A stretch of 64,000 nt of DNA from Anaerolineaceae bacterium. Lineage in GTDB: Bacteria > Chloroflexota > Anaerolineae > Aggregatilineales > Phototrophicaceae. A program made the position numbers and the translations under genes. Where the stretch lies: the NCBI GenBank assembly GCA_002699585.1, contig PABP01000036.1, forward strand, positions 126,333 through 190,332, written 5' to 3'. Positions 1-64,000 of this stretch are shown here, piece after piece; position 1 is the stretch's first letter; each line of letters starts with the position of its first letter. The notes under the pieces were generated by a model that was not told the origin of the DNA, searched no databases, and saw nothing but the letters and a program-made list of their open reading frames with translations.

Positions 1-2
1 AC

Positions 3-1433
3 CTTGTTCCCGTCTGGATGATCTCAGTGGCGTTGACGGAAAACAGGCGACAGGCGTGGTTCGCTACGTGGTTCTTCTTTTTAACGAACTGGATTGGCCA
101 GGATTATTTTTCGCCACAGGGGATGGCGTTCCTGTTTTACCTTGTCATTGCAGCCATCCTCGTGCGCTGGTTTAAGGGCTGGGATGTGCCGTTTGAAACG
201 CAAGTCAAGCGCATCCAGGCCACCAGCCAAGGCTGGTATCCACGCTTACAACGCCTAGCCGATTTTGTATTCCGAACGCGCTGGACCCGTTGGATTGCCA
301 AAGTCTTTATTTCGCCGGACCCACCGAACGAAGCGAGTACGCCCTCGCAGCGGGCCGGATTGATGTTGATTATTGTGTTGCTGTTTGCGGCGATTGTTTC
401 TAGCCATCAACTCACACCCTTTTTTATGCTCTCAACCCTGGCTGGATGGGTCGTTTTTAACCGCATCAAGCGCATGTACTATCTGCCCATTTTATTGGCG
501 GTGATGGTCGGTGCGTGGATTAGCTTCATGACGGTCGATTTCATGGCAGGCAATGTGGTGGGATTACTGCAAAGTATCGGTCGTGTCCAGGAAGCTATTG
601 CGCCCAGCACCAGTCAAAACGCCATAACTGTATCAGCAGAGCGCACGCTCATCATTCGCAGCCGGCTTTTTATGTCCGCCATGATCTGGGGACTAGCGGG
701 TCTTTCCGCATTGTGGCGACTCTATAGGAAGCAGCGCATCGATTGGACGGTATTGATTGCTGCTGGTGCGCCCTTCCCGATGGCAATTTTACAGAGTTAT
801 GGCGGCGAGATGCTATTGCGCGTGTATATGTTCGCGCTGCCATTCATGTCGATCATGATCGCCTACTGGTTCCCGTTCAAAGTGCCACGTTTAAGCCGCC
901 TTCTGACTGCTTTCCTAATCGTCTTTTTGACGCTGAATCTTGGCCTGTTTTTGCTGACACGTCACGGCAATGAAGAGATGGATTACGTCACGCGGGAAGA
1001 ATTTGAAGGATTTGAGTATCTTTATAGCATCGCACCCTTGGGGTCAGCAATGATCTCTGTTCAGGAGAGTATGCCCTATCGCTACCGCTATGAGGTGGAT
1101 TATATCTACGGGCCATATGAAGAACTCTTCAATACGCCTGAATTGTTGCGTGGGCTGGCCAAGCAAATTGAAGACGAATTCGGCGGGATTAGTTTTATCC
1201 TCGTTACGCGCTCGGCAACGGTGACAGCCGAGCTGCTCTATGGTATGCCGGAGGACTGGGGAGAAGACTTTGCAGCAGAAATCCACAACCGTGATGATTT
1301 TGTCGTCCTATGGGAAAACCGCGATATGCAAATCAGTGTAATGGATGACTCCAACTATTGGACCGTATTTGCCGATGCGCCCCATGAGGATGCACCCACA
1401 CAAGATGAATCCCAACAAGATGAGTCTCCATAA
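3..1433 (+). CDS. multi-pass membrane protein, 5'-truncated by window edge
   Basis: The frame is open to the left edge, so the first ATG at 18 is probably internal and the true start lies upstream. The visible part has about eight hydrophobic segments and then a soluble C-terminal domain of about 150 residues. The motif NWIGQDYFSPQ near the visible N-terminus recurs in large bacterial membrane proteins linked to glycan synthesis or polymerisation; that link is family knowledge remembered, not searched. Two further membrane genes follow closely and a polysaccharide operon converges on them, so a role in surface glycan assembly is likely but unproven. The C-terminal tail is hydrophilic and Asp/Gln-rich. 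Confidence 0.7.
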   Translation, partial: LVPVWMISVALTENRRQAWFATWFFFLTNWIGQDYFSPQGMAFLFYLVIAAILVRWFKGWDVPFETQVKRIQATSQGWYPRLQRLADFVFRTRWTRWIAKVFISPDPPNEASTPSQRAGLMLIIVLLFAAIVSSHQLTPFFMLSTLAGWVVFNRIKRMYYLPILLAVMVGAWISFMTVDFMAGNVVGLLQSIGRVQEAIAPSTSQNAITVSAERTLIIRSRLFMSAMIWGLAGLSALWRLYRKQRIDWTVLIAAGAPFPMAILQSYGGEMLLRVYMFALPFMSIMIAYWFPFKVPRLSRLLTAFLIVFLTLNLGLFLLTRHGNEEMDYVTREEFEGFEYLYSIAPLGSAMISVQESMPYRYRYEVDYIYGPYEELFNTPELLRGLAKQIEDEFGGISFILVTRSATVTAELLYGMPEDWGEDFAAEIHNRDDFVVLWENRDMQISVMDDSNYWTVFADAPHEDAPTQDESQQDESP

Positions 1434-1434
1434 G

Positions 1435-1830
1435 ATGCGCATCAATGGAAGTCGACCCCAGCTATCGACGTGGTTCTGGCTGCTCGCGATCCCCTTTTCG
1501 ATGATCGCAGCGGGGCTAGTGCAGCAAAACTCCGTGCAAACCACATTGCCGCTCACGCTGTTCCGCATCGTGACGATGTGGTATGTGCTGGTCATACCGG
1601 GTATGACGCTGGTCAAGCTGTTGCAGCTCAGGCAAACGCATATTGAGTGGATGTTGGCCATTGTCATTAGCATTTGCGTCAATATGCTGATGACCGAACT
1701 CATGATTTATCTGCATGCGTATTTTCCAAAAGTGGTGCTGGCCCTGGTCCTGATTATCAACCTGCTGGCGTGGTTGGCTTTATTATGGATTACATTCCGA
1801 AGAGGGCGTCATGACGACACTGCTCAATAG
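1435..1830 (+). CDS. small integral membrane protein
   Basis: About 131 residues with three to four predicted membrane helices, including a segment around VIPGMTLVKLL and a strongly hydrophobic stretch near the C-terminus. The chosen ATG lies 2 bases after the stop of the preceding gene; an in-frame ATG at 1420 would give a short overlap. The reading frame extends further upstream, but that part is an unlikely Met/His/Pro-rich leader that overlaps the upstream gene. No family is recognised. Tight spacing suggests co-transcription with the membrane proteins on both sides. Confidence 0.6.
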   Translation: MRINGSRPQLSTWFWLLAIPFSMIAAGLVQQNSVQTTLPLTLFRIVTMWYVLVIPGMTLVKLLQLRQTHIEWMLAIVISICVNMLMTELMIYLHAYFPKVVLALVLIINLLAWLALLWITFRRGRHDDTAQ

Positions 1831-2059
1831 AGAAACGATGGATACGATCCAGGCGCTTAATTACGATCAGTTTTCGACATCGCTGGGGCTAGTTGTAATC
1901 GGCTTGCTATTGGCCATCCTGACTTTGAGTGCCGTCGTTAGCTCTAACGAAGCGTCACCTAGCCTGCGTTGGGTGCGGCTTTGCAGCGGCGTGGTCGTGG
2001 CACTGCTGGTGAATATGGCTGTGATCCTGGGATTGCGGCTGCTTCAGTTGATCCAATAA
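1811..2059 (+). CDS. small membrane protein, two predicted helices
   Basis: An 82-residue protein with two hydrophobic segments, about residues 24-43 and 58-80, separated by a short polar loop. It overlaps the 3' end of the preceding gene by 20 bases. A purine-rich GAAGAGGG ends shortly before its ATG, supporting a translationally coupled start. No family is recognised. The position inside a run of membrane genes suggests a subunit or accessory role in the same envelope function. Confidence 0.55.
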   Translation: MTTLLNRETMDTIQALNYDQFSTSLGLVVIGLLLAILTLSAVVSSNEASPSLRWVRLCSGVVVALLVNMAVILGLRLLQLIQ

Positions 2060-2113
2060 GGGTAGATATGCTTTGGTTTACGTACTCGGTTTGCAACGAA
2101 TCGATATGATTTC

Positions 2114-2857
2114 ATGGTAATGTTGCTGGCACTCATAGCTATCGTCATCGCGGAGATTGTCACGGTGGTGGTATCCCCCATCATCGGTCTCATCTTACAT
2201 GCGGCGATTATTCTGCTGCTGCTCATCCCGCCGATGCGCAAACCCGAAACGTATTCGATGACGTGGTTTGCTGCGCTGGTGCTGCTGCCCCTCTTGCGCA
2301 TCCTCAGTTATACAATCCCGTATAGCAGCCTGGAACCTTATTACTGGCTGGCGATGATCGGCATCCCCTTGTGGTTGGGCATCGGTGTTTTTCGGGTATT
2401 TGTGATCCATGACATTGAGTTTTTCCCACCACTGCGCTCGCATGGGGTGCTGCTGACGTTGGTGACAGGGGTCGCCATCGTGCCTATCGCCCTGCTCGGC
2501 TATTATCTTGCGCCCGATGTCGCGCTATATAGCGGGGACTTATCCAGCAGGGATGCCCTCATTGTAGCTGTGATGCTGGTGATCTTTGCCGCCTTCCTTG
2601 AAGAAATCCTATTCAGGCGGCTGCTACTGACTGTCACGGTACAGCAGTACGGCAAATGGGTCGGCATCGCCTTGAGCGGCTATGTCTACGGCATGATGTT
2701 CTTGGGAACAGGGTCGGTGGCTTATATGGTGCTGATGGCTGTGCTGGGCACATGGTGGGGTTGGCTAGCCTATCGCATGGATTCCATATGGGCGACAGGC
2801 TTCGCACATGGCATCTTCCTGGTGCTGCTGTATGTCGTGTTGCCCGGTCTACTGTAA
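2114..2857 (+). CDS. CPBP-family intramembrane glutamic protease
   Basis: A 247-residue polytopic protein with about seven hydrophobic segments. Residues 163-168 read EEILFR, the EExxxR signature of the CPBP (Rce1/abortive-infection) family, and His232 in FAHGIF fits the conserved C-terminal histidine. The middle motif, usually FxxxH, is degenerate here (YVYGMMF, no His), so activity is not certain. These proteases act inside the membrane; substrates are generally unknown. The 3' end overlaps the convergent flippase gene by 9 bases. The start is the first ATG after an in-frame stop at 2063. Confidence 0.75.
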   Translation: MVMLLALIAIVIAEIVTVVVSPIIGLILHAAIILLLLIPPMRKPETYSMTWFAALVLLPLLRILSYTIPYSSLEPYYWLAMIGIPLWLGIGVFRVFVIHDIEFFPPLRSHGVLLTLVTGVAIVPIALLGYYLAPDVALYSGDLSSRDALIVAVMLVIFAAFLEEILFRRLLLTVTVQQYGKWVGIALSGYVYGMMFLGTGSVAYMVLMAVLGTWWGWLAYRMDSIWATGFAHGIFLVLLYVVLPGLL

Positions 2858-4183
2858 GAAGGGTAACGTTTCTAGCTTGTCATCCGTTCGCAGGACGCCG
2901 CGCAGTTCAAAGAATGAATAGATGCTCATGATGATCTGAGCAGTCAGCCAGGATATGCCGAAGCCGACGATCCCCAGGCTCGGCAGTAGGAAAACCCCTA
3001 AGCCAATCACCCCGGCACACAGACCAATCTGCATGCGCAGAATGCCGCCGATATTCTGCCTCACGCGGTAGATACCCATATTCAGGAAGTTAATCGCGCT
3101 CGGAATGATGCTAATGGCCACTAACTGCATCAGGGGCGCGCCTTCACTAGCATAGTCAGCACCAAATAACTGGAGGAAGATAGGTGCGCTGACGATGGTT
3201 ACGAGGGCCAGCGGCGTCATCACGGTCAGCATATGTTTGAGCAGATGGCTGGCCAGGGCCGGGAGGTTCTCTTCGTCGCGGGCGCCTTCTACTGTTAGCG
3301 AAGCTGTCATATTGGTCGGCAGCAGGTCGAAAGAATTGCCGATAAGCCAGGGAATATAGAAATAAGCGTTGGCTTGGGGTCCCAAAATCAGGGTGACGAG
3401 CAGCGGCGGTAAGGAGATATAAGCATGATGAAAGAGCGATGCAATGTAAGTCCCGGTGACGAAGTTACGCAAGGCCGGGAATGACAGCGGTTTTTCTTTA
3501 TCGGCTTCGCGCTCGATATGCTGTGGGATCAGCCGCCGGAAGATGAGGATATTGATCGGGATGATGGTCATAGCGACGGGAATGGTCCAGGAGGCCATGA
3601 TGCCATCATCGTGCAGCCATACGGCAAACACCACCAATAGCACGATTTTGATGATGCTGAAGATGGTATTTTCAATGGGTATCCACACGGCCTGACGCAG
3701 GCCCGTGAGGATGCTGTCCTGTAAGGCAAATACCGTCCAGATGGCGACAGCAAAAATAAACCAGATGGTGACAAACACACTCCCCCGTAGAAAGCCTTCT
3801 TCCTGGGTGAGCAAGAGATAACCGACCGCGAAAATGGTTGCGATAACGAAGGACAGCACGCCGGTTGTCGCATAAGACAAGGTGATGAGTTTGGTCGTCT
3901 GGCGGCCAGCGTTGGGTAAAAAGCGACCCAGTGCATCAGTCAGGTTGAGCTGTGCCAGCCCGGAGACAAACATCATCGTGGAAATAGCAGCAGAACCGTA
4001 GCCCACTGTTTCGGGCGTATATAGGCGGGCTGCAATAATCCAATAAAACATACCCAGGCCGGATGTCGACACGGTGCTGAAAACCAGCGCATAGGCATTG
4101 CGGTACAGCGGATTGTTGTAGATCTGTTCAACGCCAACCCGCAGCAGTCTCTTATAAAGTGTCATGTCCGGCCTGTTCTTCAT
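2849..4183 (-). CDS. Wzx-type polysaccharide flippase (MOP superfamily)
   Basis: A 444-residue protein with about twelve to fourteen membrane helices, the usual size and pattern for lipid-linked oligosaccharide flippases of the MOP exporter superfamily. The N-terminal stretch with ARLYTPETVGYG resembles the first helices of O-antigen translocases. It is the last gene of a seven-gene - strand operon that otherwise encodes glycosyltransferases and deacetylases, which fits export of an undecaprenyl-linked glycan. The start at 4183 overlaps the upstream gene by 32 bases; an alternative ATG at 4165 cuts this to 14. Confidence 0.82.
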   Translation of the reverse strand: MKNRPDMTLYKRLLRVGVEQIYNNPLYRNAYALVFSTVSTSGLGMFYWIIAARLYTPETVGYGSAAISTMMFVSGLAQLNLTDALGRFLPNAGRQTTKLITLSYATTGVLSFVIATIFAVGYLLLTQEEGFLRGSVFVTIWFIFAVAIWTVFALQDSILTGLRQAVWIPIENTIFSIIKIVLLVVFAVWLHDDGIMASWTIPVAMTIIPINILIFRRLIPQHIEREADKEKPLSFPALRNFVTGTYIASLFHHAYISLPPLLVTLILGPQANAYFYIPWLIGNSFDLLPTNMTASLTVEGARDEENLPALASHLLKHMLTVMTPLALVTIVSAPIFLQLFGADYASEGAPLMQLVAISIIPSAINFLNMGIYRVRQNIGGILRMQIGLCAGVIGLGVFLLPSLGIVGFGISWLTAQIIMSIYSFFELRGVLRTDDKLETLPFLQ

Positions 4184-5147
4184 TGATAATGGTATCCTGG
4201 CTGTTGTTCTTAGGTGGGCGCTGGATCAAGAATGCATTTCGTAATCCAACAACATACCCTAGTCCGACGGTTCCTAATCCAAGAACAATAGTGCCAGATC
4301 GTAATAAGCCACTCATTTCAAAATTAGTAATTGAATGAATCACATTCCGAAGTGCGCCACGCGGTAGTACCCGTAAGACGTATGACGTCTCAGCTTGCAG
4401 GGCGGCACGATGATCGACCACTTTGGAAAGCAATGCCTTAGAGCGACCTTCGTGGAAGCAACGCCGCAGAAAATAAGACAGTTTCTCGCGGTTCTTGGGC
4501 AAGTAGTGCATGATGACCGCTTCTGGCTCATAGATGAAGCTTTTTTGCGGCCACCGTTCATTGGCGCGGATGCACAGCTCGGTTTCTTCGCAACCAGCCA
4601 GCATGTTATCGACACGGCCTATGCCCACCCGAAAGCCGCCGACGCGGTCAAATATCTCGCGGGAAACGCACATGGCCCCGCCAAATGGGTTACGAACCTG
4701 GGCGCTGCTGGTGGGCATGCCCACATAGCTACAACCGACTGTCCAGTAGAATTCCTCTGGGAACCAATTGGGTTTTTTATTCGCCCACACCGGGTCGACA
4801 CGGCTGCCTGCGCCAATCACATCAGGCTGTTCACACCAGCGACTGAGATGCTCGATCCAGTTGGGTGCGGCTTCGGCGTCATCATCCAGGAAGGCAATTT
4901 TAGAGCCTTTGGCCATCTTCACACCCGTATTGCGAGCATCGGATAAGCCTCTGGTCCCTGTATTGGCGACGATAATGTCTGCATCCAGGTGTTGCTCGGC
5001 ACGCTCTAACAACGCCGGATTATGGTCGGAAACAAAGATGATCTCCTGAGGCGGAACGGTCTGGCAGCGTAATGATGCCACTGCCCCCACAATGCGATCC
5101 CAGCGATCTTCTGTGTATCCGCATATGACGACAGATACGTCAGACAT
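4152..5147 (-). CDS. GT2 glycosyltransferase with C-terminal membrane segment
   Basis: A GT-A fold glycosyltransferase of about 331 residues. It opens with the typical VSVVICGYTEDRW strand, and the donor/metal site FLDDDAEAAPNW lies in the first half. A conserved GCEETELCIRA block matches the acceptor-side motif of family 2 enzymes. A glycine-rich hydrophobic segment near the C-terminus probably tethers it to the membrane. The start at 5147 has a GGGGGT upstream and overlaps the preceding stop as ATGTCTGA; the ATG at 5159 is less likely. It is a clear paralog of the gene at 8228-9151, with the same order of motifs. The sugar transferred cannot be told from sequence. Confidence 0.85.
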   Translation of the reverse strand: MSDVSVVICGYTEDRWDRIVGAVASLRCQTVPPQEIIFVSDHNPALLERAEQHLDADIIVANTGTRGLSDARNTGVKMAKGSKIAFLDDDAEAAPNWIEHLSRWCEQPDVIGAGSRVDPVWANKKPNWFPEEFYWTVGCSYVGMPTSSAQVRNPFGGAMCVSREIFDRVGGFRVGIGRVDNMLAGCEETELCIRANERWPQKSFIYEPEAVIMHYLPKNREKLSYFLRRCFHEGRSKALLSKVVDHRAALQAETSYVLRVLPRGALRNVIHSITNFEMSGLLRSGTIVLGLGTVGLGYVVGLRNAFLIQRPPKNNSQDTIINEEQAGHDTL

Positions 5148-5973
5148 TCGTACCCCCATACTTCATGTCTTGTTGATTCACAAATGATTTTGACAAACGG
5201 ACGAACTTCCAGATGCGCCCCCGCACCTGCTGGACATGGGACGCCAACTTAAAAATCTTCCCCTGGGCGGCGTTGGCAAAGGCTTCCATCGACATATCCG
5301 CAGGCACGATCAGACGTGCAAGAGCAAAACGGTCGTCGTCCAATGAGCTGAGGCTATAGCGCACAGCACAGGCCGACGTATAGCCTGCGGCTTCAACAGC
5401 ACGCTTGACAGCATCGGAGTAGTAGCCAAAAGGATAGGCAAAGCTCTCGACGGGTGCGCCCAGAGCATCTTCAAGGATGGCTTTGGGACGCTCGACTTCT
5501 TCAACAACCTGTTTTTGCGGCAGCATGTCGAGCATGGGATGCGTATGGGTATGCGCGCCAATTTCGATGTTGCTGGCTGCGATCTCCTGAATTTGGGCCA
5601 CATTTAGCATCGGGCGCTGGCCATCGCCACCTTCAGCAAGCCAGCGACTGGTCTCGCCGATAAAGCCAGTGGTGATATACAGGGTAGCCGTAAAACCAAA
5701 TTTCTTCAGTAAAGGCAAGGCCTGTGTATGGAAATCCTGAAAGCCATCGTCGAAGGTCAGGACAATGGGCCGCTGTGGCAGGGCGACATGGCCGCGCATG
5801 GCTTGAAAATACTGAGTCACGCTCATTGGGTGATAGTCGTTTTCCGCGAGATGGGCCAATTGTGAGGCAAAGGTCTGCGGCGAGATGACGAACTTCTGAA
5901 AGCCAGCCGACCCAGTATCATCGGAAATGCTGTGGTACATCAAAATGGGTACCGAGGTACGCGAGCGACTCAT
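5140..5973 (-). CDS. NodB-type polysaccharide deacetylase (CE4), copy 2
   Basis: A 277-residue protein carrying the full CE4 motif set: LTFDDGFQDF (catalytic Asp and metal Asp), HTHTHP (metal histidines) and AYPFGYYSD. CE4 enzymes remove N- or O-acetyl groups from polysaccharides. No signal peptide is seen, so it may act on a cytoplasmic lipid-linked intermediate or be exported another way. It starts 2 bases after the stop of a homologous gene, and its end overlaps the next glycosyltransferase gene by 8 bases, so the genes are co-translated. The tandem copy suggests two different acetylated positions or redundancy. Confidence 0.87.
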   Translation of the reverse strand: MSRSRTSVPILMYHSISDDTGSAGFQKFVISPQTFASQLAHLAENDYHPMSVTQYFQAMRGHVALPQRPIVLTFDDGFQDFHTQALPLLKKFGFTATLYITTGFIGETSRWLAEGGDGQRPMLNVAQIQEIAASNIEIGAHTHTHPMLDMLPQKQVVEEVERPKAILEDALGAPVESFAYPFGYYSDAVKRAVEAAGYTSACAVRYSLSSLDDDRFALARLIVPADMSMEAFANAAQGKIFKLASHVQQVRGRIWKFVRLSKSFVNQQDMKYGGTNV

Positions 5974-5975
5974 GG

Positions 5976-6839
5976 TTAAGACCCTGCCAGATTCTCGAAC
6001 AGGGGCAACGTCAGTACCAGACCTGTCAGTGCTAAAGGAATGGGACTGCGGCCTTGCTTCAGTCGACGGACCATGCGCCAGATTTTGGTTTTGACCGTTT
6101 CATTTTGCCAGGTGACGGGGACATCCTTACCCACCAGAATATCGGCCAGGTGATCGACGTCACAGTCGTTGAAGATCGTCACACGGGCCAGGGCGAACAG
6201 GTCGTCATCCGGCACGCTCATGGCATTTTTGACCGCACAGGCTGATGTGAACCCGGCATCTTGTGCGAAGCGAATGATGGCACCACTATGGTAGCCGTGC
6301 GGGTAGGCCAGCGATGTAACTGGTAGGCTCAACCCGGCCTCCAGGCGCTTTTTGGATTCATGAATTTCTTCCGAAGCGGCATGCTGCGAGACGACATCCA
6401 ACTGCGGATGGGACATGGTATGCGCGCCAATTTCGATGCCAGCCGCCGCAATCTCTTTGAGCTGCGCCCAGGTCATCATGGGACGGTCGCCCTCGCCTTC
6501 GGGCTGCAGCCACAGGCTGGTTTTGCCCACGTAACCCGCCACGACGTACATCGTCGCCGGGATTTGATAACGTTGCAGCACAGGCAGCGCATAGGTGTAA
6601 AAATCGCGCAGGCCATCATCAAAGGTCACGACGACGGGTTTATCCGGTAGTTGACCCTGATTACGTGCAATCACGAACTGCGACACCGTCATCGGGCTAA
6701 AATTTTCCGTATGCAGGTAAGCCATATGCTGCTCGAACATGGCAGGGCTTAGGCTATACGGCAAGAATTCCTCTGATGCGCTATCGGAAATACTGTGATA
6801 GAGCAGGATCGGAATTGTTTGGGTCGTTTGACTGGCCAT
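5976..6839 (-). CDS. NodB-type polysaccharide deacetylase (CE4), copy 1
   Basis: A 287-residue homolog of the gene immediately downstream, with VTFDDGLRDF, HTMSHP and AYPHGYHSG in the expected order, so all metal-binding and catalytic positions are kept. It differs by a hydrophobic C-terminal tail of about 20 residues (PLALTGLVLTLPLF) that could anchor it to the membrane. The start codon lies 18 bases after the end of the preceding GT2 gene. The pair probably arose by tandem duplication inside the polysaccharide operon; they have diverged well beyond recent copies. Confidence 0.87.
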   Translation of the reverse strand: MASQTTQTIPILLYHSISDSASEEFLPYSLSPAMFEQHMAYLHTENFSPMTVSQFVIARNQGQLPDKPVVVTFDDGLRDFYTYALPVLQRYQIPATMYVVAGYVGKTSLWLQPEGEGDRPMMTWAQLKEIAAAGIEIGAHTMSHPQLDVVSQHAASEEIHESKKRLEAGLSLPVTSLAYPHGYHSGAIIRFAQDAGFTSACAVKNAMSVPDDDLFALARVTIFNDCDVDHLADILVGKDVPVTWQNETVKTKIWRMVRRLKQGRSPIPLALTGLVLTLPLFENLAGS

Positions 6840-6857
6840 TACAATAACGCGCCTCTC

Positions 6858-8231
6858 TTAGAGCGAAGGAGTCCCTGCGGGCTGGACCTGGGTTTGTCGG
6901 GTTTGCTTGCGGTGGTGCATGACGCTACCAATGCAGGCCAGCGGACCACGCAAGGTGCCCATCAGTTCCAGACGATTGAGTTCCGGTGGGTAATCGGCCT
7001 CTTTGTTGGCATTCTTTTCAGAGTTAGGGCTAAACATGCGCCACAGTCCCAGAGGTACGCGCGGGATAATCTCAAAGATGTACATGGGCGAGTCAATCAG
7101 GAGCTTGGTCAGGTACGCCGTCAGGCCAATGCCATAGTTGTAGACCTGCCGCTGCAGCTTTTCGTAATCGCGGTTGTGGAAGTGATAGAGCAACGCACCC
7201 GGTTCATAGGCGACCTGATAGCCCTTCTTCAATATCTTGAAGAGGATCAGCAGTTCTTCGCCGCCGATGCCTTTGCTGCCCGCGCCCAGGGTCGGGTCAA
7301 AATAACCGACTTCGCGCATGACATCAGCCGAGAAAGCCATGTTGGCCCCGGAGCCAATCGCGCCGACGGTATAGGGAAACAGCGGTGAACTGGGCGGACG
7401 GTTGGGGCCTGTGTCGTACAGCTTGCGGCTGAAGCCCATGCTAAAGCCACCAAATTGCTCCAACCTGTACTGCGCTAGCGTTTCAAACTCCGCCGGCAGG
7501 ATCAGTCCACAGACGCAGGCCACATTATCAGCGGCTTTAAAACCACGCACGATTTCGTTCAGCCAATTGCTATCGACCAGGACATCGTCATCGGTCACGG
7601 CGATGATATCGCCTTTAGCGGCCCTTGCGCCACAGTTACGCGCATTCGACAGGCCCGGTTTTTGCTCCACGAGGTAGCGAACAGGGACTGGCTGGTCCTG
7701 GAAGGTCGCTACAACGTCATGGGTGGCCTGACTTTGAGGCACGTTATCAACCACAACGATTTCGTAGTTGGGATAGTCTAGTTTGATGAGGGTATCTAGC
7801 GCCTGCTTGATCATTTTGGGGCGCTCGCGGGTGGCAATCACCACGCTGATAAAGGGTAAGTCACCCTCAAGATGTGGCATCGGCAGTGGCTTTACATAAG
7901 GTAAACCCGCCGACGTGATCTGCTGAACCGATTCATAACCGGCTTGTGTCAGATATTGATTGATCTGTGTGTGTAGCTCATTCCAGATGACCTGGGCCAG
8001 TGCATCAGCGGCCAGCGAACCACCAAGGAGGCTAACCTGAAACAGCCCAATAGGGGTCGATGCCAGCCGGACAACAACCATGCTCGCATGATAGACAAGG
8101 CCATTTTCCGCATGAGACGGCTGAATATCCTTGAGGGGTTCGCTCAAGTCGATTTCAATGACCCGTATCGGACGGAAATCAGCCTGATCTGCGCCAGATT
8201 CAGCCCGTATTACAGGTTGTGCTTCACTCAT
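6858..8231 (-). CDS. GT2 glycosyltransferase with extra N-terminal domain
   Basis: A 457-residue protein. About residues 1-130 form a domain I do not recognise, and the GT-A catalytic domain follows with VVIATRERP, VTDDDVLVDSNW (DxD region) and a GGEELLILFKILKKG block typical of family 2. The N-terminal part begins with an acidic leader and strand-rich sequence and may bind substrate or partners. The start overlaps the preceding stop as ATGA (8228-8231), showing translational coupling. Placement between other GT2 and CE4 genes argues for assembly of one surface glycan. The sugar specificity is unknown. Confidence 0.84.
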   Translation of the reverse strand: MSEAQPVIRAESGADQADFRPIRVIEIDLSEPLKDIQPSHAENGLVYHASMVVVRLASTPIGLFQVSLLGGSLAADALAQVIWNELHTQINQYLTQAGYESVQQITSAGLPYVKPLPMPHLEGDLPFISVVIATRERPKMIKQALDTLIKLDYPNYEIVVVDNVPQSQATHDVVATFQDQPVPVRYLVEQKPGLSNARNCGARAAKGDIIAVTDDDVLVDSNWLNEIVRGFKAADNVACVCGLILPAEFETLAQYRLEQFGGFSMGFSRKLYDTGPNRPPSSPLFPYTVGAIGSGANMAFSADVMREVGYFDPTLGAGSKGIGGEELLILFKILKKGYQVAYEPGALLYHFHNRDYEKLQRQVYNYGIGLTAYLTKLLIDSPMYIFEIIPRVPLGLWRMFSPNSEKNANKEADYPPELNRLELMGTLRGPLACIGSVMHHRKQTRQTQVQPAGTPSL

Positions 8232-9151
8232 GACACTGTCCCCACTAAAAATCCTATTCCTGTGGCCGCAAGCCCCAGCACAATGGCGGTGGCCCGTACA
8301 ATTCCGGTCACATCCCCTTTTAGCATGTCGGAGAGATCCAACAAGACCCCGGAAGGCAGGGTATAAGCAACATAGCCCCGCTCTGATGAGAGACTATCGC
8401 CAGTCCCTACATAGCGAGAGATCAAGGCTTTGGAGATGCCTTCTGAGTAACAGCGCTTCAAAAAATAGCGCCATGTTCCCCGATCCGCCGGAACGCGATG
8501 ATCGACCAGGGCCGTAGGTTCATAAATAAGATGCTGCTCTGGGCAGTGTTGGTGCGCGCGGATACACAGCTCTGTTTCTTCACAGCCAACAGGTAACGTC
8601 CCAATGCGGCCGACATCTTCCCGAAACTGGCCAACTTCGTCAAATACCTGGCGACGGAAGGACATATTGCAGCCGATGAGGTTTCTCACAGGGTTGGAAT
8701 CTTTGGGCATACCACGATAAGTGCAACCCACCACCCAATCAAACTCATTGGGGAACCAACGTGGGCGACCGGACAACCACCGGGGAACAATCTGCCCCCC
8801 TACACCCATCGTGCCTTCGTCCGCGAAGTGCGGCAGCAGCTTTTCCAGCCAATCTGACCGCGCCACAGCATCTTCGTCCACAAAGGCAATGATGTCACCC
8901 TCAGCTTCGTCGATCCCGGAGTTTCGCGCGCCGGATAGCCCCTGCTTATTCACGTTTTTCAGCAGTTTGATGCCATCCAGGCTGTTGGCTGCACGATCAT
9001 AAAGCGCCGGGTTATGGTCAATGACCACAATAATTTCGTGTGGCGCAACAGTTTGGCCCTTGAGGGCATCCACTGCAGAGACCAAGTCATCCCAGCGACG
9101 TTCTGTATAGGCACAAACAACCACAGACACGCGAAAGGTAGGTGTCACCAT
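8228..9151 (-). CDS. GT2 glycosyltransferase, paralog of the 4152-5147 gene
   Basis: About 307 residues, with VSVVVCAYTERRWDD at the N-terminus, AFVDEDAVARSDW in place of the paralog's DDD site (here DED), WFPNEFDWVVGCTY, and GCEETELCIRA. The hydrophobic C-terminal segment is also shared. The motif order is the same as in the protein at 4152-5147, so they descend from one gene. The ATG at 9151 is preferred; the longer frame would need a GTG at 9163. The 3' end overlaps the next gene by 4 bases. A role in adding successive sugars of one repeat unit is inferred. Confidence 0.84.
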   Translation of the reverse strand: MVTPTFRVSVVVCAYTERRWDDLVSAVDALKGQTVAPHEIIVVIDHNPALYDRAANSLDGIKLLKNVNKQGLSGARNSGIDEAEGDIIAFVDEDAVARSDWLEKLLPHFADEGTMGVGGQIVPRWLSGRPRWFPNEFDWVVGCTYRGMPKDSNPVRNLIGCNMSFRRQVFDEVGQFREDVGRIGTLPVGCEETELCIRAHQHCPEQHLIYEPTALVDHRVPADRGTWRYFLKRCYSEGISKALISRYVGTGDSLSSERGYVAYTLPSGVLLDLSDMLKGDVTGIVRATAIVLGLAATGIGFLVGTVS

Positions 9152-9211
9152 GTTGGAAACCACTCTTTTACTAAACAGTAGGTTACTATATCGACTGGAT
9201 TTGCGCCGATA

Positions 9212-9958
9212 TTAGTTTTGACGGTGGAAATACTCGACAAGCATGGTGCGGACGATACGCAAGCCGTCGCGAATGGCATTTAAGTTGCTGGTCCCATTTA
9301 TGCGTTCGGATTCAAAACTGGGTACTTCTGAGATTTTGAGTTTGGTCCGCAACGCACGGACATTCATCTCGGTCTCGATTTCAAATCCATCGGATTGGAG
9401 GTTTAGCGCGGGCAGGGTGTGCTTCCAGAAAGCGGCGTACCCGTAGCAGAGGTCAGAATAGCGGCCCCCGAAGAGCAAGCGTGCGACCATGAGCAGGCCA
9501 TAGTTGCCTAAATAACGATGGAACTCCATGTCCGACGTCCCGCCACCCTGCATAAAGCGGGAGCCTTTGACAAATTCTGCACCGGCCAGCAATGCACCCA
9601 CAAAAAGGGTGATTTCTTCAGGTGCCATTGATCCATCCGCATCGAGCATCACAATAATATCGCCACTAGCAGCCGAAAAACCGGCCCGAAGCGCAGCACC
9701 TTTGCCCTTGCGCGTTTCCATTACGATTTTTGCTTTTGGAAGAAGCTGAGTAGCGACTTCTACGGTGTTATCTGAGGAACGACCATCCACAATGACGACT
9801 TCGTCAATCCACTTCGGAATACGCGGCAAAACATGCGGCAGATTCTTGGCCTCATTAAGCGTCGGAATGACAACACTCACGGTTGGTGTTGTTCTTTCAG
9901 CACCCGGAAAAATTAACGGCGATTGAGGCTGCCCCTCAACTATTTTTGGTATGTACAT
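9212..9958 (-). CDS. GT2 glycosyltransferase, dolichyl-phosphate mannose synthase-like
   Basis: About 248 residues with VSVVIPTLNEAKNLPHVL at the start of the catalytic domain, VIVDGRSSDNT and the metal site VMLDADGSM. This pattern is that of DPM1/GtrB-like family 2 enzymes that often transfer a sugar to a polyprenyl phosphate. The frame is open upstream to 10051, but a strong AGGGGAG ends 6 bases before the ATG at 9958, which decides the start. It is the first gene of the - strand glycan operon. A regulator or promoter would be expected in the AT-rich stretch upstream. Confidence 0.85.
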   Translation of the reverse strand: MYIPKIVEGQPQSPLIFPGAERTTPTVSVVIPTLNEAKNLPHVLPRIPKWIDEVVIVDGRSSDNTVEVATQLLPKAKIVMETRKGKGAALRAGFSAASGDIIVMLDADGSMAPEEITLFVGALLAGAEFVKGSRFMQGGGTSDMEFHRYLGNYGLLMVARLLFGGRYSDLCYGYAAFWKHTLPALNLQSDGFEIETEMNVRALRTKLKISEVPSFESERINGTSNLNAIRDGLRIVRTMLVEYFHRQN

Positions 9959-11048
9959 GTTCAGCTCCCCTTGTAGCGACCCTTGTTCATAGACTCTACG
10001 GCAACGACTGTAAGGCGATAAAAGCAAATCGATAAATTCTATGTTGCCCACAATCTTATATTACCTTTTATTAAGAAATATATCCAAACATTCTAACAGC
10101 ATACCCATAAGCTACAATCCTGGCACCATTGCAGCCTCGTAATTAATCGTAATATTAAAGCGATCAAGATATCTAGGAACTGGTTATCATTGCCAACATA
10201 GCTGCTATTGTGACGACACCACCTAACAAACGCCTATCATTTCCTGAGTTTTTCAAGGCAAATGCCTGGAAAGTGGTACGCAAAAGAAAATCTTTGAAAG
10301 GTTCAACATGGAAAGCTTACTTTGTTGTATCCATGTTTTTGTCATACGTCCTATTCCAGTCAGTAAAGTTAAGCATCAATGATTTTGCAGGGCGCCAACA
10401 GCCCATGTCAAAAAGTCTACAATGAGTTTACGGGGACCGACCCAATAGGCTAATCTAGCGAATCGTCCAGAGATTTCGATACTATTCGGTTGTCAGTTAT
10501 TTGGAATGGCCTAAAAAACGAAGAAATTGCTAAGTAGTATTTTTTGTGATAGCAGGCTATAAGAATACCCACTTACGAAGTCATTTTCTCTACTGCGACA
10601 GTGTAAACTAAGCGTTTTATGTTTGTCAACATGTTGCGCTGGGATATGTGCCCTGTTTATAGTTGTGTTAAAGGTCATTTTTGCCCCATGTGGGTGCTTC
10701 TCGCTTCACTCTTAATCTTAGGCAGTGAAGATGGACCGTGTTGGTGGCTACTTGCGAGGCTCTTTGGCTCTTTCGTACGACTCAGTACTATCGTCCCAAC
10801 TTTTCCTTCATAAATTAGAGGCAGATTAATGTAATTATGGTATCATATTAAACATGTTATTTATCACTTTTGAATATCTTATTCGCATGTTAGAAGTAGT
10901 GTAATTCTTAAACTTACTCGACACCCTCCTCACATGTCTGAGTGTAAGCAAATCGTTTGCTTATAAGAACGTCAGCTAACGTTAACTCTCTTTAGCTTTA
11001 GAAAGCATAGAATTAGAGTGACCGTCTTAACGCTAAAAGGACTCTACG
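9959..11048. other. AT-rich intergenic stretch without a supported gene
   Basis: Over 1 kb of AT-rich DNA separates the glycan operon from the next + strand gene. Two short open frames exist here (10210-10425 and 10619-10813, both +), but neither has a clear ribosome binding site, a recognisable domain or convincing codon use. A perfect inverted repeat is present near the right end. The composition contrasts with flanking genes and suggests decayed or foreign DNA. No tRNA or transposase remnant was recognised. Confidence 0.5.
10945..10963. promoter_or_regulatory. perfect 8-bp inverted repeat, possible operator
   Basis: The sequence TAAGCAAA-TCG-TTTGCTTA is a perfect dyad of two 8-base arms around a 3-base spacer. 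It lies about 85 bases upstream of the gene at 11049 and has no U-tract, so an operator is more likely than a terminator. No regulator is assigned. Confidence 0.35.
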
Positions 11049-11339
11049 ATGTTTCGTGTTCTACGTAATCCAAGCCACGATCGTCCAGGAAACAAGGGGA
11101 TTCTACAAGTTCGCGAGATCCTAACCTCCGACTCAAAAGCCTTCGTTTCTGACGATCTTCTCAAGCTGATGTATCGAATGACGAAGAATGATGTTCAACA
11201 GACAGTGCTCATGGCCCTGGGATATATCATCCAGAGATTGGAAATCCTCCAAGAAAGTGACAAAAAAAATCAAGCAAAATATGCTGAACAGCTGGCCTAC
11301 TTTCAGAATTTGCTTGAAGAGCAGCAAGAAAGACAATAG
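11049..11339 (+). CDS. hypothetical protein with C-terminal coiled coil
   Basis: A 96-residue, soluble, charged protein. About residues 60-96 are rich in Glu, Gln and Lys with heptad-like leucines (IIQRLEILQES onward), which predicts a coiled coil. A purine-rich AAAAGGA precedes the ATG. No family is recognised. It stands alone between an AT-rich gap and a secreted-protein gene. The codon use is AT-leaning compared with the glycan operon to the left, so it may belong to the same acquired stretch. Confidence 0.5.
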   Translation: MFRVLRNPSHDRPGNKGILQVREILTSDSKAFVSDDLLKLMYRMTKNDVQQTVLMALGYIIQRLEILQESDKKNQAKYAEQLAYFQNLLEEQQERQ

Positions 11340-11470
11340 AATACAGTAGACAAGCGTGGTTATCCTCCGGGATCGTTGGCCTGGTGTGACCATTTACCTA
11401 CATCGGATCTTGCTCTTTTTTGTATGCTTGTTTCATCACATCGTTGGAATATCACTGAGGGCCCAATGTG

Positions 11471-13861
11471 ATGCACTTCTCAAAAGGCGGATCTGATCGA
11501 CGCTTTATTTATGTTTTGTTTCTCGCGCTCCTTATTGTCTTTGGCATATTTTTGCCCTCAGCGGCCAAAACCGTTGGTACCATCTATTATGTAGACGCAG
11601 TCAATGGGTCTGATAGCAACACAGGCACAGACCCAGCGCAGGCGTGGCGTACAGCCGTCCATGCGCTCAGCCAGCCCTTTAACCCAGGCGATAGTATTCT
11701 CTTCCGTCGGGGACAAATTTTCAGTTCCGCTGAAGAGGCGCTCCTCAGCAGCAATGGCACCGATGCCAACCCCATCATCATTGATGCTTATGACACGGGT
11801 GCCGCCCCCATCATCCAAAATCTCAACAGCTTCATCTATAGTACAGCTATCCGCATTGATGGCGATCATGTGGAGATTTCGAATCTGAACATCGCCTTTG
11901 CCAATGAGTTCGGATTGCTCATTTATGGCGATTATGTAAAGGTGCATACGCTGGAGATTAGCAACACCGGCATCGCTATCGGCATCAACGGCGATTATGC
12001 CCTTATTGAAAATAGCTTCATCCATGACTTGAGGATGATTACCAACGACAGCACGCCCAATAATGATTACGGTGCGATGGGCATCCTCATCAACCGAGGC
12101 AGCAATGCCACTATCACGCACAATCGGTTTATCGATATTCTTGAGCCGAGTATGGACTATGGCACGGATGGCGCGCCCTTCGAAATCTACGCAGAAGACG
12201 ACCTCACCAACCTGACCTTCGCCTATAACTACATCGAAAACTGCGACAACCTGTTTGAAGCCGGGTCCTACCAGCACAAGACCATATCCAACATTTTGAT
12301 CCACCATAACATTATTGTGGAGTGTGCCGGGGCGGTCGTCGTCCATGCGGCAGGCAGCGGCAGTGCTTTTGAGGTCGTGGTTGATGGCATCTTTTTCGAC
12401 AACAATACGCTGAAGAATACGAATATTATGTGGGTCGCCAACCAGATGTCGCCGCCCAGGGTGTTCGTGCGCAACAATATTTTTGTCTATGATGCGATTG
12501 GAAATGCTGCCAGCCATAACGGGTACTACCAGCATATCAACAATATTTACTACGCACCTGATCTTACAAATGACTGGCAGATTGGGCTGACGCTCGACGC
12601 GACTGAGCGTATCGTCAACCCGCTGCTGAACTCGGACTATACATTGGCTGCGAACAGCCCCGCAATTGATACTGGAACGGAGTGGGTATCCTACCCAGCG
12701 ACTGACTATCGCGGGTATGCTTTTCCGCAGGGCCTCGCGCCCGATATCGGTGCGATGGAGTCTGGGGTTGCCAGCCCACCGACACCTACGGCAACGCTCA
12801 TCCCAGCCCCTACCAGCCTGCCTGCTAATTACTCTTTTGGGCTGTACCAGCAGGGACAGTGGCTATTCTATACCATCGACGGGAATCAATTTTCTGATTC
12901 CCGTTTTCAATTCGGCCCGCAGGAAGGCGGTTGGCAGGCCGTCATTGGTGATTGGAATGGCGACGGTACCGACGACATCGGCGTTTATAGACATGGCAAC
13001 TGGATGCTCAGGAGTGCCACCGATGATGGCGTCGTTGATTTGGATGTCGCTTACGGGTTGAATGAGGACGGTTGGGTGCCGTTACTCGGTGATTGGAATA
13101 ATGATGGGACAGATACGGTCGGCCTGTTTAAGGACGGCGTATTCTTGCTGCGAAACAGCAACACATCTGGCCCCGCCAACTACACCATCAATATCGGCAG
13201 CGGGAGCAGCATTCCGATTGTTGGCGATTGGGATGGGGATGGGGTCGATACGGTCGGGGTCTATTCCAATGGCGTTTTCACGCTGATGAATAGCAACACC
13301 ACGCCTCAGATATTCACGACCGTCACTTTCGGGCCCACAGGTTGGCTGCCCATCGCAGGCGATTGGAACACGGACACAATCGATACCATTGGTGTTTTCC
13401 AAAACGGCCTTTGGCGCATGCGCAATAGCAATACGACTGGCCCGGTTGAAGTCGGCTTTCGATATGGGGATATGACAGGCGGATGGCAGCCACTGGCCAA
13501 CTATAATGGCTCGCCTGGTAACTTGAACCGCCTGTTTGCAGCATCGGTACCCACGCCGCGCGTGAGGTCGATACCGGGTGCATCCTATGCCACTTCGACG
13601 CCAGATGACACACATACAAATGGCGTTGACGCTGCTTCAACAGAAGTACTTCCAATTCAGCCGATTGCAAGTGCCACAGCAACACAACCTATATCAACTT
13701 CAACAGAGCTTGCCCCACCTGCAAGCCCCACATGGATAGACATTAGCCCGACACCTACCTTCACGCCAATAGAAGTCACGCCCGCACCAACAGAAACCAG
13801 TGTCGTGCCAACAGAAATAAGCCCTACTGCTGAACCATCACAGACCCATGAAGCGCCGTGA
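11471..13861 (+). CDS. secreted beta-helix protein with FG-GAP-like repeats
   Basis: About 796 residues. A signal peptide is visible (RRFIYVLFLALLIVFGIF, then SAAKT). Residues ~38-430 start with YYVDAVNGSDSNTGTDP, the mark of right-handed parallel beta-helix domains (DUF1565/pectate-lyase-like), with many N-rich turns. A Pro/Thr linker follows, then about five repeats of roughly 45 residues of the type GDWNGDGTDDIGVYR, resembling FG-GAP/VCBS calcium-binding blades. The C-terminal ~130 residues are Pro/Thr/Ser-rich and probably span the wall. It is likely a surface carbohydrate-binding or -cleaving protein; no catalytic residues are identified. The ATG at 11471 is chosen over GTG at 11468. Confidence 0.72.
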   Translation: MHFSKGGSDRRFIYVLFLALLIVFGIFLPSAAKTVGTIYYVDAVNGSDSNTGTDPAQAWRTAVHALSQPFNPGDSILFRRGQIFSSAEEALLSSNGTDANPIIIDAYDTGAAPIIQNLNSFIYSTAIRIDGDHVEISNLNIAFANEFGLLIYGDYVKVHTLEISNTGIAIGINGDYALIENSFIHDLRMITNDSTPNNDYGAMGILINRGSNATITHNRFIDILEPSMDYGTDGAPFEIYAEDDLTNLTFAYNYIENCDNLFEAGSYQHKTISNILIHHNIIVECAGAVVVHAAGSGSAFEVVVDGIFFDNNTLKNTNIMWVANQMSPPRVFVRNNIFVYDAIGNAASHNGYYQHINNIYYAPDLTNDWQIGLTLDATERIVNPLLNSDYTLAANSPAIDTGTEWVSYPATDYRGYAFPQGLAPDIGAMESGVASPPTPTATLIPAPTSLPANYSFGLYQQGQWLFYTIDGNQFSDSRFQFGPQEGGWQAVIGDWNGDGTDDIGVYRHGNWMLRSATDDGVVDLDVAYGLNEDGWVPLLGDWNNDGTDTVGLFKDGVFLLRNSNTSGPANYTINIGSGSSIPIVGDWDGDGVDTVGVYSNGVFTLMNSNTTPQIFTTVTFGPTGWLPIAGDWNTDTIDTIGVFQNGLWRMRNSNTTGPVEVGFRYGDMTGGWQPLANYNGSPGNLNRLFAASVPTPRVRSIPGASYATSTPDDTHTNGVDAASTEVLPIQPIASATATQPISTSTELAPPASPTWIDISPTPTFTPIEVTPAPTETSVVPTEISPTAEPSQTHEAP

Positions 13862-13958
13862 ATCCTCTGGTAGACACAAACCAGAAGGTCATAGGCTGGC
13901 TGGCTAAACAATGGGGTCTGATAGGGCTTACTGCAATGAAAGAGATTTAAAGAAAAAA

Positions 13959-13987
13959 CCCAGCATAGCCAAGTATGCTGGGATTTT
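13959..13987. terminator. bidirectional intrinsic terminator
   Basis: A perfect 9-bp stem, CCCAGCATA / TATGCTGGG, with a 6-base loop. It has an A-run on the left and a T-run on the right, so it can stop both the + strand secreted-protein gene and the convergent aldo-keto reductase gene. Confidence 0.85.
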
Positions 13988-14018
13988 CTCAACTTAGGGT
14001 TACTTCAATGCGATGCTT

Positions 14019-15014
14019 TTATGACTCGTAGGGTTCCGGCTTGTTGTCCAGAACGCCCTCGATTTTTTCCATGACATCGTCGGTCAACTGGCGTGCAATA
14101 TCAATCGCACCCAGGTTGTCCTTGATCTGGTGCAGTTTGGTCGCACCCGTGATGGCTGTGCTGACGTTCGGGTTCTTGATGGCCCATGCCAGGGCGAGCT
14201 GCGCCATCGACGCGCCGAGTTCTTCCGCGATGGTGCTTAGTTCGCGGACTTTGGCAATGGCAGCCTGACCTTCATCGCTCATCAGACGATCACGCAGCCA
14301 ACTGTAGCTTTCCAGCGCCATGCGGGAGTCATCCGGCACGCCATTGTTGTACTTACCCGTCAAAATACCGGATGCCAACGGCGACCAGATAGTCGTTCCG
14401 AGGCCAATTTCATCATAGAGACGACCATACTCGATCTCAAAACGCTCACGAGTCAGCATGTTGTACTGGGGCTGCTCCATGGTCGGCGGGACGAGGTTGT
14501 ACTGACGAGCAACGCTATAAGCTTGCATGATCTCCTGCGCCGACCACTCCGAGGTGCCCCAATAAAGCACTTTGCCCTGGGCGATCAAATCAGACATCGC
14601 ACGGACGGTTTCTTCAATCGGGACTTCCGGATCAGGGCGATGGCAGAAATACAGGTCGAGATAATCGACATTGAGGCGTTCCATCGCTTGATGGCAGGCA
14701 TCAATGATGTGCTTGCGCGACAAACCACGTTGAATCGGTGACGGATTATCTACCGCACCGCCGAAGACCTTGCTGGATACGATATAGCTATCCCGACGCC
14801 AACCGGTCTGCTTGAGCACTTCGCCCATGATGGTTTCGGCTTCGCCCTTAGCATAGACCTCGGCATTGTCGAAGAAGTTCATGCCTGCATCATAGCAAGT
14901 CGTCATGATTTCCTTAGCGGCATCGACCCCTAACTGGTTGGAGAACGATACCCAAGCGCCATAGGACAAGACGCTCACTTGCAAACCACTACTTCCTAAA
15001 CGACGATATTCCAC
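14019..15014 (-). CDS. aldo-keto reductase, K+ channel beta-subunit-like
   Basis: A 331-residue (alpha/beta)8 barrel NADPH-dependent reductase. The catalytic tetrad is complete: Asp49, Tyr54, Lys82 and His125 (DNAEVY, SSKVFG, CHRPD). The N-terminus MEYRRLGSSGLQVS and the SPLASGILTGKYN segment place it near the Kv-beta/YghZ/MgrA branch, which reduces aldehydes such as methylglyoxal. The start is GTG at 15014, supported by AAGGAGT about 10 bases upstream; no better ATG is present. It appears monocistronic and ends at a shared bidirectional terminator. Confidence 0.88.
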   Translation of the reverse strand: MEYRRLGSSGLQVSVLSYGAWVSFSNQLGVDAAKEIMTTCYDAGMNFFDNAEVYAKGEAETIMGEVLKQTGWRRDSYIVSSKVFGGAVDNPSPIQRGLSRKHIIDACHQAMERLNVDYLDLYFCHRPDPEVPIEETVRAMSDLIAQGKVLYWGTSEWSAQEIMQAYSVARQYNLVPPTMEQPQYNMLTRERFEIEYGRLYDEIGLGTTIWSPLASGILTGKYNNGVPDDSRMALESYSWLRDRLMSDEGQAAIAKVRELSTIAEELGASMAQLALAWAIKNPNVSTAITGATKLHQIKDNLGAIDIARQLTDDVMEKIEGVLDNKPEPYES

Positions 15015-15135
15015 TGTAGTGCACTCCTTAGATTACCTTTACTCGTCAGCTATTATACCTGCTCTACTCATATCCAATTTGTCATCACATATGGCCAATG
15101 TTCTGCTTAACGACTGCGTGCCTGTGAGAGCGGAA

Positions 15136-15164
15136 AACAAAAAGAGCGCGACAGATTGTCGCGC
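15136..15164 (-). terminator. intrinsic terminator of the cysteine synthase gene
   Basis: An 8-bp stem, GCGCGACA / TGTCGCGC, with a 3-base loop, followed on the - strand by a T-rich tract. It lies about 20 bases after the stop codon at 15185. Confidence 0.8.
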
Positions 15165-15184
15165 CCGTTTATATAAAAGAGAGG

Positions 15185-16162
15185 TTACTGCTGCCAGAAG
15201 GGTTCTGACAGGTATTTGTAGGCATTATCCGGGAAGATGGTAATGACCACGCCCGGTTGTGCCTTTTCGGCCAGATCATTGGCGACCTGCACCGCAGCGA
15301 CCATCGCCGCCGCCGCACTGATGCCAACCAGATAGCCTTCTTCGCGTGCCAGACGGCGGGCCATCTCGTAGCTGGCTTCGGTTTCGACAGCCAGGTCACG
15401 ATCCGCCAGGGAAGCATCATAAATACCGGGCTTGATAGCTGTTTCCATGTGCTTCCAACCTTCGATGCCTGTGAAGGCACTATCTGGCTGGGCAGAGATA
15501 ATCTCAATGGCCGGGTTGTATTCTTTTAAGCGGCGGCTGGTGCCGACGAAGGTACCGCTGGTGCCTAACCCGGCGACAAAATGGGTAATCGCCCCACCCG
15601 TCTGCTCCCATATTTCTGGGGCAGTGGTGTGATAATGGGCCTGCCAGTTGGCCGGGTTGTTGTACTGATTGGCATAAAAGTACCGATCCGGCTCGCGCTC
15701 GGCCAGCTCACGGACGGCACGGATGGCGCCATCGCTGCCTTCGAGCGGATCGGTCAGTTCGATCTCGACGCCATAGGCGCGCAAGATCGCCATGCGTTCC
15801 GGGCTGGCGTTGGCTGGAATGAACAGTTTGACTTTGTAGCCACGCACGGCCCCCAGCATGGCATAAGCGATGCCTGTGTTGCCGCTGGTGCTGTCCATCA
15901 ACGTCATACCGGGCTTGAGCAGACCATCTTTTTCCGCTTGCAGCACGATGCTATAAGCGGCACGGTCTTTGACACTGCCGCCGGGGTTGGCCCACTCGGC
16001 TTTGGCATACACGGCGATGTCCTGCGGCAGGTGTGAGGTGATGTTCCGAAAGCTCAACAGCGGCGTATTGCCAATCTGGGACTCCAGGCTGGCCGACTGA
16101 ATCGGCGCATGGTGCGCGTTCGGCGCGCTGTATGGAGATGTGATTCGACGTAATGCGCTCAT
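15185..16162 (-). CDS. cysteine synthase (PLP-dependent, CysK/CysM family)
   Basis: A 325-residue fold-type II PLP enzyme. The Schiff-base lysine is Lys65 in NPGGSVKDRAA, the phosphate-binding SGNTG follows at about 93-97, and GLGTSGTFVG provides the second glycine loop. It should make cysteine from O-acetylserine (or O-phosphoserine) and sulfide. GAGAGGAA precedes the ATG. The gene is monocistronic, ends at a strong hairpin, and is preceded by a leader of more than 200 bases containing a nested double hairpin, so attenuation is possible. CysK and CysM specificity cannot be separated by eye. Confidence 0.9.
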   Translation of the reverse strand: MSALRRITSPYSAPNAHHAPIQSASLESQIGNTPLLSFRNITSHLPQDIAVYAKAEWANPGGSVKDRAAYSIVLQAEKDGLLKPGMTLMDSTSGNTGIAYAMLGAVRGYKVKLFIPANASPERMAILRAYGVEIELTDPLEGSDGAIRAVRELAEREPDRYFYANQYNNPANWQAHYHTTAPEIWEQTGGAITHFVAGLGTSGTFVGTSRRLKEYNPAIEIISAQPDSAFTGIEGWKHMETAIKPGIYDASLADRDLAVETEASYEMARRLAREEGYLVGISAAAAMVAAVQVANDLAEKAQPGVVITIFPDNAYKYLSEPFWQQ

Positions 16163-16304
16163 GGGCGACAGGGTTCCTCTCTTAAGGTATTTGTCTTCAT
16201 GCGTGTCTTACACAGTCTTTGGTCCAGGTTGACCCTTACTTGCAACAGGTGGGCGTGCCAACGACCGGGTCCCTGCTGCACGGGCTTTAACGCTATGATG
16301 AAGC

Positions 16305-16385
16305 AAAAAAGCCAACGGGCAGCAAAAAAGCGCGATCAAACCTACCCACTTTGGTGGGGTAGTCCGCGCTCTGCTAACCGTTGGC
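16305..16385 (-). terminator. nested double hairpin with two U-tracts, possible attenuator
   Basis: The outer arms GCCAACGG (16311-16318) and CCGTTGGC (16378-16385) are perfect complements. Inside them CTGC/GCAG, CGCGC/GCGCG and an 8-bp CTACCC-type stem pair in register. On the - strand a run of six T follows the inner hairpin and a second run of six T follows the outer one. It sits about 150 bases before the cysteine synthase start, so it could be a terminator for globin or a regulatory leader for cysteine synthase. Confidence 0.6.
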
Positions 16386-16616
16386 TTGTGTTGTCTTAGC
16401 CTGTGTTATTGCCTAGAGTTCTGGACTACCGATGTGTCTCCAGACAACAACAACATTGCGTATAGTGTGCCATTGATGATGGCTCCTGATGTTTAACTGC
16501 GCATAGTGTAAATCGGCCAGATGAGTAAGTCAACAAGCTGAGATCAAAAGATTGTTAAAAACGCAATCTCTGGACAAATGGCACGGTATTGCCTATGCAA
16601 AGTCACCTATATAGCA

Positions 16617-16658
16617 ACACCCTCTAGACGATGCCGCCAGAGGGTGTCTTTCGTTTTT
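16617..16658 (+). terminator. hairpin with + strand U-tract
   Basis: A perfect 9-bp stem, ACACCCTCT / AGAGGGTGT, with a 13-base loop, then CTTTCGTTTTT on the + strand. The only gene ending nearby is globin on the opposite strand, where no good U-tract follows. It may therefore end an unannotated + strand transcript or act weakly for globin. Confidence 0.5.
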
Positions 16659-16707
16659 CAGTTTGGGATAAGCTAAGTCTTATCGCTGATGCACGCCACG
16701 ATCTCAA

Positions 16708-17151
16708 TCAGGCGTACATTGAGTATGAATGGGATGTCGTGCTGTTGCCCCCACGTGGGGACTGCATGGCCTCGGCCACTCGGTTATAAAGTATGCGCCA
16801 AGCTTCGCCAATTTCCGGGGTATAGCGATCTCCCATAACCTCAGCCAAGGAATTGGAAAACGCAACTCCCATCTTACTAAAATGGCGTGGCTTTAAGTGC
16901 AAGCGCTTATGTATATGGCCCAGTTCGCGCAAGACAATATTCAGATGATCGGGTTCATCGATGGTATGCACGATGCGAATCATCATCTTCATAAAGTGTT
17001 TGCGTTGGCTTTCGAGATCGGTAAACATGGGAGCCACTTCTGGCATGGCAGCCAGAATATGGTCATAAAACAACTTGCCCATCTGATCTGCGTCCAGATG
17101 GAGCAATGTATAGTGAAGCAGCAATTTTTGGCGACTGGTCACTGGTGACAT
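16708..17151 (-). CDS. single-domain globin
   Basis: A 147-residue protein with the globin fold of the flavohaemoglobin/Vitreoscilla type. Tyr29 (KLFYDHIL) fits the distal B10 tyrosine, and the F-helix motif GHIHKRLHLKPRHF gives proximal His81, aligning with the Hmp H-K-H-x3-I-x-P block. There is no reductase domain, so it is a single-domain globin, probably used in O2 or NO handling or sensing. The last ~20 residues are Ser/Thr/His-rich and extra to the fold. It is monocistronic. Confidence 0.78.
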   Translation of the reverse strand: MSPVTSRQKLLLHYTLLHLDADQMGKLFYDHILAAMPEVAPMFTDLESQRKHFMKMMIRIVHTIDEPDHLNIVLRELGHIHKRLHLKPRHFSKMGVAFSNSLAEVMGDRYTPEIGEAWRILYNRVAEAMQSPRGGNSTTSHSYSMYA

Positions 17152-17455
17152 ATCTACATCCGCACACTACCAATTAAAGTCAATAATAATATAGGAAAAC
17201 CGAAAGAATACTTAAGATTACGAGAACATATACGATTTCCTATATATTCAGTTATACCGCAGGAATCATAACAGAACTATTAAAGAAGCCGTCAAAAAGC
17301 GAGAAAAACTGTGTAAGTTCTCGTAAAAATTGCTTGATATGACGATGCAATATGATCTAGTGTGAAGATGTAGCCGTGCCGTATGCATCCTGCAACGGGC
17401 GACTACAAACAACTGAATAGGCAAGACCTCAACATAAGGAGAGAGGAACGCTATT
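17152..17455. other. divergent intergenic region
   Basis: About 300 bases of AT-rich DNA between the globin gene (leftward) and the large + strand gene at 17456. It should hold both promoters. I see a TATGAT at about 17350 but no convincing -35, and no RNA gene or repeat. Confidence 0.4.
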
Positions 17456-19312
17456 ATGTCATATCTATTTAGAGGACATTTGTGTGGAACTTTGTGTGAC
17501 GACCTCAAATTCAATGAGGACATCGCTAACGTCGTCGTTCGTTTGTATCGCCGGGACATCGACCAGGATACGCTGGATCGTGTCGTTGCCCGCCCCTCTG
17601 ATACCCTCGCACCGCTGACCAAAGAACAGGTCGACGCCAAAGCCAAGAGCCTGCTCATCGAAACGCGCACTGACGAAAACGGTCGCTTTGAAGCCCAAAT
17701 GGGCGAAAAACAGGACTACAGCGGCGGGCCGTTTGAAATCGACATCGTTATTCAACAAGCCCCCAGCCAGGAAAAAGAAGCCGCAGAACCCATCCAAATC
17801 ACGCTGACCACACTGCAACCGCGCTGGCGTCAGCGCGAAAATGACTTCGTCGCAGTCTGGGACTTTTGCATTCCGCAAGCGCTATGGTGCGCCATTCGCC
17901 GTTTGCTGGATGCCTGGGTTATCCTGGGTCGGCTGATGATTTGCGGCGTGGAAGACGCCAACGGCGGCAAAATCCCGGTGCCGGATTACACTGTCAGCGC
18001 GATCGATAACGACTGGATACAGGACGACCCGCTGGGGAGCGCAGTCACCGATGCCAATGGCTTCTTCCGCATTGATTACAGTTCAACGGACTTCACCCGT
18101 ACGCCACTGACACCCGGTTTCGGCATTCGCTTTGAGAGCTTCGGCACGTCGGGGCCAGATGTCTACTTCCAGGTACGACGCAACAGCGACAACGCCCTGA
18201 TCATCAACGAGCCGGAAGCGCGTGGCCTGGAGCCGGACCGCATCAATCGTCCGCCGTGCTGGTGCGTGGAACTGTGCGTGGAAATCGACGACGAGAACAT
18301 CCCGGACTATCCGTTCTTTACGCAGGTGGGCATGTTCCGGCTGCCAACTGATTTCCACAGCAGCGGCGCACTACAAGGTCGCCTGAACAAGAGTATCCTG
18401 GGCGTCGGCGGTGATGGCTGGGGCCTGTATGGCAATCTGCGCCTGGTCGGGCTGATGCCACAGCAGCACCCGGATAACAACCAGCCTATGAAGTATCGCT
18501 TCCTGTATGGTGAGACCAATAACCCGACGCTGCCGCTGACCACCGCCAACCTCGTCTCGTCCATCCAGATCGGCACGATCCTGACAGGCTACACGTTCAA
18601 CCCCGGCGGTTGGTTGGAACCGACCTTTGATACAGTCGGCGTGGTGCCGGATGCCAGCATCACCGACTTCGATGTCAACCTGGTGCCAGACCCCAATGGC
18701 TGGGTGAACGTGCCACAGGATGCTGACTTCAACCCGAATAACAACCTGATGTCGTTCCATACCACGTCGGTTGCGGCCCCAGGTGGCAACCCTGGCCCAG
18801 CGACGGCAGGTGTCGCCGCCCCGGTCGGCAGCGTACAAAACGGCAAACGGCTATTCGTGCGTTTGCAGGCCACCGACGTTGGCGAAACAGGCACCATGTA
18901 CCAGAGTGCGGCTTATCCGCTGTACGTCAACAACTGGCGTGAAGTCGGCGTCGTCGACCTGGGCGAATTGGTCAGCGACCCATGCAGCGAAGTCACGGGC
19001 AGCGACATCAACGTGCGCTTCACCGTCGATCATGAGTTCACGCGCAACTGGGCTTTGAGCATCACCAGTTCAGCCTCACCGTGGAGCGCTCCGACGCTGC
19101 CCAACCTAGCCAATCCGAACCCGGCCCCAGCGTCATCACCTGCGCCGACGACATCCAGTCGGGGTGTTTTCGGTGGATATGTGGTCGATACCAGCACCTG
19201 GCCATCCTGCACCTATCGCATTGTGCTCAGTACCTATCTGGCACTGACCAATGGCGATCACAACGAGCCAGGTGGCACCAAAGACGATGTGATGTTCTAC
19301 ATCCAGAGTTAG
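17456..19312 (+). CDS. large protein with transthyretin-like domains, function unknown
   Basis: A 618-residue protein without a signal peptide or membrane helix. It begins FRGHLCGTLCDDL and contains at least two regions typical of carboxypeptidase-regulatory/transthyretin-like beta-sandwiches, for example VTDANGFFRIDYSS and TRTDENGRFEA. These are followed by a Trp/Pro/Asn-rich C-terminal half with beta-strand character. Cysteine pairs such as CWCVELC are notable. A strong GGAGAGAGGA precedes the ATG, so expression may be high. The gene stands alone with its own terminator. I do not recognise the family; a structural or surface-associated role is only a guess. Confidence 0.65.
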   Translation: MSYLFRGHLCGTLCDDLKFNEDIANVVVRLYRRDIDQDTLDRVVARPSDTLAPLTKEQVDAKAKSLLIETRTDENGRFEAQMGEKQDYSGGPFEIDIVIQQAPSQEKEAAEPIQITLTTLQPRWRQRENDFVAVWDFCIPQALWCAIRRLLDAWVILGRLMICGVEDANGGKIPVPDYTVSAIDNDWIQDDPLGSAVTDANGFFRIDYSSTDFTRTPLTPGFGIRFESFGTSGPDVYFQVRRNSDNALIINEPEARGLEPDRINRPPCWCVELCVEIDDENIPDYPFFTQVGMFRLPTDFHSSGALQGRLNKSILGVGGDGWGLYGNLRLVGLMPQQHPDNNQPMKYRFLYGETNNPTLPLTTANLVSSIQIGTILTGYTFNPGGWLEPTFDTVGVVPDASITDFDVNLVPDPNGWVNVPQDADFNPNNNLMSFHTTSVAAPGGNPGPATAGVAAPVGSVQNGKRLFVRLQATDVGETGTMYQSAAYPLYVNNWREVGVVDLGELVSDPCSEVTGSDINVRFTVDHEFTRNWALSITSSASPWSAPTLPNLANPNPAPASSPAPTTSSRGVFGGYVVDTSTWPSCTYRIVLSTYLALTNGDHNEPGGTKDDVMFYIQS

Positions 19313-19373
19313 GACATCGACTGGCAACATTAGCTATCTTGTTGAGGGAGCAAAAGCGCCACATAGGGGGAGG

Positions 19374-19408
19374 AGGCCCTGGCCATGTGCCGGGGCCTTG
19401 CCTTTTTT
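19374..19408 (+). terminator. intrinsic terminator
   Basis: A 10-bp GC-rich stem, AGGCCCTGGC / GCCGGGGCCT (one G-U pair), with a 5-base loop, followed by TTGCC and six T. It lies about 60 bases after the stop codon at 19312. Confidence 0.85.
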
Positions 19409-19423
19409 GCACTCTATTTGCTG

Positions 19424-19429
19424 TATAAT
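19424..19429 (+). promoter_or_regulatory. -10 element of a probable promoter
   Basis: A perfect TATAAT sits just after a terminator and 80 bases before the AraC-type regulator gene. No good -35 is visible. The 12 bases TATAATCGAGAT recur at 29951. Confidence 0.35.
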
Positions 19430-19509
19430 CGAGATGTCGTTGGCAACCCAAGCACTGCCCATCTTGGCTCGTCTTTTGGCATTAAGCAGTCGATGGTAGT
19501 GCACGCTAT

Positions 19510-20214
19510 ATGGAAGACAGCATGCTTTTTGAGTTTGATACCCAATCACCACTCTCGCCTTATGTAGACATGATCTGGCAGATGGAGAGCGACCGCGCGG
19601 AGTCGTTTCTGTCGACTGCGGTCAGCAATTGGGAAATGGTCTTTAGCCAGCATCAGGGGAAAAGTCTGATTGCCGTGCGCGGTCCAGAAACAGAAGCCAC
19701 TTTTGCGGAATCCATGGCGGATACAGCCTACTTCGGCATTTCCTTTAAGCTAGGCACGTTTATGCCGCATTTGCCACTGCAATCCCTGCTAAATCGGCAG
19801 GATGTGACGCTGCCATTGGCCTCGAACCGTTCCTTCTGGCTGCTGGGGGCCGCTTGGGAAATGCCCAATGTCCAGAATGCCGATGTCTTCATCAACCGCT
19901 TGATTCAGAAAGATATCCTCGTGCGCGACGCGGACGTTGCGGCAGCGCTCCAGGGCGAGCCGACTGATCTATCGCCGCGTGCCTTGCAGTATCGCTTTAA
20001 GAAGGCAACTGGCATGTCGCAGAAAATGATTCAGCAGATTGACCGCGCCCGTCAAGCGGCAATGCGCTTAGAGCAAGGCAAATCGATTCTGGATACAGCC
20101 TACGAACTCGGTTACTACGACCAGGCCCATCTGACGCACTCCCTGAAGCGCTTCATCGGCGAAACGCCTGTGCAAATAGCAGAAGCCACGACGCGCAAGT
20201 CCTACATGGACTAA
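19510..20214 (+). CDS. AraC-family transcriptional regulator
   Basis: A 234-residue protein. The C-terminal ~100 residues contain two helix-turn-helix units typical of AraC/XylS DNA-binding domains: LQYRFKKATGMSQKM, then GKSILDTAYELGYYDQAHL and the signature LTHSLKRFIGETPVQI. The N-terminal part is a poorly conserved effector domain beginning near FDTQSPLSPYVDMIW. An alternative ATG at 19522 has GGAAG upstream and may be the true start. The next gene, a DHFR-like reductase about 110 bases downstream on the same strand, may be its target; this is inferred from position only. Confidence 0.85.
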   Translation: MEDSMLFEFDTQSPLSPYVDMIWQMESDRAESFLSTAVSNWEMVFSQHQGKSLIAVRGPETEATFAESMADTAYFGISFKLGTFMPHLPLQSLLNRQDVTLPLASNRSFWLLGAAWEMPNVQNADVFINRLIQKDILVRDADVAAALQGEPTDLSPRALQYRFKKATGMSQKMIQQIDRARQAAMRLEQGKSILDTAYELGYYDQAHLTHSLKRFIGETPVQIAEATTRKSYMD

Positions 20215-20325
20215 TCGACTGAATAAACTACCGGTTTGCGTTTTTTTCCAATACGGTGACCGTGAGCTTGTGTAAGATGACCTCATCAACAGCGAATAAA
20301 CGCCGCAATCTATAAGGAGCAAATC

Positions 20326-20865
20326 ATGCGCAAGCTGGTCTTTACCCAATTTGTATCACTCGATGGCGTTGTCGAAAACCCGGCCTGGACCTTCCCCTAT
20401 TGGAACGACGACATCGCCGCCTTCAAAGGCGAAGAAACCGACAACAGTGATGCCATGCTGCTGGGACGAATCACGTATGATGGCATGTCGCAGGCGTGGC
20501 CCAACAGCGACGACGAAGGCGCAGAATATTTCAACAGCGTGCGTAAGTACGTCGTCTCGACCACGTTGAAAAACGCCGATTGGAACAACTCGGTGATTAT
20601 CAGCGACAATATAGTGGACGAAATCGCTAAGCTCAAAGAGCAGGATGGCAAGGACATCACGGTGCACGGCAGCGCCCAACTGGCCCAGACACTGCTCGAA
20701 AATGACCTCATTGATCGCATTCGGCTGCTGGTTTACCCGGTCGTCATCGGCGAAGGACAGAAGCTCTTCAAAGATGGCACAACGGCCACGCTCAAGCTGG
20801 TGGAATCCAAGCCGATAGGCGATGGCGGCGTGGTCGCTATGATCTACGAACCGGTTCAGGAGTAA
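20326..20865 (+). CDS. dihydrofolate reductase-like (RibD C-terminal) protein
   Basis: A 179-residue protein of the YwjB/YyaP type. KLVFTQFVSLDGVVENP at the start and MLLGRITYDGM are the usual motifs, and VHGSAQLAQTLLENDLIDRIRLLVYPVVIGEG (quoted in part: LIDRIRLLVYPVVIGEG) is the hallmark of the RibD_C family. Members bind NADPH; substrates of these stand-alone proteins are mostly unknown. AAGGAGC precedes the ATG. It follows an AraC-type regulator gene and ends at a bidirectional hairpin. Confidence 0.85.
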   Translation: MRKLVFTQFVSLDGVVENPAWTFPYWNDDIAAFKGEETDNSDAMLLGRITYDGMSQAWPNSDDEGAEYFNSVRKYVVSTTLKNADWNNSVIISDNIVDEIAKLKEQDGKDITVHGSAQLAQTLLENDLIDRIRLLVYPVVIGEGQKLFKDGTTATLKLVESKPIGDGGVVAMIYEPVQE

Positions 20866-20927
20866 GCAAAACCTGGGTACGACATGTCGTGCCCTTAGGA
20901 GCACATCCCATCTGCGCAGCAAAAAAT

Positions 20928-20956
20928 ATAGGGCTTCCGTACTGTGGAGGCCCTAT
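20928..20956. terminator. bidirectional intrinsic terminator
   Basis: A 10-bp stem, TAGGGCTTCC / GGAGGCCCTA (one G-U pair), with an A-run on the left and Ts on the right. It lies between two convergent genes; the stop of the leftward GNAT gene is inside its right arm. Confidence 0.75.
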
Positions 20957-21414
20957 TTGAGTTCTTTACGATAACAAACGCTGCGGGGATCATCGGCGTA
21001 CAGACTGTAACAATCACAGCGAGCATATCCCATGTTTTCATAGAGAGCCATCGCTGCCGGCTGCTGAATGCCCGTTTCCAGCATCAGGCCGATGTAGCCA
21101 AACTGACGGGCGCTGTTTTCGAGATAATTCATAATCTGGCGCGAGATACCGCGTCCGCGCATGGATGAACACACATACACCCGCTTGATTTCCGCAATGG
21201 TGGCATCCGGCATGGGGCGCAGTGCCCCACAGCCGACCGCTTGGCCATCGGCCCAGGCGACGACAAAAGCCGCCCTGGGGACCATGACATCGGACGGATC
21301 AAAGCCGCCGTCGCCATCATCGCCATAGATGGCACCCAGTTCGGCTGAAAGTTCTGCAATGAGTTGTGTGGCAATGGGGCTGTTCGCCGCTTCGGGTTCG
21401 ATGGTGAGCTGCAT
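20953..21414 (-). CDS. GNAT-family N-acetyltransferase
   Basis: A 153-residue protein with the acetyl-CoA loop RGRGISRQIMNYLE (the R/Q-x-x-G-x-G/A motif) and the C-terminal LYENMGYARCDCY typical of GNAT enzymes. The N-terminal strand region AVGCGALRPMPDATIAEIK (quoted in part) precedes motif A. The substrate is unknown; free-standing members acetylate amines of small molecules or proteins. It appears monocistronic, with a palindromic repeat just upstream. Confidence 0.85.
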   Translation of the reverse strand: MQLTIEPEAANSPIATQLIAELSAELGAIYGDDGDGGFDPSDVMVPRAAFVVAWADGQAVGCGALRPMPDATIAEIKRVYVCSSMRGRGISRQIMNYLENSARQFGYIGLMLETGIQQPAAMALYENMGYARCDCYSLYADDPRSVCYRKELK

Positions 21415-21436
21415 TGTGCGACCTTGTTAGACAGTT

Positions 21437-21463
21437 GTAGAGGCACAGATATTGTGCCCCTAC
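21437..21463. repeat. palindromic intergenic element
   Basis: GTAGAGGCACA-GATAT-TGTGCCCCTAC forms an 11-bp stem with one mismatch. Palindromes of the form GTAGGGGCAC...GTGCCCCTAC recur in many bacterial genomes as dispersed repeats; this is remembered, not searched. It lies between two - strand genes and has no U-tract. Confidence 0.45.
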
Positions 21464-21482
21464 GGATGAATTTGTGCTAAGG

Positions 21483-22700
21483 CTAGTTCATCATCAGCAC
21501 AGGTTCGATGCGAGCCAGCGCCCAGTCGAGGTCGTCACGGTCGATGACCAGCGGCGGTGCAAAGCGAATCACGTTGTCATGAGTTTCCTTACAGAGCAGG
21601 CCCTGTTCCATGAGCGCTTCACAGAAGCGGCGTGCCCCGCCTGCCGATGGGTGCAGTTCCACGCCGATGAGCAGGCCGCGTCCACGCACTTCTTTCACAT
21701 GCGGGCTGTCGATCTGGCGCAGGCGATCCATGAGATAGTCACCCATTTTGCGCGCATTGTCGATGAGATTTTCTTCGACCAGCACAGCCAGGGCTTCGCG
21801 GGCGACGGCTGCCGCCAGCGGATTGCCGCCAAAAGTGCTGCCATGATCGCCAGGGGTGATGACGTTCATCACGGCGGAATCGGCCAGCACAGCCGACACG
21901 GGGTAGAAACCGCCCGACAGCGCCTTGCCGATGGTCACAATATCGGCGCGGACAACTTCCCAATGAGTGGCCAGTAATTTGCCTGTACGTCCCAGGCCAG
22001 ATTGAATCTCGTCAGTCAGCAGCAGCACATTATGGCGCGTGCAGATTTCACGGACAGCGCGCAGGTAGCCTTCCGGCGGCACAATGACCCCACCCTCACC
22101 CTGGATCGGTTCAACGGAGAAGGCAACTGTATTGGGTGTGATGGCCGCTTCCAGCGCGGCGGCATCGCCATATGGCACGATCTTAAAGCCGGGAGTAAAG
22201 GGGCCAAACCCGGTGCGGTACTGCTCAGAATCGCTAAAACTGATGATGCTAATCGTCCGTCCCTGGAAGTTACCACTACAGGCGATGATCTCCGCTTGGC
22301 CTTCTGGCACGCCTTTGACCATGTAGCCCCATTTACGGGCAATCTTGAGGGCGGTTTCGACCGCTTCCGCACCGCTGTTCATGGGGAGCATGCGCTCGTA
22401 TCCCGTCAATTCGCACAACTCACTGGCCAAAAGCGGCAGTTGATCGTTGCGAAACGCGCGTGATGTCAGAGGGAGCTTTTGGGCTTGCTGCACAAGCGCC
22501 CGATAAATGCGTGGGTGGGCATGTCCCTGGTTGACCGCACTGTAAGCACTCAGGAAATCAAGGTACTGCTTGCCCTCAACATCCCACACCCAGATGCCCT
22601 CGCCACGTTCCAGCACCACATCCAGCGGCTTATAGTTATTGGCCCCATACTGTCTTTCCAGGGCGATATAGTCACTCGTATGCAAACCAACCCGTTCCAT
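21483..22700 (-). CDS. rocD: ornithine aminotransferase
   Basis: A 405-residue class III PLP aminotransferase. The Schiff-base Lys259 lies in [30 protein letters not shown] contains the PLP-ring aspartate, and [19 protein letters not shown] and [12 protein letters not shown] match ornithine-oxo-acid transaminase. It converts ornithine and 2-oxoglutarate to glutamate semialdehyde and glutamate, linking arginine degradation to proline. The N-terminal [18 protein letters not shown] (quoted within limit) is characteristic of the ornithine enzyme rather than acetylornithine transaminase. The gene is monocistronic; AGGA precedes the ATG. Confidence 0.9.
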
Positions 22701-22870
22701 AAAACATCCTATTCAAACAATTTTTGGCATCACTTTACTGGCAGTCTAGCATGCCAAAGGGCCAAAAATGTCAGTCTTAAGGCGGATTGCAAGGCAAGTT
22801 CAGCAGAGCTTACAAACTGTGAAAAGCATCACGATTTGGGCGAAGTGCCTATGTCGGGGTAAAAAGGCTG

Positions 22871-23788
22871 TCAGCGGCGGTCGCGCTCAAAATCACCGAG
22901 CACCTGCTCGATGGCATAGCGTGAGATGCCCGCCAGCGTAGGATTTTTGGTGTGGTAGTAGGGCAGCGCCACTAAGCCGAACGAGAGCGCCCAGCCGCGT
23001 CCACGCGCCCAAGTGGCGTCATCCACGTCAATGGCCTCTCGGAAGGCCCAGCGCATGGGTGGCGTGAACAGGTTCCAGGCGATCATTAAGTCACAGGCCG
23101 GGTCGCCAACACCCAGGCCACCAAAGTCGATGACGGCTGTAAGTTGACCTTCCTGGGCCAGCAAATTGCCGGATTGCAGGTCACCATGCAGCCAGACTGG
23201 ATCGTCATCCCATACAGGGGCGTTGAGGGCATCTTTCCAGGCAATGGTGATGGCATGTGTATCGAGCATTCCACGCAGGCTGAAGATAGCGGCGCGGGTC
23301 ATGTCATCACGCTGGGCCAGGGGCACTCCGCGCCCGAAATTATGCGGCCCTGCTAGTGGCCCCTCGCTGGCGTCGATGCGCCACAGCGCATGGATAAATT
23401 CGGCCATATCTTCGACGACTTCCTGCTGGTCATTCAGGCGGTCGAGGGTCGCGTTGTGGCCATCCAACCATTCATAGATGCCCCATTTGCTGGGATACCC
23501 CATATCAGGCAAGCCAACCGCCAGCGGCACCGGAATTTCCAGAGGCAGGTGGGGCGCGAGGATCGGCAGCCAGCGCATTTCCTTTTCCACCTGGCCCTGT
23601 GCCCTACCTATTTTGGGCAGGCGCACACACAGATCATCGCCCAGGCGATAGAGGGCGTTATCCGTGCCAGCAGATAGCACCGGGGCAAGCGGTAAATTCG
23701 CCCACTCCGGAAACTGGTTGAAAAGCAGGCGGCGAACCAATCCGCTATCAATATCGACCTGGTTGTCGTCTAAATCACTATCGGCCAT
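22871..23788 (-). CDS. aminoglycoside phosphotransferase-family kinase
   Basis: About 305 residues with the APH/choline-kinase fold. The catalytic loop is WLHGDLQSGNLL (HxDxxxxN) and the metal-binding motif is AVIDFGGLGVGDPACDL. An N-terminal nucleotide-binding lobe contains VRLPKIGRAQGQVEKE. Substrates in this family range from antibiotics to small alcohols, so resistance is not implied. The frame extends to 23836, but AGGAGG five bases before the ATG at 23788 fixes the start. It lies 10 bases after a methyltransferase gene, so the two form an operon. Confidence 0.85.
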   Translation of the reverse strand: MADSDLDDNQVDIDSGLVRRLLFNQFPEWANLPLAPVLSAGTDNALYRLGDDLCVRLPKIGRAQGQVEKEMRWLPILAPHLPLEIPVPLAVGLPDMGYPSKWGIYEWLDGHNATLDRLNDQQEVVEDMAEFIHALWRIDASEGPLAGPHNFGRGVPLAQRDDMTRAAIFSLRGMLDTHAITIAWKDALNAPVWDDDPVWLHGDLQSGNLLAQEGQLTAVIDFGGLGVGDPACDLMIAWNLFTPPMRWAFREAIDVDDATWARGRGWALSFGLVALPYYHTKNPTLAGISRYAIEQVLGDFERDRR

Positions 23789-23798
23789 GTTGACCTCC

Positions 23799-24554
23799 TC
23801 AGGCCACATCGACAGATGGGGTTTTGAGCACCCCATTGCGGGTGCAAATGAACAAGCCGCGCTCCATCAAACCCTTTTCGTCATAATCCACATGGAAGCC
23901 AGGGCTAGCCAGTGCTTGCTGATACTCTGCCTGAGAAGCCAGGACCATACGATGCGTTTCTTCTTCATAAGTCACGCCATCAGGATGTCCAATCATATAG
24001 TGAAATTCGAGGGAAAGCGTGGTTGCTTGTGTCAGAGGGAGCGGGTCGTCGAGGGTGATATGGCTCATGCGGACGATGGTCGCGCCATCAGCCTGGGCTT
24101 GATTGACGCCGATGTGCCCCGGTTTATAGTTATCCAGATAAATGAAAGGCTCGATCAGAGCCACGCCACCGGGCCGCAGATGACGATACAGTTGGGCCGC
24201 GACCTGAGCCATACCATCGAGCGTCTGGGCGTAGGCGATGACCCCAAACAGACAGATGATGGCATCGAACTGCTGGCCGAGGTCAAAGTTGAGCATATCG
24301 GCTTGCATGAGGGTGGCATCCGGCAGACGTTTTTTAGCCTGTTCGAGAATAGCCGCGTCAAGGTCGATGCCAGTGATCTGGTATTGATCCTGCAAATGAA
24401 CGCTATGCGCCCCTGTCCCGCAGCCGACATCCAGCAAATGCTGGGCAGTGCCCTGCACATGCGTCTGAATGAGGTGATGAGCAGTTGCTGACTCGGTGAC
24501 ATAATCTTTGAAGCTGTAGATCGCATCATAAAAAGCTGCCGACTTCGTGAACAT
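23799..24554 (-). CDS. class I SAM-dependent methyltransferase
   Basis: A 251-residue protein with motif I LLDVGCGTGAHSVHL (SAM binding), GIDLDAAILEQAKKRLPDA for the acidic residue of motif II, and FDAIICLFGVIAY for motif IV. The C-terminal part is beta-rich (VALIEPFIYLDNYKPG onward), as in small-molecule methyltransferases. AGGG precedes the ATG. It is followed within 10 bases by the APH-type kinase gene, and the pair may act on one substrate, which is not known. Confidence 0.85.
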   Translation of the reverse strand: MFTKSAAFYDAIYSFKDYVTESATAHHLIQTHVQGTAQHLLDVGCGTGAHSVHLQDQYQITGIDLDAAILEQAKKRLPDATLMQADMLNFDLGQQFDAIICLFGVIAYAQTLDGMAQVAAQLYRHLRPGGVALIEPFIYLDNYKPGHIGVNQAQADGATIVRMSHITLDDPLPLTQATTLSLEFHYMIGHPDGVTYEEETHRMVLASQAEYQQALASPGFHVDYDEKGLMERGLFICTRNGVLKTPSVDVA

Positions 24555-24721
24555 TTATGACCCTCTGTGAACCTCTTATAGCTCCAATGTATCATAAAGG
24601 TTCCTCACGGACAAGATGGACAGTGCTCCGCTATAAACTGTTTTTGAGACACGGTATAATAGCAAGAGGTTTCGCACGAATACAGCCGTCTGGCTGGTAC
24701 ATAACAATAGGTGAAAATTGA

Positions 24722-25201
24722 ATGGACCTGTCTTTTCGTCGGGCGACGGTGGAAGATGTGCCGCTGTTAGCTCGTATGAACAAAGAACTCATCGAGGATG
24801 AACGCAGCCGCAATCCGATGAACTTGGATGAACTGGCCGCGCGCATGACACGCTGGCTGGAGGACCACTATCATGCGGTCATCATGGAGCGTGGCGAAGA
24901 AGTCGTCGGCTATATTCTGTACCGAACGGTCGATGATGAGTACTTCCCCTATCACAGCAATATCCACGTTCGCCAGTATTTCGTGACGCGCAGCTCACGG
25001 CGGCGGGGCATTGGCCAGAACGCCTTTGAGCAAATCGTCAAGGAATATTTGCCAGCGGGGAGCGCCATCACACTGGATGTGCTTGAACGCAACCCGGAAG
25101 GCAAGCAGTTCTGGATGAAGCTGGGCTTTAAGGTGTACCACACTACGCTGCGCCGTGAGGGCGATGAAGACGCCGAGCTGGGTCTTTTAGCACCCCGCTA
25201 G
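24722..25201 (+). CDS. GNAT-family N-acetyltransferase
   Basis: A 159-residue protein. The N-terminus MDLSFRRATVEDVPLLARMN is a typical GNAT opening, the acetyl-CoA loop is SSRRRGIGQNAFEQIVKE, and the end KQFWMKLGFKVYHTTLRR matches the last strand-helix. It has no close neighbour on its strand and is followed tail-to-tail, 7 bases away, by a phosphoesterase gene. The substrate is unknown. Confidence 0.85.
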   Translation: MDLSFRRATVEDVPLLARMNKELIEDERSRNPMNLDELAARMTRWLEDHYHAVIMERGEEVVGYILYRTVDDEYFPYHSNIHVRQYFVTRSSRRRGIGQNAFEQIVKEYLPAGSAITLDVLERNPEGKQFWMKLGFKVYHTTLRREGDEDAELGLLAPR

Positions 25202-25208
25202 TTCGACC

Positions 25209-25997
25209 TTATTTGCCTGGAAATCCACCGTTATAAAACAGGCGAATATAGGCCGGGGCCGGGTGGCGAACTTCCTCAAGCTGGTTGAGCACGGCCTCCA
25301 CATCGAAAGCCACCTGGCGCAGTTGAATTTGATAGCCGTTCTTATCGGCTTCCAGAATGGCGTATTTGGCACTGACCCTGCCTTTGGGGTTGCCAACGCT
25401 GCCTGGATTAACTACATGCACCCCATTAATGCGGCGCTCGGTCTGCCAGTGGGTGTGCCCCACACAAATCAAATCGGCATCATGGCCAACGAACCACGCC
25501 GACAAATCCTCATCGGTCGTTTCTGGATACAGTCCCTCAACACCATCGTCATTGCCCGGCCGCGCATGGACCAGCAGCAGGCGCGTGCCATCGGGCAGGG
25601 TCAGGCGAATGTCCAGGGGCATGGCTGCCAGCCACTTGAGCCAATGCAGCGGGTGGGGCTGATCGGCGCGTATATGGGCCAGTACGCCCTGCGTCCAGGC
25701 GAATCCACTGTGGACCTCGATCATGGTGCGGATCATTTCGGGATTCTTTTTGGCCTGTTCCAGCGTGGGCGGCGGGAAGCTACCCTCATACAGGTAGCGG
25801 TCGGTGTTGCCGCGAATGAAAACGGCATCCTGTAGCTGACTGACGCGCGTCAGCACCCCCAGCGGATCAGTGCCGATGGCGACATAATCCCCCAGGAACA
25901 GGTAGCCATCGACACCACCCTGATCGGCGATGTCGGCCAGCACGGCATCCAGGCCAATGGCGTTACCATGAATGTCACTGATAAGTGCGTAGCGCAT
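25209..25997 (-). CDS. calcineurin-like metallophosphoesterase
   Basis: A 262-residue protein with the metal-binding series of the YfcE/MJ0936 class: ISDIHGN, FLGDYVAIGTDP (GDxxxxG), RGNTDRY (GNxD/H), VHARPGNDDG and CVGHTHWQTERR (GHTH). These bind two metal ions. Substrates are probably phosphodiesters or nucleotides; the exact one is unknown. AGGAAA precedes the ATG. It appears monocistronic. Confidence 0.87.
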   Translation of the reverse strand: MRYALISDIHGNAIGLDAVLADIADQGGVDGYLFLGDYVAIGTDPLGVLTRVSQLQDAVFIRGNTDRYLYEGSFPPPTLEQAKKNPEMIRTMIEVHSGFAWTQGVLAHIRADQPHPLHWLKWLAAMPLDIRLTLPDGTRLLLVHARPGNDDGVEGLYPETTDEDLSAWFVGHDADLICVGHTHWQTERRINGVHVVNPGSVGNPKGRVSAKYAILEADKNGYQIQLRQVAFDVEAVLNQLEEVRHPAPAYIRLFYNGGFPGK

Positions 25998-26092
25998 GGT
26001 ATTTTCCTAACAATCATATGATCTGTTTGTTGGACAAGACATAAACTTAGTTAAGACCATCATTGACTTGCTGATCTCAACAAGGATAAGCC

Positions 26093-27451
26093 ATGAAGAT
26101 CGTTACATACCGAATCACAATTTGCCTGTTTTTTCTGCAATTATTTTACTTGAGTGTCCCGACACTCGCACAATCTAATATGATTAGCGGTTATACCCTG
26201 GCTATTGATTCTCAAGGTCTCATGATTCGCAGCGTCTTGCAAGATGGTCAACCAGGCGAAATCATTGCAACACTTGACGGCTTCACTCTCGAGAATCAAT
26301 TCAAGGCTGACTTGAATCTGTATGGAGAAATGATCTTTGCCTTATCACCAGATGCGAAAACACTTGCCTTTATCGTATGGCAGGATGATATGAGTGGATC
26401 ACTGTTGTTACTGGATGTCACAACCGGCATCTATGAACAACAAACGCTAACAAACCCAATTGAACAAGCTTATAGCGTCTCCTGGTCACCCGATAGCACA
26501 AAATTGTTCATAATTTTAGATATAGACAACGCTCTTATCTATGATGTTGTTTCTGGAAAGGTGATTTACACACTCAACGAAACGGCTTCTTTACCGCTAT
26601 GGTTGCCCGATAGCCAGCAGTTTATCTATATTGGACCATCTACCTGTCGTGCAGCTTTATGCCGTACATGGTCAGATTTATATCTGGTTGATCTCAAAAC
26701 AAGTAGTCAAACCGCACTTACACATATCGATGCAGATAAGATTGGTCTAGTGGATAAGCTAAATCATCTGCCACTTTTGGCGCATCATGCTATATATGTT
26801 CCTGATGATGAAATGATTTACTTTATCCTATCAGAAGCAGAAGACGGACCTATCGACATCGTTTTACTTGCCTCAGTAGATTTACAGGGGAATATGCAAA
26901 TTGAAGCGGATATCTATGATATGTATCCCGATAGTTTCTTCATGGATGTCCACAATATTTTCTATGACGAGGATAATAAGCACATCAATACCGTTGTTAC
27001 AAGCGAAGGCGACGTTCCATATCGGTGGAGCATTTTACAGTATACGCCATCTAATGAACTTGAAGTCCTCTATGAGCGCAGCTTTGAAACTTCTGAAGTC
27101 GAGATCATTACATCTATGGCTGTTTCACCAGATGGCAACCGCATAGCTATAGGGGGTTCATATCCTAACATGGGTAGTACGACCGTCGTTGATTTACTTA
27201 GCGGTGAGATACTATGGCAAAACAACGATCTGGATGGTGTGTGCAATATTCATTGGGCTGATATAGATAGCATATTTTTCAGCCAGCCAGACTATTCTTG
27301 CCCCATGTTGAGGCGAAATACGCGATTCGATCAACTGTTTTATCACAACATTTCCAAGAGTATTGATTCGCTTGTTGTTAACAGTCAGCAAAATGAATAC
27401 ATGTATTTTGCTTCCGTCTTTCCTGAGATACCAACTTACCCACAAAATTGA
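26093..27451 (+). CDS. secreted beta-propeller protein
   Basis: A 452-residue protein with a signal peptide (ITICLFFLQLFYLSVPTLAQ). It then shows several TolB/WD40-like blade motifs, such as ALSPDAKTLAFI, SWSPDSTKLFII, WLPDSQQFIYI and AVSPDGNRIAIGG, predicting a six- or seven-blade propeller outside the membrane. No enzymatic motif is visible, and a binding role is likely. The gene is clearly AT-richer than its neighbours, which suggests later acquisition. AAGGATAAG precedes the ATG. Its 3' end meets the convergent GT39-like gene 8 bases away. Confidence 0.7.
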   Translation: MKIVTYRITICLFFLQLFYLSVPTLAQSNMISGYTLAIDSQGLMIRSVLQDGQPGEIIATLDGFTLENQFKADLNLYGEMIFALSPDAKTLAFIVWQDDMSGSLLLLDVTTGIYEQQTLTNPIEQAYSVSWSPDSTKLFIILDIDNALIYDVVSGKVIYTLNETASLPLWLPDSQQFIYIGPSTCRAALCRTWSDLYLVDLKTSSQTALTHIDADKIGLVDKLNHLPLLAHHAIYVPDDEMIYFILSEAEDGPIDIVLLASVDLQGNMQIEADIYDMYPDSFFMDVHNIFYDEDNKHINTVVTSEGDVPYRWSILQYTPSNELEVLYERSFETSEVEIITSMAVSPDGNRIAIGGSYPNMGSTTVVDLLSGEILWQNNDLDGVCNIHWADIDSIFFSQPDYSCPMLRRNTRFDQLFYHNISKSIDSLVVNSQQNEYMYFASVFPEIPTYPQN

Positions 27452-27459
27452 TTTGGGTT

Positions 27460-29235
27460 TCACGCCTTGGGTTTGAGCACATAGATGGTGCCAAATTGGG
27501 CGATATCATATTGAGACAAATCATGGCGCTCCAGGCCCGCTTCCCAGACGACAATATAGTCGGCGTCATCGGCCCAACCGATGGGGTTGGTATTGGTGTT
27601 GGTCAGGCCATGTTGATAGTCCAGCAAATAGTCATAGGGCAGGCCCATCGTGTAGGCCGGGTCCATCTGGCTCCAGGGGATAATCCACCAGTAATTGCGC
27701 ATCTCCGGCATCAGGTCGTAGCTGATGGTCAGCGAGTCGCCGCCCTGCCAATCCTCGGCGATGTAATCGGCAGCGGCGGCCACATGACGATAAAGCCAGC
27801 CATTCAGCGGCGTATGCACGCTGTCGTCATAAGTCAGGATGCGCCCGACGCGATCCAAGCCCCCGACCGAAGCTGCCAGAGCGACCCACACAATCAGCAC
27901 AACATTCTGAGTGCGTTTGTTGGCGACTAATCGGCTGATGAGGGCGTCCAGGGTTGCAGCCACGACGATCAGTTGTATGCTGATGAACCCCGGATAATAC
28001 GTCGGTTGTTCCCAGGGGGGTGTGCGCGTGGCGATGAATCCGGCAGCAATCACCAGCAGGAAGAGCAGCAGCAGCAGGATATGCCCCGCCCATGTTTCCA
28101 CAAAAATAGCGCTGAAGTGGCGCAGGCCACGTTGACGCAATAACCAGAGATAGCGACCTATCGCCCATAAGCTGCCGCCGACAAAAATCGCCGACACTGC
28201 ATGGTTGATAGCGATAGCGACGGTCGACAAGCTGCCCCATCCGGGTGCGCCACCCTGGAACGCCAACCAAAAGGCGACACGCACCTGTTCCGGTATGGTC
28301 AGGGCAAAATCGAGCACGCGCTCAGCCGTCGAGCGGGTTGTAGTCGTTGGCTGCTGTGTAGGCGTATCTGCCGGGGCAGATGTCTCTGTGGAGGGGCTTT
28401 CGGCAGGCGCGGGACCAGCATAAGGTGGCGCGATGGGGCCACTTTCCGGCTTGAGGTAAGCAGCATCGTCCAGGGCTTGCTGGCCGACTAAGGGTTCCTT
28501 GGCGAAGAAGGCGCGGACATCAGCAAAATCGCGGTTGGCTTCAAACAGCAAATAAGGCGCGAGCATAGCACCCACCACCAGCGCACCGATCAGCAGCCAG
28601 CGCCACTGCCAGCGGGTCCGCAGCAGCAGGGCGATCACCAGCATGGCCGGATAGAGCAATACTCCGCCAAAGTGGGTCATGAAGGCGGCAGTCGCAATGA
28701 TACCGGCCAGCGCCAGATAAAGGCCGCGCTCGGCGACATGCCAGCGCCACAGGCACAGCAACGTCAACGCGAAAAATCCGGGCAGCAACAACTGCGCCCA
28801 GGCAGTATACGTCCCGGCGATGCTGGTTTCATGGAAAGCGAACAGGGCCGCAGCCGCCAAACCCGCCCGTAGGCCGAACAGGTCGGTCCCCAGGCGGAAA
28901 ACGGCAAATGTGCTCAGGCCATTCCAGAGGATGCCCGTCAGCAACATCGCCCAAAAGGGATTGCCCGTCAAAATGAGCATGGGCATGTTCAGCCAGACGA
29001 GCATGGGCATGTTATAGGCGGCCACACTGCTGAGCGTACCAAAGGCCGGGAACGGCCCGCCCGCCAGCCAATCGCTGCCACGCATGACCACCGGCACCAT
29101 GTCGATTTCCCAGACCATATTGTGTGCGCCCAGCACTTTGGGAACCAAACTCAGCAGCCAGATCAGCAGCAGAGCCAACCAGGCCACGCGCGGCACAGCA
29201 GGGAACAGGGAGGCATTACGGTCAGGATGTGTCAT
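27460..29235 (-). CDS. GT39/PMT-like membrane glycosyltransferase
   Basis: About 591 residues with roughly eleven membrane helices. An early extracytoplasmic loop carries an acidic motif (NMVWEIDMVPVVMRG), as expected for GT-C enzymes of the ArnT/PMT group, which use polyprenyl-phosphate sugars as donors. A Pro/Thr/Ser-rich loop lies in the middle and a soluble part with Trp/Asp-rich sequence at the C-terminus. The ATG at 29235 is preferred; the longer frame would start with TTG at 29271. A second gene of similar design lies at 59763-61628. The acceptor is unknown. Confidence 0.7.
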   Translation of the reverse strand: MTHPDRNASLFPAVPRVAWLALLLIWLLSLVPKVLGAHNMVWEIDMVPVVMRGSDWLAGGPFPAFGTLSSVAAYNMPMLVWLNMPMLILTGNPFWAMLLTGILWNGLSTFAVFRLGTDLFGLRAGLAAAALFAFHETSIAGTYTAWAQLLLPGFFALTLLCLWRWHVAERGLYLALAGIIATAAFMTHFGGVLLYPAMLVIALLLRTRWQWRWLLIGALVVGAMLAPYLLFEANRDFADVRAFFAKEPLVGQQALDDAAYLKPESGPIAPPYAGPAPAESPSTETSAPADTPTQQPTTTTRSTAERVLDFALTIPEQVRVAFWLAFQGGAPGWGSLSTVAIAINHAVSAIFVGGSLWAIGRYLWLLRQRGLRHFSAIFVETWAGHILLLLLFLLVIAAGFIATRTPPWEQPTYYPGFISIQLIVVAATLDALISRLVANKRTQNVVLIVWVALAASVGGLDRVGRILTYDDSVHTPLNGWLYRHVAAAADYIAEDWQGGDSLTISYDLMPEMRNYWWIIPWSQMDPAYTMGLPYDYLLDYQHGLTNTNTNPIGWADDADYIVVWEAGLERHDLSQYDIAQFGTIYVLKPKA

Positions 29236-29355
29236 GGGGCGTATTTTGGCGGCAAGCGTGGGCGATGGCAAGGTAAGGTCTTAAGTAGCGATTCTGAAGT
29301 TTTGACTATAATACATAATGTTATACTGACACATTGACATATAGAGGGTGATCTT

Positions 29356-29772
29356 ATGCCACTCGTCAGCTTGATTTACGCCAGCACTGCCACCCACAAA
29401 TTAAGCCGCCAGGAGATTATCGATATTCTTGATAAATCTCGCGAGAAGAATAAGCAGCTCGGTATTACAGGCTTACTACTCTACAAAGATGGCAATTTCA
29501 TGCAAGTTCTTGAGGGTGAAGACAAGGCAGTCAGCGATCTATATGAAGCTATCGAGGCTGACCCACGTCATGTTGGGACACATGTCATGCTCAAGCGCCC
29601 CGTTGATGAACGTACCTTCGGTGATTGGCAAATGGCTTTCGTTGATTTGGATGAAGTTGACACCAGCCAGTTAGAAGGCTACAGCGATTTTCTGGAAACG
29701 CCGCTTAACCAAATTCAGGACGGTTCATTGGCCTACACGTTCCTGAATACATTTAAGAGCATCATCGTGTAG
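29356..29772 (+). CDS. BLUF-domain blue-light sensor, short type
   Basis: A 138-residue protein that is essentially one BLUF domain. The flavin-contact residues are all present: Tyr8 (SLIYAS), Asn32, Gln50 (FMQVLEG) and Trp91 (FGDWQMAF). These match AppA Tyr21, Asn45, Gln63 and Trp104 with one constant offset of 13. The core ITGLLLYKDGNFMQVLEGE is classical. BLUF domains bind FAD and pass a light signal to partner proteins; no effector domain is fused here, only a short C-terminal extension. GAGGGTGAT precedes the ATG. It is monocistronic and followed by a strong terminator. Confidence 0.92.
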   Translation: MPLVSLIYASTATHKLSRQEIIDILDKSREKNKQLGITGLLLYKDGNFMQVLEGEDKAVSDLYEAIEADPRHVGTHVMLKRPVDERTFGDWQMAFVDLDEVDTSQLEGYSDFLETPLNQIQDGSLAYTFLNTFKSIIV

Positions 29773-29845
29773 TAACAGAGCCAGCGGCGGTCAGCAGTCG
29801 GCTAGCAGCGCCGCCATAGACTGAAGTCATATAGCTATGTCTGAG

Positions 29846-29887
29846 CAGCGGGAAGTGCACTAAATGTGCTCTGACCCGCTGTTTTTT
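29846..29887 (+). terminator. intrinsic terminator after the BLUF gene
   Basis: An outer 7-bp stem, CAGCGGG / CCCGCTG, with an inner GCAC/GTGC pair, followed by TTTTTT. It lies about 75 bases after the stop codon at 29772. Confidence 0.8.
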
Positions 29888-29950
29888 GCGTGTATCGGGC
29901 ATGTATCGGGCTATTTGCATTCTATCGAACTTTTACAGCCTGTTTCATCC

Positions 29951-29956
29951 TATAAT
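29951..29956 (+). promoter_or_regulatory. -10 element of a probable promoter
   Basis: A perfect TATAAT 26 bases before the ATG at 29982 and downstream of a terminator. No good -35 is seen at 16-18 bases. The following bases CGAGAT are also found after the TATAAT at 19424. Confidence 0.4.
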
Positions 29957-29981
29957 CGAGATAGATATTCAGGACTGTACT

Positions 29982-30320
29982 ATGGTCACAAAACGCAAGC
30001 ATAAGCAAAAAACAAACGATAGACGCCTCCGGCAAGTGTTGACGGGAGCCCTCATTAGCATTGTATTAATTGGGGCGATTCCAGCGGTATGTGCCGCAGC
30101 ATGGGTTGTAGGTTATTGGCTGGAAAGAGAAGGTTACAGGCCCATTATTCAGACAGAAATCAATCGGCAATGTCCGCATGTAGACGTCGAAGTTGATATG
30201 GACCACTTTTTCAACGACCCAATAATTATTTACAACAGCCAAGAAGTGGATTGCGAACTTTATAGATCCGATTGGGAATGTAGCTGTCCAACACCCACAC
30301 CAGAGGCTGCATCCCAATGA
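29982..30320 (+). CDS. small cysteine-containing membrane-anchored protein, copy A
   Basis: A 112-residue protein with a very basic N-terminus (TKRKHKQKTNDRRLR), one membrane helix at about residues 20-45, and a C-terminal ~65-residue domain with INRQCPHVDVEVDMD, then VDCELY and WECSC. The downstream gene encodes the same arrangement. The frame is open upstream to 29886, but the ATG at 29982 fits the promoter-like TATAAT 26 bases earlier. The stop overlaps the next start as ATGA. The family is not recognised; conserved cysteines suggest disulfides in an extracytoplasmic domain. Confidence 0.65.
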   Translation: MVTKRKHKQKTNDRRLRQVLTGALISIVLIGAIPAVCAAAWVVGYWLEREGYRPIIQTEINRQCPHVDVEVDMDHFFNDPIIIYNSQEVDCELYRSDWECSCPTPTPEAASQ

Positions 30321-30673
30321 CTCGCAAACGTAAACAAAAACCTGTCAATCTCAAGGAGAAAGTAGGCGGTAAGCTCTACTCGATTCTCTTGGTAATCATT
30401 GGGCCGGTCGTGTGTTTGCTGGTGACGATTGTGGCCTTTGCGATCACCTCTGAACTAGGCACTCAACATAATCTCATCACGTTGCAAACGGCGATCAACG
30501 AACAGTGCCCTGCGCTTGAGGTGGTTGTGGACAGGAAATATTACAAATGGGATTCTCTTGATGCCATTAGCTCATACCACACGCAAGACATCGAGTGTGT
30601 AAGTTTTCCCCACCCAGATTCAACTTACTGGAATTGGAAATGCTCTTGCTCATTAGCCCCACAGGGGTCCTAG
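30317..30673 (+). CDS. small cysteine-containing membrane-anchored protein, copy B
   Basis: A 118-residue paralog of the preceding gene, starting in its stop codon (ATGA overlap). It has the same basic N-terminus (TRKRKQKPVNLKEK), one long helix (about residues 20-43), and the domain pattern INEQCPALEVVVD, IECVSF and WKCSC. Four cysteines align with copy A: QCP, a single Cys, then CSC. The family is unknown. The two proteins probably form a complex. The 3' end overlaps the convergent RNA methyltransferase stop by 4 bases. Confidence 0.65.
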   Translation: MTRKRKQKPVNLKEKVGGKLYSILLVIIGPVVCLLVTIVAFAITSELGTQHNLITLQTAINEQCPALEVVVDRKYYKWDSLDAISSYHTQDIECVSFPHPDSTYWNWKCSCSLAPQGS

Positions 30674-31422
30674 CTATTGCCCAGGCGCTGGCGCATGGCC
30701 TCGAAAGCGACGACAGCAGCGGTCGGCGACATGCCTAGCGAACGGCGGAAATCACGGCCATAGGGCAGTTGCAGCACGGCATCGACCTGCTTGGCTAACC
30801 CGCGTGAAAGGCCCCGTTTTTCCCCGCCAATGAGGGCAAACGTGGGCTGCGACCAGTCATAAGCATAGATAGTCTGGGCTTTGGAATCAGCATCGAGCGC
30901 AACAGCGTTCAGGCCTCGGCTACGGAAATGGGCGACAGCGTCTTCGGCGGTATCAGCAAAAGCCAGGGGAATGCGTTCATAGGCTCCGGCAGATGACCGA
31001 GCGACGACGGCGGTGGCCGTCGTCCACTGACGGGGGCGCAGCACCAGGCCATGTGCCCCGGCGGCATAGATCGAGCGCACCGCCTGACCAAAGTTAAAGG
31101 GATCTTCGTGGCCATCGAGCATGATAATCAGTGGGTTGGCTTGGTCTGCGGCCAGGTCTGCTAAGGGCAGCACATGGCGCGGACCGACAATCGCCAGCAC
31201 GCCACCATGCGTATTGCCTGATGTGTATTCCTCAATCACGGATTCCGGCACGCGCTCAAAGGGCACGTTTTCATCCTGGGCCAGCCGCAGCAGCGCATGA
31301 GCCGACTTATTGAGAATGCCCTCGCGGATCAGCAGGCGTTCGATGGGCCGACTGCGACCTTCGATGGCGGCCCTCACCGAAATATGGCCTTCAAGCGTTT
31401 CCAGGGCGTCTTGCTCAAGCAT
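30670..31422 (-). CDS. SpoU/TrmH-family RNA 2'-O-methyltransferase (RlmB-like)
   Basis: About 250 residues. An N-terminal substrate-binding domain (GHISVRAAIEGRSRPIERLL, part) is followed by the SPOUT catalytic domain with LDGHEDPFNFGQAVRS (motif 1, N-F-G), IGGEKRGLSRGL (motif 2, E/G) and a C-terminal SLGMSPTAAVVAFE in place of the usual SLNVSVAAGI. Proteins of this type methylate ribose in 23S rRNA or tRNA. The variant third motif means the exact RlmB assignment is uncertain. The ATG at 31422 has AGGAAA upstream and overlaps the DinB-like gene by 8 bases. Confidence 0.82.
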   Translation of the reverse strand: MLEQDALETLEGHISVRAAIEGRSRPIERLLIREGILNKSAHALLRLAQDENVPFERVPESVIEEYTSGNTHGGVLAIVGPRHVLPLADLAADQANPLIIMLDGHEDPFNFGQAVRSIYAAGAHGLVLRPRQWTTATAVVARSSAGAYERIPLAFADTAEDAVAHFRSRGLNAVALDADSKAQTIYAYDWSQPTFALIGGEKRGLSRGLAKQVDAVLQLPYGRDFRRSLGMSPTAAVVAFEAMRQRLGNS

Positions 31423-31936
31423 AATTTTCCTGAATGCTCGCAACGTGATGCAGCTCATGGCCAACCAGCACGTAAAGCGCCGCGCGGGTGGTCAGGGCAT
31501 GGCCGCTAGCGATGCCTTCACGGGCGATATCCTCCGCATTGAAGCTGTTCACCAGGGCGATACTGGCCGCACGAATGGCATCATACTCAGCGAAAATACT
31601 GTCGAGGCTGCGCTCATTGGCGCGGGAATAGGGCACCCAATCATCCTGCTCAAAACCGGGGAGCGCAATGGTATCGCCACGCGCAATGCGCAGGGCACGA
31701 TAGGCAAAAACACGCTCAGTATCCATCATGTGCAGTAAAATTTCTTTGACGGTCCACTCACCGGGGGCATGGGGCACATCCAGCTTATCCGCAGGCAGGT
31801 CCTTCACCAGTGATTTAACAGTTCGCAGGCCAGCCTCAAGGTGGTCAATGATGCGACCATCATCTGGCACGCGGCTGATATAAGCATCCATATAATCTCT
31901 GTATTCACCGGGTTGGGGCCGAGTGATGACGTCCAT
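31415..31936 (-). CDS. DinB-superfamily protein
   Basis: About 173 residues forming the four-helix DinB/YfiT bundle. The metal-ligand histidines are in KEILLHMMDTE and the C-terminal GHELHHVASIQE, the usual three-His pattern. Family members are metal-dependent, some being thiol-dependent transferases (bacillithiol or mycothiol type); most are uncharacterised. The start MDVITRPQPGEYRDY at 31936 matches the normal N-terminus, while the longer frame to 31987 does not. It is co-transcribed with the RNA methyltransferase gene downstream. Confidence 0.82.
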   Translation of the reverse strand: MDVITRPQPGEYRDYMDAYISRVPDDGRIIDHLEAGLRTVKSLVKDLPADKLDVPHAPGEWTVKEILLHMMDTERVFAYRALRIARGDTIALPGFEQDDWVPYSRANERSLDSIFAEYDAIRAASIALVNSFNAEDIAREGIASGHALTTRAALYVLVGHELHHVASIQENYA

Positions 31937-32099
31937 GCTGTTTGCCTTATCTAATTGGGCTATAGGGATGCGCCATCTTACCCGCATTGGCCACCGTATC
32001 GCAAGGCGACAAACAAACCAACTTTTGGCTTCATTTGCATGGGCCGTCCCTGGTATGATGTGGACCTTACCCGATCACGATGCAGAATGTGATTGCCCC

Positions 32100-32621
32100 A
32101 TGACCGACCCCTTCCTGGCCCTTCCATCGACAGATTATAAGCGCAGCTTCATTAATGCCGTGCATGAGTTCATTGACGAGGGTCGATGGCAAGGTTGGAA
32201 ACCCTACTTGCTGGAGTCCGAGTTCGATAGTTATGTGGAAAATGTGCGTCTGATGGAAACAGAGCCACCTGCCGGGTTCGTCCCACAGACTACTTTCTGG
32301 TTAATCGTCGATGGCGAATATGCGGGGCGCGCCAGTGTACGACACTGGCTAAACGAGAGCCTGGAGCAATTCGGGGGGCACATTGGCTATGAAGTGCGGC
32401 CAAGCATGCGCCGCAAGGGTTACGGCACGCTGATGTGCGCCCTGGCCATCGTGGAAGCGCGCAAACTGGGCATCAGTCGTATTCTGATTACCTGTGACGA
32501 TACCAACATCGGCTCGCAAAAGATCATTGAAGCCAATGGCGGCGTGCTGCAAGACACCATTGATGTCGATAATGGCCGCCCTGGCCTCACCCGCCGCTAC
32601 TGGATTGAAATGCCGGAATAG
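32100..32621 (+). CDS. GNAT-family N-acetyltransferase
   Basis: About 173 residues starting MTDPFLALPSTDYK. GGHIGYEVRPSMRRKGYGT carries the acetyl-CoA loop, and ILITCDDTNIGSQKIIEANG is the characteristic C-terminal motif of the YjaB/RimJ-like group. The longer frame to 31923 would place 59 unusual residues in front and overlap the divergent DinB gene, so the ATG at 32100 is chosen. It is divergent from the DinB/RNA methyltransferase operon. The substrate is unknown. Confidence 0.85.
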   Translation: MTDPFLALPSTDYKRSFINAVHEFIDEGRWQGWKPYLLESEFDSYVENVRLMETEPPAGFVPQTTFWLIVDGEYAGRASVRHWLNESLEQFGGHIGYEVRPSMRRKGYGTLMCALAIVEARKLGISRILITCDDTNIGSQKIIEANGGVLQDTIDVDNGRPGLTRRYWIEMPE

Positions 32622-32664
32622 CGGCCTAAGAGCAGGACATTGTTCCTATTAGAAGTGGCAGTAA

Positions 32665-33810
32665 TCAGTAGCCGTACACAATCGTATCCGGGTGCGTTTC
32701 CGCCCAGGCGAACCACAGGCGCGGACTGCAATCTATATACGACAATTCGGTGCCCATCAATGGGCCAGCAACCGCCTCGCCGTAGATGTTCCATGTGCTG
32801 CCCGTTTGCTCGTCGCTGATAGTGCTACCCTCATGGGTGAACGTAAGCACCTGACCATCAACTACCGGGCTGTACAGAGCCGCCATGCCTGTTTCCCGCG
32901 ATTGGTCAATTTCGGCTTTGTCCAAGGGGCTGGCCGCTCCGACTTTCCAGAAGGCGACCACAGGCACACCGTCCACGCTATGGTTGATAACCACATCCTG
33001 GGCCAGCAACGTATAAGGATAAGCGACAGGTTGGCCTTCAATGACTGCCGTCAGCACCCACCCTGTTGACGACATGCGGTCATCGGGGTTGCCATCGAAC
33101 ATGAAGGGCATGTTGCTGCTGTCATAATTGATATAGGGATTGCGACCATACATCATATCGGGTTGATTGCGATCACCCACCAGCACGAAGCCCTCCGGGT
33201 AACGCTCGATATAGGTTTCGTAGCCGACCACTTGCGAGGCGACCATCGGCAGCATTTGCCCGATATATTCACCGACAATGGCTGTCCCTGTGAACTGCGT
33301 CCACCAGCTTTCTGTTTTGTCATCCCACATGATGAAGCCACTTTTATAGAGGTAGCCTGTCACGCCCAGGCGCAGCGTTTCGCCCTCAATGCGTCGTTCA
33401 TAGACAACCGGGCTGTAGCATAATGGGCAGAAAGTGATGGCAATCGGCAGGCCATCAATCTCGTCATTGACGATTTCATGGCGCATCAAGACGGCCAGCG
33501 GATAGGCACGGACCTCGTCATCCATTTCCAGCAGAATCACCGGGGAGCGGTCACCCAGCCAATCAACGTCAGCGACTGGCACAAATATGGGGTCATCAAT
33601 GGGCAGGATGCCATCACGGCCCATGCCACCATCGATGAGTTGGTCCATGTCAATTGCGCTCTTGCTGAAATCGGTCTTCCAGACGCCCATCGACATGTCT
33701 TTGCGCTGGAGGAAGTAAACACCCACAGCGATAAACAGGCCAATTAGCACAGCGATCATGATGAGGTTTTCGTAGCGTGCTAACCAGCGCCGCACTGTCT
33801 TATCCTTCAA
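32665..33810 (-). CDS. DUF3179 protein, membrane-anchored
   Basis: A 381-residue protein with one N-terminal helix (about residues 15-34) and a large extracytoplasmic domain. AITFCPLCYSPVVYER and DEQTGSTWNIYGEAVAGPL are the signatures of DUF3179. Its function is unknown; the conserved CPLC pair suggests metal or thiol chemistry. The only good start is TTG at 33810, as the first ATGs fall inside the helix. It follows a second DUF3179 gene by about 95 bases on the same strand. Confidence 0.82.
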   Translation of the reverse strand: MKDKTVRRWLARYENLIMIAVLIGLFIAVGVYFLQRKDMSMGVWKTDFSKSAIDMDQLIDGGMGRDGILPIDDPIFVPVADVDWLGDRSPVILLEMDDEVRAYPLAVLMRHEIVNDEIDGLPIAITFCPLCYSPVVYERRIEGETLRLGVTGYLYKSGFIMWDDKTESWWTQFTGTAIVGEYIGQMLPMVASQVVGYETYIERYPEGFVLVGDRNQPDMMYGRNPYINYDSSNMPFMFDGNPDDRMSSTGWVLTAVIEGQPVAYPYTLLAQDVVINHSVDGVPVVAFWKVGAASPLDKAEIDQSRETGMAALYSPVVDGQVLTFTHEGSTISDEQTGSTWNIYGEAVAGPLMGTELSYIDCSPRLWFAWAETHPDTIVYGY

Positions 33811-33905
33811 TAAATTGCCTATTTGTCAGGATGGCCGTACCGCACCCGGCACAGCCATCCACATCATACCTCAATTGCCCTTTTAGCAGCGTATGAACTG
33901 GCCCG

Positions 33906-35072
33906 CTAATCCTGGCCGTAAACTGTCGTCTGCGGATGGAAGGCCGCCCAGGCAAACCAGAAGTGCGGGGCAGCGATCAACTGGCGCAGTTGGCTACCTG
34001 CCAACTCACCCTCGATAGCCTCCCCAAACAGCGACCATGTGCTGCCTGTTTGATCGTCAACGATGAGGCCATCGTTATCTACAGTGAAGGTCAATATCTG
34101 GCCGTCCAAGTTACGGTCGTAGAGCGCAGCTATTCCCAGATCGCGCGATTCGTCAATGATGGACTGGTCCAGCGCGTCGGCGACACCGGGCTGCCAGATG
34201 GCCAATACATCCGTATCGCCAACGGTATCGTTGATGACGATTTGCTCACGCAAGGTTTCAAAGGCATAAGCGACATAGGTTTCGTCATCGCTATAGGCCA
34301 ATACGCGCTCGGTGCCGGGTAGGCGCGGGTCAACCTGCCCGCGGAACAGGAAGCGCGACGGGTCGCTATCGGCATAGCCTGTATACGGATTACGACCATA
34401 GCCGCTGCCGAATCCCTGGTCAGGCGCCATCACCTGTCCATCCGGGTAGCGCTCGGCGAAGTCACCGAAGCCCACCACGATTGAAGGGATGATGTCCAGC
34501 AGGGTTTCATTATAATGACCAACGATGCCCTCCCCTGTGAACTGCTGCCACCAGCTATCGGTCTGGCGGTCATACATGACCATGTCGCTGTTGCGCAGCA
34601 TGCCACTGACGCCAAATTCGAGCGTGTCGCCCTCGACACGGCGGTCGAACACAATAGAGCTATTGCACAGGGGGCAGAACGTCACTGCAACGGGTACGCC
34701 GTTGATGACATCATTGGCGATTTCGTGGCGCATGAGGATCGCCTGCGGGTAGGCGCGTGCTTCTCCGTCGATTTCTACGGCAATCACGGGCGATTGATCA
34801 ACCAACCAGTCGGCTGCCGCTTCAACGGATTCCATGACCGGGTCCGTCAGCGCAGGAATGCCATCCTTGGGTGGGCCGCCACTGATGATTTCACTGAAAT
34901 CAACCGAAGCATTGCAAAAGTCTGTTTCGCCCCACTCAAAGGAACTGAAGCCGGGATTGCAATTGTTGTCCTGGGCATGAGTGGGTTGACCTCCTCGCAG
35001 GGAGAAGGCCAGCACGGTGGCCAGCATCAGCGTGGCCCCGATAGCGATGTGTCGTGTCCATGTATTCTTCAT
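33906..35072 (-). CDS. DUF3179 protein, secreted
   Basis: A 388-residue paralog of the downstream gene. It has a cleavable signal peptide (IAIGATLMLATVLAFSL, then THAQDN). The DUF3179 domain shows VAVTFCPLCNSSIVFDRR, AYPQAILMRHEIANDV and DDQTGSTWSLFGEAIEG. The mature N-terminus has a short Cys-containing segment absent from the other copy. It is probably in one transcription unit with the anchored paralog, giving one soluble and one tethered form. Function is unknown. Confidence 0.84.
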   Translation of the reverse strand: MKNTWTRHIAIGATLMLATVLAFSLRGGQPTHAQDNNCNPGFSSFEWGETDFCNASVDFSEIISGGPPKDGIPALTDPVMESVEAAADWLVDQSPVIAVEIDGEARAYPQAILMRHEIANDVINGVPVAVTFCPLCNSSIVFDRRVEGDTLEFGVSGMLRNSDMVMYDRQTDSWWQQFTGEGIVGHYNETLLDIIPSIVVGFGDFAERYPDGQVMAPDQGFGSGYGRNPYTGYADSDPSRFLFRGQVDPRLPGTERVLAYSDDETYVAYAFETLREQIVINDTVGDTDVLAIWQPGVADALDQSIIDESRDLGIAALYDRNLDGQILTFTVDNDGLIVDDQTGSTWSLFGEAIEGELAGSQLRQLIAAPHFWFAWAAFHPQTTVYGQD

Positions 35073-35291
35073 GGGCGCGGCGTCCTATTCACTATGGATC
35101 ATGTCGGAATATGATGAGTACTTGCCAACTAAGGGCAGTATACGAAGCGTTTCTTACAGCCTCGTTACAGAATGCAAGACAGGATGCAAACGCATAGATA
35201 CACACTATTGGCCTGCTATGGATGTTGGCATGAACGCCCTTCATCGGGCATTATGACGAGAGTTCTGATTTAACTAACTTAAGAGCAAACC

Positions 35292-36545
35292 ATGTATTTT
35301 CCGAGAACACGACAATTCTGGGCGGTTGCGCTGGCCCACTCTGCGAATGACATCTTCATGTCGATGAGCGTCGTGCTGCTGGCTTTCCTCAGCCTCAGCG
35401 TGGTGCCGATGAACAACACGGAAATTGGCGCGGCCATCAGCATCCAGGCCTTCACCGGGGCTATCAGCCAGCCATTTTTTGGCGCATTGGCCGACCGTCG
35501 TGGTGGACGTTTTGTGGGTGCCTTCGGCCTGACGACAACCGCGTCCATGTTCTTCCTGACTATTTTGGTTGCAGTCACCACCCATAACTATCTGCTCATG
35601 CTGATCCCATTCATCCTCCAGGGATTGGGCAGCGGCGCGGTGCATCCGGTGGGTATGTTGAACGCCAATGAAAGCGCCAATGGTCGTGTTGCCAGCAATA
35701 TGGCCTATTTCTTCCTGATGGGGCAGTTTGGTCTGGCTATGGGGCCGACGCTGGTGGGTTTGCTGCTCGATGCGGCCAACACCGATGCGCTTTATCATGT
35801 GACCAGCACATTACGTTTGCCCGGTCTGCTGGTGGTTCCAGGGAGTACAGGCATTGTGCCTATGCTGCCACTCATTGCGGCGCCTGTCGTCGCTATGATG
35901 CTCCTCAGTATTCCGATTCGGCGGGCGCAGGCACGGCCTAAACCTGCCCCCAAAAGCCAGGATGCGCCGTCTATCTCCGTCTGGCAGTTGATTGCGCCCT
36001 TCGCCGCCTTGACGGTCATGGTCGTACTGCGCGGCTTGGCGACCCCCGGCAGCGTCAACTTCATCCCGGTGCTGTTCCAGCAAAAAGGTTGGTCGCCTTC
36101 AGAATACGGGGCCATCACCAGCGTTTTCTGGGTGGCGTCGGGCATCAGTGGCGTGGTATTTGGCAACTTAGCTGACCGTTTTGATCGGCGCTGGGTGATG
36201 ATGAGCACGATGGTCCTGGCGGCTCCGGCGTTCTTCCTGCTGCCGATCACGGATGGCATTGTGGCCTTTGGCTTGGCGATCATGGCTGGCGGCTTTGTCG
36301 GCGGCGCGCACAGCATCATCGTCGTGCTGGCCCAGGACTTGATCCCGGCGGGCAAAGGTTTTGCCAGCGGGTCGATCCTCGGCTTCATCTTTGCGACGGG
36401 TGCGCTCGGCAGCCTGATTATCGGTAGTTTGTCCGATAGCATCGGCCTGGGGACGACTTTCCAGATCGTGGCCTTTGCGTCGGCAGCCAGCGGCATCATG
36501 GCTCTGTTGATCCCAAGAGGCAGTCAATCGACCGAAGTAGCCTAG
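35292..36545 (+). CDS. MFS transporter, fosmidomycin-resistance (Fsr)-like
   Basis: A 417-residue protein with twelve predicted helices. AHSANDIFMSMSVVLLAFL and GLGSGAVHPVGM are typical of Fsr-type drug exporters, and the cytoplasmic loop GALADRRGGR is the conserved MFS A-motif. A second A-like motif is GNLADRFDRR. It probably exports a small molecule with the proton gradient; substrate is not predictable. The gene is monocistronic and divergent from the DUF3179 pair. Confidence 0.85.
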   Translation: MYFPRTRQFWAVALAHSANDIFMSMSVVLLAFLSLSVVPMNNTEIGAAISIQAFTGAISQPFFGALADRRGGRFVGAFGLTTTASMFFLTILVAVTTHNYLLMLIPFILQGLGSGAVHPVGMLNANESANGRVASNMAYFFLMGQFGLAMGPTLVGLLLDAANTDALYHVTSTLRLPGLLVVPGSTGIVPMLPLIAAPVVAMMLLSIPIRRAQARPKPAPKSQDAPSISVWQLIAPFAALTVMVVLRGLATPGSVNFIPVLFQQKGWSPSEYGAITSVFWVASGISGVVFGNLADRFDRRWVMMSTMVLAAPAFFLLPITDGIVAFGLAIMAGGFVGGAHSIIVVLAQDLIPAGKGFASGSILGFIFATGALGSLIIGSLSDSIGLGTTFQIVAFASAASGIMALLIPRGSQSTEVA

Positions 36546-36729
36546 GTTTTTGTTCGTTTAAATTGAATAATCCGATGTGGCTCCTCAGTATGGTGTGTGG
36601 GCCGCGCCTTTTCTATTGCCATTGACCACAGAAAAAAGGGCGGTCTTTTTGTGCGTTTTGTGGACTTGCGCCCTCTTAAGGTTTTGTTAAACTGTGGGCG
36701 TCATCCATATTAAGCCTTAGGGAGTGACC

Positions 36730-37992
36730 ATGTACCACGCTCGTAAATGGTTCGTTGGAATGCTCGTCCTGATGCTCGGCGCAATTGCTGTTTTCCCCGC
36801 CGCTGCACAGGATGAGTTCGTTTTTGGCATGATTCTTGTTGGACCCTCGACAGATCAGGGTTGGAGCCAGGCTCATTATGAGGCTGGTGAATATCTCGTT
36901 GAAAAGCTGGGCGAAGAAGACGTCGATGCACGCATGATCGTCTTTGAAAATTTGAACCCGGCTGTCAACCCACAGACCACGCTCATGGATGTTGTTGAAA
37001 GTATGTACGATGAAGGCGCGCAGTTGATCTTCACCACGTCCGATGAATTTGAACCGGACACCGTGGAAGCTGCCAACGCCTACCCGGATGTGATGTTCGT
37101 CCATGTTTCCGGTAGTGTGGCCCTCGGCCAGACCGCTGCTGACATCTTCCCCGACCTGTACGAAGCTGCCGAAGCAGAAGCTGCCCCGGCCAACTTCGCC
37201 AACGTCATGGGCGAGATGGAATATGGCAAGATGATCGCAGGTTGTGCCGCCGCGCTCACCACCGAGACAGGCCAAATCAGCTACCTGGGTCCGCTGATTA
37301 ACGCGGAAACCCGCCGTCTGGTCGCCAGCGCCTACCTGGGTGCCAGCTACTGCTACGAAAACTACGCAGGTGGTGATCCGGCAGAGCTGGGTTTCGAAGT
37401 CATCTGGATTGGTTACTGGATCCCGACCCCGGATACCCTCGACCCGGCCCAGGTGACCAACACCTTCTTCGATACCGGCAGTGATGTGGTCATCAGCGGT
37501 ATCGACCCGCAGGATGCACTGATCGTCGCAGGCCAGCGTCGTGAACAGGGCGACAACGTTTATGCGATCCCGTATGACTATGTTGGCGCTTGTGAAACGG
37601 CACCGGATGCCTGCCTGGGTATCCCATACTTCAACTGGGGCCCGACCTATGTTGATTACGCTCAGGCCGTGATCGCGGGTGAATTTGAGACCAACTGGCT
37701 GTGGCTTGGCCCCGACTGGGAAGACATCAACAATGTTGATACGACTGCCATCGGTTGGGTCAATGGTACAGCGTTGAGTGAAGAAGCCGCCGCCAGCCTG
37801 GATAGCTTCATCGCAGAAATCGCCGCTTTTGAAGCTGAGAACGACGATGCTTTCTTCCTGTGGGAAGGCCCGCTGAACTACCAGGACGGTACTGTTCTGG
37901 CTGAAGAAGGCGCGTTCGTCGATCCGTTGGAAGTTTGGTATCTGCCGCTGCTGCTGGAAGGCATCACCGGCGACAGCACACTGGGCGAGTAA
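36730..37992 (+). CDS. BMP-family ABC transporter substrate-binding protein
   Basis: About 420 residues with a signal peptide (WFVGMLVLMLGAIAVFPAAA) but no lipobox cysteine. The mature part begins EFVFGMILVGPSTDQGWS, the usual BMP/PnrA opening for ligand binding, and contains IGYWIPTPDTLDPAQ and AGCAAALT. BMP proteins bind nucleosides or related ligands. The start is ATG at 36730 with GGGAGT just upstream; GTG at 36724 is less likely. It probably partners the ABC ATPase at 39794, but no permease is present nearby. A strong terminator follows. Confidence 0.85.
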   Translation: MYHARKWFVGMLVLMLGAIAVFPAAAQDEFVFGMILVGPSTDQGWSQAHYEAGEYLVEKLGEEDVDARMIVFENLNPAVNPQTTLMDVVESMYDEGAQLIFTTSDEFEPDTVEAANAYPDVMFVHVSGSVALGQTAADIFPDLYEAAEAEAAPANFANVMGEMEYGKMIAGCAAALTTETGQISYLGPLINAETRRLVASAYLGASYCYENYAGGDPAELGFEVIWIGYWIPTPDTLDPAQVTNTFFDTGSDVVISGIDPQDALIVAGQRREQGDNVYAIPYDYVGACETAPDACLGIPYFNWGPTYVDYAQAVIAGEFETNWLWLGPDWEDINNVDTTAIGWVNGTALSEEAAASLDSFIAEIAAFEAENDDAFFLWEGPLNYQDGTVLAEEGAFVDPLEVWYLPLLLEGITGDSTLGE

Positions 37993-38032
37993 GTCGCATA
38001 AGGCGCTAACTAGCGCAACACAAGCAGAAAAG

Positions 38033-38060
38033 GGCGTGGCTTATAGCCGCGCCTTTTTTT
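38033..38060 (+). terminator. intrinsic terminator
   Basis: An 8-bp stem, GGCGTGGC / GCCGCGCC (one G-U pair), loop TTATA, then seven T. It lies about 40 bases after the BMP gene. A similar hairpin occurs at 39081. Confidence 0.85.
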
Positions 38061-38248
38061 AATGCTTAGCGATAATAAATATGGTCATATGTAAAATTAT
38101 TACCAATTGTCAATATATCTTTATGTCCTTCGTATTCAGCGTTATATAGTGTTATTGTGCATCCCTGTTGATAATCTCCCATCCGTCGTCTGGCTGGCTA
38201 TCAACAGTCTGAATTAATGATTTTCTTAAATTATAGAGAGGGAATATC

Positions 38249-39058
38249 ATGAGAAAAATTTTTGCATTGGCGATGCTGGTATCTGTTCTGCTTATCGCTG
38301 TTGGCGTCAGCTTCGCGATTAACTATGGCGATCCTGATGGCGATGGTCATCCATATGTGGGTATTATGGTTGCGAAAGATGCCGGTGGCAACCCACTGTG
38401 GCGTTGCAGTGGCACAATGATCTCGCCGACCGTTTATTTGACAGCGGGACACTGTACAGAAGCTCCCGCTACCCAGGCTGAGATATGGTTCGAGTCAGAG
38501 ATTGTGGCTGGCTTAGGTTGGCCCTTTGGCGGTTCCACAAGTGTCTCAGGTAAAACAGAAACACACCCCAGCTATAACCCTGGCGCATTCTTCCTTTACG
38601 ATGTCGGTGTTGTCATCCTAGATGAGCCACTTTCACTGCCGACCTATGGAACTTTGCCAGAGCAAGGTATTCTTGATGGCCTGGCAACTGCGCGTGGCCA
38701 AAAGGATACAACTATCACCGCTGTCGGTTATGGTTTGCAGCGTGTTCGTAGCAACCCGGCTGGCCCTGACTTTACGCAATCTGACTTGCGCCGTGAAATT
38801 GCCGTGCTTAACCTGGTGAGCGTGCGCGGTACGGCGGGTATTCCGCGGGGGACATCGGTTCTGCTTTCCGGTAATGCCCATACAGGCGGCACCTGCTTCG
38901 GGGATTCCGGCGGTCCGCTGTTCCTGAATAGCACCAATACCATTGTTGCCGTGACCTCATTCGGCATCAACGGCAACTGTGCTGGTGTCGGCGGCGGTTA
39001 TCGCATCGATATGCCAGATGACCTGAATTGGATTAACAGCATTCTCGCCAACAACTAG
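38249..39058 (+). CDS. secreted trypsin-like serine protease (S1)
   Basis: A 269-residue protein with a signal peptide (MRKIFALAMLVSVLLIAVGV). The catalytic triad is present: His68 (YLTAGHC), Asp118 (LYDVGVVIL) and Ser220 (CFGDSGGPL). Cysteines flank the His and Ser sites as in chymotrypsin-fold enzymes. The maturation site is unclear; the mature chain may begin near INYGDPDGDG. It stands alone, with AGAGAGGGAA before the ATG. It probably degrades extracellular protein. Confidence 0.88.
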   Translation: MRKIFALAMLVSVLLIAVGVSFAINYGDPDGDGHPYVGIMVAKDAGGNPLWRCSGTMISPTVYLTAGHCTEAPATQAEIWFESEIVAGLGWPFGGSTSVSGKTETHPSYNPGAFFLYDVGVVILDEPLSLPTYGTLPEQGILDGLATARGQKDTTITAVGYGLQRVRSNPAGPDFTQSDLRREIAVLNLVSVRGTAGIPRGTSVLLSGNAHTGGTCFGDSGGPLFLNSTNTIVAVTSFGINGNCAGVGGGYRIDMPDDLNWINSILANN

Positions 39059-39080
39059 TACAGTTATCGAATACATTCCA

Positions 39081-39104
39081 AGGGCGTGACGTATAGTCGC
39101 GCTC
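39081..39104 (+). terminator. hairpin after the protease gene, weak terminator
   Basis: AGGGCGTGAC-GTATA-GTCGCGCTCT forms a 10-bp stem with two G-U pairs. The following sequence has only a short T-rich tract. It is closely similar to the terminator at 38033. Confidence 0.5.
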
Positions 39105-39144
39105 TTGTGCTTTAATGGGCTTGACATAATTGTGGGAGCCTATC

Positions 39145-39687
39145 ATGGCATCTATAGAAATATATCCTTATGACAGCACCTGGCCGACCTTATTCCTGGA
39201 AACTGCAAAACCCATTCGTGAAGCGTTAGGCCCTGTTGCTAAGCGCATTGACCATGTCGGATCGACATCGATTCCAGGCGCAGCGGCCAAGCCCATTATC
39301 GATATCCAAATTTCCGTAGCAAGTTTTGAGCCATTCGCGCCGATTTTGCAGCCTCTGAATGCACTTGGCTATAACTGGCGTGAATCCAATCCACACCGCA
39401 GCAAGCGCTATTTCAGAGAAACACCTGGCACCCGTCGTACGCATATCCATGTTCGACGCGCGGGCACATGGTCGGAGCAGTTGCCGCTCTTGTTTAGGGA
39501 CTATCTACGTCTACATCCACACGATCTGCAAGACTATATTGAGGTCAAATACCAACTGGCAGCACAGTTCCCAGAGGATCGATCCGCGTACACAGGTGGC
39601 AAGTCGGCGATCATCTGGCAGATAATACGAAAAGCCACAGAATGGGCGCAGATCCATGACTGGTATGCAGGGCCAAGCGACGTCTGA
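39145..39687 (+). CDS. GrpB/UPF0157-family protein
   Basis: About 180 residues, starting MASIEIYPYDSTWP. RIDHVGSTSIPGAAAKPIID is the hallmark of the GrpB family, a nucleotidyltransferase-fold group with GS and D-x-D-like residues (here DIQI); TRRTHIHVR is the conserved second block. Function is not established. The start at 39145 is chosen over the TTG at 39130. It lies between the protease and the ABC ATPase genes on one strand. Confidence 0.82.
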   Translation: MASIEIYPYDSTWPTLFLETAKPIREALGPVAKRIDHVGSTSIPGAAAKPIIDIQISVASFEPFAPILQPLNALGYNWRESNPHRSKRYFRETPGTRRTHIHVRRAGTWSEQLPLLFRDYLRLHPHDLQDYIEVKYQLAAQFPEDRSAYTGGKSAIIWQIIRKATEWAQIHDWYAGPSDV

Positions 39688-39793
39688 ATCGAGCTATCTT
39701 TCGACCTTTTGCGCCATTCACGCTATAGTCGTGACCAGACAAAATTCGGGCATGATCATGTGCCTTTGTGTGCGAATTGGCTGGGAAATCCCT

Positions 39794-41272
39794 ATGAACA
39801 TCGAACTGCTGCACATCCACAAGCGCTTTGGTCCGGTACACGCTAACAACGACATCACCGTGAACTTCAATGAAGGCCGTATCATCGGCGTACTGGGGGA
39901 AAACGGCGCGGGGAAATCCACCCTGATGAAGATCCTCTCCGGCTATCAACCAGCCACCAGCGGCGAAATCCGCATTGATGGCCAGCCGATGACAGCCAAT
40001 GGTCCGCTGGCGGCGATTGCTAACGGCATCGGCATGTTGCAGCAGGACCCGCTCGACGTGGGCGCGTTCACGGTGCTGGAGAACTTCACCTATGGCCAGC
40101 CAGGTGGCATTTTCTTCCGCAAGAGCAAAAAATTCTATGAACAGCAGTTGGCCGAGTATGCGCAGCGCTTCGGCTTTGACCTGCCGCCGGATGTTCCCGC
40201 TGATAACCTCAGTATTGCTCAGCGCCAACAATTAGAGATGGTCCGTTTGCTGGCCCTGGGTGTGCGCACGCTCATCCTCGATGAGCCGACGACGGGCATC
40301 AGTGCAGAGCAAAAAGACGATCTGTTCGATGCGCTGCGGTCGCTGGCCCATAATGATGGCATGATCGTGCTGCTGGTCAGCCACAAGCTGGAAGATGTCA
40401 TCGCGCTGTGTGACGAAGTCATCGTGCTGCGCGCTGGCGAACTGGTCGGTGCGCGCGAGATGCCTGCCACCACGCAGGAACTGGTCGCGCTCATGTTCGG
40501 TGGCGAACTGCCGACGCCCGAACGCACATCGGCACCCATTGGCGATACGGTGCTAACACTCGATGATGTGCATCTGCGCGGTGAGCGCCTGGACATGCCC
40601 CATATTTCAGTCAAGGTGCGTCAGGGTGAGGTGGTCGGGCTGGCCGGGTTGGATGGTAGCGGCCAGGAATTGGTTATGCGCGCCTGTGCCGGACTGGAGC
40701 CGTGTCATGGCGGTCGCATTATGCTGAAAAACAGCGACATGACGGGCAAAGGCTACCGCGATTATTTGAAGCAGGATGTCATCTTTGGGGCGGCTGGCCG
40801 CATTGAAGAAGGTCTGGTCGCGGGGCTGACACTGACGGAGCATATGGCGCTGGTGATGAATAACGACCCGGTCATCAAGTGGAACGCCGCCAGGGAGCGC
40901 ATGACGAAACAAATCGACCATTACGCTATTCGGGGTCGTGAATCAGACAATATCGAACAGCTATCCGGTGGCAATCAGCAGCGCGTGTTGATGGCGCTCC
41001 TGCCGGATGCGCCTTCGCTGATGGTCTTAGAGCAGCCCACGCGCGGCCTGGATGTCGAAAGCGCCAATTGGATCTGGCAGCAACTTTTAGCGCGGCGTGA
41101 TAGTGGCACGGCCATTATTTTCAGCAGTGCGGAGTTAGAAGAACTGGTAACGTACAGCGACCGCTTGCTGGTGTTCTACGCGGGCCGCATCCATGAAGTG
41201 ACCGACGTAGCCAACGTCAGCATCGACGCCCTCGGCCATATGATCGGCGGTGAATTCGAGGCAGCGCACTAA
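39794..41272 (+). CDS. ABC transporter ATP-binding protein, two ABC domains
   Basis: About 492 residues with two nucleotide-binding domains, as in sugar/nucleoside importers (RbsA/NupO type). Domain 1 has GENGAGKST (Walker A), LSIAQRQQLEM (signature variant) and LILDEPTTG (Walker B). Domain 2 has the usual degenerate GLDGSGQEL, then LSGGNQQRVLMA and VLEQPTRGLD. The start MNIELLHIHKRFG at 39794 is preferred over the longer frame to 39656. It probably energises uptake of the ligand bound by the BMP protein at 36730. No permease genes follow, which is unusual for this class. Confidence 0.87.
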   Translation: MNIELLHIHKRFGPVHANNDITVNFNEGRIIGVLGENGAGKSTLMKILSGYQPATSGEIRIDGQPMTANGPLAAIANGIGMLQQDPLDVGAFTVLENFTYGQPGGIFFRKSKKFYEQQLAEYAQRFGFDLPPDVPADNLSIAQRQQLEMVRLLALGVRTLILDEPTTGISAEQKDDLFDALRSLAHNDGMIVLLVSHKLEDVIALCDEVIVLRAGELVGAREMPATTQELVALMFGGELPTPERTSAPIGDTVLTLDDVHLRGERLDMPHISVKVRQGEVVGLAGLDGSGQELVMRACAGLEPCHGGRIMLKNSDMTGKGYRDYLKQDVIFGAAGRIEEGLVAGLTLTEHMALVMNNDPVIKWNAARERMTKQIDHYAIRGRESDNIEQLSGGNQQRVLMALLPDAPSLMVLEQPTRGLDVESANWIWQQLLARRDSGTAIIFSSAELEELVTYSDRLLVFYAGRIHEVTDVANVSIDALGHMIGGEFEAAH

Positions 41273-41703
41273 CGGACTGACGATGGCTGGTAGCGGTCCA
41301 TTTGCTTACGGCTCCAGCGGATGGTCATCAGCATGAAGGCCGCTGATAAAAATATCGAGAACCCATTGAGTAGGGGGTTGGTGCCTTGGCAGCCTGTGAC
41401 GGTGCAACTCAGCATCAATAGCCACCAGAATACCCACAAAAAGGCGATGGCTGCGGTCATAGCGCCTTTCCAGAAGACCATCCAGCGCGTCACTTTTTTG
41501 ATGCGCGTATCGTAAGATTTGCTGAGAAGCGAAGGCAGCAAGGCAAGCGGCCTCGGCAGCCGATTCAACATGTCTTTTATGATCCGGGGGGATTGTTTTG
41601 TCTGACGCGCAAAGCGCAAAAACCTAAACACCAGCATGTCAGCAGCAGTCACAATCGTCCAGAAGATCAGCATCCCCGGAGGGCCAACCTCAAATAGGCT
41701 CAT
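41269..41703 (-). CDS. hypothetical membrane protein
   Basis: A 144-residue protein with about three helices: one at the N-terminus (PPGMLIFWTIVTAADMLVF, part), one at about residues 78-100, and one near the C-terminus. A basic stretch links the first and second. It is the last gene of the - strand cluster and does not share the C-terminal domain of the five genes before it. The 3' end overlaps the convergent ABC gene by 4 bases. Family not recognised. Confidence 0.6.
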   Translation of the reverse strand: MSLFEVGPPGMLIFWTIVTAADMLVFRFLRFARQTKQSPRIIKDMLNRLPRPLALLPSLLSKSYDTRIKKVTRWMVFWKGAMTAAIAFLWVFWWLLMLSCTVTGCQGTNPLLNGFSIFLSAAFMLMTIRWSRKQMDRYQPSSVR

Positions 41704-41707
41704 AAAA

Positions 41708-42082
41708 TCAGCGCAAATTCACTAACTCACCATCATCGCTGACGGCATAACGACCATTGGAGCTATTATAATCCACATCGCCCAGACGCATGCGTAATTC
41801 TTCGATTTGCTCATCGCTGAGATTATCGAGCATGGCATCCAGATTTTGCCGTTTGCGCTTATCGCGCTTGCTTGAAAACGACTTTGAGCGTGACTCTGCC
41901 GAAATGCGCGCAGGTTCAGAATCCACCACCCACATAAAGGCCATGATCGCCAGCAGCGGGATCATCAGTACCAGGGCCAGCACAATCGCCAGTCCACCAA
42001 TCTGCGTCATGGATATGCCAATTAACCCCAGTAGGAGTGTCCACATAAAGGCCGTGACCAGCGCTTTTACTATTGTCCGCAT
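41708..42082 (-). CDS. tandem small membrane protein, copy 5 (most divergent)
   Basis: A 124-residue member of a five-gene tandem family: two N-terminal helices (about 1-25 and 28-52), a charged linker and a conserved C-terminal domain. Here the domain reads KRKRQNLDAMLDNLSDEQIEELRMRL, shortened to the first part, and ends SDDGELVNLR. It lacks the FEDEV...MLGDD block seen in the other copies (replaced by NSSNGRYAVSDD), so it has drifted furthest. AGGGG precedes the ATG. Function is unknown. Confidence 0.65.
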   Translation of the reverse strand: MRTIVKALVTAFMWTLLLGLIGISMTQIGGLAIVLALVLMIPLLAIMAFMWVVDSEPARISAESRSKSFSSKRDKRKRQNLDAMLDNLSDEQIEELRMRLGDVDYNSSNGRYAVSDDGELVNLR

Positions 42083-42114
42083 CTCTTATCCCCTTGAAAA
42101 ACTTGCTATCGGAA

Positions 42115-42480
42115 CTAACGCTTTGTCAACAACTCACCGTCATCACCGAGCATGTATAGCACCTCATCTTCAAAATTTGGGTCGCTCAACCGTGTTTTGA
42201 GCGCCGCCAACTGTTCGTCACTCAAGTCGCGCAGGATGGCGTCGAGGCGATCCCGTTTGCGCTTTTCTAAGCTATCTGCCTGATTAGATACTTGACTGGA
42301 ATTAGCTTGCTTTTCAGTGCCGTGGAAGGCTTCCCACATGGCCAGATTGATGAGAATAAGCGGTATCATCAAAACGCCCGCCATCAAAATAACCCAGGCG
42401 CCTAAATCGAGCGTCTGGCCCAGGAAACCCAGGCTGGCCAGGTAGACCATCCACATGATTAACGTCGCTAAAGCTTTCAT
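42115..42480 (-). CDS. tandem small membrane protein, copy 4
   Basis: A 121-residue member of the tandem family. Two hydrophobic helices with the middle LGAWVILMAGVLMIPL are followed by a Gln/Ser/Asn-rich linker and the family domain EKRKRDRLDAILRDLSDEQL, then ALKTRLSDPNFEDEV and MLGDDGELLTKR. AGGA lies upstream of the ATG with a slightly long spacer. The DNA at its 3' end is closely similar to that of copies 2, 3 and 1 over about 50 bases. Function is unknown. Confidence 0.65.
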   Translation of the reverse strand: MKALATLIMWMVYLASLGFLGQTLDLGAWVILMAGVLMIPLILINLAMWEAFHGTEKQANSSQVSNQADSLEKRKRDRLDAILRDLSDEQLAALKTRLSDPNFEDEVLYMLGDDGELLTKR

Positions 42481-42514
42481 TCAACAATTGTCCTCGTACA
42501 GGCATTAGTCAGCA

Positions 42515-42883
42515 CTAAGCCTGGTCCGTGATCAGTTCGCCATCATCGCCGAGCATGTAGCGCACCTCATCTTCAAAATCCGGCTCTGTCAGGCGTAGCT
42601 TGAGCGCCATAAGCTGCTCGTCGCTGAGGTCACGCAAAATGGCATCCAGGCGGTCTCGTTTGCGTTTTTCCGTATCTTGGTTTGTTTTTTCAGCTTCCGC
42701 GCGTGTCTTGGTCTGAATATAGGACTCGCTCCACATGCTGACTGTGACCACCATCAACGGGAGTACCAGAATCAGCGCCAGGGCAATCACACCACCGCCC
42801 AGATTAAACCACTCGCCAAAGAAAAACACCGTAGCCAGATAAGCAAGCCACAACAATAAGGTGATCATCCACCGATTATTCAT
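42515..42883 (-). CDS. tandem small membrane protein, copy 3
   Basis: A 122-residue member of the tandem family with helices around LLLWLAYLATVFFFGEWFNLG (part) and VIALALILVLPLMVVTVSMW, a linker rich in Lys/Glu/Ala, and the domain EKRKRDRLDAILRDLSDEQL followed by MALKLRLTEPDFEDEV and MLGDDGELITDQA. GAGGAAG five bases before the ATG is a strong ribosome binding site. The membrane orientation is probably N-in, placing the charged domain in the cytoplasm. Function is unknown. Confidence 0.68.
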   Translation of the reverse strand: MNNRWMITLLLWLAYLATVFFFGEWFNLGGGVIALALILVLPLMVVTVSMWSESYIQTKTRAEAEKTNQDTEKRKRDRLDAILRDLSDEQLMALKLRLTEPDFEDEVRYMLGDDGELITDQA

Positions 42884-42904
42884 GAGTCTTCCTCGATTAT
42901 TTTG

Positions 42905-43270
42905 TTATTGCCGGGGTGCGACGAGTTCGCCGTCGTCACCGAGCATGTAGAGCACTTCGTCTTCAAAGTCAGGTTCGCTTAAGCGTTGTTTGAGCGCGGC
43001 CAATTGTTCATCACTGAGTTCACGCAGGATGGCATCCAGACGGTCGCGCTTGCGCTTTTCGAGCAGGTCGCCTGATGTTTCGCTCTCTGCTTGTTTCTCT
43101 GCTGCGGATTTGTTTTCCCACATGGTGACAGTCATGGCAATCACGGGCAGGGCCAGCACGAAGGCCAGGGCGATCACGCCGCCGCCCAGGTCAAAGGATT
43201 GCCCCAAAAGCAGCAACCCTATCAGATACCCCATCCAGATCAAAACAGATGCAATCGACCTTGCTACCAT
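42905..43270 (-). CDS. tandem small membrane protein, copy 2
   Basis: A 121-residue member of the tandem family and the closest relative of copy 3: both share GQ/EW-x-F-x-LGGGVIALA and the same two-helix layout. Its C-terminal domain reads EKRKRDRLDAILRELSDEQL, then AALKQRLSEPDFEDEV and MLGDDGELVAPRQ. GGGGAAA precedes the ATG. Spacing to the next copy is 21 bases, so all copies are probably on one transcript. Function is unknown. Confidence 0.68.
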   Translation of the reverse strand: MVARSIASVLIWMGYLIGLLLLGQSFDLGGGVIALAFVLALPVIAMTVTMWENKSAAEKQAESETSGDLLEKRKRDRLDAILRELSDEQLAALKQRLSEPDFEDEVLYMLGDDGELVAPRQ

Positions 43271-43294
43271 ACTAGTTTCCCCAATGTAATATCT

Positions 43295-43687
43295 TTAGCG
43301 CTGGCCAGTGATCAGTTCGCCATCATCGCCCAGCATGACGCGCAAATCATCCTCAAAATCAGGATCGGTCAGCCGAGAGCGCAGCGCCCGGAGCTGCTCA
43401 TCGCTCATATTACGTAGCACAGAATCCAGCATATCGCGTTTGCGCTTTTCTTCCTCAGCCAGTTGGCCCTGCGTGGCTTTCGTCTCTTTAACGCCCTGTC
43501 CCCAATCCCAGATGAAGCCATTGATGACGACCAGCATACCCCCCATCAGGAACAAGATGGGGATCACTTCCGCACCCATTTCTGCACCCAGTACGATGGT
43601 TACGGCAATAAGGGACCCCCAGGTCAGGAAGGTAAACAGCAGCTTGAGGGACAGTGCAAAATTCGCATTTTTCGATTGCATACTCAT
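43295..43687 (-). CDS. tandem small membrane protein, copy 1
   Basis: About 130 residues; first gene of the array. The frame is open to 43720, but the ATG at 43687 follows a GGAGTAAG that fits a ribosome binding site. The helices are preceded by a short polar N-terminus absent from other copies, and the linker GQGVKETKATQGQLAEEE is followed by the family domain EKRKRDMLDSVLRNMSDEQL, RALRSRLTDPDFEDDL and MLGDDGELITGQR. The cluster is divergent from the kinase-response regulator gene at 43981. Confidence 0.66.
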   Translation of the reverse strand: MSMQSKNANFALSLKLLFTFLTWGSLIAVTIVLGAEMGAEVIPILFLMGGMLVVINGFIWDWGQGVKETKATQGQLAEEEKRKRDMLDSVLRNMSDEQLRALRSRLTDPDFEDDLRVMLGDDGELITGQR

Positions 43688-43980
43688 CTTACTCCGATAG
43701 AAAGTTTCTGACATCTGCAAGGTGACATGTGTGTCGCAAGACAGGCATCATCCCCACAGAAATACACAAGAACAGGCTACTTTATTTTACGTGTTTGATC
43801 GGCCTGGGTTGCAAAGCTGGCGAGTGTGGCCACTAAATATGCACACATGTATCGGTTGAACTTTGCGCCTTCAAAGGTTTATGCAAAACTTATGGTGAAT
43901 AATTAATAAATACGTGTCAATGTGAGTGTGGGCTGAAGTTTATGGATATGGTATGCTTGTCCGTGTCAAATGGGGCATGA

Positions 43981-45561
43981 ATGACCTCTCAGTTGGGGCG
44001 TATGATCGGCAAAAAGCTCAACCAACGTTATGAGATCGTAGCACATATCGGTGAAGGCGCGACGTCTGTCGTGTACCTGGGCCGCGATACGCTCCTGGGT
44101 CGGGATGTAGCGATCAAGGTATTGCTACCGCACGTCAAGGATGCGACGCGAACCCGTTTCTTCCAAGAAGCCAATTCGGCGGCACAGCTCAACCATCCCA
44201 ATATCATGGCACTCTATGATCGCGGCAAAGACTTGGACCGTGATTACTTGGTGGTTGAATACATCGACGGTGATTCGTTGGCAGCCTACGTACCCTCCGT
44301 GCCAGAATTGGTCGTGGCGCTAGGTGCACAGATCGCACGAGCACTGTATTACGCCCACGAGCGTGAAATCATTCACCGCGACATCAAACCCGCCAACATC
44401 AAAGTGACACCCCACGGCCAGGTCAAAATCATGGACCTGGGCCTGGCATTACCGCGTGAAGCCAAGCGCGTCACCGCACCCGGTATGGTGATCGGTACGC
44501 CAGCCTATATTTCACCAGAACAAGCGCAGGGGCATGAACTCGACCACCGTACCGACATCTATTCGCTGGGCATCGTGCTCTATGAAATGGTAACGGGTCA
44601 ACTTCCGTTTAATGCCGATGATATTACCGCGCTGCTTTTACAACACGTTCAGCAGCCAGCGCCGCCACCGCGCCTGATTATGCCCACGATCCCCCCGGCG
44701 CTAGAGCATGTCATCTTAAAGACGTTGGAAAAACGGCGAGATCGTCGCTTCCAGTCAGCGGATTTGCTGGCTGAGGCGTTGGAATCCACATTGCCTTCAG
44801 GCTTTAGCAGCGGGGATGATGCGACCATCGCCAGCCCACGTGACCTCACCTCGACCTCGACCCGGCAAACGGGCCAATTGGTCGATTCGCAGGCGTCGCG
44901 CCGCCTGATTAAGGTGGTCATGGCCGATGACCATGTGCTGCTGCGTCGGGCGCTGGCAGGCTATCTGGAAACGCAAGATGATTTCCTGGTACTGGCTGAA
45001 GCCAGCGATGGCGAGCAAGCCCTTCTACGTACGATGGAATTACAGCCCGATATTCTGCTGCTGGACCTCAACATGCCCGGTAAATCCGGCCTGGATGTGC
45101 TGCCAGATATTCGTAAAAATGCGCCGGATGTCAAAGTACTGGTGCTGACAGGCCGCGACGACGATATTTACATCATGCGAGCTTTACGGGCCGGGGCACA
45201 CGGCTACCTGCTCAAGAGCACGGATGAAAGCAAACTGCTGGATGCCATCCGCAAGGTGCTTGACGATGAAATCGTGCTGGGGCGGGGCATCGCTGGCAAA
45301 ATCGTCAGCGGCGTCCTCAATGAGAGCAATGCCCTCACGGAACGCGAAGGCGCGGCGCTGCTGCACATCGCGGCGGGGTACGAGGATGAGCAAATTCGGG
45401 AGCGGCTCAACATCAGCATGACTGAGATGATCGAGATGATGGCCCAGATCATGAAGAAGCTGGATGTGCGTGACCGCAATACGGCGGCCCTGCGCGCCCT
45501 GCGCGATGGCCATATTGCCCTCGATGACTTGCATGAATTGCGCCCGCCACAGTCTAACTAA
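43981..45561 (+). CDS. Ser/Thr kinase fused to NarL-type response regulator
   Basis: A 526-residue protein with an unusual order of domains. Residues ~17-275 form a complete Hanks-type kinase: IGEGATSVVYLG loop, Lys46 (VAIKVLL), Asp133 (HRDIKPAN), Asp152 (MDLGLA) and YISPEQ. A Ser/Thr-rich linker of ~35 residues follows. Residues ~310-425 are a receiver domain with Asp316/Asp317, phosphoacceptor Asp362 (LLLDLNMPGKSG), Thr390 and Lys412. Residues ~450-510 are a LuxR-like HTH (ALTEREGAALLHIAAG... KLDVRDRNTAAL). No membrane helix is seen. It probably joins two signalling systems in one DNA-binding protein. Confidence 0.85.
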   Translation: MTSQLGRMIGKKLNQRYEIVAHIGEGATSVVYLGRDTLLGRDVAIKVLLPHVKDATRTRFFQEANSAAQLNHPNIMALYDRGKDLDRDYLVVEYIDGDSLAAYVPSVPELVVALGAQIARALYYAHEREIIHRDIKPANIKVTPHGQVKIMDLGLALPREAKRVTAPGMVIGTPAYISPEQAQGHELDHRTDIYSLGIVLYEMVTGQLPFNADDITALLLQHVQQPAPPPRLIMPTIPPALEHVILKTLEKRRDRRFQSADLLAEALESTLPSGFSSGDDATIASPRDLTSTSTRQTGQLVDSQASRRLIKVVMADDHVLLRRALAGYLETQDDFLVLAEASDGEQALLRTMELQPDILLLDLNMPGKSGLDVLPDIRKNAPDVKVLVLTGRDDDIYIMRALRAGAHGYLLKSTDESKLLDAIRKVLDDEIVLGRGIAGKIVSGVLNESNALTEREGAALLHIAAGYEDEQIRERLNISMTEMIEMMAQIMKKLDVRDRNTAALRALRDGHIALDDLHELRPPQSN

Positions 45562-45714
45562 ACGCCTTTCCCATACTGATTGGCCAACTTGACCCTGGAA
45601 AATGCGCCCAGGCTCCTTAGAATAGGAGCGTTCTGTTCTCTCGTCAGACATTCTGGATGACTACTGGGCAGCGGCTGGCCCGGTGCAAAACAGTTAAAGA
45701 GGTAAAGATAGCAC

Positions 45715-46341
45715 ATGGCATCGTATCACGGACCTAAGGCAAAGCAGCAGCGTCGCTTCGGCACGTTGTTGGTCCCACGCCCGAAGTATTCCCGAATTCT
45801 GGATTCACGCGCCTACCCGCCTGGCGATCATGGCAAGGAAAAGTCGTTCCGCGGTGGCCGCCGCTCCGACTATGGGTTGCAGTTGGATGAAAAGCAAAAG
45901 CTCTCGTTCATCTACAACGTGCGTGAACGTCAGTTACGTAATTACTACAAAAAAGCGGTCCTCATGCCGGGTGCAACGGGTATCAACCTGTTGGGCCTGC
46001 TAGAGCGCCGTCTGGACAATCTGGTCTACAAAGCTGGCCTCGGTGCGACCATCTGGGCCGCCCGCCAGTTGGTTGTTCATGGCCACGTCGAAGTCAATGG
46101 GTCCCGCCTGGACCTGCCTTCATACCAGGTGAAACCCAATGACGTCATTAGCTTGAGCGCCAAGATGAAGAAAAACGTCCACGTCGTGGAATGGATTGAG
46201 CAGATTGCGGCTTACCCGCCCTATCTCTCGGTCGATAAAGATAACGTCAGCGCGACCCTGCTGCGTACCCCGGAAGAAGGCGAAATCCAGGTTCCGGTGG
46301 AAATCCAGCTCGTGGTTGAATACTACAACCGCCTGACCTAA
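45715..46341 (+). CDS. rpsD: 30S ribosomal protein S4
   Basis: A 208-residue S4 protein. The N-terminus YHGPKAKQQRRFG and the S4 RNA-binding domain (LERRLDNLVYKAGLGAT, RQLVVHGHVEVNG) are unmistakable. It binds 16S rRNA early in 30S assembly. Zinc-binding cysteines of the C+ form are absent, so it is the C- type. A purine-rich AAAGAGGTAAAG lies 10-20 bases before the ATG. It stands alone rather than in an alpha-operon, as far as the window shows, and ends at a strong bidirectional hairpin. Confidence 0.97.
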   Translation: MASYHGPKAKQQRRFGTLLVPRPKYSRILDSRAYPPGDHGKEKSFRGGRRSDYGLQLDEKQKLSFIYNVRERQLRNYYKKAVLMPGATGINLLGLLERRLDNLVYKAGLGATIWAARQLVVHGHVEVNGSRLDLPSYQVKPNDVISLSAKMKKNVHVVEWIEQIAAYPPYLSVDKDNVSATLLRTPEEGEIQVPVEIQLVVEYYNRLT

Positions 46342-46365
46342 TCCACACCGGATTGCACAAAAAAG

Positions 46366-46390
46366 AACGCCCCTGTATTGGGGCGTTTTT
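46366..46390 (+). terminator. intrinsic terminator of rpsD
   Basis: An 8-bp stem, AACGCCCC / GGGGCGTT, loop TGTATT, followed by Ts and preceded by an A-run, lying 24 bases after the rpsD stop. Confidence 0.9.
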
Positions 46391-46430
46391 GATTTATGCT
46401 ATACTTGTGCCAGTTGTTAGCAGGAGCATC

Positions 46431-46664
46431 ATGATGGTCGAACGTGCATTGGCAGAGATGACAGAATCAGAACTGCGAGCCATGATAAACGAGGCAATTG
46501 ATAAGCGACTCTCCAAGCAAGTGAACTTCGCTTTGCCAAGTAACTACGATGCAGAGAAAGACCCTTTTTCTGCAGGTTTATTCGAGGGGCCATCTGACTT
46601 ATCAGTGCGCACAAAGGATATTTTGCGCAAAGATTTTCCTGATAATCTCCGTAAAGGCGGGTAG
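46431..46664 (+). CDS. putative antitoxin of a PIN-type toxin-antitoxin pair
   Basis: A 77-residue acidic/basic protein starting MMVERALAEMTESELRAMIN, with one or two helices in the middle and DILRKDFPDNLRKGG at the end. CAGGAGC precedes the ATG. The stop codon directly abuts the start of the PIN-domain gene, the normal antitoxin-toxin order. No DNA-binding fold is recognised with confidence, so the antitoxin label rests on size, partner and position. An alternative is an unrelated small regulator. Confidence 0.65.
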   Translation: MMVERALAEMTESELRAMINEAIDKRLSKQVNFALPSNYDAEKDPFSAGLFEGPSDLSVRTKDILRKDFPDNLRKGG

Positions 46665-47084
46665 ATGGCAGCCGCAATAGTAGACACCAGCTTTATCGTT
46701 GCGATGTTCAACAAAAATGATAAGTACTATCAAGCTTGTCAGGATGCTTACCATAAACAGGCTCAGGTAATATTTCTGTTGCAGCCCGCTCTCTCTGAAA
46801 TTGCTTATATGCTCCGGCGTTATAGTCCATACAATACGGTTATTACATTCTTCAATGGCATTTCTCAATCCAAGTTTCAGCTTATTGAAGTAAATGAATC
46901 CGACCTGCTCCGCGCGGCTGCGATCATGGGGCAATATGCGGATGCTGAACTCGATTTCGTCGATGCGGCGATTGTGGCTGTGGCCGAGCGTTTGTCTATT
47001 CAAGACATTTTCACACTCGACCAACGTGATTTTAGCATCATCCGTCCAAAGCACTGCGACTACTTCAGACTCACCCCCGCATAA
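46665..47084 (+). CDS. PIN-domain protein, VapC-like toxin
   Basis: A 139-residue PIN domain. The acidic residues expected at the active site are Asp7 (AIVDTSFIVAMF), Glu45 (LSEIAYML), Asp97 or Asp100 (LDFVDAAIVAVAE) and Asp119/Asp122 (FTLDQRDFSII). VapC proteins are Mg-dependent RNases that cleave tRNA or rRNA when freed from the antitoxin. The start ATG follows the upstream stop with no gap. The gene is AT-richer than rpsD and Ada around it, in line with mobility of such modules. Confidence 0.82.
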   Translation: MAAAIVDTSFIVAMFNKNDKYYQACQDAYHKQAQVIFLLQPALSEIAYMLRRYSPYNTVITFFNGISQSKFQLIEVNESDLLRAAAIMGQYADAELDFVDAAIVAVAERLSIQDIFTLDQRDFSIIRPKHCDYFRLTPA

Positions 47085-47092
47085 CTGACAAC

Positions 47093-48169
47093 CTACTCTG
47101 GCTTGTGATCGCGCTCGGTATCGAGTAGGTGCTTCTTGGTTTCCGGGCCGAAGGCGTAACCCGTGATGCCGCCATCGCTGTGGATGACACGGTGGCATGG
47201 AACGATAATCGGCACCGGGTTTTTGTTGCAGGCATTGCCGACCGCACGCGCTGCACGCGGGTTGCCGATTGCCTCGGCGATTTCTTTGTAGGAGCGCGTT
47301 TCGCCATAGGGAATCCGCTGAAGTTCAGCGAGTACCCGCTGCTGGAAGGCTGTGACGCGCAAATCGAGGGGCAGGTCGAGGTGAGGCTGCCAGCCGTTCA
47401 GATGCGCGACAATCTGCTGCACATAGCCACATAGGGCGTCGTCATCGCGGGCGATAGCCGCCTTGGGGAACTCGTCGTGCAGCCGTTCGACCAGTCGGTC
47501 ATCGTCGTGCAGCATATCCAGCTTGCAGATACCCCGGTCGCTGGCAGCGACCAACATACGGCCCAATGGCGAATCGATAATGGTGTAGGCGATGGTCATG
47601 TCCTCGCCCTTATTGCGATAGGTCCCCGGCGTCATGCCCAGGTGGGCATCGGCGCGTTCGTACATGCGGCTGCTGGCCCCAAAACCGACCTCGTACACGG
47701 CATCCGTCACTGAGCTGCCATCGCGCAACTGCTGCTTGAGGCAGTCCATGCGTTTGGCCTCAGCATATTGACGCGGCGTGATACCCATCAACTGCTTGAA
47801 GGTCCGCTGTACGTAATATGGGCTGAGGTGCACCTGCTTAGCCAGGGCGTCTAACGTCAGGTCGGCATCCAGATTATCGCTGATGTAGTCGCATAGCATC
47901 TGAATGCGCTCGGCCTGTTCATTCTGGGGCGCATTTTGCCTGGGATGACAGCGTTTGCACGGACGGAACCCGGCGGTTTCGGCAGCAGCGGGAATAGCGA
48001 AAAAGGTGACATTTTCGCGCTTGGGCGTCCGTGCGGAGCAAGAGGGGCGGCAGTAGATCCCGGTTGTTTTGACGGCCACCACAAAATGTCCATCAAGAGA
48101 GGCATCATTATGGGCGACCGCTTCGTAGCAGGCGTCTTCGCTGAGTTCGAGGGCAGTTTCAGGGATCAT
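47093..48169 (-). CDS. ada: bifunctional Ada: methyl-DNA repair and transcription activator
   Basis: A 358-residue protein with the full Ada layout. Residues ~10-80 hold the zinc site with Cys40, Cys44, Cys71 and Cys74 (GIYCRPSC, PCKRC), where Cys40 accepts methyl groups from phosphotriesters. Residues ~88-185 are an AraC-type HTH domain. Residues ~190-350 form the O6-alkylguanine transferase with Cys325 in IIVPCHRVIH. It repairs alkylated DNA and, when methylated, activates its regulon. It is monocistronic and is preceded by one copy of a 44-bp direct repeat. Confidence 0.93.
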   Translation of the reverse strand: MIPETALELSEDACYEAVAHNDASLDGHFVVAVKTTGIYCRPSCSARTPKRENVTFFAIPAAAETAGFRPCKRCHPRQNAPQNEQAERIQMLCDYISDNLDADLTLDALAKQVHLSPYYVQRTFKQLMGITPRQYAEAKRMDCLKQQLRDGSSVTDAVYEVGFGASSRMYERADAHLGMTPGTYRNKGEDMTIAYTIIDSPLGRMLVAASDRGICKLDMLHDDDRLVERLHDEFPKAAIARDDDALCGYVQQIVAHLNGWQPHLDLPLDLRVTAFQQRVLAELQRIPYGETRSYKEIAEAIGNPRAARAVGNACNKNPVPIIVPCHRVIHSDGGITGYAFGPETKKHLLDTERDHKPE

Positions 48170-48207
48170 CTATGCGTGCCTCCACATGCTTTTCAATGAT
48201 ACAAGCT

Positions 48208-48251
48208 TACACGTTACGCACGCAAGCGACCTCCCGTTTCTTGTGGTGGCA
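48208..48251. repeat. 44-bp direct repeat, copy 1
   Basis: This matches 48745-48788 at 41 of 44 positions (core CGACCTCCCGTTTCTTGTGG is identical). It lies 39 bases upstream of the Ada start. The pair flanks the cupin gene. It is not recognised as an IS end or tRNA part. Confidence 0.8.
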
Positions 48252-48295
48252 TCCCATGAAATGAGCATCCAACTAAAAACGCCTGCTTGTTGAAT

Positions 48296-48631
48296 CTATT
48301 CTAGGAAGTCGTCGCGCAGGGGATGAAATGTATCGACGAGACGAACATAAGCACTCAATGTCTGGACGGTATGATCGGTATTGGGCGGGACAACAATCAT
48401 ATCGCCTTTTTCAAGGTCAAAAGGCTCATCGGCAATGAAGAAGCGTACTTTGCCTTCTGCGACATAGCTGATCTGCTCATGCGGATGTTGATGCGGTGCG
48501 TCGGGTTGCGTGGCAGGCCCATCTTCAAACGTGAAGATCACCATCATAATGTTATCCGAATGGGTTAAGTAGCGGGTACGTCCCTCAGCAACGATGTCTT
48601 TCTGCGTCTTATTTTCATATATCGGATTCAT
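48296..48631 (-). CDS. small cupin-domain protein
   Basis: A 111-residue single-domain cupin. The first cupin motif gives metal ligands in PHQHPHEQISYVAEG, and the second is VVPPNTDHTVQTL. Such proteins bind a divalent metal and may act as dioxygenases, isomerases or sensors; nothing more specific can be said. It is monocistronic. Copies of a 44-bp repeat lie on both sides. Confidence 0.85.
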   Translation of the reverse strand: MNPIYENKTQKDIVAEGRTRYLTHSDNIMMVIFTFEDGPATQPDAPHQHPHEQISYVAEGKVRFFIADEPFDLEKGDMIVVPPNTDHTVQTLSAYVRLVDTFHPLRDDFLE

Positions 48632-48744
48632 GTCGTTTTCCTTTGTCGAGAAGGCACATAAGTAGTTGCGATTGACTAATTATAGCCGCCGCCAATTCCC
48701 GCACTGTAATCGCAAACAGCAGTCACCTGCCAATAATGCGTGCA

Positions 48745-48788
48745 TACACGGTCCGCACGCAATCGACCTCCCGTTTCTTGTGGTGGCA
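48745..48788. repeat. 44-bp direct repeat, copy 2
   Basis: The second copy of the repeat at 48208-48251, with mismatches at three positions. It lies about 110 bases upstream of the cupin start and 11 bases beyond the 3' end of the KAP-family NTPase gene. A 7-bp inverted repeat, TGCGTGC/GCACGCA, overlaps its left end. Confidence 0.8.
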
Positions 48789-48798
48789 CTGGAGGTTT

Positions 48799-50259
48799 CT
48801 ATTTTCTTTTTCTAACAGCTTGCTCTAATAGCGTCATCTGTATGTATTCGTCCAATCTTGCTAGACTCCATTTTTCGCCAGAGTGTGAGGTGATATCATC
48901 AATAATCTTGTAAAATTCGAGGTTAGTTAGATGGTATTTCTCCCTATATGAATTGAGCAGTTCCCAAGCTTGATTTTCAAAGGAGTGGATTGGAAAACCT
49001 AGAATTTCGGCGAATTGAATTGCTGATTGACGTTTCTCATGATCTGTAAGCCAAGCTTGGCCCTGTTCTGTCTTAAGGAGTTCAGACAAATCTGGCGAAT
49101 TTAAGAGCCACGACGCGATTTTGGCATCGTTGCTAGCCTCTTCTACAAATGTTGGAATTTTTGTTCCAAGCCACTTTTTAACTTTCCCACATTGTTCGAT
49201 TGAATCGTGTCCAGTAAGCGCTTGATAAAATCTAAACCAAAACTGTTGGAGGCTTCGTGTGATTGCAAAATAATTAATAGATATATCTGATTGAATCCTT
49301 TTATCAATAAGCAGGTTGTTTACAAAACGTATAGTAACCCGAGGATTGAAACCACAAGCTATTCCAATTATTGGTAGGATTTCATTGAGGTGTTTTTGAT
49401 CTACAGATTTTAAAACTGCGAGCACGCTTTGCGCAAAACCGTTCATACGCTCTCTATGCGGTGGAATAAGAAACGAAAGCTGAACGATCTTGTCAAGATA
49501 TTCACTGCCAACAAAATCTTTGATACCAAAATCAATCTGATAACGATGGTTGAGATAACCATGAATCACAGATCTTGACATACCCATCACGAAGATAAAC
49601 CCTGCCTGATTTAGCACTAACTTAATGCTTTCCAATAGCTGTACTGCCACATCTGGTAAACAGCGATCTAAGTCGTCTATGAAAACAACGATTTTGCCCT
49701 GACTATCTTCTAGTTTTAGCTGTTCTAGTGCTTCGTAGGCATTGTAATAAAGACTGTCAACAGCAAGATTATCAGCCGTTTCTTTTTGTTTTTCATTAAG
49801 TTGATTATCTCTATCAATCATATCCTTGGTGGATATTTCAGCTTCAATACCAGGAACAGTGACTTTTAATGAAACACCATAAACCAAAGCCCTAAGCGCA
49901 TTCAATACTTTTGAAAATCGTCCTGGTTTTGTATCCTTGTCTGTCTGGTCTTTGATTGCCTTGATTATCGTTGCTACCAGCGGAAGAATTGGGTGCTCTT
50001 CTCGTCCATATCGCCATGCTTCAAACCAAACCGTGAGGACTTCTTCTTCGTTAGCAAGTTCTCGCTGAATCATGCGCATGAGGCTGGTTTTACCTGTACC
50101 CCAATCGCCAAAGACACCAATCGTAAACGGACCTTCTGTGCCTAGGGCGGCTCCAGCCAAGGTACGGGCATATTCAGTAAATCCTAGGCCATCTTCGCGG
50201 CCATCTGTATTTTCGCCAATGGCCTGGTCATTTAGCAGTTTGAGGGGTTGCAGGGGCAT
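48799..50259 (-). CDS. KAP-family P-loop NTPase
   Basis: About 486 residues. Walker A is GDWGTGKTS at residues 51-59, Walker B is KIVVFIDDLDRC, and FEAWRYGREEHP is the conserved W-containing strand of KAP NTPases. The family includes bacterial members with and without membrane helices; none is clear here, though the region after Walker A (~100-140) is weakly hydrophobic. Some KAP proteins act in phage defence. GAGG before the ATG at 50259 decides the start; the frame extends to 50409. The gene is AT-richer than its neighbours, suggesting horizontal transfer. Confidence 0.82.
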   Translation of the reverse strand: MPLQPLKLLNDQAIGENTDGREDGLGFTEYARTLAGAALGTEGPFTIGVFGDWGTGKTSLMRMIQRELANEEEVLTVWFEAWRYGREEHPILPLVATIIKAIKDQTDKDTKPGRFSKVLNALRALVYGVSLKVTVPGIEAEISTKDMIDRDNQLNEKQKETADNLAVDSLYYNAYEALEQLKLEDSQGKIVVFIDDLDRCLPDVAVQLLESIKLVLNQAGFIFVMGMSRSVIHGYLNHRYQIDFGIKDFVGSEYLDKIVQLSFLIPPHRERMNGFAQSVLAVLKSVDQKHLNEILPIIGIACGFNPRVTIRFVNNLLIDKRIQSDISINYFAITRSLQQFWFRFYQALTGHDSIEQCGKVKKWLGTKIPTFVEEASNDAKIASWLLNSPDLSELLKTEQGQAWLTDHEKRQSAIQFAEILGFPIHSFENQAWELLNSYREKYHLTNLEFYKIIDDITSHSGEKWSLARLDEYIQMTLLEQAVRKRK

Positions 50260-50344
50260 GTTCGGCCTCATTGTCATAAAGTGAATCGCATAATGACAAT
50301 GATACGGCCAATAGCGGGTAATAGCAAAGTAGGTACGAGGATTT

Positions 50345-50833
50345 TTACTGTAGCGCAAACGCCCGTCGTCGCCAGTTGCCGAGCCGCACCGTGATCGCGA
50401 ACAGCACATAGCCGATACTGGTTCCGGCCAGGTTGAGGATCACATCGTCGATGTCGGCTTCGCCCAGCGTCGTCACCAGTTGGATGGTTTCCAAGCCGAC
50501 CGACACCAGCAAGCCCATCAACGGGACCAGCAGCCAACGCCAGCGCCGCCGAATCAGTGCCGGAGCTATCAGCCCCAGCGGCACAAAAGCGGCGATGTTA
50601 TAGATCAGCACATTCACGGAATTGAACTGGCGGTAGGTCAGGCTGCGCTCAATCGTATGGAAGGGTATCAGGTTGGCGCTGCGAGCCTGCCGCAGCACCG
50701 CTTCCGGCGACCAGTTGCGCAGGATTTCCCGCGTCATGTCGTCGGGGAACTTAAATACGATCAGCCGCACGAGCAGCAGCAGGTAGAGGATCAGAACGAG
50801 GACGAAGAACAGTTTGAGTAGGCGTCGGGCCAT
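50345..50833 (-). CDS. VanZ-family membrane protein
   Basis: A 162-residue protein with four predicted helices. NLIPFHTIERS, IYNIAAFVPLGLIAP and the C-terminal VGLETIQLVTTLGEADIDDV fit the VanZ pattern (N-x-x-F-x-P-x-G, and the acidic D-x-D-D end). VanZ itself gives low-level teicoplanin resistance, but most relatives are uncharacterised. It follows the cytidine deaminase gene by about 30 bases on the same strand. Confidence 0.82.
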   Translation of the reverse strand: MARRLLKLFFVLVLILYLLLLVRLIVFKFPDDMTREILRNWSPEAVLRQARSANLIPFHTIERSLTYRQFNSVNVLIYNIAAFVPLGLIAPALIRRRWRWLLVPLMGLLVSVGLETIQLVTTLGEADIDDVILNLAGTSIGYVLFAITVRLGNWRRRAFALQ

Positions 50834-50865
50834 GAGTTCAACGGTGATGTGGGCGGGTAAGTGGC

Positions 50866-51276
50866 CTAGTCTGGTTTGGGCAAATCACTGGGGCCGAAGC
50901 CGTGCAGCAGCATGTTACGCAGGCTGTCGTCGATGGTGACATTGCCCTCGAAGTCGCAGCAAATCACGCGTAGGTCGGGCGCGAACTCGAACAGCATCTG
51001 GCGGCACATCCCACACGGAGAGCCGCCATTTTTAGTCGCAACCGCAATCGTACTGAATTCACGCTGGCCTTCGCTGACGGCTTTCACCAGCGCGGTCCGC
51101 TCGCCGCAGATGGTCGCTGGGTAGGCGGCGCTCTCCACGTTACAGCCCGTGAACACTGTGCCATCGGGGGCCAGTAGTGCGGCCCCTACAGCATAGTCAG
51201 AGTATGGCGCATAGGCCTTTTTCGCCGCGTCAATGGCGGTGTCGATGAGGGCTTGCGCATCCATGGGGTCAGTCAT
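50866..51276 (-). CDS. cdd: cytidine deaminase
   Basis: A 136-residue homotetrameric-type cytidine deaminase. Zinc is bound by Cys57 (TICGERTAL, with catalytic Glu59) and Cys88/Cys91 (SPCGMCRQ), with GCNVESAAYP for substrate recognition. It deaminates cytidine and deoxycytidine in pyrimidine salvage. Its start overlaps the stop of the CorC/HlyC gene as ATGA, so the two are translationally coupled. VanZ-like follows in the same direction. Confidence 0.93.
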   Translation of the reverse strand: MTDPMDAQALIDTAIDAAKKAYAPYSDYAVGAALLAPDGTVFTGCNVESAAYPATICGERTALVKAVSEGQREFSTIAVATKNGGSPCGMCRQMLFEFAPDLRVICCDFEGNVTIDDSLRNMLLHGFGPSDLPKPD

Positions 51277-52652
51277 GAGGCATCCGCCAGTGGGGGTGAT
51301 GAATCGTCGCTGTCTGGTTCGTCGTGGCCGTTACCATTGTCATTGTCTTCGGATTCGGTATCCACGATTTCCTTATGTTCCACCTGCACCTTACGAATGC
51401 GGCGGCCATCAATTGACAACACAGTCAGCGTTAGCTCGTCGGTGTCGATGACTTCGCCCTCGTCCGGGACGTGCCCCAGGCGCATGTAAATATAGCCACC
51501 GAGCGTGTCTGTTTCCGGCGCTTCCAGGTCGACATCCAGCAATTCGTTAAAGTCGTCGAGGTCCATGCTGGCGTCCACCGTGTAGATGCCATCGGTATCG
51601 ACCTCGTACTCGTCTTCTTCGTTGATGTCGTACTCGTCCTGAATATCGCCGACGATTTCTTCAATCAGGTTCTCGATGGTGACGAGGCCACTGGTGCCGC
51701 CATACTCATCGACCACAATCGCCATGTGGACTTTACGATTTTGCAGCTCACGCAGCAGCTCACTGGCTAACTTGGTTTCCGGGACGAAGTGTGCTGGACG
51801 CACCAGATCGCGTACTGTACGGCCGTTCTCCATGCCCCCGACGCGCCACAGGTTCAGCAGGTCTTTGGCATACAGCAGGCCAACAATGTTATCGATGTTC
51901 TCTTCAAACACCGGCAGCCGCGAAAAACCAGAGGAAATAAACTCGTTCATGGCTTCTGACAGCGGCGTATGCACATCAACAGCAATGATGTCGATACGCG
52001 GCGTCATCACCTCGCGCACGTTGGTCTGGTCCAGTTGCAGCACAGAGAAGATCATCTGGCGTTCGTTGTCCTGAATGGTGCCGTCCGTGTTGCCTTCCGT
52101 CACCAGCGAGAGAATTTCCTCTTCGGTGACAGTGTTCACCAACTGGCTGCCACCGAACACACCCGCCACCAGCCGGCTGATAATCATCAGCAGCCGCGTC
52201 AGGGGCGAGAGCAGCAAGACCATGAAGCTAACCAGCGGCGTCACCATCAGGGCGATGGATTCTGCGTAAACACTACCGACGCCTTCCGGCACGCTGCGAC
52301 CCAGGATAATAGTCAAAGCAGCGATCCCGGCAATGGCCGCGATCCCCAACAAAACCGATCCCTGATCGACCGTTTCCGCGGTCAGGTGCGGCTGCAAGAA
52401 GATGTTAGCCGACATCACCGCAATGGCGAAGGTCAGAGCAACGGCCAACACGCTATAGGTCGCGCCAATTTGCGAGAATTTCTTGAGCAGGTAGAGCGTA
52501 TTACTAGCCCGACGATTGCCTTCGTCCGCCTGTTCTGTCAGGCTGGACTGGCGCACGTTGGATAGGGCCGCATAGCCCATCGTCAACAATGCGTAGAGGA
52601 ATATGGACATCAGGATAGCGATTAACTGGCCTGATTGACTGTCGTCCAACAA
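51273..52652 (-). CDS. CNNM/CorC-HlyC family transporter-associated protein
   Basis: A 459-residue protein with four N-terminal helices of the DUF21/CNNM domain, two CBS domains (VMTPRIDIIAVDV, VPETKLASELLREL region) and a C-terminal CorC/HlyC domain (residues ~370-430: LDDFNELLDVDLEAPETDTL, LGHVPDEGEVI). Such proteins are thought to handle Mg2+ or Co2+ efflux. The C-terminal end is acidic and Ser-rich. The start codon at 52652 is not ATG-checked against others. Coupled to cdd by a 4-base overlap. Confidence 0.88.
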   Translation of the reverse strand: MLDDSQSGQLIAILMSIFLYALLTMGYAALSNVRQSSLTEQADEGNRRASNTLYLLKKFSQIGATYSVLAVALTFAIAVMSANIFLQPHLTAETVDQGSVLLGIAAIAGIAALTIILGRSVPEGVGSVYAESIALMVTPLVSFMVLLLSPLTRLLMIISRLVAGVFGGSQLVNTVTEEEILSLVTEGNTDGTIQDNERQMIFSVLQLDQTNVREVMTPRIDIIAVDVHTPLSEAMNEFISSGFSRLPVFEENIDNIVGLLYAKDLLNLWRVGGMENGRTVRDLVRPAHFVPETKLASELLRELQNRKVHMAIVVDEYGGTSGLVTIENLIEEIVGDIQDEYDINEEDEYEVDTDGIYTVDASMDLDDFNELLDVDLEAPETDTLGGYIYMRLGHVPDEGEVIDTDELTLTVLSIDGRRIRKVQVEHKEIVDTESEDNDNGNGHDEPDSDDSSPPLADAS

Positions 52653-52985
52653 ATGTCCTTTCTAATATGCCCCTTGTGTGCGACGGTGATCGTCACACGA
52701 TTGAAACAACCCTAAACACAAAATGCCGAGCAAGCAGGGCTGCACGGCTATCGCAAAGTGTCTATTTAGTTCGGCTGTCGGGGCTTGTCGTCCACGAGTC
52801 TTAGAGAACTATTCATCGAATGATACGTTTGGGAGTGTACCATACCTAATCCAGCCAAAGCAAGGCGAACAGCCCGCCCAAGTATCAGACTTTTGTAATC
52901 ATTTGGGCCATATCGGGTGTAAAATGAGGATAAATCGTTATTGAATACCTATTAATGGAGATTCTACGGCTGGAAGGCCAGTCAA
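52653..52985. other. intergenic region without clear features
   Basis: About 330 bases between two divergent genes. It should hold promoters for both. A weak dyad of the form GTGTG...CACAC lies near 52676-52698. I see no RNA gene, no repeat and no clear -35/-10 pair with normal spacing. Confidence 0.4.
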
Positions 52986-53315
52986 ATGATCCACAACGAC
53001 ATTGTCGAAGATTTGGAAGTGGTGCTGCGCGTGGCTTTGTCACAGGTCGCGCCGGACGCCGTTTTGATGACCAAACGCATGTTTGGTGGCGCGGGATTCT
53101 TCGTCTATGGCAAAATATTCGCCGCCTGGTTCCGCAACGACCGCTTATCGCTCAAATTGAGTGAAATCGACCGCGAATACCTGCTCAGCCTGGACGATAC
53201 CGCCCAATCCATGATGAGCGCCTATATCGACGTACCCACCGCCTGGCTGACCGACCCGGATGCCCTCGCGCCCTGGCTCGAACGCAGCCTGGCTTATTCA
53301 GTTAAGGGCAAATAA
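52986..53315 (+). CDS. TfoX N-terminal domain protein
   Basis: A 109-residue protein. TKRMFGGAGFFVYGKIFAAW is the characteristic block of the TfoX/Sxy N-terminal domain, and LSLKLSEIDREYL with the final W-rich WLERSLAYS complete the fold. In Haemophilus and E. coli the family regulates competence, but stand-alone N-domains are widespread and uncharacterised. GGAAGG lies about 12 bases before the ATG. It appears monocistronic. Confidence 0.85.
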   Translation: MIHNDIVEDLEVVLRVALSQVAPDAVLMTKRMFGGAGFFVYGKIFAAWFRNDRLSLKLSEIDREYLLSLDDTAQSMMSAYIDVPTAWLTDPDALAPWLERSLAYSVKGK

Positions 53316-53362
53316 GGTTTAGCTATCCGATTGCGATGAATTTCAGCCATCTGACGGCCAAA

Positions 53363-53380
53363 TATGCTATAAATAGCATA
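53363..53380. promoter_or_regulatory. 18-bp palindrome, possible operator
   Basis: TATGCTAT-AA-ATAGCATA is a perfect dyad of 8-base arms, 31 bases before the ATG at 53411. It has no U-tract. The overlap with -10-like TATAAA/CATAAT sequences suggests an operator at a promoter. Confidence 0.35.
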
Positions 53381-53410
53381 ATCAGCGCAGGATGACTGGA
53401 AGAAGCCCTC

Positions 53411-53809
53411 ATGAGCGAAGCCGAAAACAAGATCGCCAATTTAGACGATGAAAGCCCGCGTCCGGTATCTGGCGCTGCTATGGCCGATGACGAACTGTAT
53501 GCGGTCGGCCTGGACATCCTCAAGAAGGGGCCGGATAAGCAAAAATTCCTGCGGACGTTCAGCCAGCGGACGGGCAAGAGCAAGATGCAGTTGCATGATC
53601 TCGCTGAGCGTATCTGGGAAGAAAATAGGGCCACTCGTCGCACCAATGCCATCATCGTGATTGGGTTTGGCGCTGTGCTGATGATCGTCAGCCTGCTGCT
53701 GCTCACCCAGACTGAAATCACCCCCATCCTCGCCGGGCTGCCGCTGCCCTTTGGGCTGTTTTTCGCTGGCCAGGGCGTTTTTGGCTTGTGGCACATGCGC
53801 CGAGAGTAA
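53411..53809 (+). CDS. small two-helix membrane protein
   Basis: A 132-residue protein. The first ~75 residues are polar and contain DDELYAVGLDILKKGPDKQKF; then come two helices, IIVIGFGAVLMIVSLLLL and AGLPLPFGLFFAGQGVFGL, with a short basic tail. Family not recognised. GAAGAAGCC is near the ATG. The soluble part resembles short helical regulators. It is separated from UDP-GlcNAc 2-epimerase by about 110 bases on the same strand. Confidence 0.6.
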   Translation: MSEAENKIANLDDESPRPVSGAAMADDELYAVGLDILKKGPDKQKFLRTFSQRTGKSKMQLHDLAERIWEENRATRRTNAIIVIGFGAVLMIVSLLLLTQTEITPILAGLPLPFGLFFAGQGVFGLWHMRRE

Positions 53810-53918
53810 AACATCGAGTAAATCAGGAACGCGCATTTGCACCATCAACACTCCTGACACAAAAATTATGCTAGCATAACAAGCAGAATGGCCCATCACA
53901 TCTGCGAGAGTATGCCCC

Positions 53919-55016
53919 ATGATTATTGATGTCATCGCTGGCGCGCGCCCCAATTTCATGAAGGTAGCGGCCCTGTTCGCCGTGGCTGACCAGTTCCCCA
54001 ACATCGAACTGCGCCTGATCCATACCGGCCAACACTATGATGCCAATATGTCCGAGGTCTTCTTCAGCGACCTCGGCCTGCCTAAGCCGATCCGCCATCT
54101 GGATGTGGGCAGCGGCAGTCACGCCACACAGACCGCCGATGTCATGACGCGCTATGAGCAGTGGGTGATGGAAACGCGGCCTGATCTGACGCTGGTAGTG
54201 GGCGATGTCAACAGCACGGTGGCCTGCGCGATTGTCGCCGCCAAGCTGCATATTCCGGTTGCCCACGTAGAAGCCGGATTGCGTTCGTTCGACCGTAGCA
54301 TGCCGGAAGAAATCAACCGCGTACTGACCGACAGCATCAGCGATTTTCTGTTCGTCACCGAGCCATCTGGCATGATTAACCTGGCCCATGAAGGCCGTCC
54401 GGCTCAGGCTATTCACATGGTCGGCCACGTCATGATTGATACCTTGCTGCGCATGCGCGAAAAAGCGGCTGATCTGGTCGTCTATCAGCGTTATGGCAAG
54501 CGCCCCAGTGAATACGCCTTTTTGACGATGCATCGTCCGGCCAATGTCGATGACCCCGTACAGCTTGCCACCATCATTGAGCAAATTGAGTGGCTGGCGC
54601 AACGCACCGCGATCATCTTCCCGGTGCATCCGCGTACCCGCAGCCGCCTGTCCGACAGCGGCCTCATCGCGCGGCTGGAAGCGCTCGACGACATGTATCT
54701 GATCGACCCGGTAGGCTATCTGGAAGCGGTCTGTCTGGTCGATAGCGCGCGCATGGTCGTCACCGACAGCGGCGGCTTGCAAGAGGAGTCCTCCGCCCTG
54801 GGGGTGCCCTGCCTGACCCTACGCGACAGCACCGAACGTCCCATCACCATTACTGAGGGGACCAATACCCTCATCGCTGACGATTGGGACCTGTTCCGCC
54901 AACGTGTGACCGTCATCCTCGGCCAGGGAAGTGACCATACCCCCAGCATGATTCCTTATTGGGATGGCCGCGCCGGGGAACGCATCTTGCGCATCCTCAG
55001 TGAGCAGCTTGGGTAA
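53919..55016 (+). CDS. wecB: UDP-N-acetylglucosamine 2-epimerase, non-hydrolysing
   Basis: A 365-residue GT-B-like enzyme. The sequence shows AGARPNFMK (for GTRPE-x-x-K), HTGQHYDANMSEVF, VVGDVNSTVACA, HVEAGLRSFDRSMPEEINR (part) and TDSGGLQEESSALG, the standard series of WecB/MnaA. It converts UDP-GlcNAc to UDP-ManNAc for surface polysaccharide or teichoic-like linkage units. The usual HR-x-EN is HRPANVD here. Relation to the glycan operon at 3-10 kb is probable but not linked by position. Confidence 0.9.
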   Translation: MIIDVIAGARPNFMKVAALFAVADQFPNIELRLIHTGQHYDANMSEVFFSDLGLPKPIRHLDVGSGSHATQTADVMTRYEQWVMETRPDLTLVVGDVNSTVACAIVAAKLHIPVAHVEAGLRSFDRSMPEEINRVLTDSISDFLFVTEPSGMINLAHEGRPAQAIHMVGHVMIDTLLRMREKAADLVVYQRYGKRPSEYAFLTMHRPANVDDPVQLATIIEQIEWLAQRTAIIFPVHPRTRSRLSDSGLIARLEALDDMYLIDPVGYLEAVCLVDSARMVVTDSGGLQEESSALGVPCLTLRDSTERPITITEGTNTLIADDWDLFRQRVTVILGQGSDHTPSMIPYWDGRAGERILRILSEQLG

Positions 55017-55049
55017 TTCGGCCACGCAATCGCACTTCAGGTATTTCTA

Positions 55050-55077
55050 TTGACAAAACCGCTCTTCCAGGTACAAT
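55050..55077 (+). promoter_or_regulatory. sigma70-type promoter of the ROK gene
   Basis: TTGACA (55050-55055) and TACAAT (55072-55077) are separated by 16 bases, a near-consensus promoter. It lies about 65 bases before the ROK regulator ATG at 55144. Confidence 0.7.
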
Positions 55078-55083
55078 TTGCCT

Positions 55084-55122
55084 TACTTATGAAATATGTT
55101 TTAAAAAGTCGTTTGATAAGTA
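55084..55122 (+). promoter_or_regulatory. possible ROK operator
   Basis: A 7-base inverted repeat, TACTTAT ... ATAAGTA, 25 bases apart, lies between promoter and start codon. Autoregulation by the ROK protein is inferred from position only. Confidence 0.3.
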
Positions 55123-55143
55123 GTGACGAGGCGTTTTCTGGCA

Positions 55144-56160
55144 ATGAGCATCAGCGGCAATGCGCTTGTGATGAAGGAAATCAATATCAATCTGGTGCGT
55201 AAAACGCTAAAGGCCAAACGCGAGGCAACCAAGCATCAGATTGCCCAGGCGACCGGACTCAGTACAGTGACTGTCGCTACCATGTTGCAGGAACTCGTCG
55301 ACAACAACGAAGCTTTTGAAGCCGGGCTAGCTGCTTCAATGGGGGGTCGCCCGGCGCAGTTGTTTCACTTTAACGAAAACCATGCCCATGTGTTGGTTCT
55401 GTTCACGCACGAGCAGGATGGGCTGGATAGATTGTATATCCGCGTCGCTGACCTGTTCGGAACCTGCATCCACGCTGTTGATGTTCCCCTAGCAGAAATC
55501 ACGTTGACGACATTTGAAGCCTATATTGACCAGGCTATGCAAGAATACCCCTCTATCAAGGCGATTGGGTTGGGCCTGCCGGGTGTCGTCCTGGATGGCA
55601 CATTCATCACGGGTGACTATCAGGCGCTGGTGGGTGCGCCTTTGCTACCGCATTACGAAGCCCGCTATGACTTGCCCGTTCTGTTTGCGAATGATGTCAA
55701 CGCTGCGACGGTCGGCTATGTCAAACGAGTGGATATTGACGCTGGAGATGGCGTTGTTTACTTTTACTTCCCACAGAAATATCCGCCAGGCGCAGGATTT
55801 TATCTCGATGGCAAATTGTATAAAGGCTATCGTCATCATGCCGGGGAAATCACCCAGTTACCGTTTGACGTCAATTGGCGCGATTCGGATTTATACAGGT
55901 CACCAGAACAGGTTAGCGAAGCGATTTCTGAGCTTATCATCATGACAAGCAGCTTGCTGAACCCGCGCGGCATTGTCTTGTATGGCAGCTTCCTTACGGA
56001 TTTGCATATCCGTTTGATTCAGGACGTATGCCGCACGCGCTTGCTGGCCGACGCGATGCCCGCCATCCATCTGACACAAGACTTCACACAGGATTACGAG
56101 ATCGGCATGATTCAAGAAACGTTGGCCCTACTGGAACCACAAATCTCGATTTCTCTGTAA
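55144..56160 (+). CDS. ROK-family transcriptional regulator
   Basis: About 338 residues. An N-terminal winged helix (ATKHQIAQATGLSTVTVATM) is followed by the ROK sugar-kinase-like domain with AIGLGLPGVVLDG, LFANDVNAATVG and YRHHAGEI. The usual zinc motif C-x-C-G-x-x-G-C is missing (ITQLPFDVNW instead), as in some regulators of the family. ROK regulators bind sugars or sugar phosphates and control transport genes. The neighbouring MFS gene 70 bases downstream is a likely target. The ATG at 55144 is preferred over an upstream GTG at 55123. Confidence 0.85.
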   Translation: MSISGNALVMKEININLVRKTLKAKREATKHQIAQATGLSTVTVATMLQELVDNNEAFEAGLAASMGGRPAQLFHFNENHAHVLVLFTHEQDGLDRLYIRVADLFGTCIHAVDVPLAEITLTTFEAYIDQAMQEYPSIKAIGLGLPGVVLDGTFITGDYQALVGAPLLPHYEARYDLPVLFANDVNAATVGYVKRVDIDAGDGVVYFYFPQKYPPGAGFYLDGKLYKGYRHHAGEITQLPFDVNWRDSDLYRSPEQVSEAISELIIMTSSLLNPRGIVLYGSFLTDLHIRLIQDVCRTRLLADAMPAIHLTQDFTQDYEIGMIQETLALLEPQISISL

Positions 56161-56232
56161 TGATGTGATGCATATCGACACACCTATTTTGACCCTGCTT
56201 AATCAGCTTATTCGATCAGAAAGTCACTGTAC

Positions 56233-57405
56233 ATGGCCACACTTCAATACAAATCGACCGTCAACCAGTCCCGGCTCGCTGTGCTGGGGATGTTCTTTAT
56301 CAACGGCGCCCTGATGGCGACCTGGATCTCTCGCATTCCTCAGATTCAAGACAAATTGGGCTTGAGCGAAGGCCAACTCGGCATCGTGCTGCTGGGATTG
56401 TCCGCAGGCGTTTTGACGGCGCTATCCGTAGCGGGTGGGCTTGTCGCCCGTTATGGCAGCCGCCGCGTGACAGTGACAGCGGCCTTCATCCTGGCCTTAC
56501 TGCTCATATCGCTCCCCTGGATGCCGAACAGTGTCGCCCTGTGGCTCAACCTCTTTGTGTTCGGCATGGCATTGAGTACGATGGACGTGGCCATGAATGC
56601 CCAGGCAGTCGAGGTTGAGGCACGCGCAGAGCGTCCGCTGATGACGACATTCCATGCTTCCTGGAGCGTTGGCGGTTTTGTGAGCGCGGCCATCGGCGCG
56701 GCTATGGCCTCTATGAGCGTGGAACCGCAGCCGCATTTCGTATTTGGGGCTGTCTTATTCGGATCGCTAATTTTCGTCTTTCGGCGACATTTGCTGTTCA
56801 ATGTGGCATCGGAAGAAGCCGACGAGCAGGAGCAGGTCTTCCGACTGCCACCGCGTGTCCTATGGCCGTTGGGAATCGTGGCCTTTGCGGGGGCGATTGG
56901 CGAAGGGGCGATGGCCGATTGGAGCGGCGTCTATCTGAGCGATGTCGTCCACACCGACGATGCCACCGCCGCCCTCGGATTTACCGTTTTTTCCATCATG
57001 ATGACTATGGGGCGGTTATTTGGTGATCGGTTAGCAGCCCGATTTTCTCCAGCGAGGCTGGTTCAATTGGGTGGGCTGGTTGCGACTGCCGGTTTGCTGC
57101 TCGCCATTTTCCTACCGACGCCCATCACGACGCTCGTCGGTTTTGCGGCGGTCGGATTGGGTGTCTCGACGGTGGTGCCGCTGGCTTTCAGTGCCGCCGG
57201 ACGCATACCGGGCATTTCGGCCAGTGTCGGTATCGCCAGTGTAGCGACCATCGGCTATGCGGGTTTCCTGGCAGGACCGCCCGTGATTGGCCTCATCGCG
57301 GAAGCGACCTCGCTGCAATTGGCGCTGCTCGTCTTCGTCGCTACGCTAACGGCCACCCTGGTCATCACAGGCCGCGAACTCAATAAATCGAAGTCTCTAC
57401 ATTAG
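56233..57405 (+). CDS. MFS transporter
   Basis: A 390-residue protein with twelve helices. GMFFINGALMATWISRIPQI at the start resembles the MFS group of YbjJ/fucose-permease-like transporters, GLVARYGSRR is the A-motif, and FHASWSVGGFVSAAIGAAM (part) is a conserved helix 5. The position after a ROK regulator suggests a sugar or sugar-derivative substrate, not established. Its stop codon is directly followed by a broken sulfotransferase remnant. Confidence 0.83.
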   Translation: MATLQYKSTVNQSRLAVLGMFFINGALMATWISRIPQIQDKLGLSEGQLGIVLLGLSAGVLTALSVAGGLVARYGSRRVTVTAAFILALLLISLPWMPNSVALWLNLFVFGMALSTMDVAMNAQAVEVEARAERPLMTTFHASWSVGGFVSAAIGAAMASMSVEPQPHFVFGAVLFGSLIFVFRRHLLFNVASEEADEQEQVFRLPPRVLWPLGIVAFAGAIGEGAMADWSGVYLSDVVHTDDATAALGFTVFSIMMTMGRLFGDRLAARFSPARLVQLGGLVATAGLLLAIFLPTPITTLVGFAAVGLGVSTVVPLAFSAAGRIPGISASVGIASVATIGYAGFLAGPPVIGLIAEATSLQLALLVFVATLTATLVITGRELNKSKSLH

Positions 57406-57612
57406 CTCCTGGAGCACTTCCCAGAGAGTGTGCGGCGGTTCAACCAGACGTTTGGGTGGAGCTTGCCAACGCCTCCCCGGCATAATAAGGCGGTGGTCGA
57501 TACGGATGCAATTGAGCTGGACGACGAGACGGTCACGCTGGCTGAGCAGGTTCAAGCTAAGGATATGGAGTTGTATCGACTATTTTCGACCCAAATGATT
57601 CTGAATTCCTGA
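57406..57612 (+). pseudogene. C-terminal remnant of a sulfotransferase-like gene
   Basis: The frame directly after the MFS stop reads LLEHFPESVRRFNQTFGW, and later TVTLAEQVQAKDMELYRLF. This resembles the C-terminal ends of family-2 sulfotransferases: the F-x-E-S-x-x-x-F/L-GW block and the N-x-x-D-x-x-LY block. There is no credible start or catalytic region; a GTG at 57430 is the only in-frame start. It is read as the relic of a gene largely deleted at the 3' end of the MFS gene. Confidence 0.45.
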
Positions 57613-57706
57613 CATCTATGGAAGTCTGAACCAAGCTCAAGAGCAATTTCATTCTCCTAATCGATGCTATACTCTCATCATAGAAAATGGACTGTCGGAG
57701 CCATGG

Positions 57707-58837
57707 ATGCCAAATTTACACATCCCAGAACATCTAGCTAAACTCAAACGCGGATCACAATACTGGAATAAATGGCGAGCTGACAATCCTGAAGAAGCAC
57801 CTCTGCTCTCAGGCACAGATCTTCGAGGAATGAAATTACAGAACTATGATCTCAGCAACGCAAGCTTAATGTATACAAATCTTGAAGGAGCTAACCTACG
57901 CGGAGCAAATCTAACGAAGTCGCACCTTCATAGAGCCGATCTGAGCGAAGCTAATCTTGGAATGGCAACATTGATTGGAGCAAATCTATCTAATGCGAAT
58001 CTGTACGATTCATGTTTTGTTAATGCGAACCTCGAGGATTCACATCTAACTTCTGCAACATTAAACCTCGCAAATTTCACTGGCGCCAACCTAAAAAACG
58101 CAGACCTCAGTGCCGCACTAATGAATGTTGCTAAATTTGACCGAGCTGATCTTACAGGGGCCTCATTGTTTATATGCCATGCCGCAGAAGCATCATTTGA
58201 AGGTGCAACACTCATAGGTTGTAATGTCTACGGCATGTCAACCTGGGGAATCAAGCTCAAAGGAGCTATTCAGCGAGATCTTCAGATTGCCAAGCAAGAT
58301 GATGTACCCATCACAGTTGACAATCTTGCTTTGGCGCAGTTCATTCATTTGATGCTCAATAATAAGAACATGCGCGATGTTATCGACACCATGACCACAA
58401 AAACTGTATTGATCCTTGGGCGTTTCACTCGACATTCCGTTTTAGATGCTATACGCACTCGGCTTCGAAAGCGTAATTATGTTCCGGTCTTATTCGATTT
58501 TGACCGACCTAAAAATCGCGACCTTATAGAAACGGTTGAGCTCCTTGCACGTATGTCTCGTTATTTGGTTGTTGACTTATCCGATCCCAATAGCGCACCA
58601 TTTGAATTAGGTGCGATCTATAAAGACATATCGACCTCTACGCCTATCGTTGGGCTATTTAGTGAAACACCTGGACATGACGACGTATTTCCCGTGTACA
58701 AGAGCGTCCTTAGCAAACCAAACTCCTTACCAGTCGTCAAATACAAAGATGAAGAACACCTAATGAGCATATTTGATGAAGAAGTGATTGATCCGGCAGA
58801 AGCAAAAGCAAATGAGCTTACTAAGTCATTTTTATGA
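57707..58837 (+). CDS. pentapeptide-repeat protein with C-terminal TIR-like domain
   Basis: A 376-residue protein. After a 35-residue leader, residues ~38-173 are about 27 pentapeptide repeats (A(D/N)LSxAN pattern, such as GANLRGANL), forming a right-handed beta-helix. Residues ~231-370 are a second domain with VLILGRFTRHSVLDAIR, RNYVPVLFDFDRP, MSRYLVVDLSDPNSAPFELG, resembling TIR-like nucleotide-binding proteins linked to immune or signalling pathways. The gene is AT-rich relative to its neighbours. No membrane helix. It may act as a sensor-effector in defence; this is inference. Confidence 0.75.
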   Translation: MPNLHIPEHLAKLKRGSQYWNKWRADNPEEAPLLSGTDLRGMKLQNYDLSNASLMYTNLEGANLRGANLTKSHLHRADLSEANLGMATLIGANLSNANLYDSCFVNANLEDSHLTSATLNLANFTGANLKNADLSAALMNVAKFDRADLTGASLFICHAAEASFEGATLIGCNVYGMSTWGIKLKGAIQRDLQIAKQDDVPITVDNLALAQFIHLMLNNKNMRDVIDTMTTKTVLILGRFTRHSVLDAIRTRLRKRNYVPVLFDFDRPKNRDLIETVELLARMSRYLVVDLSDPNSAPFELGAIYKDISTSTPIVGLFSETPGHDDVFPVYKSVLSKPNSLPVVKYKDEEHLMSIFDEEVIDPAEAKANELTKSFL

Positions 58838-58950
58838 CGACTCTCAAGTTGGATAAGCGATGTTATCAGAATCGCGTCAAGTATGGGTGCTTATCCTGTT
58901 ACGTGGCTTTGCTCCGCAACTCAGCTTTTTGACACAGCACTCAGCACAGT

Positions 58951-59026
58951 TTTCTTTGCGTCTTCCATCCTTTACGACTCTGCGTTGCGCATTTTCTCTG
59001 TGCTCTTTGTGGCTTTGTGGTTGAAC
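58951..59026. repeat. degenerate intergenic microrepeats (CTTTG/CTGTG-type)
   Basis: Repeated short words such as TTTCTTTGCGTCTT, CTCTGCGTTGCG, CTCTGTGCTCTTTG and GGCTTTGTGGTTGAA follow each other. Similar CTTTGTGTCTTTGTGG strings are known from many bacterial intergenic regions. It lies between the TIR-like gene and the AviRa-like gene. Confidence 0.5.
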
Positions 59027-59055
59027 CTTAGTTGACCCTCACACACCAGCAAAAG

Positions 59056-59763
59056 CTAACGCGGCTTCTGCAATAAGGTGATACGGCGTTTGCCGAGGGT
59101 ATCATGCAGGCGGCGGTCGTAAGCAGGATGGACAGCACGCTGTTTTTTGTCGCTGATGATGGCCGCAATGCCGCCCGGTTTGAGCGCTGGTAACTGGGCA
59201 TCCAGCAATGCCATGATGGGGTCGGCATCGGCCTGCCCCTGCCAGGTAACCTCAACGCCATAGGGCACATCGCTTATCAGCAGGTCGATGCTTGCGGCAG
59301 GTAGACAGCGTTGCGTGGCATCGGCTGACCATGCTCCCAGATCGATAGACTGTGGCAGCGCGTCACGCAAGCGATCCGCACTGGCGATGGCTTCTGCGTG
59401 GGAGTCCTTGCCATAAGCAGCGGACATTTCCGTTAGCGCCTGCCGCCGCGCATCCAGTCCCGCTTGCGTCAGCAGAGCCAGATTACGCCGCGCCAACGGC
59501 ACCACATCGGGTACGATGTCTGCGCCATAGAGCGCGTCGATCCGCTCGCCATGCAAGAAGCCGAGCACAGTCAGCAGGTAGCCACCACCACAACAGGGAT
59601 CAAATAGGGCCAGCCGACGATCTGGCAGGTATTCATCACAGCGCTGGAAAATTTCGCTGGCCAGCCGCACCGGGAAAGAGGGTGCTCCCGGTTGGGACAG
59701 CAGCACGCGCCCAGATGCCAGATCCTCATAATTTTCACGCTCAGTGACGTAGCGATACTTCAT
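59056..59763 (-). CDS. AviRa-like 23S rRNA methyltransferase
   Basis: About 235 residues. YEDLASGRVLLSQPGAPSFP and VRLASEIFQRCDEYLP are strongly reminiscent of the avilamycin-resistance methyltransferase AviRa. The SAM motif I is LFDPCCGGGYLLTVLG, and ISDVPYGVEVTW lies at the catalytic N/D-P-P-Y-like position. AviRa modifies G2535 of 23S rRNA; the role here, resistance or housekeeping, is unknown. The ATG at 59763 overlaps the preceding stop as TGATG. Confidence 0.78.
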   Translation of the reverse strand: MKYRYVTERENYEDLASGRVLLSQPGAPSFPVRLASEIFQRCDEYLPDRRLALFDPCCGGGYLLTVLGFLHGERIDALYGADIVPDVVPLARRNLALLTQAGLDARRQALTEMSAAYGKDSHAEAIASADRLRDALPQSIDLGAWSADATQRCLPAASIDLLISDVPYGVEVTWQGQADADPIMALLDAQLPALKPGGIAAIISDKKQRAVHPAYDRRLHDTLGKRRITLLQKPR

Positions 59764-61628
59764 CAATTGCCCAACCTGATGGTCGTAAGCAGGGCTTTGT
59801 CGTCACCTTCATATGCCAAGCGGTCGCCAGTTTGCGCATCATAGACAATAGCGAACAGGTCATAATCGCCTGCGGCTAGCTCACCCATCGGCAAGGTAGA
59901 CGACACGCAGCTCGCGGGACGTTGGTCGGGCAGCGCATAGTCCAACTGGGTCGCCAGTGCACTATCGGGGCCGATAAGCTGTAGGCTGGTATGGTATTGG
60001 CTGCCAGGAATGGCCTCATCAAGCTGCCAGATGAGCGTCAGGTGCAGGTCGGCATCGACGACCACCGGGCCACGCTCAACCGTCAGGCTGATGGTCCCTT
60101 CGGGAGCCTCATAGGCGATGGCAGCGGGGTCCTGCGGAATGCCCTCGTATAGTGCCAACGTGGCATCGTTGCGCTGCATGACCAACCCACACTGCAAATA
60201 ACGGGTCCGCAGCACATAATCGACCACACCACTCTTGTTGGTTTCCGGGACTTCCAGCACGGTCAACCGCCAGATGGACTGAGCATCGACCAAAGCAGAC
60301 TCGACATCACGCAGATAGTCGTTGTCCCCCTGGGCAAAGGACATGCCAATGCGCTCCGGTTGGTCATGGGGCATGCCCAACGGGTCGAAGTAGTAATCCT
60401 TGGGGAACAGGGCAAAGGGCGTGGTCTCATAGGGCATGAAGTGCGCCAGCAAGAAATCGCCATCGCGCTTCTGGGCATCAATGAGGTCAATCGCTTCCAG
60501 GAAGCCAGCCGCAGGCGCGCGATAAATCTGGCCAAACACGTTGGCGATGAAGTCGGGCGTCAGGCTGGTGGCTACACCCATCAGCAGCCAGATGGACAAA
60601 ATCAGAGGGCGCAGGTAGCGTTGCTGGACGGTCATACGCTCAATACCAAGTGCGACCAGCAAGGCCAGCGCCGGCCACAGCACGATCATATAACGCGCAT
60701 GGACCATAAAAGGAATCGCCACGTTGATGATCACAATCGCCAGCAGCACGACGATCAGCCAGCCCCATACGAAGCCCGACCGCCGCCAGCGATAGCCAAC
60801 AGCCATTGCCAACACGATCAGCAGCAGGGCAATATTGCCATTGCTAAATGTATGTGCTAGTTGTTCTAGCACCTGTCCAGCCTGCATGGAGGTCTCATGA
60901 CGGGTGACTTCACCGCTGCCGCGTTCGATGATGCCCATCGTGATGCCCACCCAGGGCAGGAAAGCAGCCGCTCCCAGCAGCAGCGCAGCCAATAACAGCC
61001 ACCAGTTACGATTTCGCCGGACATGTAGCAGGTGCAGCAGCCCCAGGAAACCACCGACAGCCAGGGCGATATAATGCGTATACAGCAAGGCACCGATGGC
61101 CACTGTCAGCAGGCCATATTGCCAGAGAGGCGGCACACGGCGAGCATCGCGCAAGCGCAGATACATCCAAACGCATAGCACAACTTCAAAGGCCAGCAAC
61201 GTGTATGCCCGGCCCTCGTGCATATAGTCGATGAAAAAAGCCGAACCAGTCATCACGATCACGGACGCCAATGCTACGCGCGGACCCAAACGCTCATCTG
61301 CTAAGCGATAGAGCAGCGCGATGGTCAGCAGGCCGAATATCCAGGAGAACAGGCGCAGGGCAAAAACCGAATCCCCCACCAGGGCATACCAGGCCGCCAG
61401 CGCATAGTGGTAGAAGACACCCATGCCGCCGGGGTCGCCGTTTGCTGTTTGCTGCCAGATACCGATTGGCGACAGGGGGCCCCAGCGATCCCCGCCTGCG
61501 TTGCGTATCGACCAGTATTCGTCAACGAAAAGAATATCGGCGTTCAGCAAGCGCGCGGCCAGCAGCCCGGCCAGCAGCAACAGCGGAACCACCCATAGCC
61601 ATTTCAGATCATGACGTCGGTGCATCAT
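59763..61628 (-). CDS. GT39/PMT-like membrane glycosyltransferase
   Basis: A 621-residue protein with about ten helices. The first extracytoplasmic loop holds FVDEYWSIRNAGGDRWG with the acidic pair expected for GT-C catalysis, and HEGRAYTLLAFEVVLC is typical of ArnT-like proteins. The last ~200 residues are soluble and beta-rich. It is a relative of the gene at 27460-29235 and possibly of the membrane protein at the left edge. It is coupled to the AviRa-like gene by a 1-base overlap. The acceptor is unknown. Confidence 0.72.
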   Translation of the reverse strand: MMHRRHDLKWLWVVPLLLLAGLLAARLLNADILFVDEYWSIRNAGGDRWGPLSPIGIWQQTANGDPGGMGVFYHYALAAWYALVGDSVFALRLFSWIFGLLTIALLYRLADERLGPRVALASVIVMTGSAFFIDYMHEGRAYTLLAFEVVLCVWMYLRLRDARRVPPLWQYGLLTVAIGALLYTHYIALAVGGFLGLLHLLHVRRNRNWWLLLAALLLGAAAFLPWVGITMGIIERGSGEVTRHETSMQAGQVLEQLAHTFSNGNIALLLIVLAMAVGYRWRRSGFVWGWLIVVLLAIVIINVAIPFMVHARYMIVLWPALALLVALGIERMTVQQRYLRPLILSIWLLMGVATSLTPDFIANVFGQIYRAPAAGFLEAIDLIDAQKRDGDFLLAHFMPYETTPFALFPKDYYFDPLGMPHDQPERIGMSFAQGDNDYLRDVESALVDAQSIWRLTVLEVPETNKSGVVDYVLRTRYLQCGLVMQRNDATLALYEGIPQDPAAIAYEAPEGTISLTVERGPVVVDADLHLTLIWQLDEAIPGSQYHTSLQLIGPDSALATQLDYALPDQRPASCVSSTLPMGELAAGDYDLFAIVYDAQTGDRLAYEGDDKALLTTIRLGN

Positions 61629-62058
61629 TTCTAGTTCGATCGTGGTATTGATGTCTAAGTAGGGCGATTATGGCGACAAAGCGCCCAGGCGGCAAGGCTA
61701 TACAAGCGAGGCAAGCACCGCTTTAAGGGCAGCGCAACAGGACATTGCCCTCGTCGTGTTTAAATTGTTTAACGTTACATTTCGTCTATCTACCCTTATC
61801 ATATGCATTGTGCCTCATTTAGCTCATATGCTCACCATAGCTATTGTCTTAATTTGTAGAGAGCTGGTAGTTGGAAAGTCTTCCTTTGCTAAGCCTGTAT
61901 GCTGTAGGCTGAGTAGATTCAAAGTCCATACCTGGAGCAAAGCACGAGTCACCTGAATGAACCTTTTGGTTCCAAGCACAATATGGCGGGTATGCTATCA
62001 TCAAAATAAACTTTGCTATGTTTGTATGTCATCTCAACTTCCGGTTACAAGGTAGGCA
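61629..62058. other. intergenic region without clear features
   Basis: About 430 bases between divergent genes. A short + strand frame at 61756-61956 lacks a ribosome binding site and a protein-like pattern and is not called. No tRNA, terminator hairpin or repeat was found. The right part is AT-rich and may hold the promoter of the next gene. Confidence 0.4.
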
Positions 62059-62631
62059 ATGGGTCAACTGAACGATCTCTGGCTGTTTGTCCTTCTTGAT
62101 TTATCTGTTTTGTTCCTATGTATTATGATGTTGGCCCGCACCAAGGAACTGACATTCTTTCATTCTGCCGTGTTGTTTTTGTCCTTACACGTTCTGGTTT
62201 TTACCCTGCGCATGATCTCTATCAGTCTGGGAGCGCCTACACTATTTAATGAGAACTATTTGATACGACTGGGTTTTGAACCTGTTCGATACGATGAGAT
62301 TATCAGAGCGATTGTTTATGCCGATATCGGGCTGTTTGTCTCCACTATTGGATTTATCGTAGCGGGAATAGTGCATAAACGACGTGTGGTAGAGTCAATC
62401 GCGGAATGGATTAAAGATGGTGAAAATAGGTTGCTATGCGATGCCAGTGACGAGTCATCGCTGGCCAACGCGATCATTGCCGGGATTCAACATCCAGAAA
62501 TGTGGGAGCACGGCGCGAATCTCAATCGCCAGCTTGCCGCAGAACGTGCGGACATCCGGGTGACGATTCCCCAGGCTGAGACCTTCTACGAGACGATCCT
62601 GGCACAGCACCGTGACCGTGTTGTCCGCTAG
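62059..62631 (+). CDS. chimeric ORF: membrane N-terminus joined to glycosyltransferase C-terminus
   Basis: A 190-residue frame. Residues 1-~108 hold three membrane helices resembling the start of an oligosaccharide repeat-unit polymerase (HSAVLFLSLHVLVFTLRM, ADIGLFVSTIGFIVAGI). Residues ~112-190 match the C-terminal end of a GT4-type glycosyltransferase: AEWIKDGENRLLCDASDESS, LANAIIAGIQHPEMWEHG, FYETILAQH. No nucleotide-sugar binding domain remains. It is best explained by an in-frame deletion joining two polysaccharide genes, the junction lying near 62383-62395. It may be non-functional. Confidence 0.55.
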   Translation: MGQLNDLWLFVLLDLSVLFLCIMMLARTKELTFFHSAVLFLSLHVLVFTLRMISISLGAPTLFNENYLIRLGFEPVRYDEIIRAIVYADIGLFVSTIGFIVAGIVHKRRVVESIAEWIKDGENRLLCDASDESSLANAIIAGIQHPEMWEHGANLNRQLAAERADIRVTIPQAETFYETILAQHRDRVVR

Positions 62632-62663
62632 ACACCAATGCTTGATATTCACTCAAATGCCTT

Positions 62664-63533
62664 ATGATGATGCACAGTGATTGGCGAATCCATCTTGCGA
62701 GCCAGGTAGCAGGCACCTACCCAGCCGATGCAGTGCTGCTAGTCGGGAGTGCGGCCAATGGCCTAGCCGATGCCTGGTCCGATCTGGATTTGTTGATGTA
62801 CTGGCCGACCGTTCCTGATGTGGCAATACGGCATCAGATTGCTGAGCGCCTTGGTGGTTTAGATATCACTCTGGAAGATACAACGGATGGTGACTTCGCG
62901 TTGCAATCGCTGGGAGATACCTACCGACTGGGAGACAATGCGCTCAAAGTCGACATCACCCACAAGACACAGGCGTCATTCGAAGCGCTGATTGCGGACG
63001 TCACCCAGAAATACGACCTCAATGAAATCAAACTGGGCGTGCTCAATGGCTATATGGGTGGCATAGCCATCACCGGACATGACCTCATCGCCCAGTGGCG
63101 CAGCCAAATTGGTGACCTACCGATGGGGATGGTTCAGCCGCTATTGGACCACTATCTGAAATTAACTGCGTACGATCTGGTGTTGATGATCGTGCGCCGG
63201 GAAGATACGCTTTTCGCACGGGATTTGATAACCGGGTGGTGTACAGCGATCATCATGGCGCTGCACGTCCTCAATCGCCAATATCCACCGCTGCGCCCCA
63301 AGCATTTAGCAACCCTGTGTGAAATGATGACGTATCAGCCAGCCAACCTGGCAGCCCGCATACAGAAGATCTGTGATGCCCCCATTAACGAAGCCCTCAA
63401 TATGGCCAAGCCTTTAATTGAAGAAACGCTGAATTTGATTGCAAGACACGGATATGATGTATCATCTGCCCGTGAACGATTCCAGCAAGTGCGACTGCCC
63501 AACCATAGGCCAATTGACCTCGATCAGGCATAA
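62664..63533 (+). CDS. nucleotidyltransferase-domain protein
   Basis: A 289-residue protein with the GS-x(10)-D-x-D pattern of the Pol-beta nucleotidyltransferase fold: LLVGSAANGLADAWSDLDLL. A third acidic residue is expected at about residue 93 (ALKVDITHK). The C-terminal half is helical, as in aminoglycoside nucleotidyltransferases or related proteins of unknown substrate. It follows the chimeric ORF by about 30 bases. No good ribosome binding site is visible, and three consecutive Met codons open the frame. Confidence 0.75.
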   Translation: MMMHSDWRIHLASQVAGTYPADAVLLVGSAANGLADAWSDLDLLMYWPTVPDVAIRHQIAERLGGLDITLEDTTDGDFALQSLGDTYRLGDNALKVDITHKTQASFEALIADVTQKYDLNEIKLGVLNGYMGGIAITGHDLIAQWRSQIGDLPMGMVQPLLDHYLKLTAYDLVLMIVRREDTLFARDLITGWCTAIIMALHVLNRQYPPLRPKHLATLCEMMTYQPANLAARIQKICDAPINEALNMAKPLIEETLNLIARHGYDVSSARERFQQVRLPNHRPIDLDQA

Positions 63534-63716
63534 TAAGCCAAGTATTTGTTTTAGATAAAAACTTGCTGAATAATTAAGGAAATACGATCCTTAATCCATA
63601 ATCTTTATTCTTTATGCATATATTTAGCCTTATCATATTGTTACAAGTCTGAAATGCCAGAAACGACCTTCAGACGCACATATGCGATAGAAGAGACACA
63701 GCACGGAGCTACACTC

Positions 63717-64000
63717 ATGACCCAATTTACGCCCATCGGCAGCGAAAATGCCCAGAACCTGAGTCGTCTTGGTAGTGTAAAACGTGGTTGGATCAGCGGG
63801 ATTTGCTGGTCCCCCAACGGGGATACGCTAGCCATTTCCAGCGCTGCCGGCCTCGCACTGTATATCGACGGATTTGGTGGCACACCGGACCAACTTATTG
63901 AAAATGCCCATGATGGCCCAGTCAAGAGCATGGCCTTCAGTCGGGATGGTACGCTGCTGGCAACAGGCGGCGCCGATACGGTCGTCAAGCTATGGCAGGT
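63717..64000 (+). CDS. WD40-repeat protein, 3'-truncated by window edge
   Basis: The frame opens at ATG 63717 with GGAG nine bases upstream and stays open to the right edge. The translation begins MTQFTPIGSENAQNL and contains GICWSPNGDTLAISS and MAFSRDGTLLATGGADTVVKLW, two WD40 blades with the closing LW. The full protein is probably a multi-blade propeller, common in this phylum. The opposite-strand frame in the same place is a shadow. Confidence 0.85.
   Translation, partial: MTQFTPIGSENAQNLSRLGSVKRGWISGICWSPNGDTLAISSAAGLALYIDGFGGTPDQLIENAHDGPVKSMAFSRDGTLLATGGADTVVKLWQ

Follow-up and report, generated by a model that had tools for sequence, protein, structure and literature searches.

What role might be served by five small membrane proteins that are encoded one directly after another, agree in a short C-terminal domain and yet differ in their membrane-spanning halves? 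The question is raised by a locus in a 64,000-nucleotide stretch, called here the window, from the 6.7-Mb genome of an Anaerolineaceae bacterium. The features considered are listed below from the kinase through the array.

43981..45561, plus strand: protein with Ser/Thr kinase, receiver and LuxR-type HTH, 526 aa; divergent from the array, a candidate partner
43688..43980, no strand: intergenic region from kinase to array; holds a single promoter-like match
43295..43687, minus strand: copy 1, 130 aa; two TM helices and C-terminal domain; counterpart of the first copy of the sister species
42905..43270, minus strand: copy 2, 121 aa; AlphaFold helices at 2-26, 31-84 (TM2 plus stalk), 87-97 and 102-107
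42515..42883, minus strand: copy 3, 122 aa
42115..42480, minus strand: copy 4, 121 aa; predicted architecture as in copy 2
41708..42082, minus strand: copy 5, 124 aa; C-terminal domain diverged
41269..41703, minus strand: hydrophobic ORF outside the family, 144 aa; begins 4 bases past copy 5

The array and its surroundings

A first-pass annotation had described five consecutive minus-strand paralogous genes of about 121-130 residues, and its coordinates were right, the genes comprising 130, 121, 122, 121 and 124 codons and being separated by gaps of 21-34 bases. It had also given each gene its own ribosome-binding site, and a purine-rich Shine-Dalgarno-like stretch can indeed be seen by eye upstream of the ATG in all five. 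Copies 1-4 carry the C-terminal domain EKRKRDxLDxxLRxxSDEQLxxLxxRL and copy 5 a diverged version of it, while DDGEL occurs close to the C-terminal end in every copy. The extension that had been ascribed to copy 1 is confined to the N terminus.

The 144-aa ORF could possibly be co-transcribed with the array. It has no Pfam match, and among 20 relatives it is not kept together with the array, its one weak match (E 4.5e-4) lying well away from the array of the sister species. A promoter scan of 41200-44100 returned one promoter-like match, on the plus strand within the kinase-array intergenic region, which is not above the 2.6 matches expected by chance. Elsewhere in the window, a 103-aa ORF without a Pfam match is followed by a PIN-domain protein (46353-47084, plus strand), resembling a VapBC-type toxin-antitoxin pair, and a serine protease of the Trypsin family, whose N terminus looks signal-like by eye, lies at 38249-39058 (plus strand).

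Distribution of the family

When copy 2 was used as a query, the other four copies were recovered at E-values from 6.5e-16 to 9.2e-40, far past chance, and matches were found in 11 of 41 genomes, counting the window's own. At E up to 1e-4, a 26-member profile, built with the five window copies included (which it recovers), places the family in 85 of the 154 genomes analysed from the window's order within the Anaerolineae. Absence of the domain from relatives, which the first-pass annotation had named among the outcomes that would count against it, is thus not what was found. Wider samples of the class and phylum gave 21 of 396 and 2 of 301 genomes, every match falling in the window's own order, at a stricter threshold (E up to 1e-6) and with a limit on scored candidates, both of which may conceal distant members.

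The family also recurs in tandem. Among 74 fetched loci, picked among the listed matches and in several cases sharing a genus or genome, one member was present in 37, two in 22, three in 10, four in 3, five in 1 and six in 1, all of these counts being lower bounds owing to contig ends; at least two members therefore occur in 37 of the 74. The window's five copies are not the record, which belongs to a six-copy array (genome G050, locus L195, 6632-9110). All 60 neighbouring pairs of members lie on one strand, with a gap of no more than 150 bases in 58 and a median of 21, and because array-mates are this close and share a strand they are probably co-transcribed.

Variation occurs around the common plan. 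By eye, the six members of L195 fall into two domain types, copies 1-2 having one C-terminal version and copies 3-6 another. Some members have a long inter-helix stretch, as in a 217-aa protein of G012, and in genus g12 this stretch is seen in the last member of arrays L028, L140, L142, L144, L145 and L146 (in L135 and L136 by length only). Paired members of 207-231 aa, at L174 (7990-9353) and L177 (7375-8740), have a four-helical look with one C-terminal domain each and occur in both genomes of their genus; four helices are predicted in 5 of 134 members overall. In G015, a stop interrupts one copy.

Library and literature searches

The first-pass annotation had recognised no named family and considered the proteins undescribed. 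None of the five window proteins has a Pfam match over the cut-off, and 26 members, compared one by one with Pfam, NCBIfam, PHROGs and PADLOC and also with sequences of the PDB, gave scattered weak matches only. The commonest weak match was to SieB (9 of 26 members, best E 0.0028), and the lowest E-value among the matches listed belonged to NCBIfam Rv0361_Cterm (3 of 26, best E 1.6e-5). SLATT_1 was matched weakly by 2 of 26 members (best E 7.7e-4) and Saf_2TM by 1 of 26, while each PHROG spanin or holin family was matched by at most 3 of 26. Of 39 PHROG families, the 25 shown include three named holin (2, 1 and 1 of 26 members, best E 5.3e-4), which is no consistent holin match, and the ten PADLOC families found have one member each. 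Foldseek with the low-confidence model of copy 2 returned nothing at E up to 0.001. A known family was set aside on these scattered profile matches and the lack of a fold match at that threshold, and searches of the literature on Anaerolineae or Chloroflexota found no such family. The results support a family that is real and, as far as libraries and literature searches reach, undescribed. As defined here, its members match the profile at E up to 1e-4, have two TM helices and carry KxK[RHQ]; all five window copies show the first two features, and the motif K.K[RHQ] is present in 120 of the 134 members.

Membrane architecture and topology

Two TM helices are predicted in 124 of 134 members, including all five window copies, as had been claimed for the latter, in which a variable linker leads on to the C-terminal domain. 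Among 95 two-TM members, Lys and Arg make up 156 of 979 residues (16%) in the N-side flank and 505 of 2565 (20%) in the C-side flank versus 19 of 1171 (1.6%) in the loop, and the inter-helix loop of all five window copies is free of both residues. Such a charge pattern amounts to a strong positive-inside bias and suggests hairpins with both termini in the cytosol. Each array protein would then form a two-helix hairpin of N-in/C-in topology, with its second helix running on as a cytosolic stalk rich in Lys, Arg and Glu and ending in a short, putatively helical domain made up of KxKR, RLxxLL, an acidic turn (LS/DDE) and ELxxLRxRL.

Structure prediction of single copies, another of the proposed checks, was run for copies 2 and 4. 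Both AlphaFold models contain TM1, a single helix from TM2 through the stalk to residue 84-85, and then short helices. This agreement on the helices comes at low confidence (mean pLDDT 69, pTM 0.30-0.31, and pLDDT of about 58-64 at the TM2-stalk junction), and the two models rest on the same eight sequences and hence are not independent tests. With that qualification, they suggest that the second helix extends into a cytosolic stalk. Helical moments of three typed stretches showed no clear excess over shuffles (fractions 0.11, 0.58 and 0.16).

Conservation and evolution of the copies

Compared in pairs, the five copies are 13-43% identical over the membrane and linker part and 48-86% identical over the domain. 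In the domain codons of copies 2-4, third positions differ at 50-54% and second positions, the most conserved, at 4-14%. Given this high third-position and low second-position divergence, the likeness of copies 2-4 is attributable to purifying selection and not to recent duplication. The first-pass annotation was thus borne out in reading selection on the cytoplasmic domain and in calling copies 2-4 much alike there; judged by their codons, the domain is under purifying selection and the copies are not recent.

Comparison with the sister species (G001, same genus), which has a three-gene array, adds to this picture. Copy 1 is nearest to the first copy there (48% identity in the membrane part, 78% in the domain). 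Copy 5, which had been called degenerate, has diverged in its domain, while its membrane part is still nearest to the last copy of the sister species (49%, versus 21% and 31% to the other two). Since the first and last copies have counterparts, it is the middle that differs, with three copies in the window and one in the sister species, an arrangement that would fit an expansion in the former or a loss in the latter equally well.

Across the family, array-mates have a domain version in common more than they do a membrane part. In a set restricted to a single locus from each genus (71 members, 34 genera), 57 members belong to arrays. The closest relative was an array-mate for 31 of these 57 when domains were compared and for 17 when membrane parts were, with about 1.9 expected by chance. 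Within arrays, four-fold sites are alike at 623 of 1086 positions in the domain versus 342 of 929 in the membrane part. Once well-aligned sites only are compared, the within-array excess over between-genera values is similar in both parts (0.50 vs 0.36 in the membrane part, 0.64 vs 0.51 in the domain), and gene conversion specific to the domain, though possible, is accordingly not demonstrated. The domain likeness of array-mates may reflect either conversion or shared constraint.

The divergent kinase and other neighbours

The divergent gene at 43981-45561 encodes Pkinase (161 bits), Response_reg (96 bits) and GerE (25.5 bits) domains and had been put forward as a partner of the array. A kinase of this type was found in 45 of 61 genomes, with a single match each at E up to 1e-80 (6 of the 45 partial), and in 14 of 298 class-sample genomes, solely of the window's order at the threshold used. 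Of the 45 loci, 43 were fetched, and 41 were informative in having more than 350 bases upstream. An array adjoins the kinase in 4 of these 41 (the window, G001, G042 and G015, representing three genera). In a quick tree of the 41 kinases, the four array-adjoining proteins fall within one 8-row clade (SH-aLRT 100), of whose other four rows three are without an array and one, G006, is truncated at the end of its contig. By eye, the gene on the kinase's other side looks alike in the window and the sister species and different in G042 and G015. A LuxR-type response regulator (L176, 7666-8310, minus strand) lies at the far side of the G015 array.

By genus, kinase and family co-occur (25 with both, 10 with neither, 3 with the kinase only and 3 with the family only; p 5e-5), a result that is confounded because shared descent may explain it; within the window's taxonomic family (37 genomes) the corresponding counts, 25/4/5/3, are not significant (p 0.16). 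In addition, 5 of 61 genomes have the family without a kinase match, and most fetched family loci sit away from the kinase, beside other genes. The evidence for the proposed partnership is weak, adjacency being seen in three genera of one clade; for that one clade, a kinase link is plausible.

Neighbour genes were clustered at 54 loci, and one representative was profiled for each of the cluster types named next. In the clusters printed, no gene adjoins all arrays and the neighbours are clade-specific. In 8 genomes a VanW plus peptidoglycan-binding type is encoded on the same strand, 44-382 bases upstream, with a MurJ type further upstream in 5 of them. A DUF4013-type membrane protein occurs near the family in 8 genomes (2-77 bases upstream in six), a SIS type lies downstream in 4, and in 3 genomes from a single genus a GAF histidine kinase type is found upstream at a distance of 75-78 bases. 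A DM13-domain protein (L066, 8860-9612, minus strand) adjoins an array in genus g6, and a similar-looking neighbour occurs in L175. A conserved partner gene was considered and rejected on these clade-specific contexts, together with the 144-aa ORF that is not kept with the array and the kinase result within the taxonomic family.

Proposed function and alternatives

The reading preferred here, held at a probability of roughly 0.4, is that the five array proteins belong to a lineage-specific family and act as membrane-anchored adaptors or hetero-oligomers whose cytosolic domains share a partner. Array-mates would have one cytosolic domain version in common and different membrane halves, so the likely mode of action would be hetero-oligomerisation by way of this domain or the docking of one shared cytosolic partner, and the diverged hairpins would provide different membrane neighbours or inputs. 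Support for an adaptor comes from the two-TM plan with its Lys/Arg flank bias, the helices on which both AlphaFold models agree, the constraint on the domain, the array-specific domain versions and the one-strand arrangement of neighbouring members. Against it stand the lack of a universal partner gene in the contexts above, the low pTM, the Foldseek result and helical moments near those of shuffles. Of course, hetero-oligomers cannot be general, since 37 of the 74 fetched loci hold a single member, some of them cut by contig ends.

Several other explanations have to be weighed. The array could serve the kinase-response regulator as its membrane arm, with cytosolic domains that report on the membrane state and are bound or phosphorylated by the soluble kinase. 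Such a link would account for the divergent arrangement within a single well-supported clade, for the genus-level co-occurrence and for the restriction of both proteins to one order in class samples. It is nonetheless unlikely, in that adjacency is rare and is absent from three of the eight clade rows, the association is not significant within the taxonomic family, some genomes have the family alone, and the Ser of LSDEQ is replaced by Asp or Asn in many members, which argues against a conserved phosphosite there. To a like degree it is doubtful that the proteins are accessories of cell-envelope assembly or stress response: the VanW/peptidoglycan-binding, MurJ and DUF4013 types are suggestive neighbours, but they are specific to particular clades, namely the genera g12 and g5 and the taxonomic family f3, and the window's own array has none of them beside it.

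Retention by drift of lineage-specific duplicates with no specific role would suit the patchy occurrence in one order, the diverged domain of copy 5 and the stop in G015. It is improbable, given the strong amino-acid conservation of the domain despite highly diverged third codon positions, and given sister-species counterparts of the first and last copies. The faintest of the candidates makes the proteins pore-forming effectors or holin-like proteins (SLATT-like, for superinfection exclusion or lysis). Their two-TM architecture and the weak matches to SieB, SLATT_1, Saf_2TM, spanins and holins are what recommends this idea, against which can be set the five window proteins without a SLATT match at E up to 1, the single-member PADLOC matches, several loci adjoining MurJ-, FUR- or SIS-type genes, and a constraint that falls on the cytosolic domain rather than the membrane part.

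Returning to the adaptor or hetero-oligomer reading, it is conceivable, if rather a long shot, that the array forms an order-specific combinatorial membrane platform, in which paralogous hairpins with diversified membrane parts assemble via a cytosolic domain particular to the array and which, in one clade, is wired to the order-specific Ser/Thr kinase-response regulator. If true, platform and kinase would make up a previously undescribed type of membrane-sensing pathway. Moreover, if array-mates form mixed oligomers, they would provide a simple example from nature of a single cytosolic module shared by proteins with diversified membrane parts. In any event, the family is a good target for annotation, being present in over half of the order's sampled genomes, often in tandem, with no clear entry in the family libraries. 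Phototrophicus methaneseepsis, which is reported as a pure culture (PMC8941918), very probably has the three-gene version, and function should thus be accessible to proteomics and pull-down.

Comparison with known systems

Among proteins with two TM helices, KcsA-type channels gave the family's best PDB sequence-profile match (E 0.005, profile positions 15-90, chain 74-163). KcsA-like potassium channels have the selectivity filter TVGYG or a near variant; a filter-like T[VIL]G[YFLW]G occurs in 0 of 134 members, and the predicted inter-helix loops in the window, at 4-8 residues, leave no space for a pore helix. The SLATT and 2TM effector domains (PF18181 and PF18303) likewise have two TM helices, but the weak matches to them, in just 2 and 1 of 26 members, do not extend to any of the five window proteins for SLATT_1 (PF18181). 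SLATT_1 systems typically have a nucleotide-signal synthase or SLOG gene as a neighbour, and none of these, nor any phage protein, was among the eight profiled neighbours of family loci.

The SHOCT domain (PF09851) resembles the array's domain in being short and C-terminal and is, according to its published description, widespread and of open function (PMC3581485). It differs in sequence, since a match at E up to 1 was found in 1 of 26 members (17.8 bits against the Pfam gathering cut-off of 27, over 18 of 28 positions) and in none of the five window proteins. Finally, bacterial hybrids of Ser/Thr kinase, receiver and LuxR-type domains offer a likeness to the divergent neighbour gene and not to the array itself.
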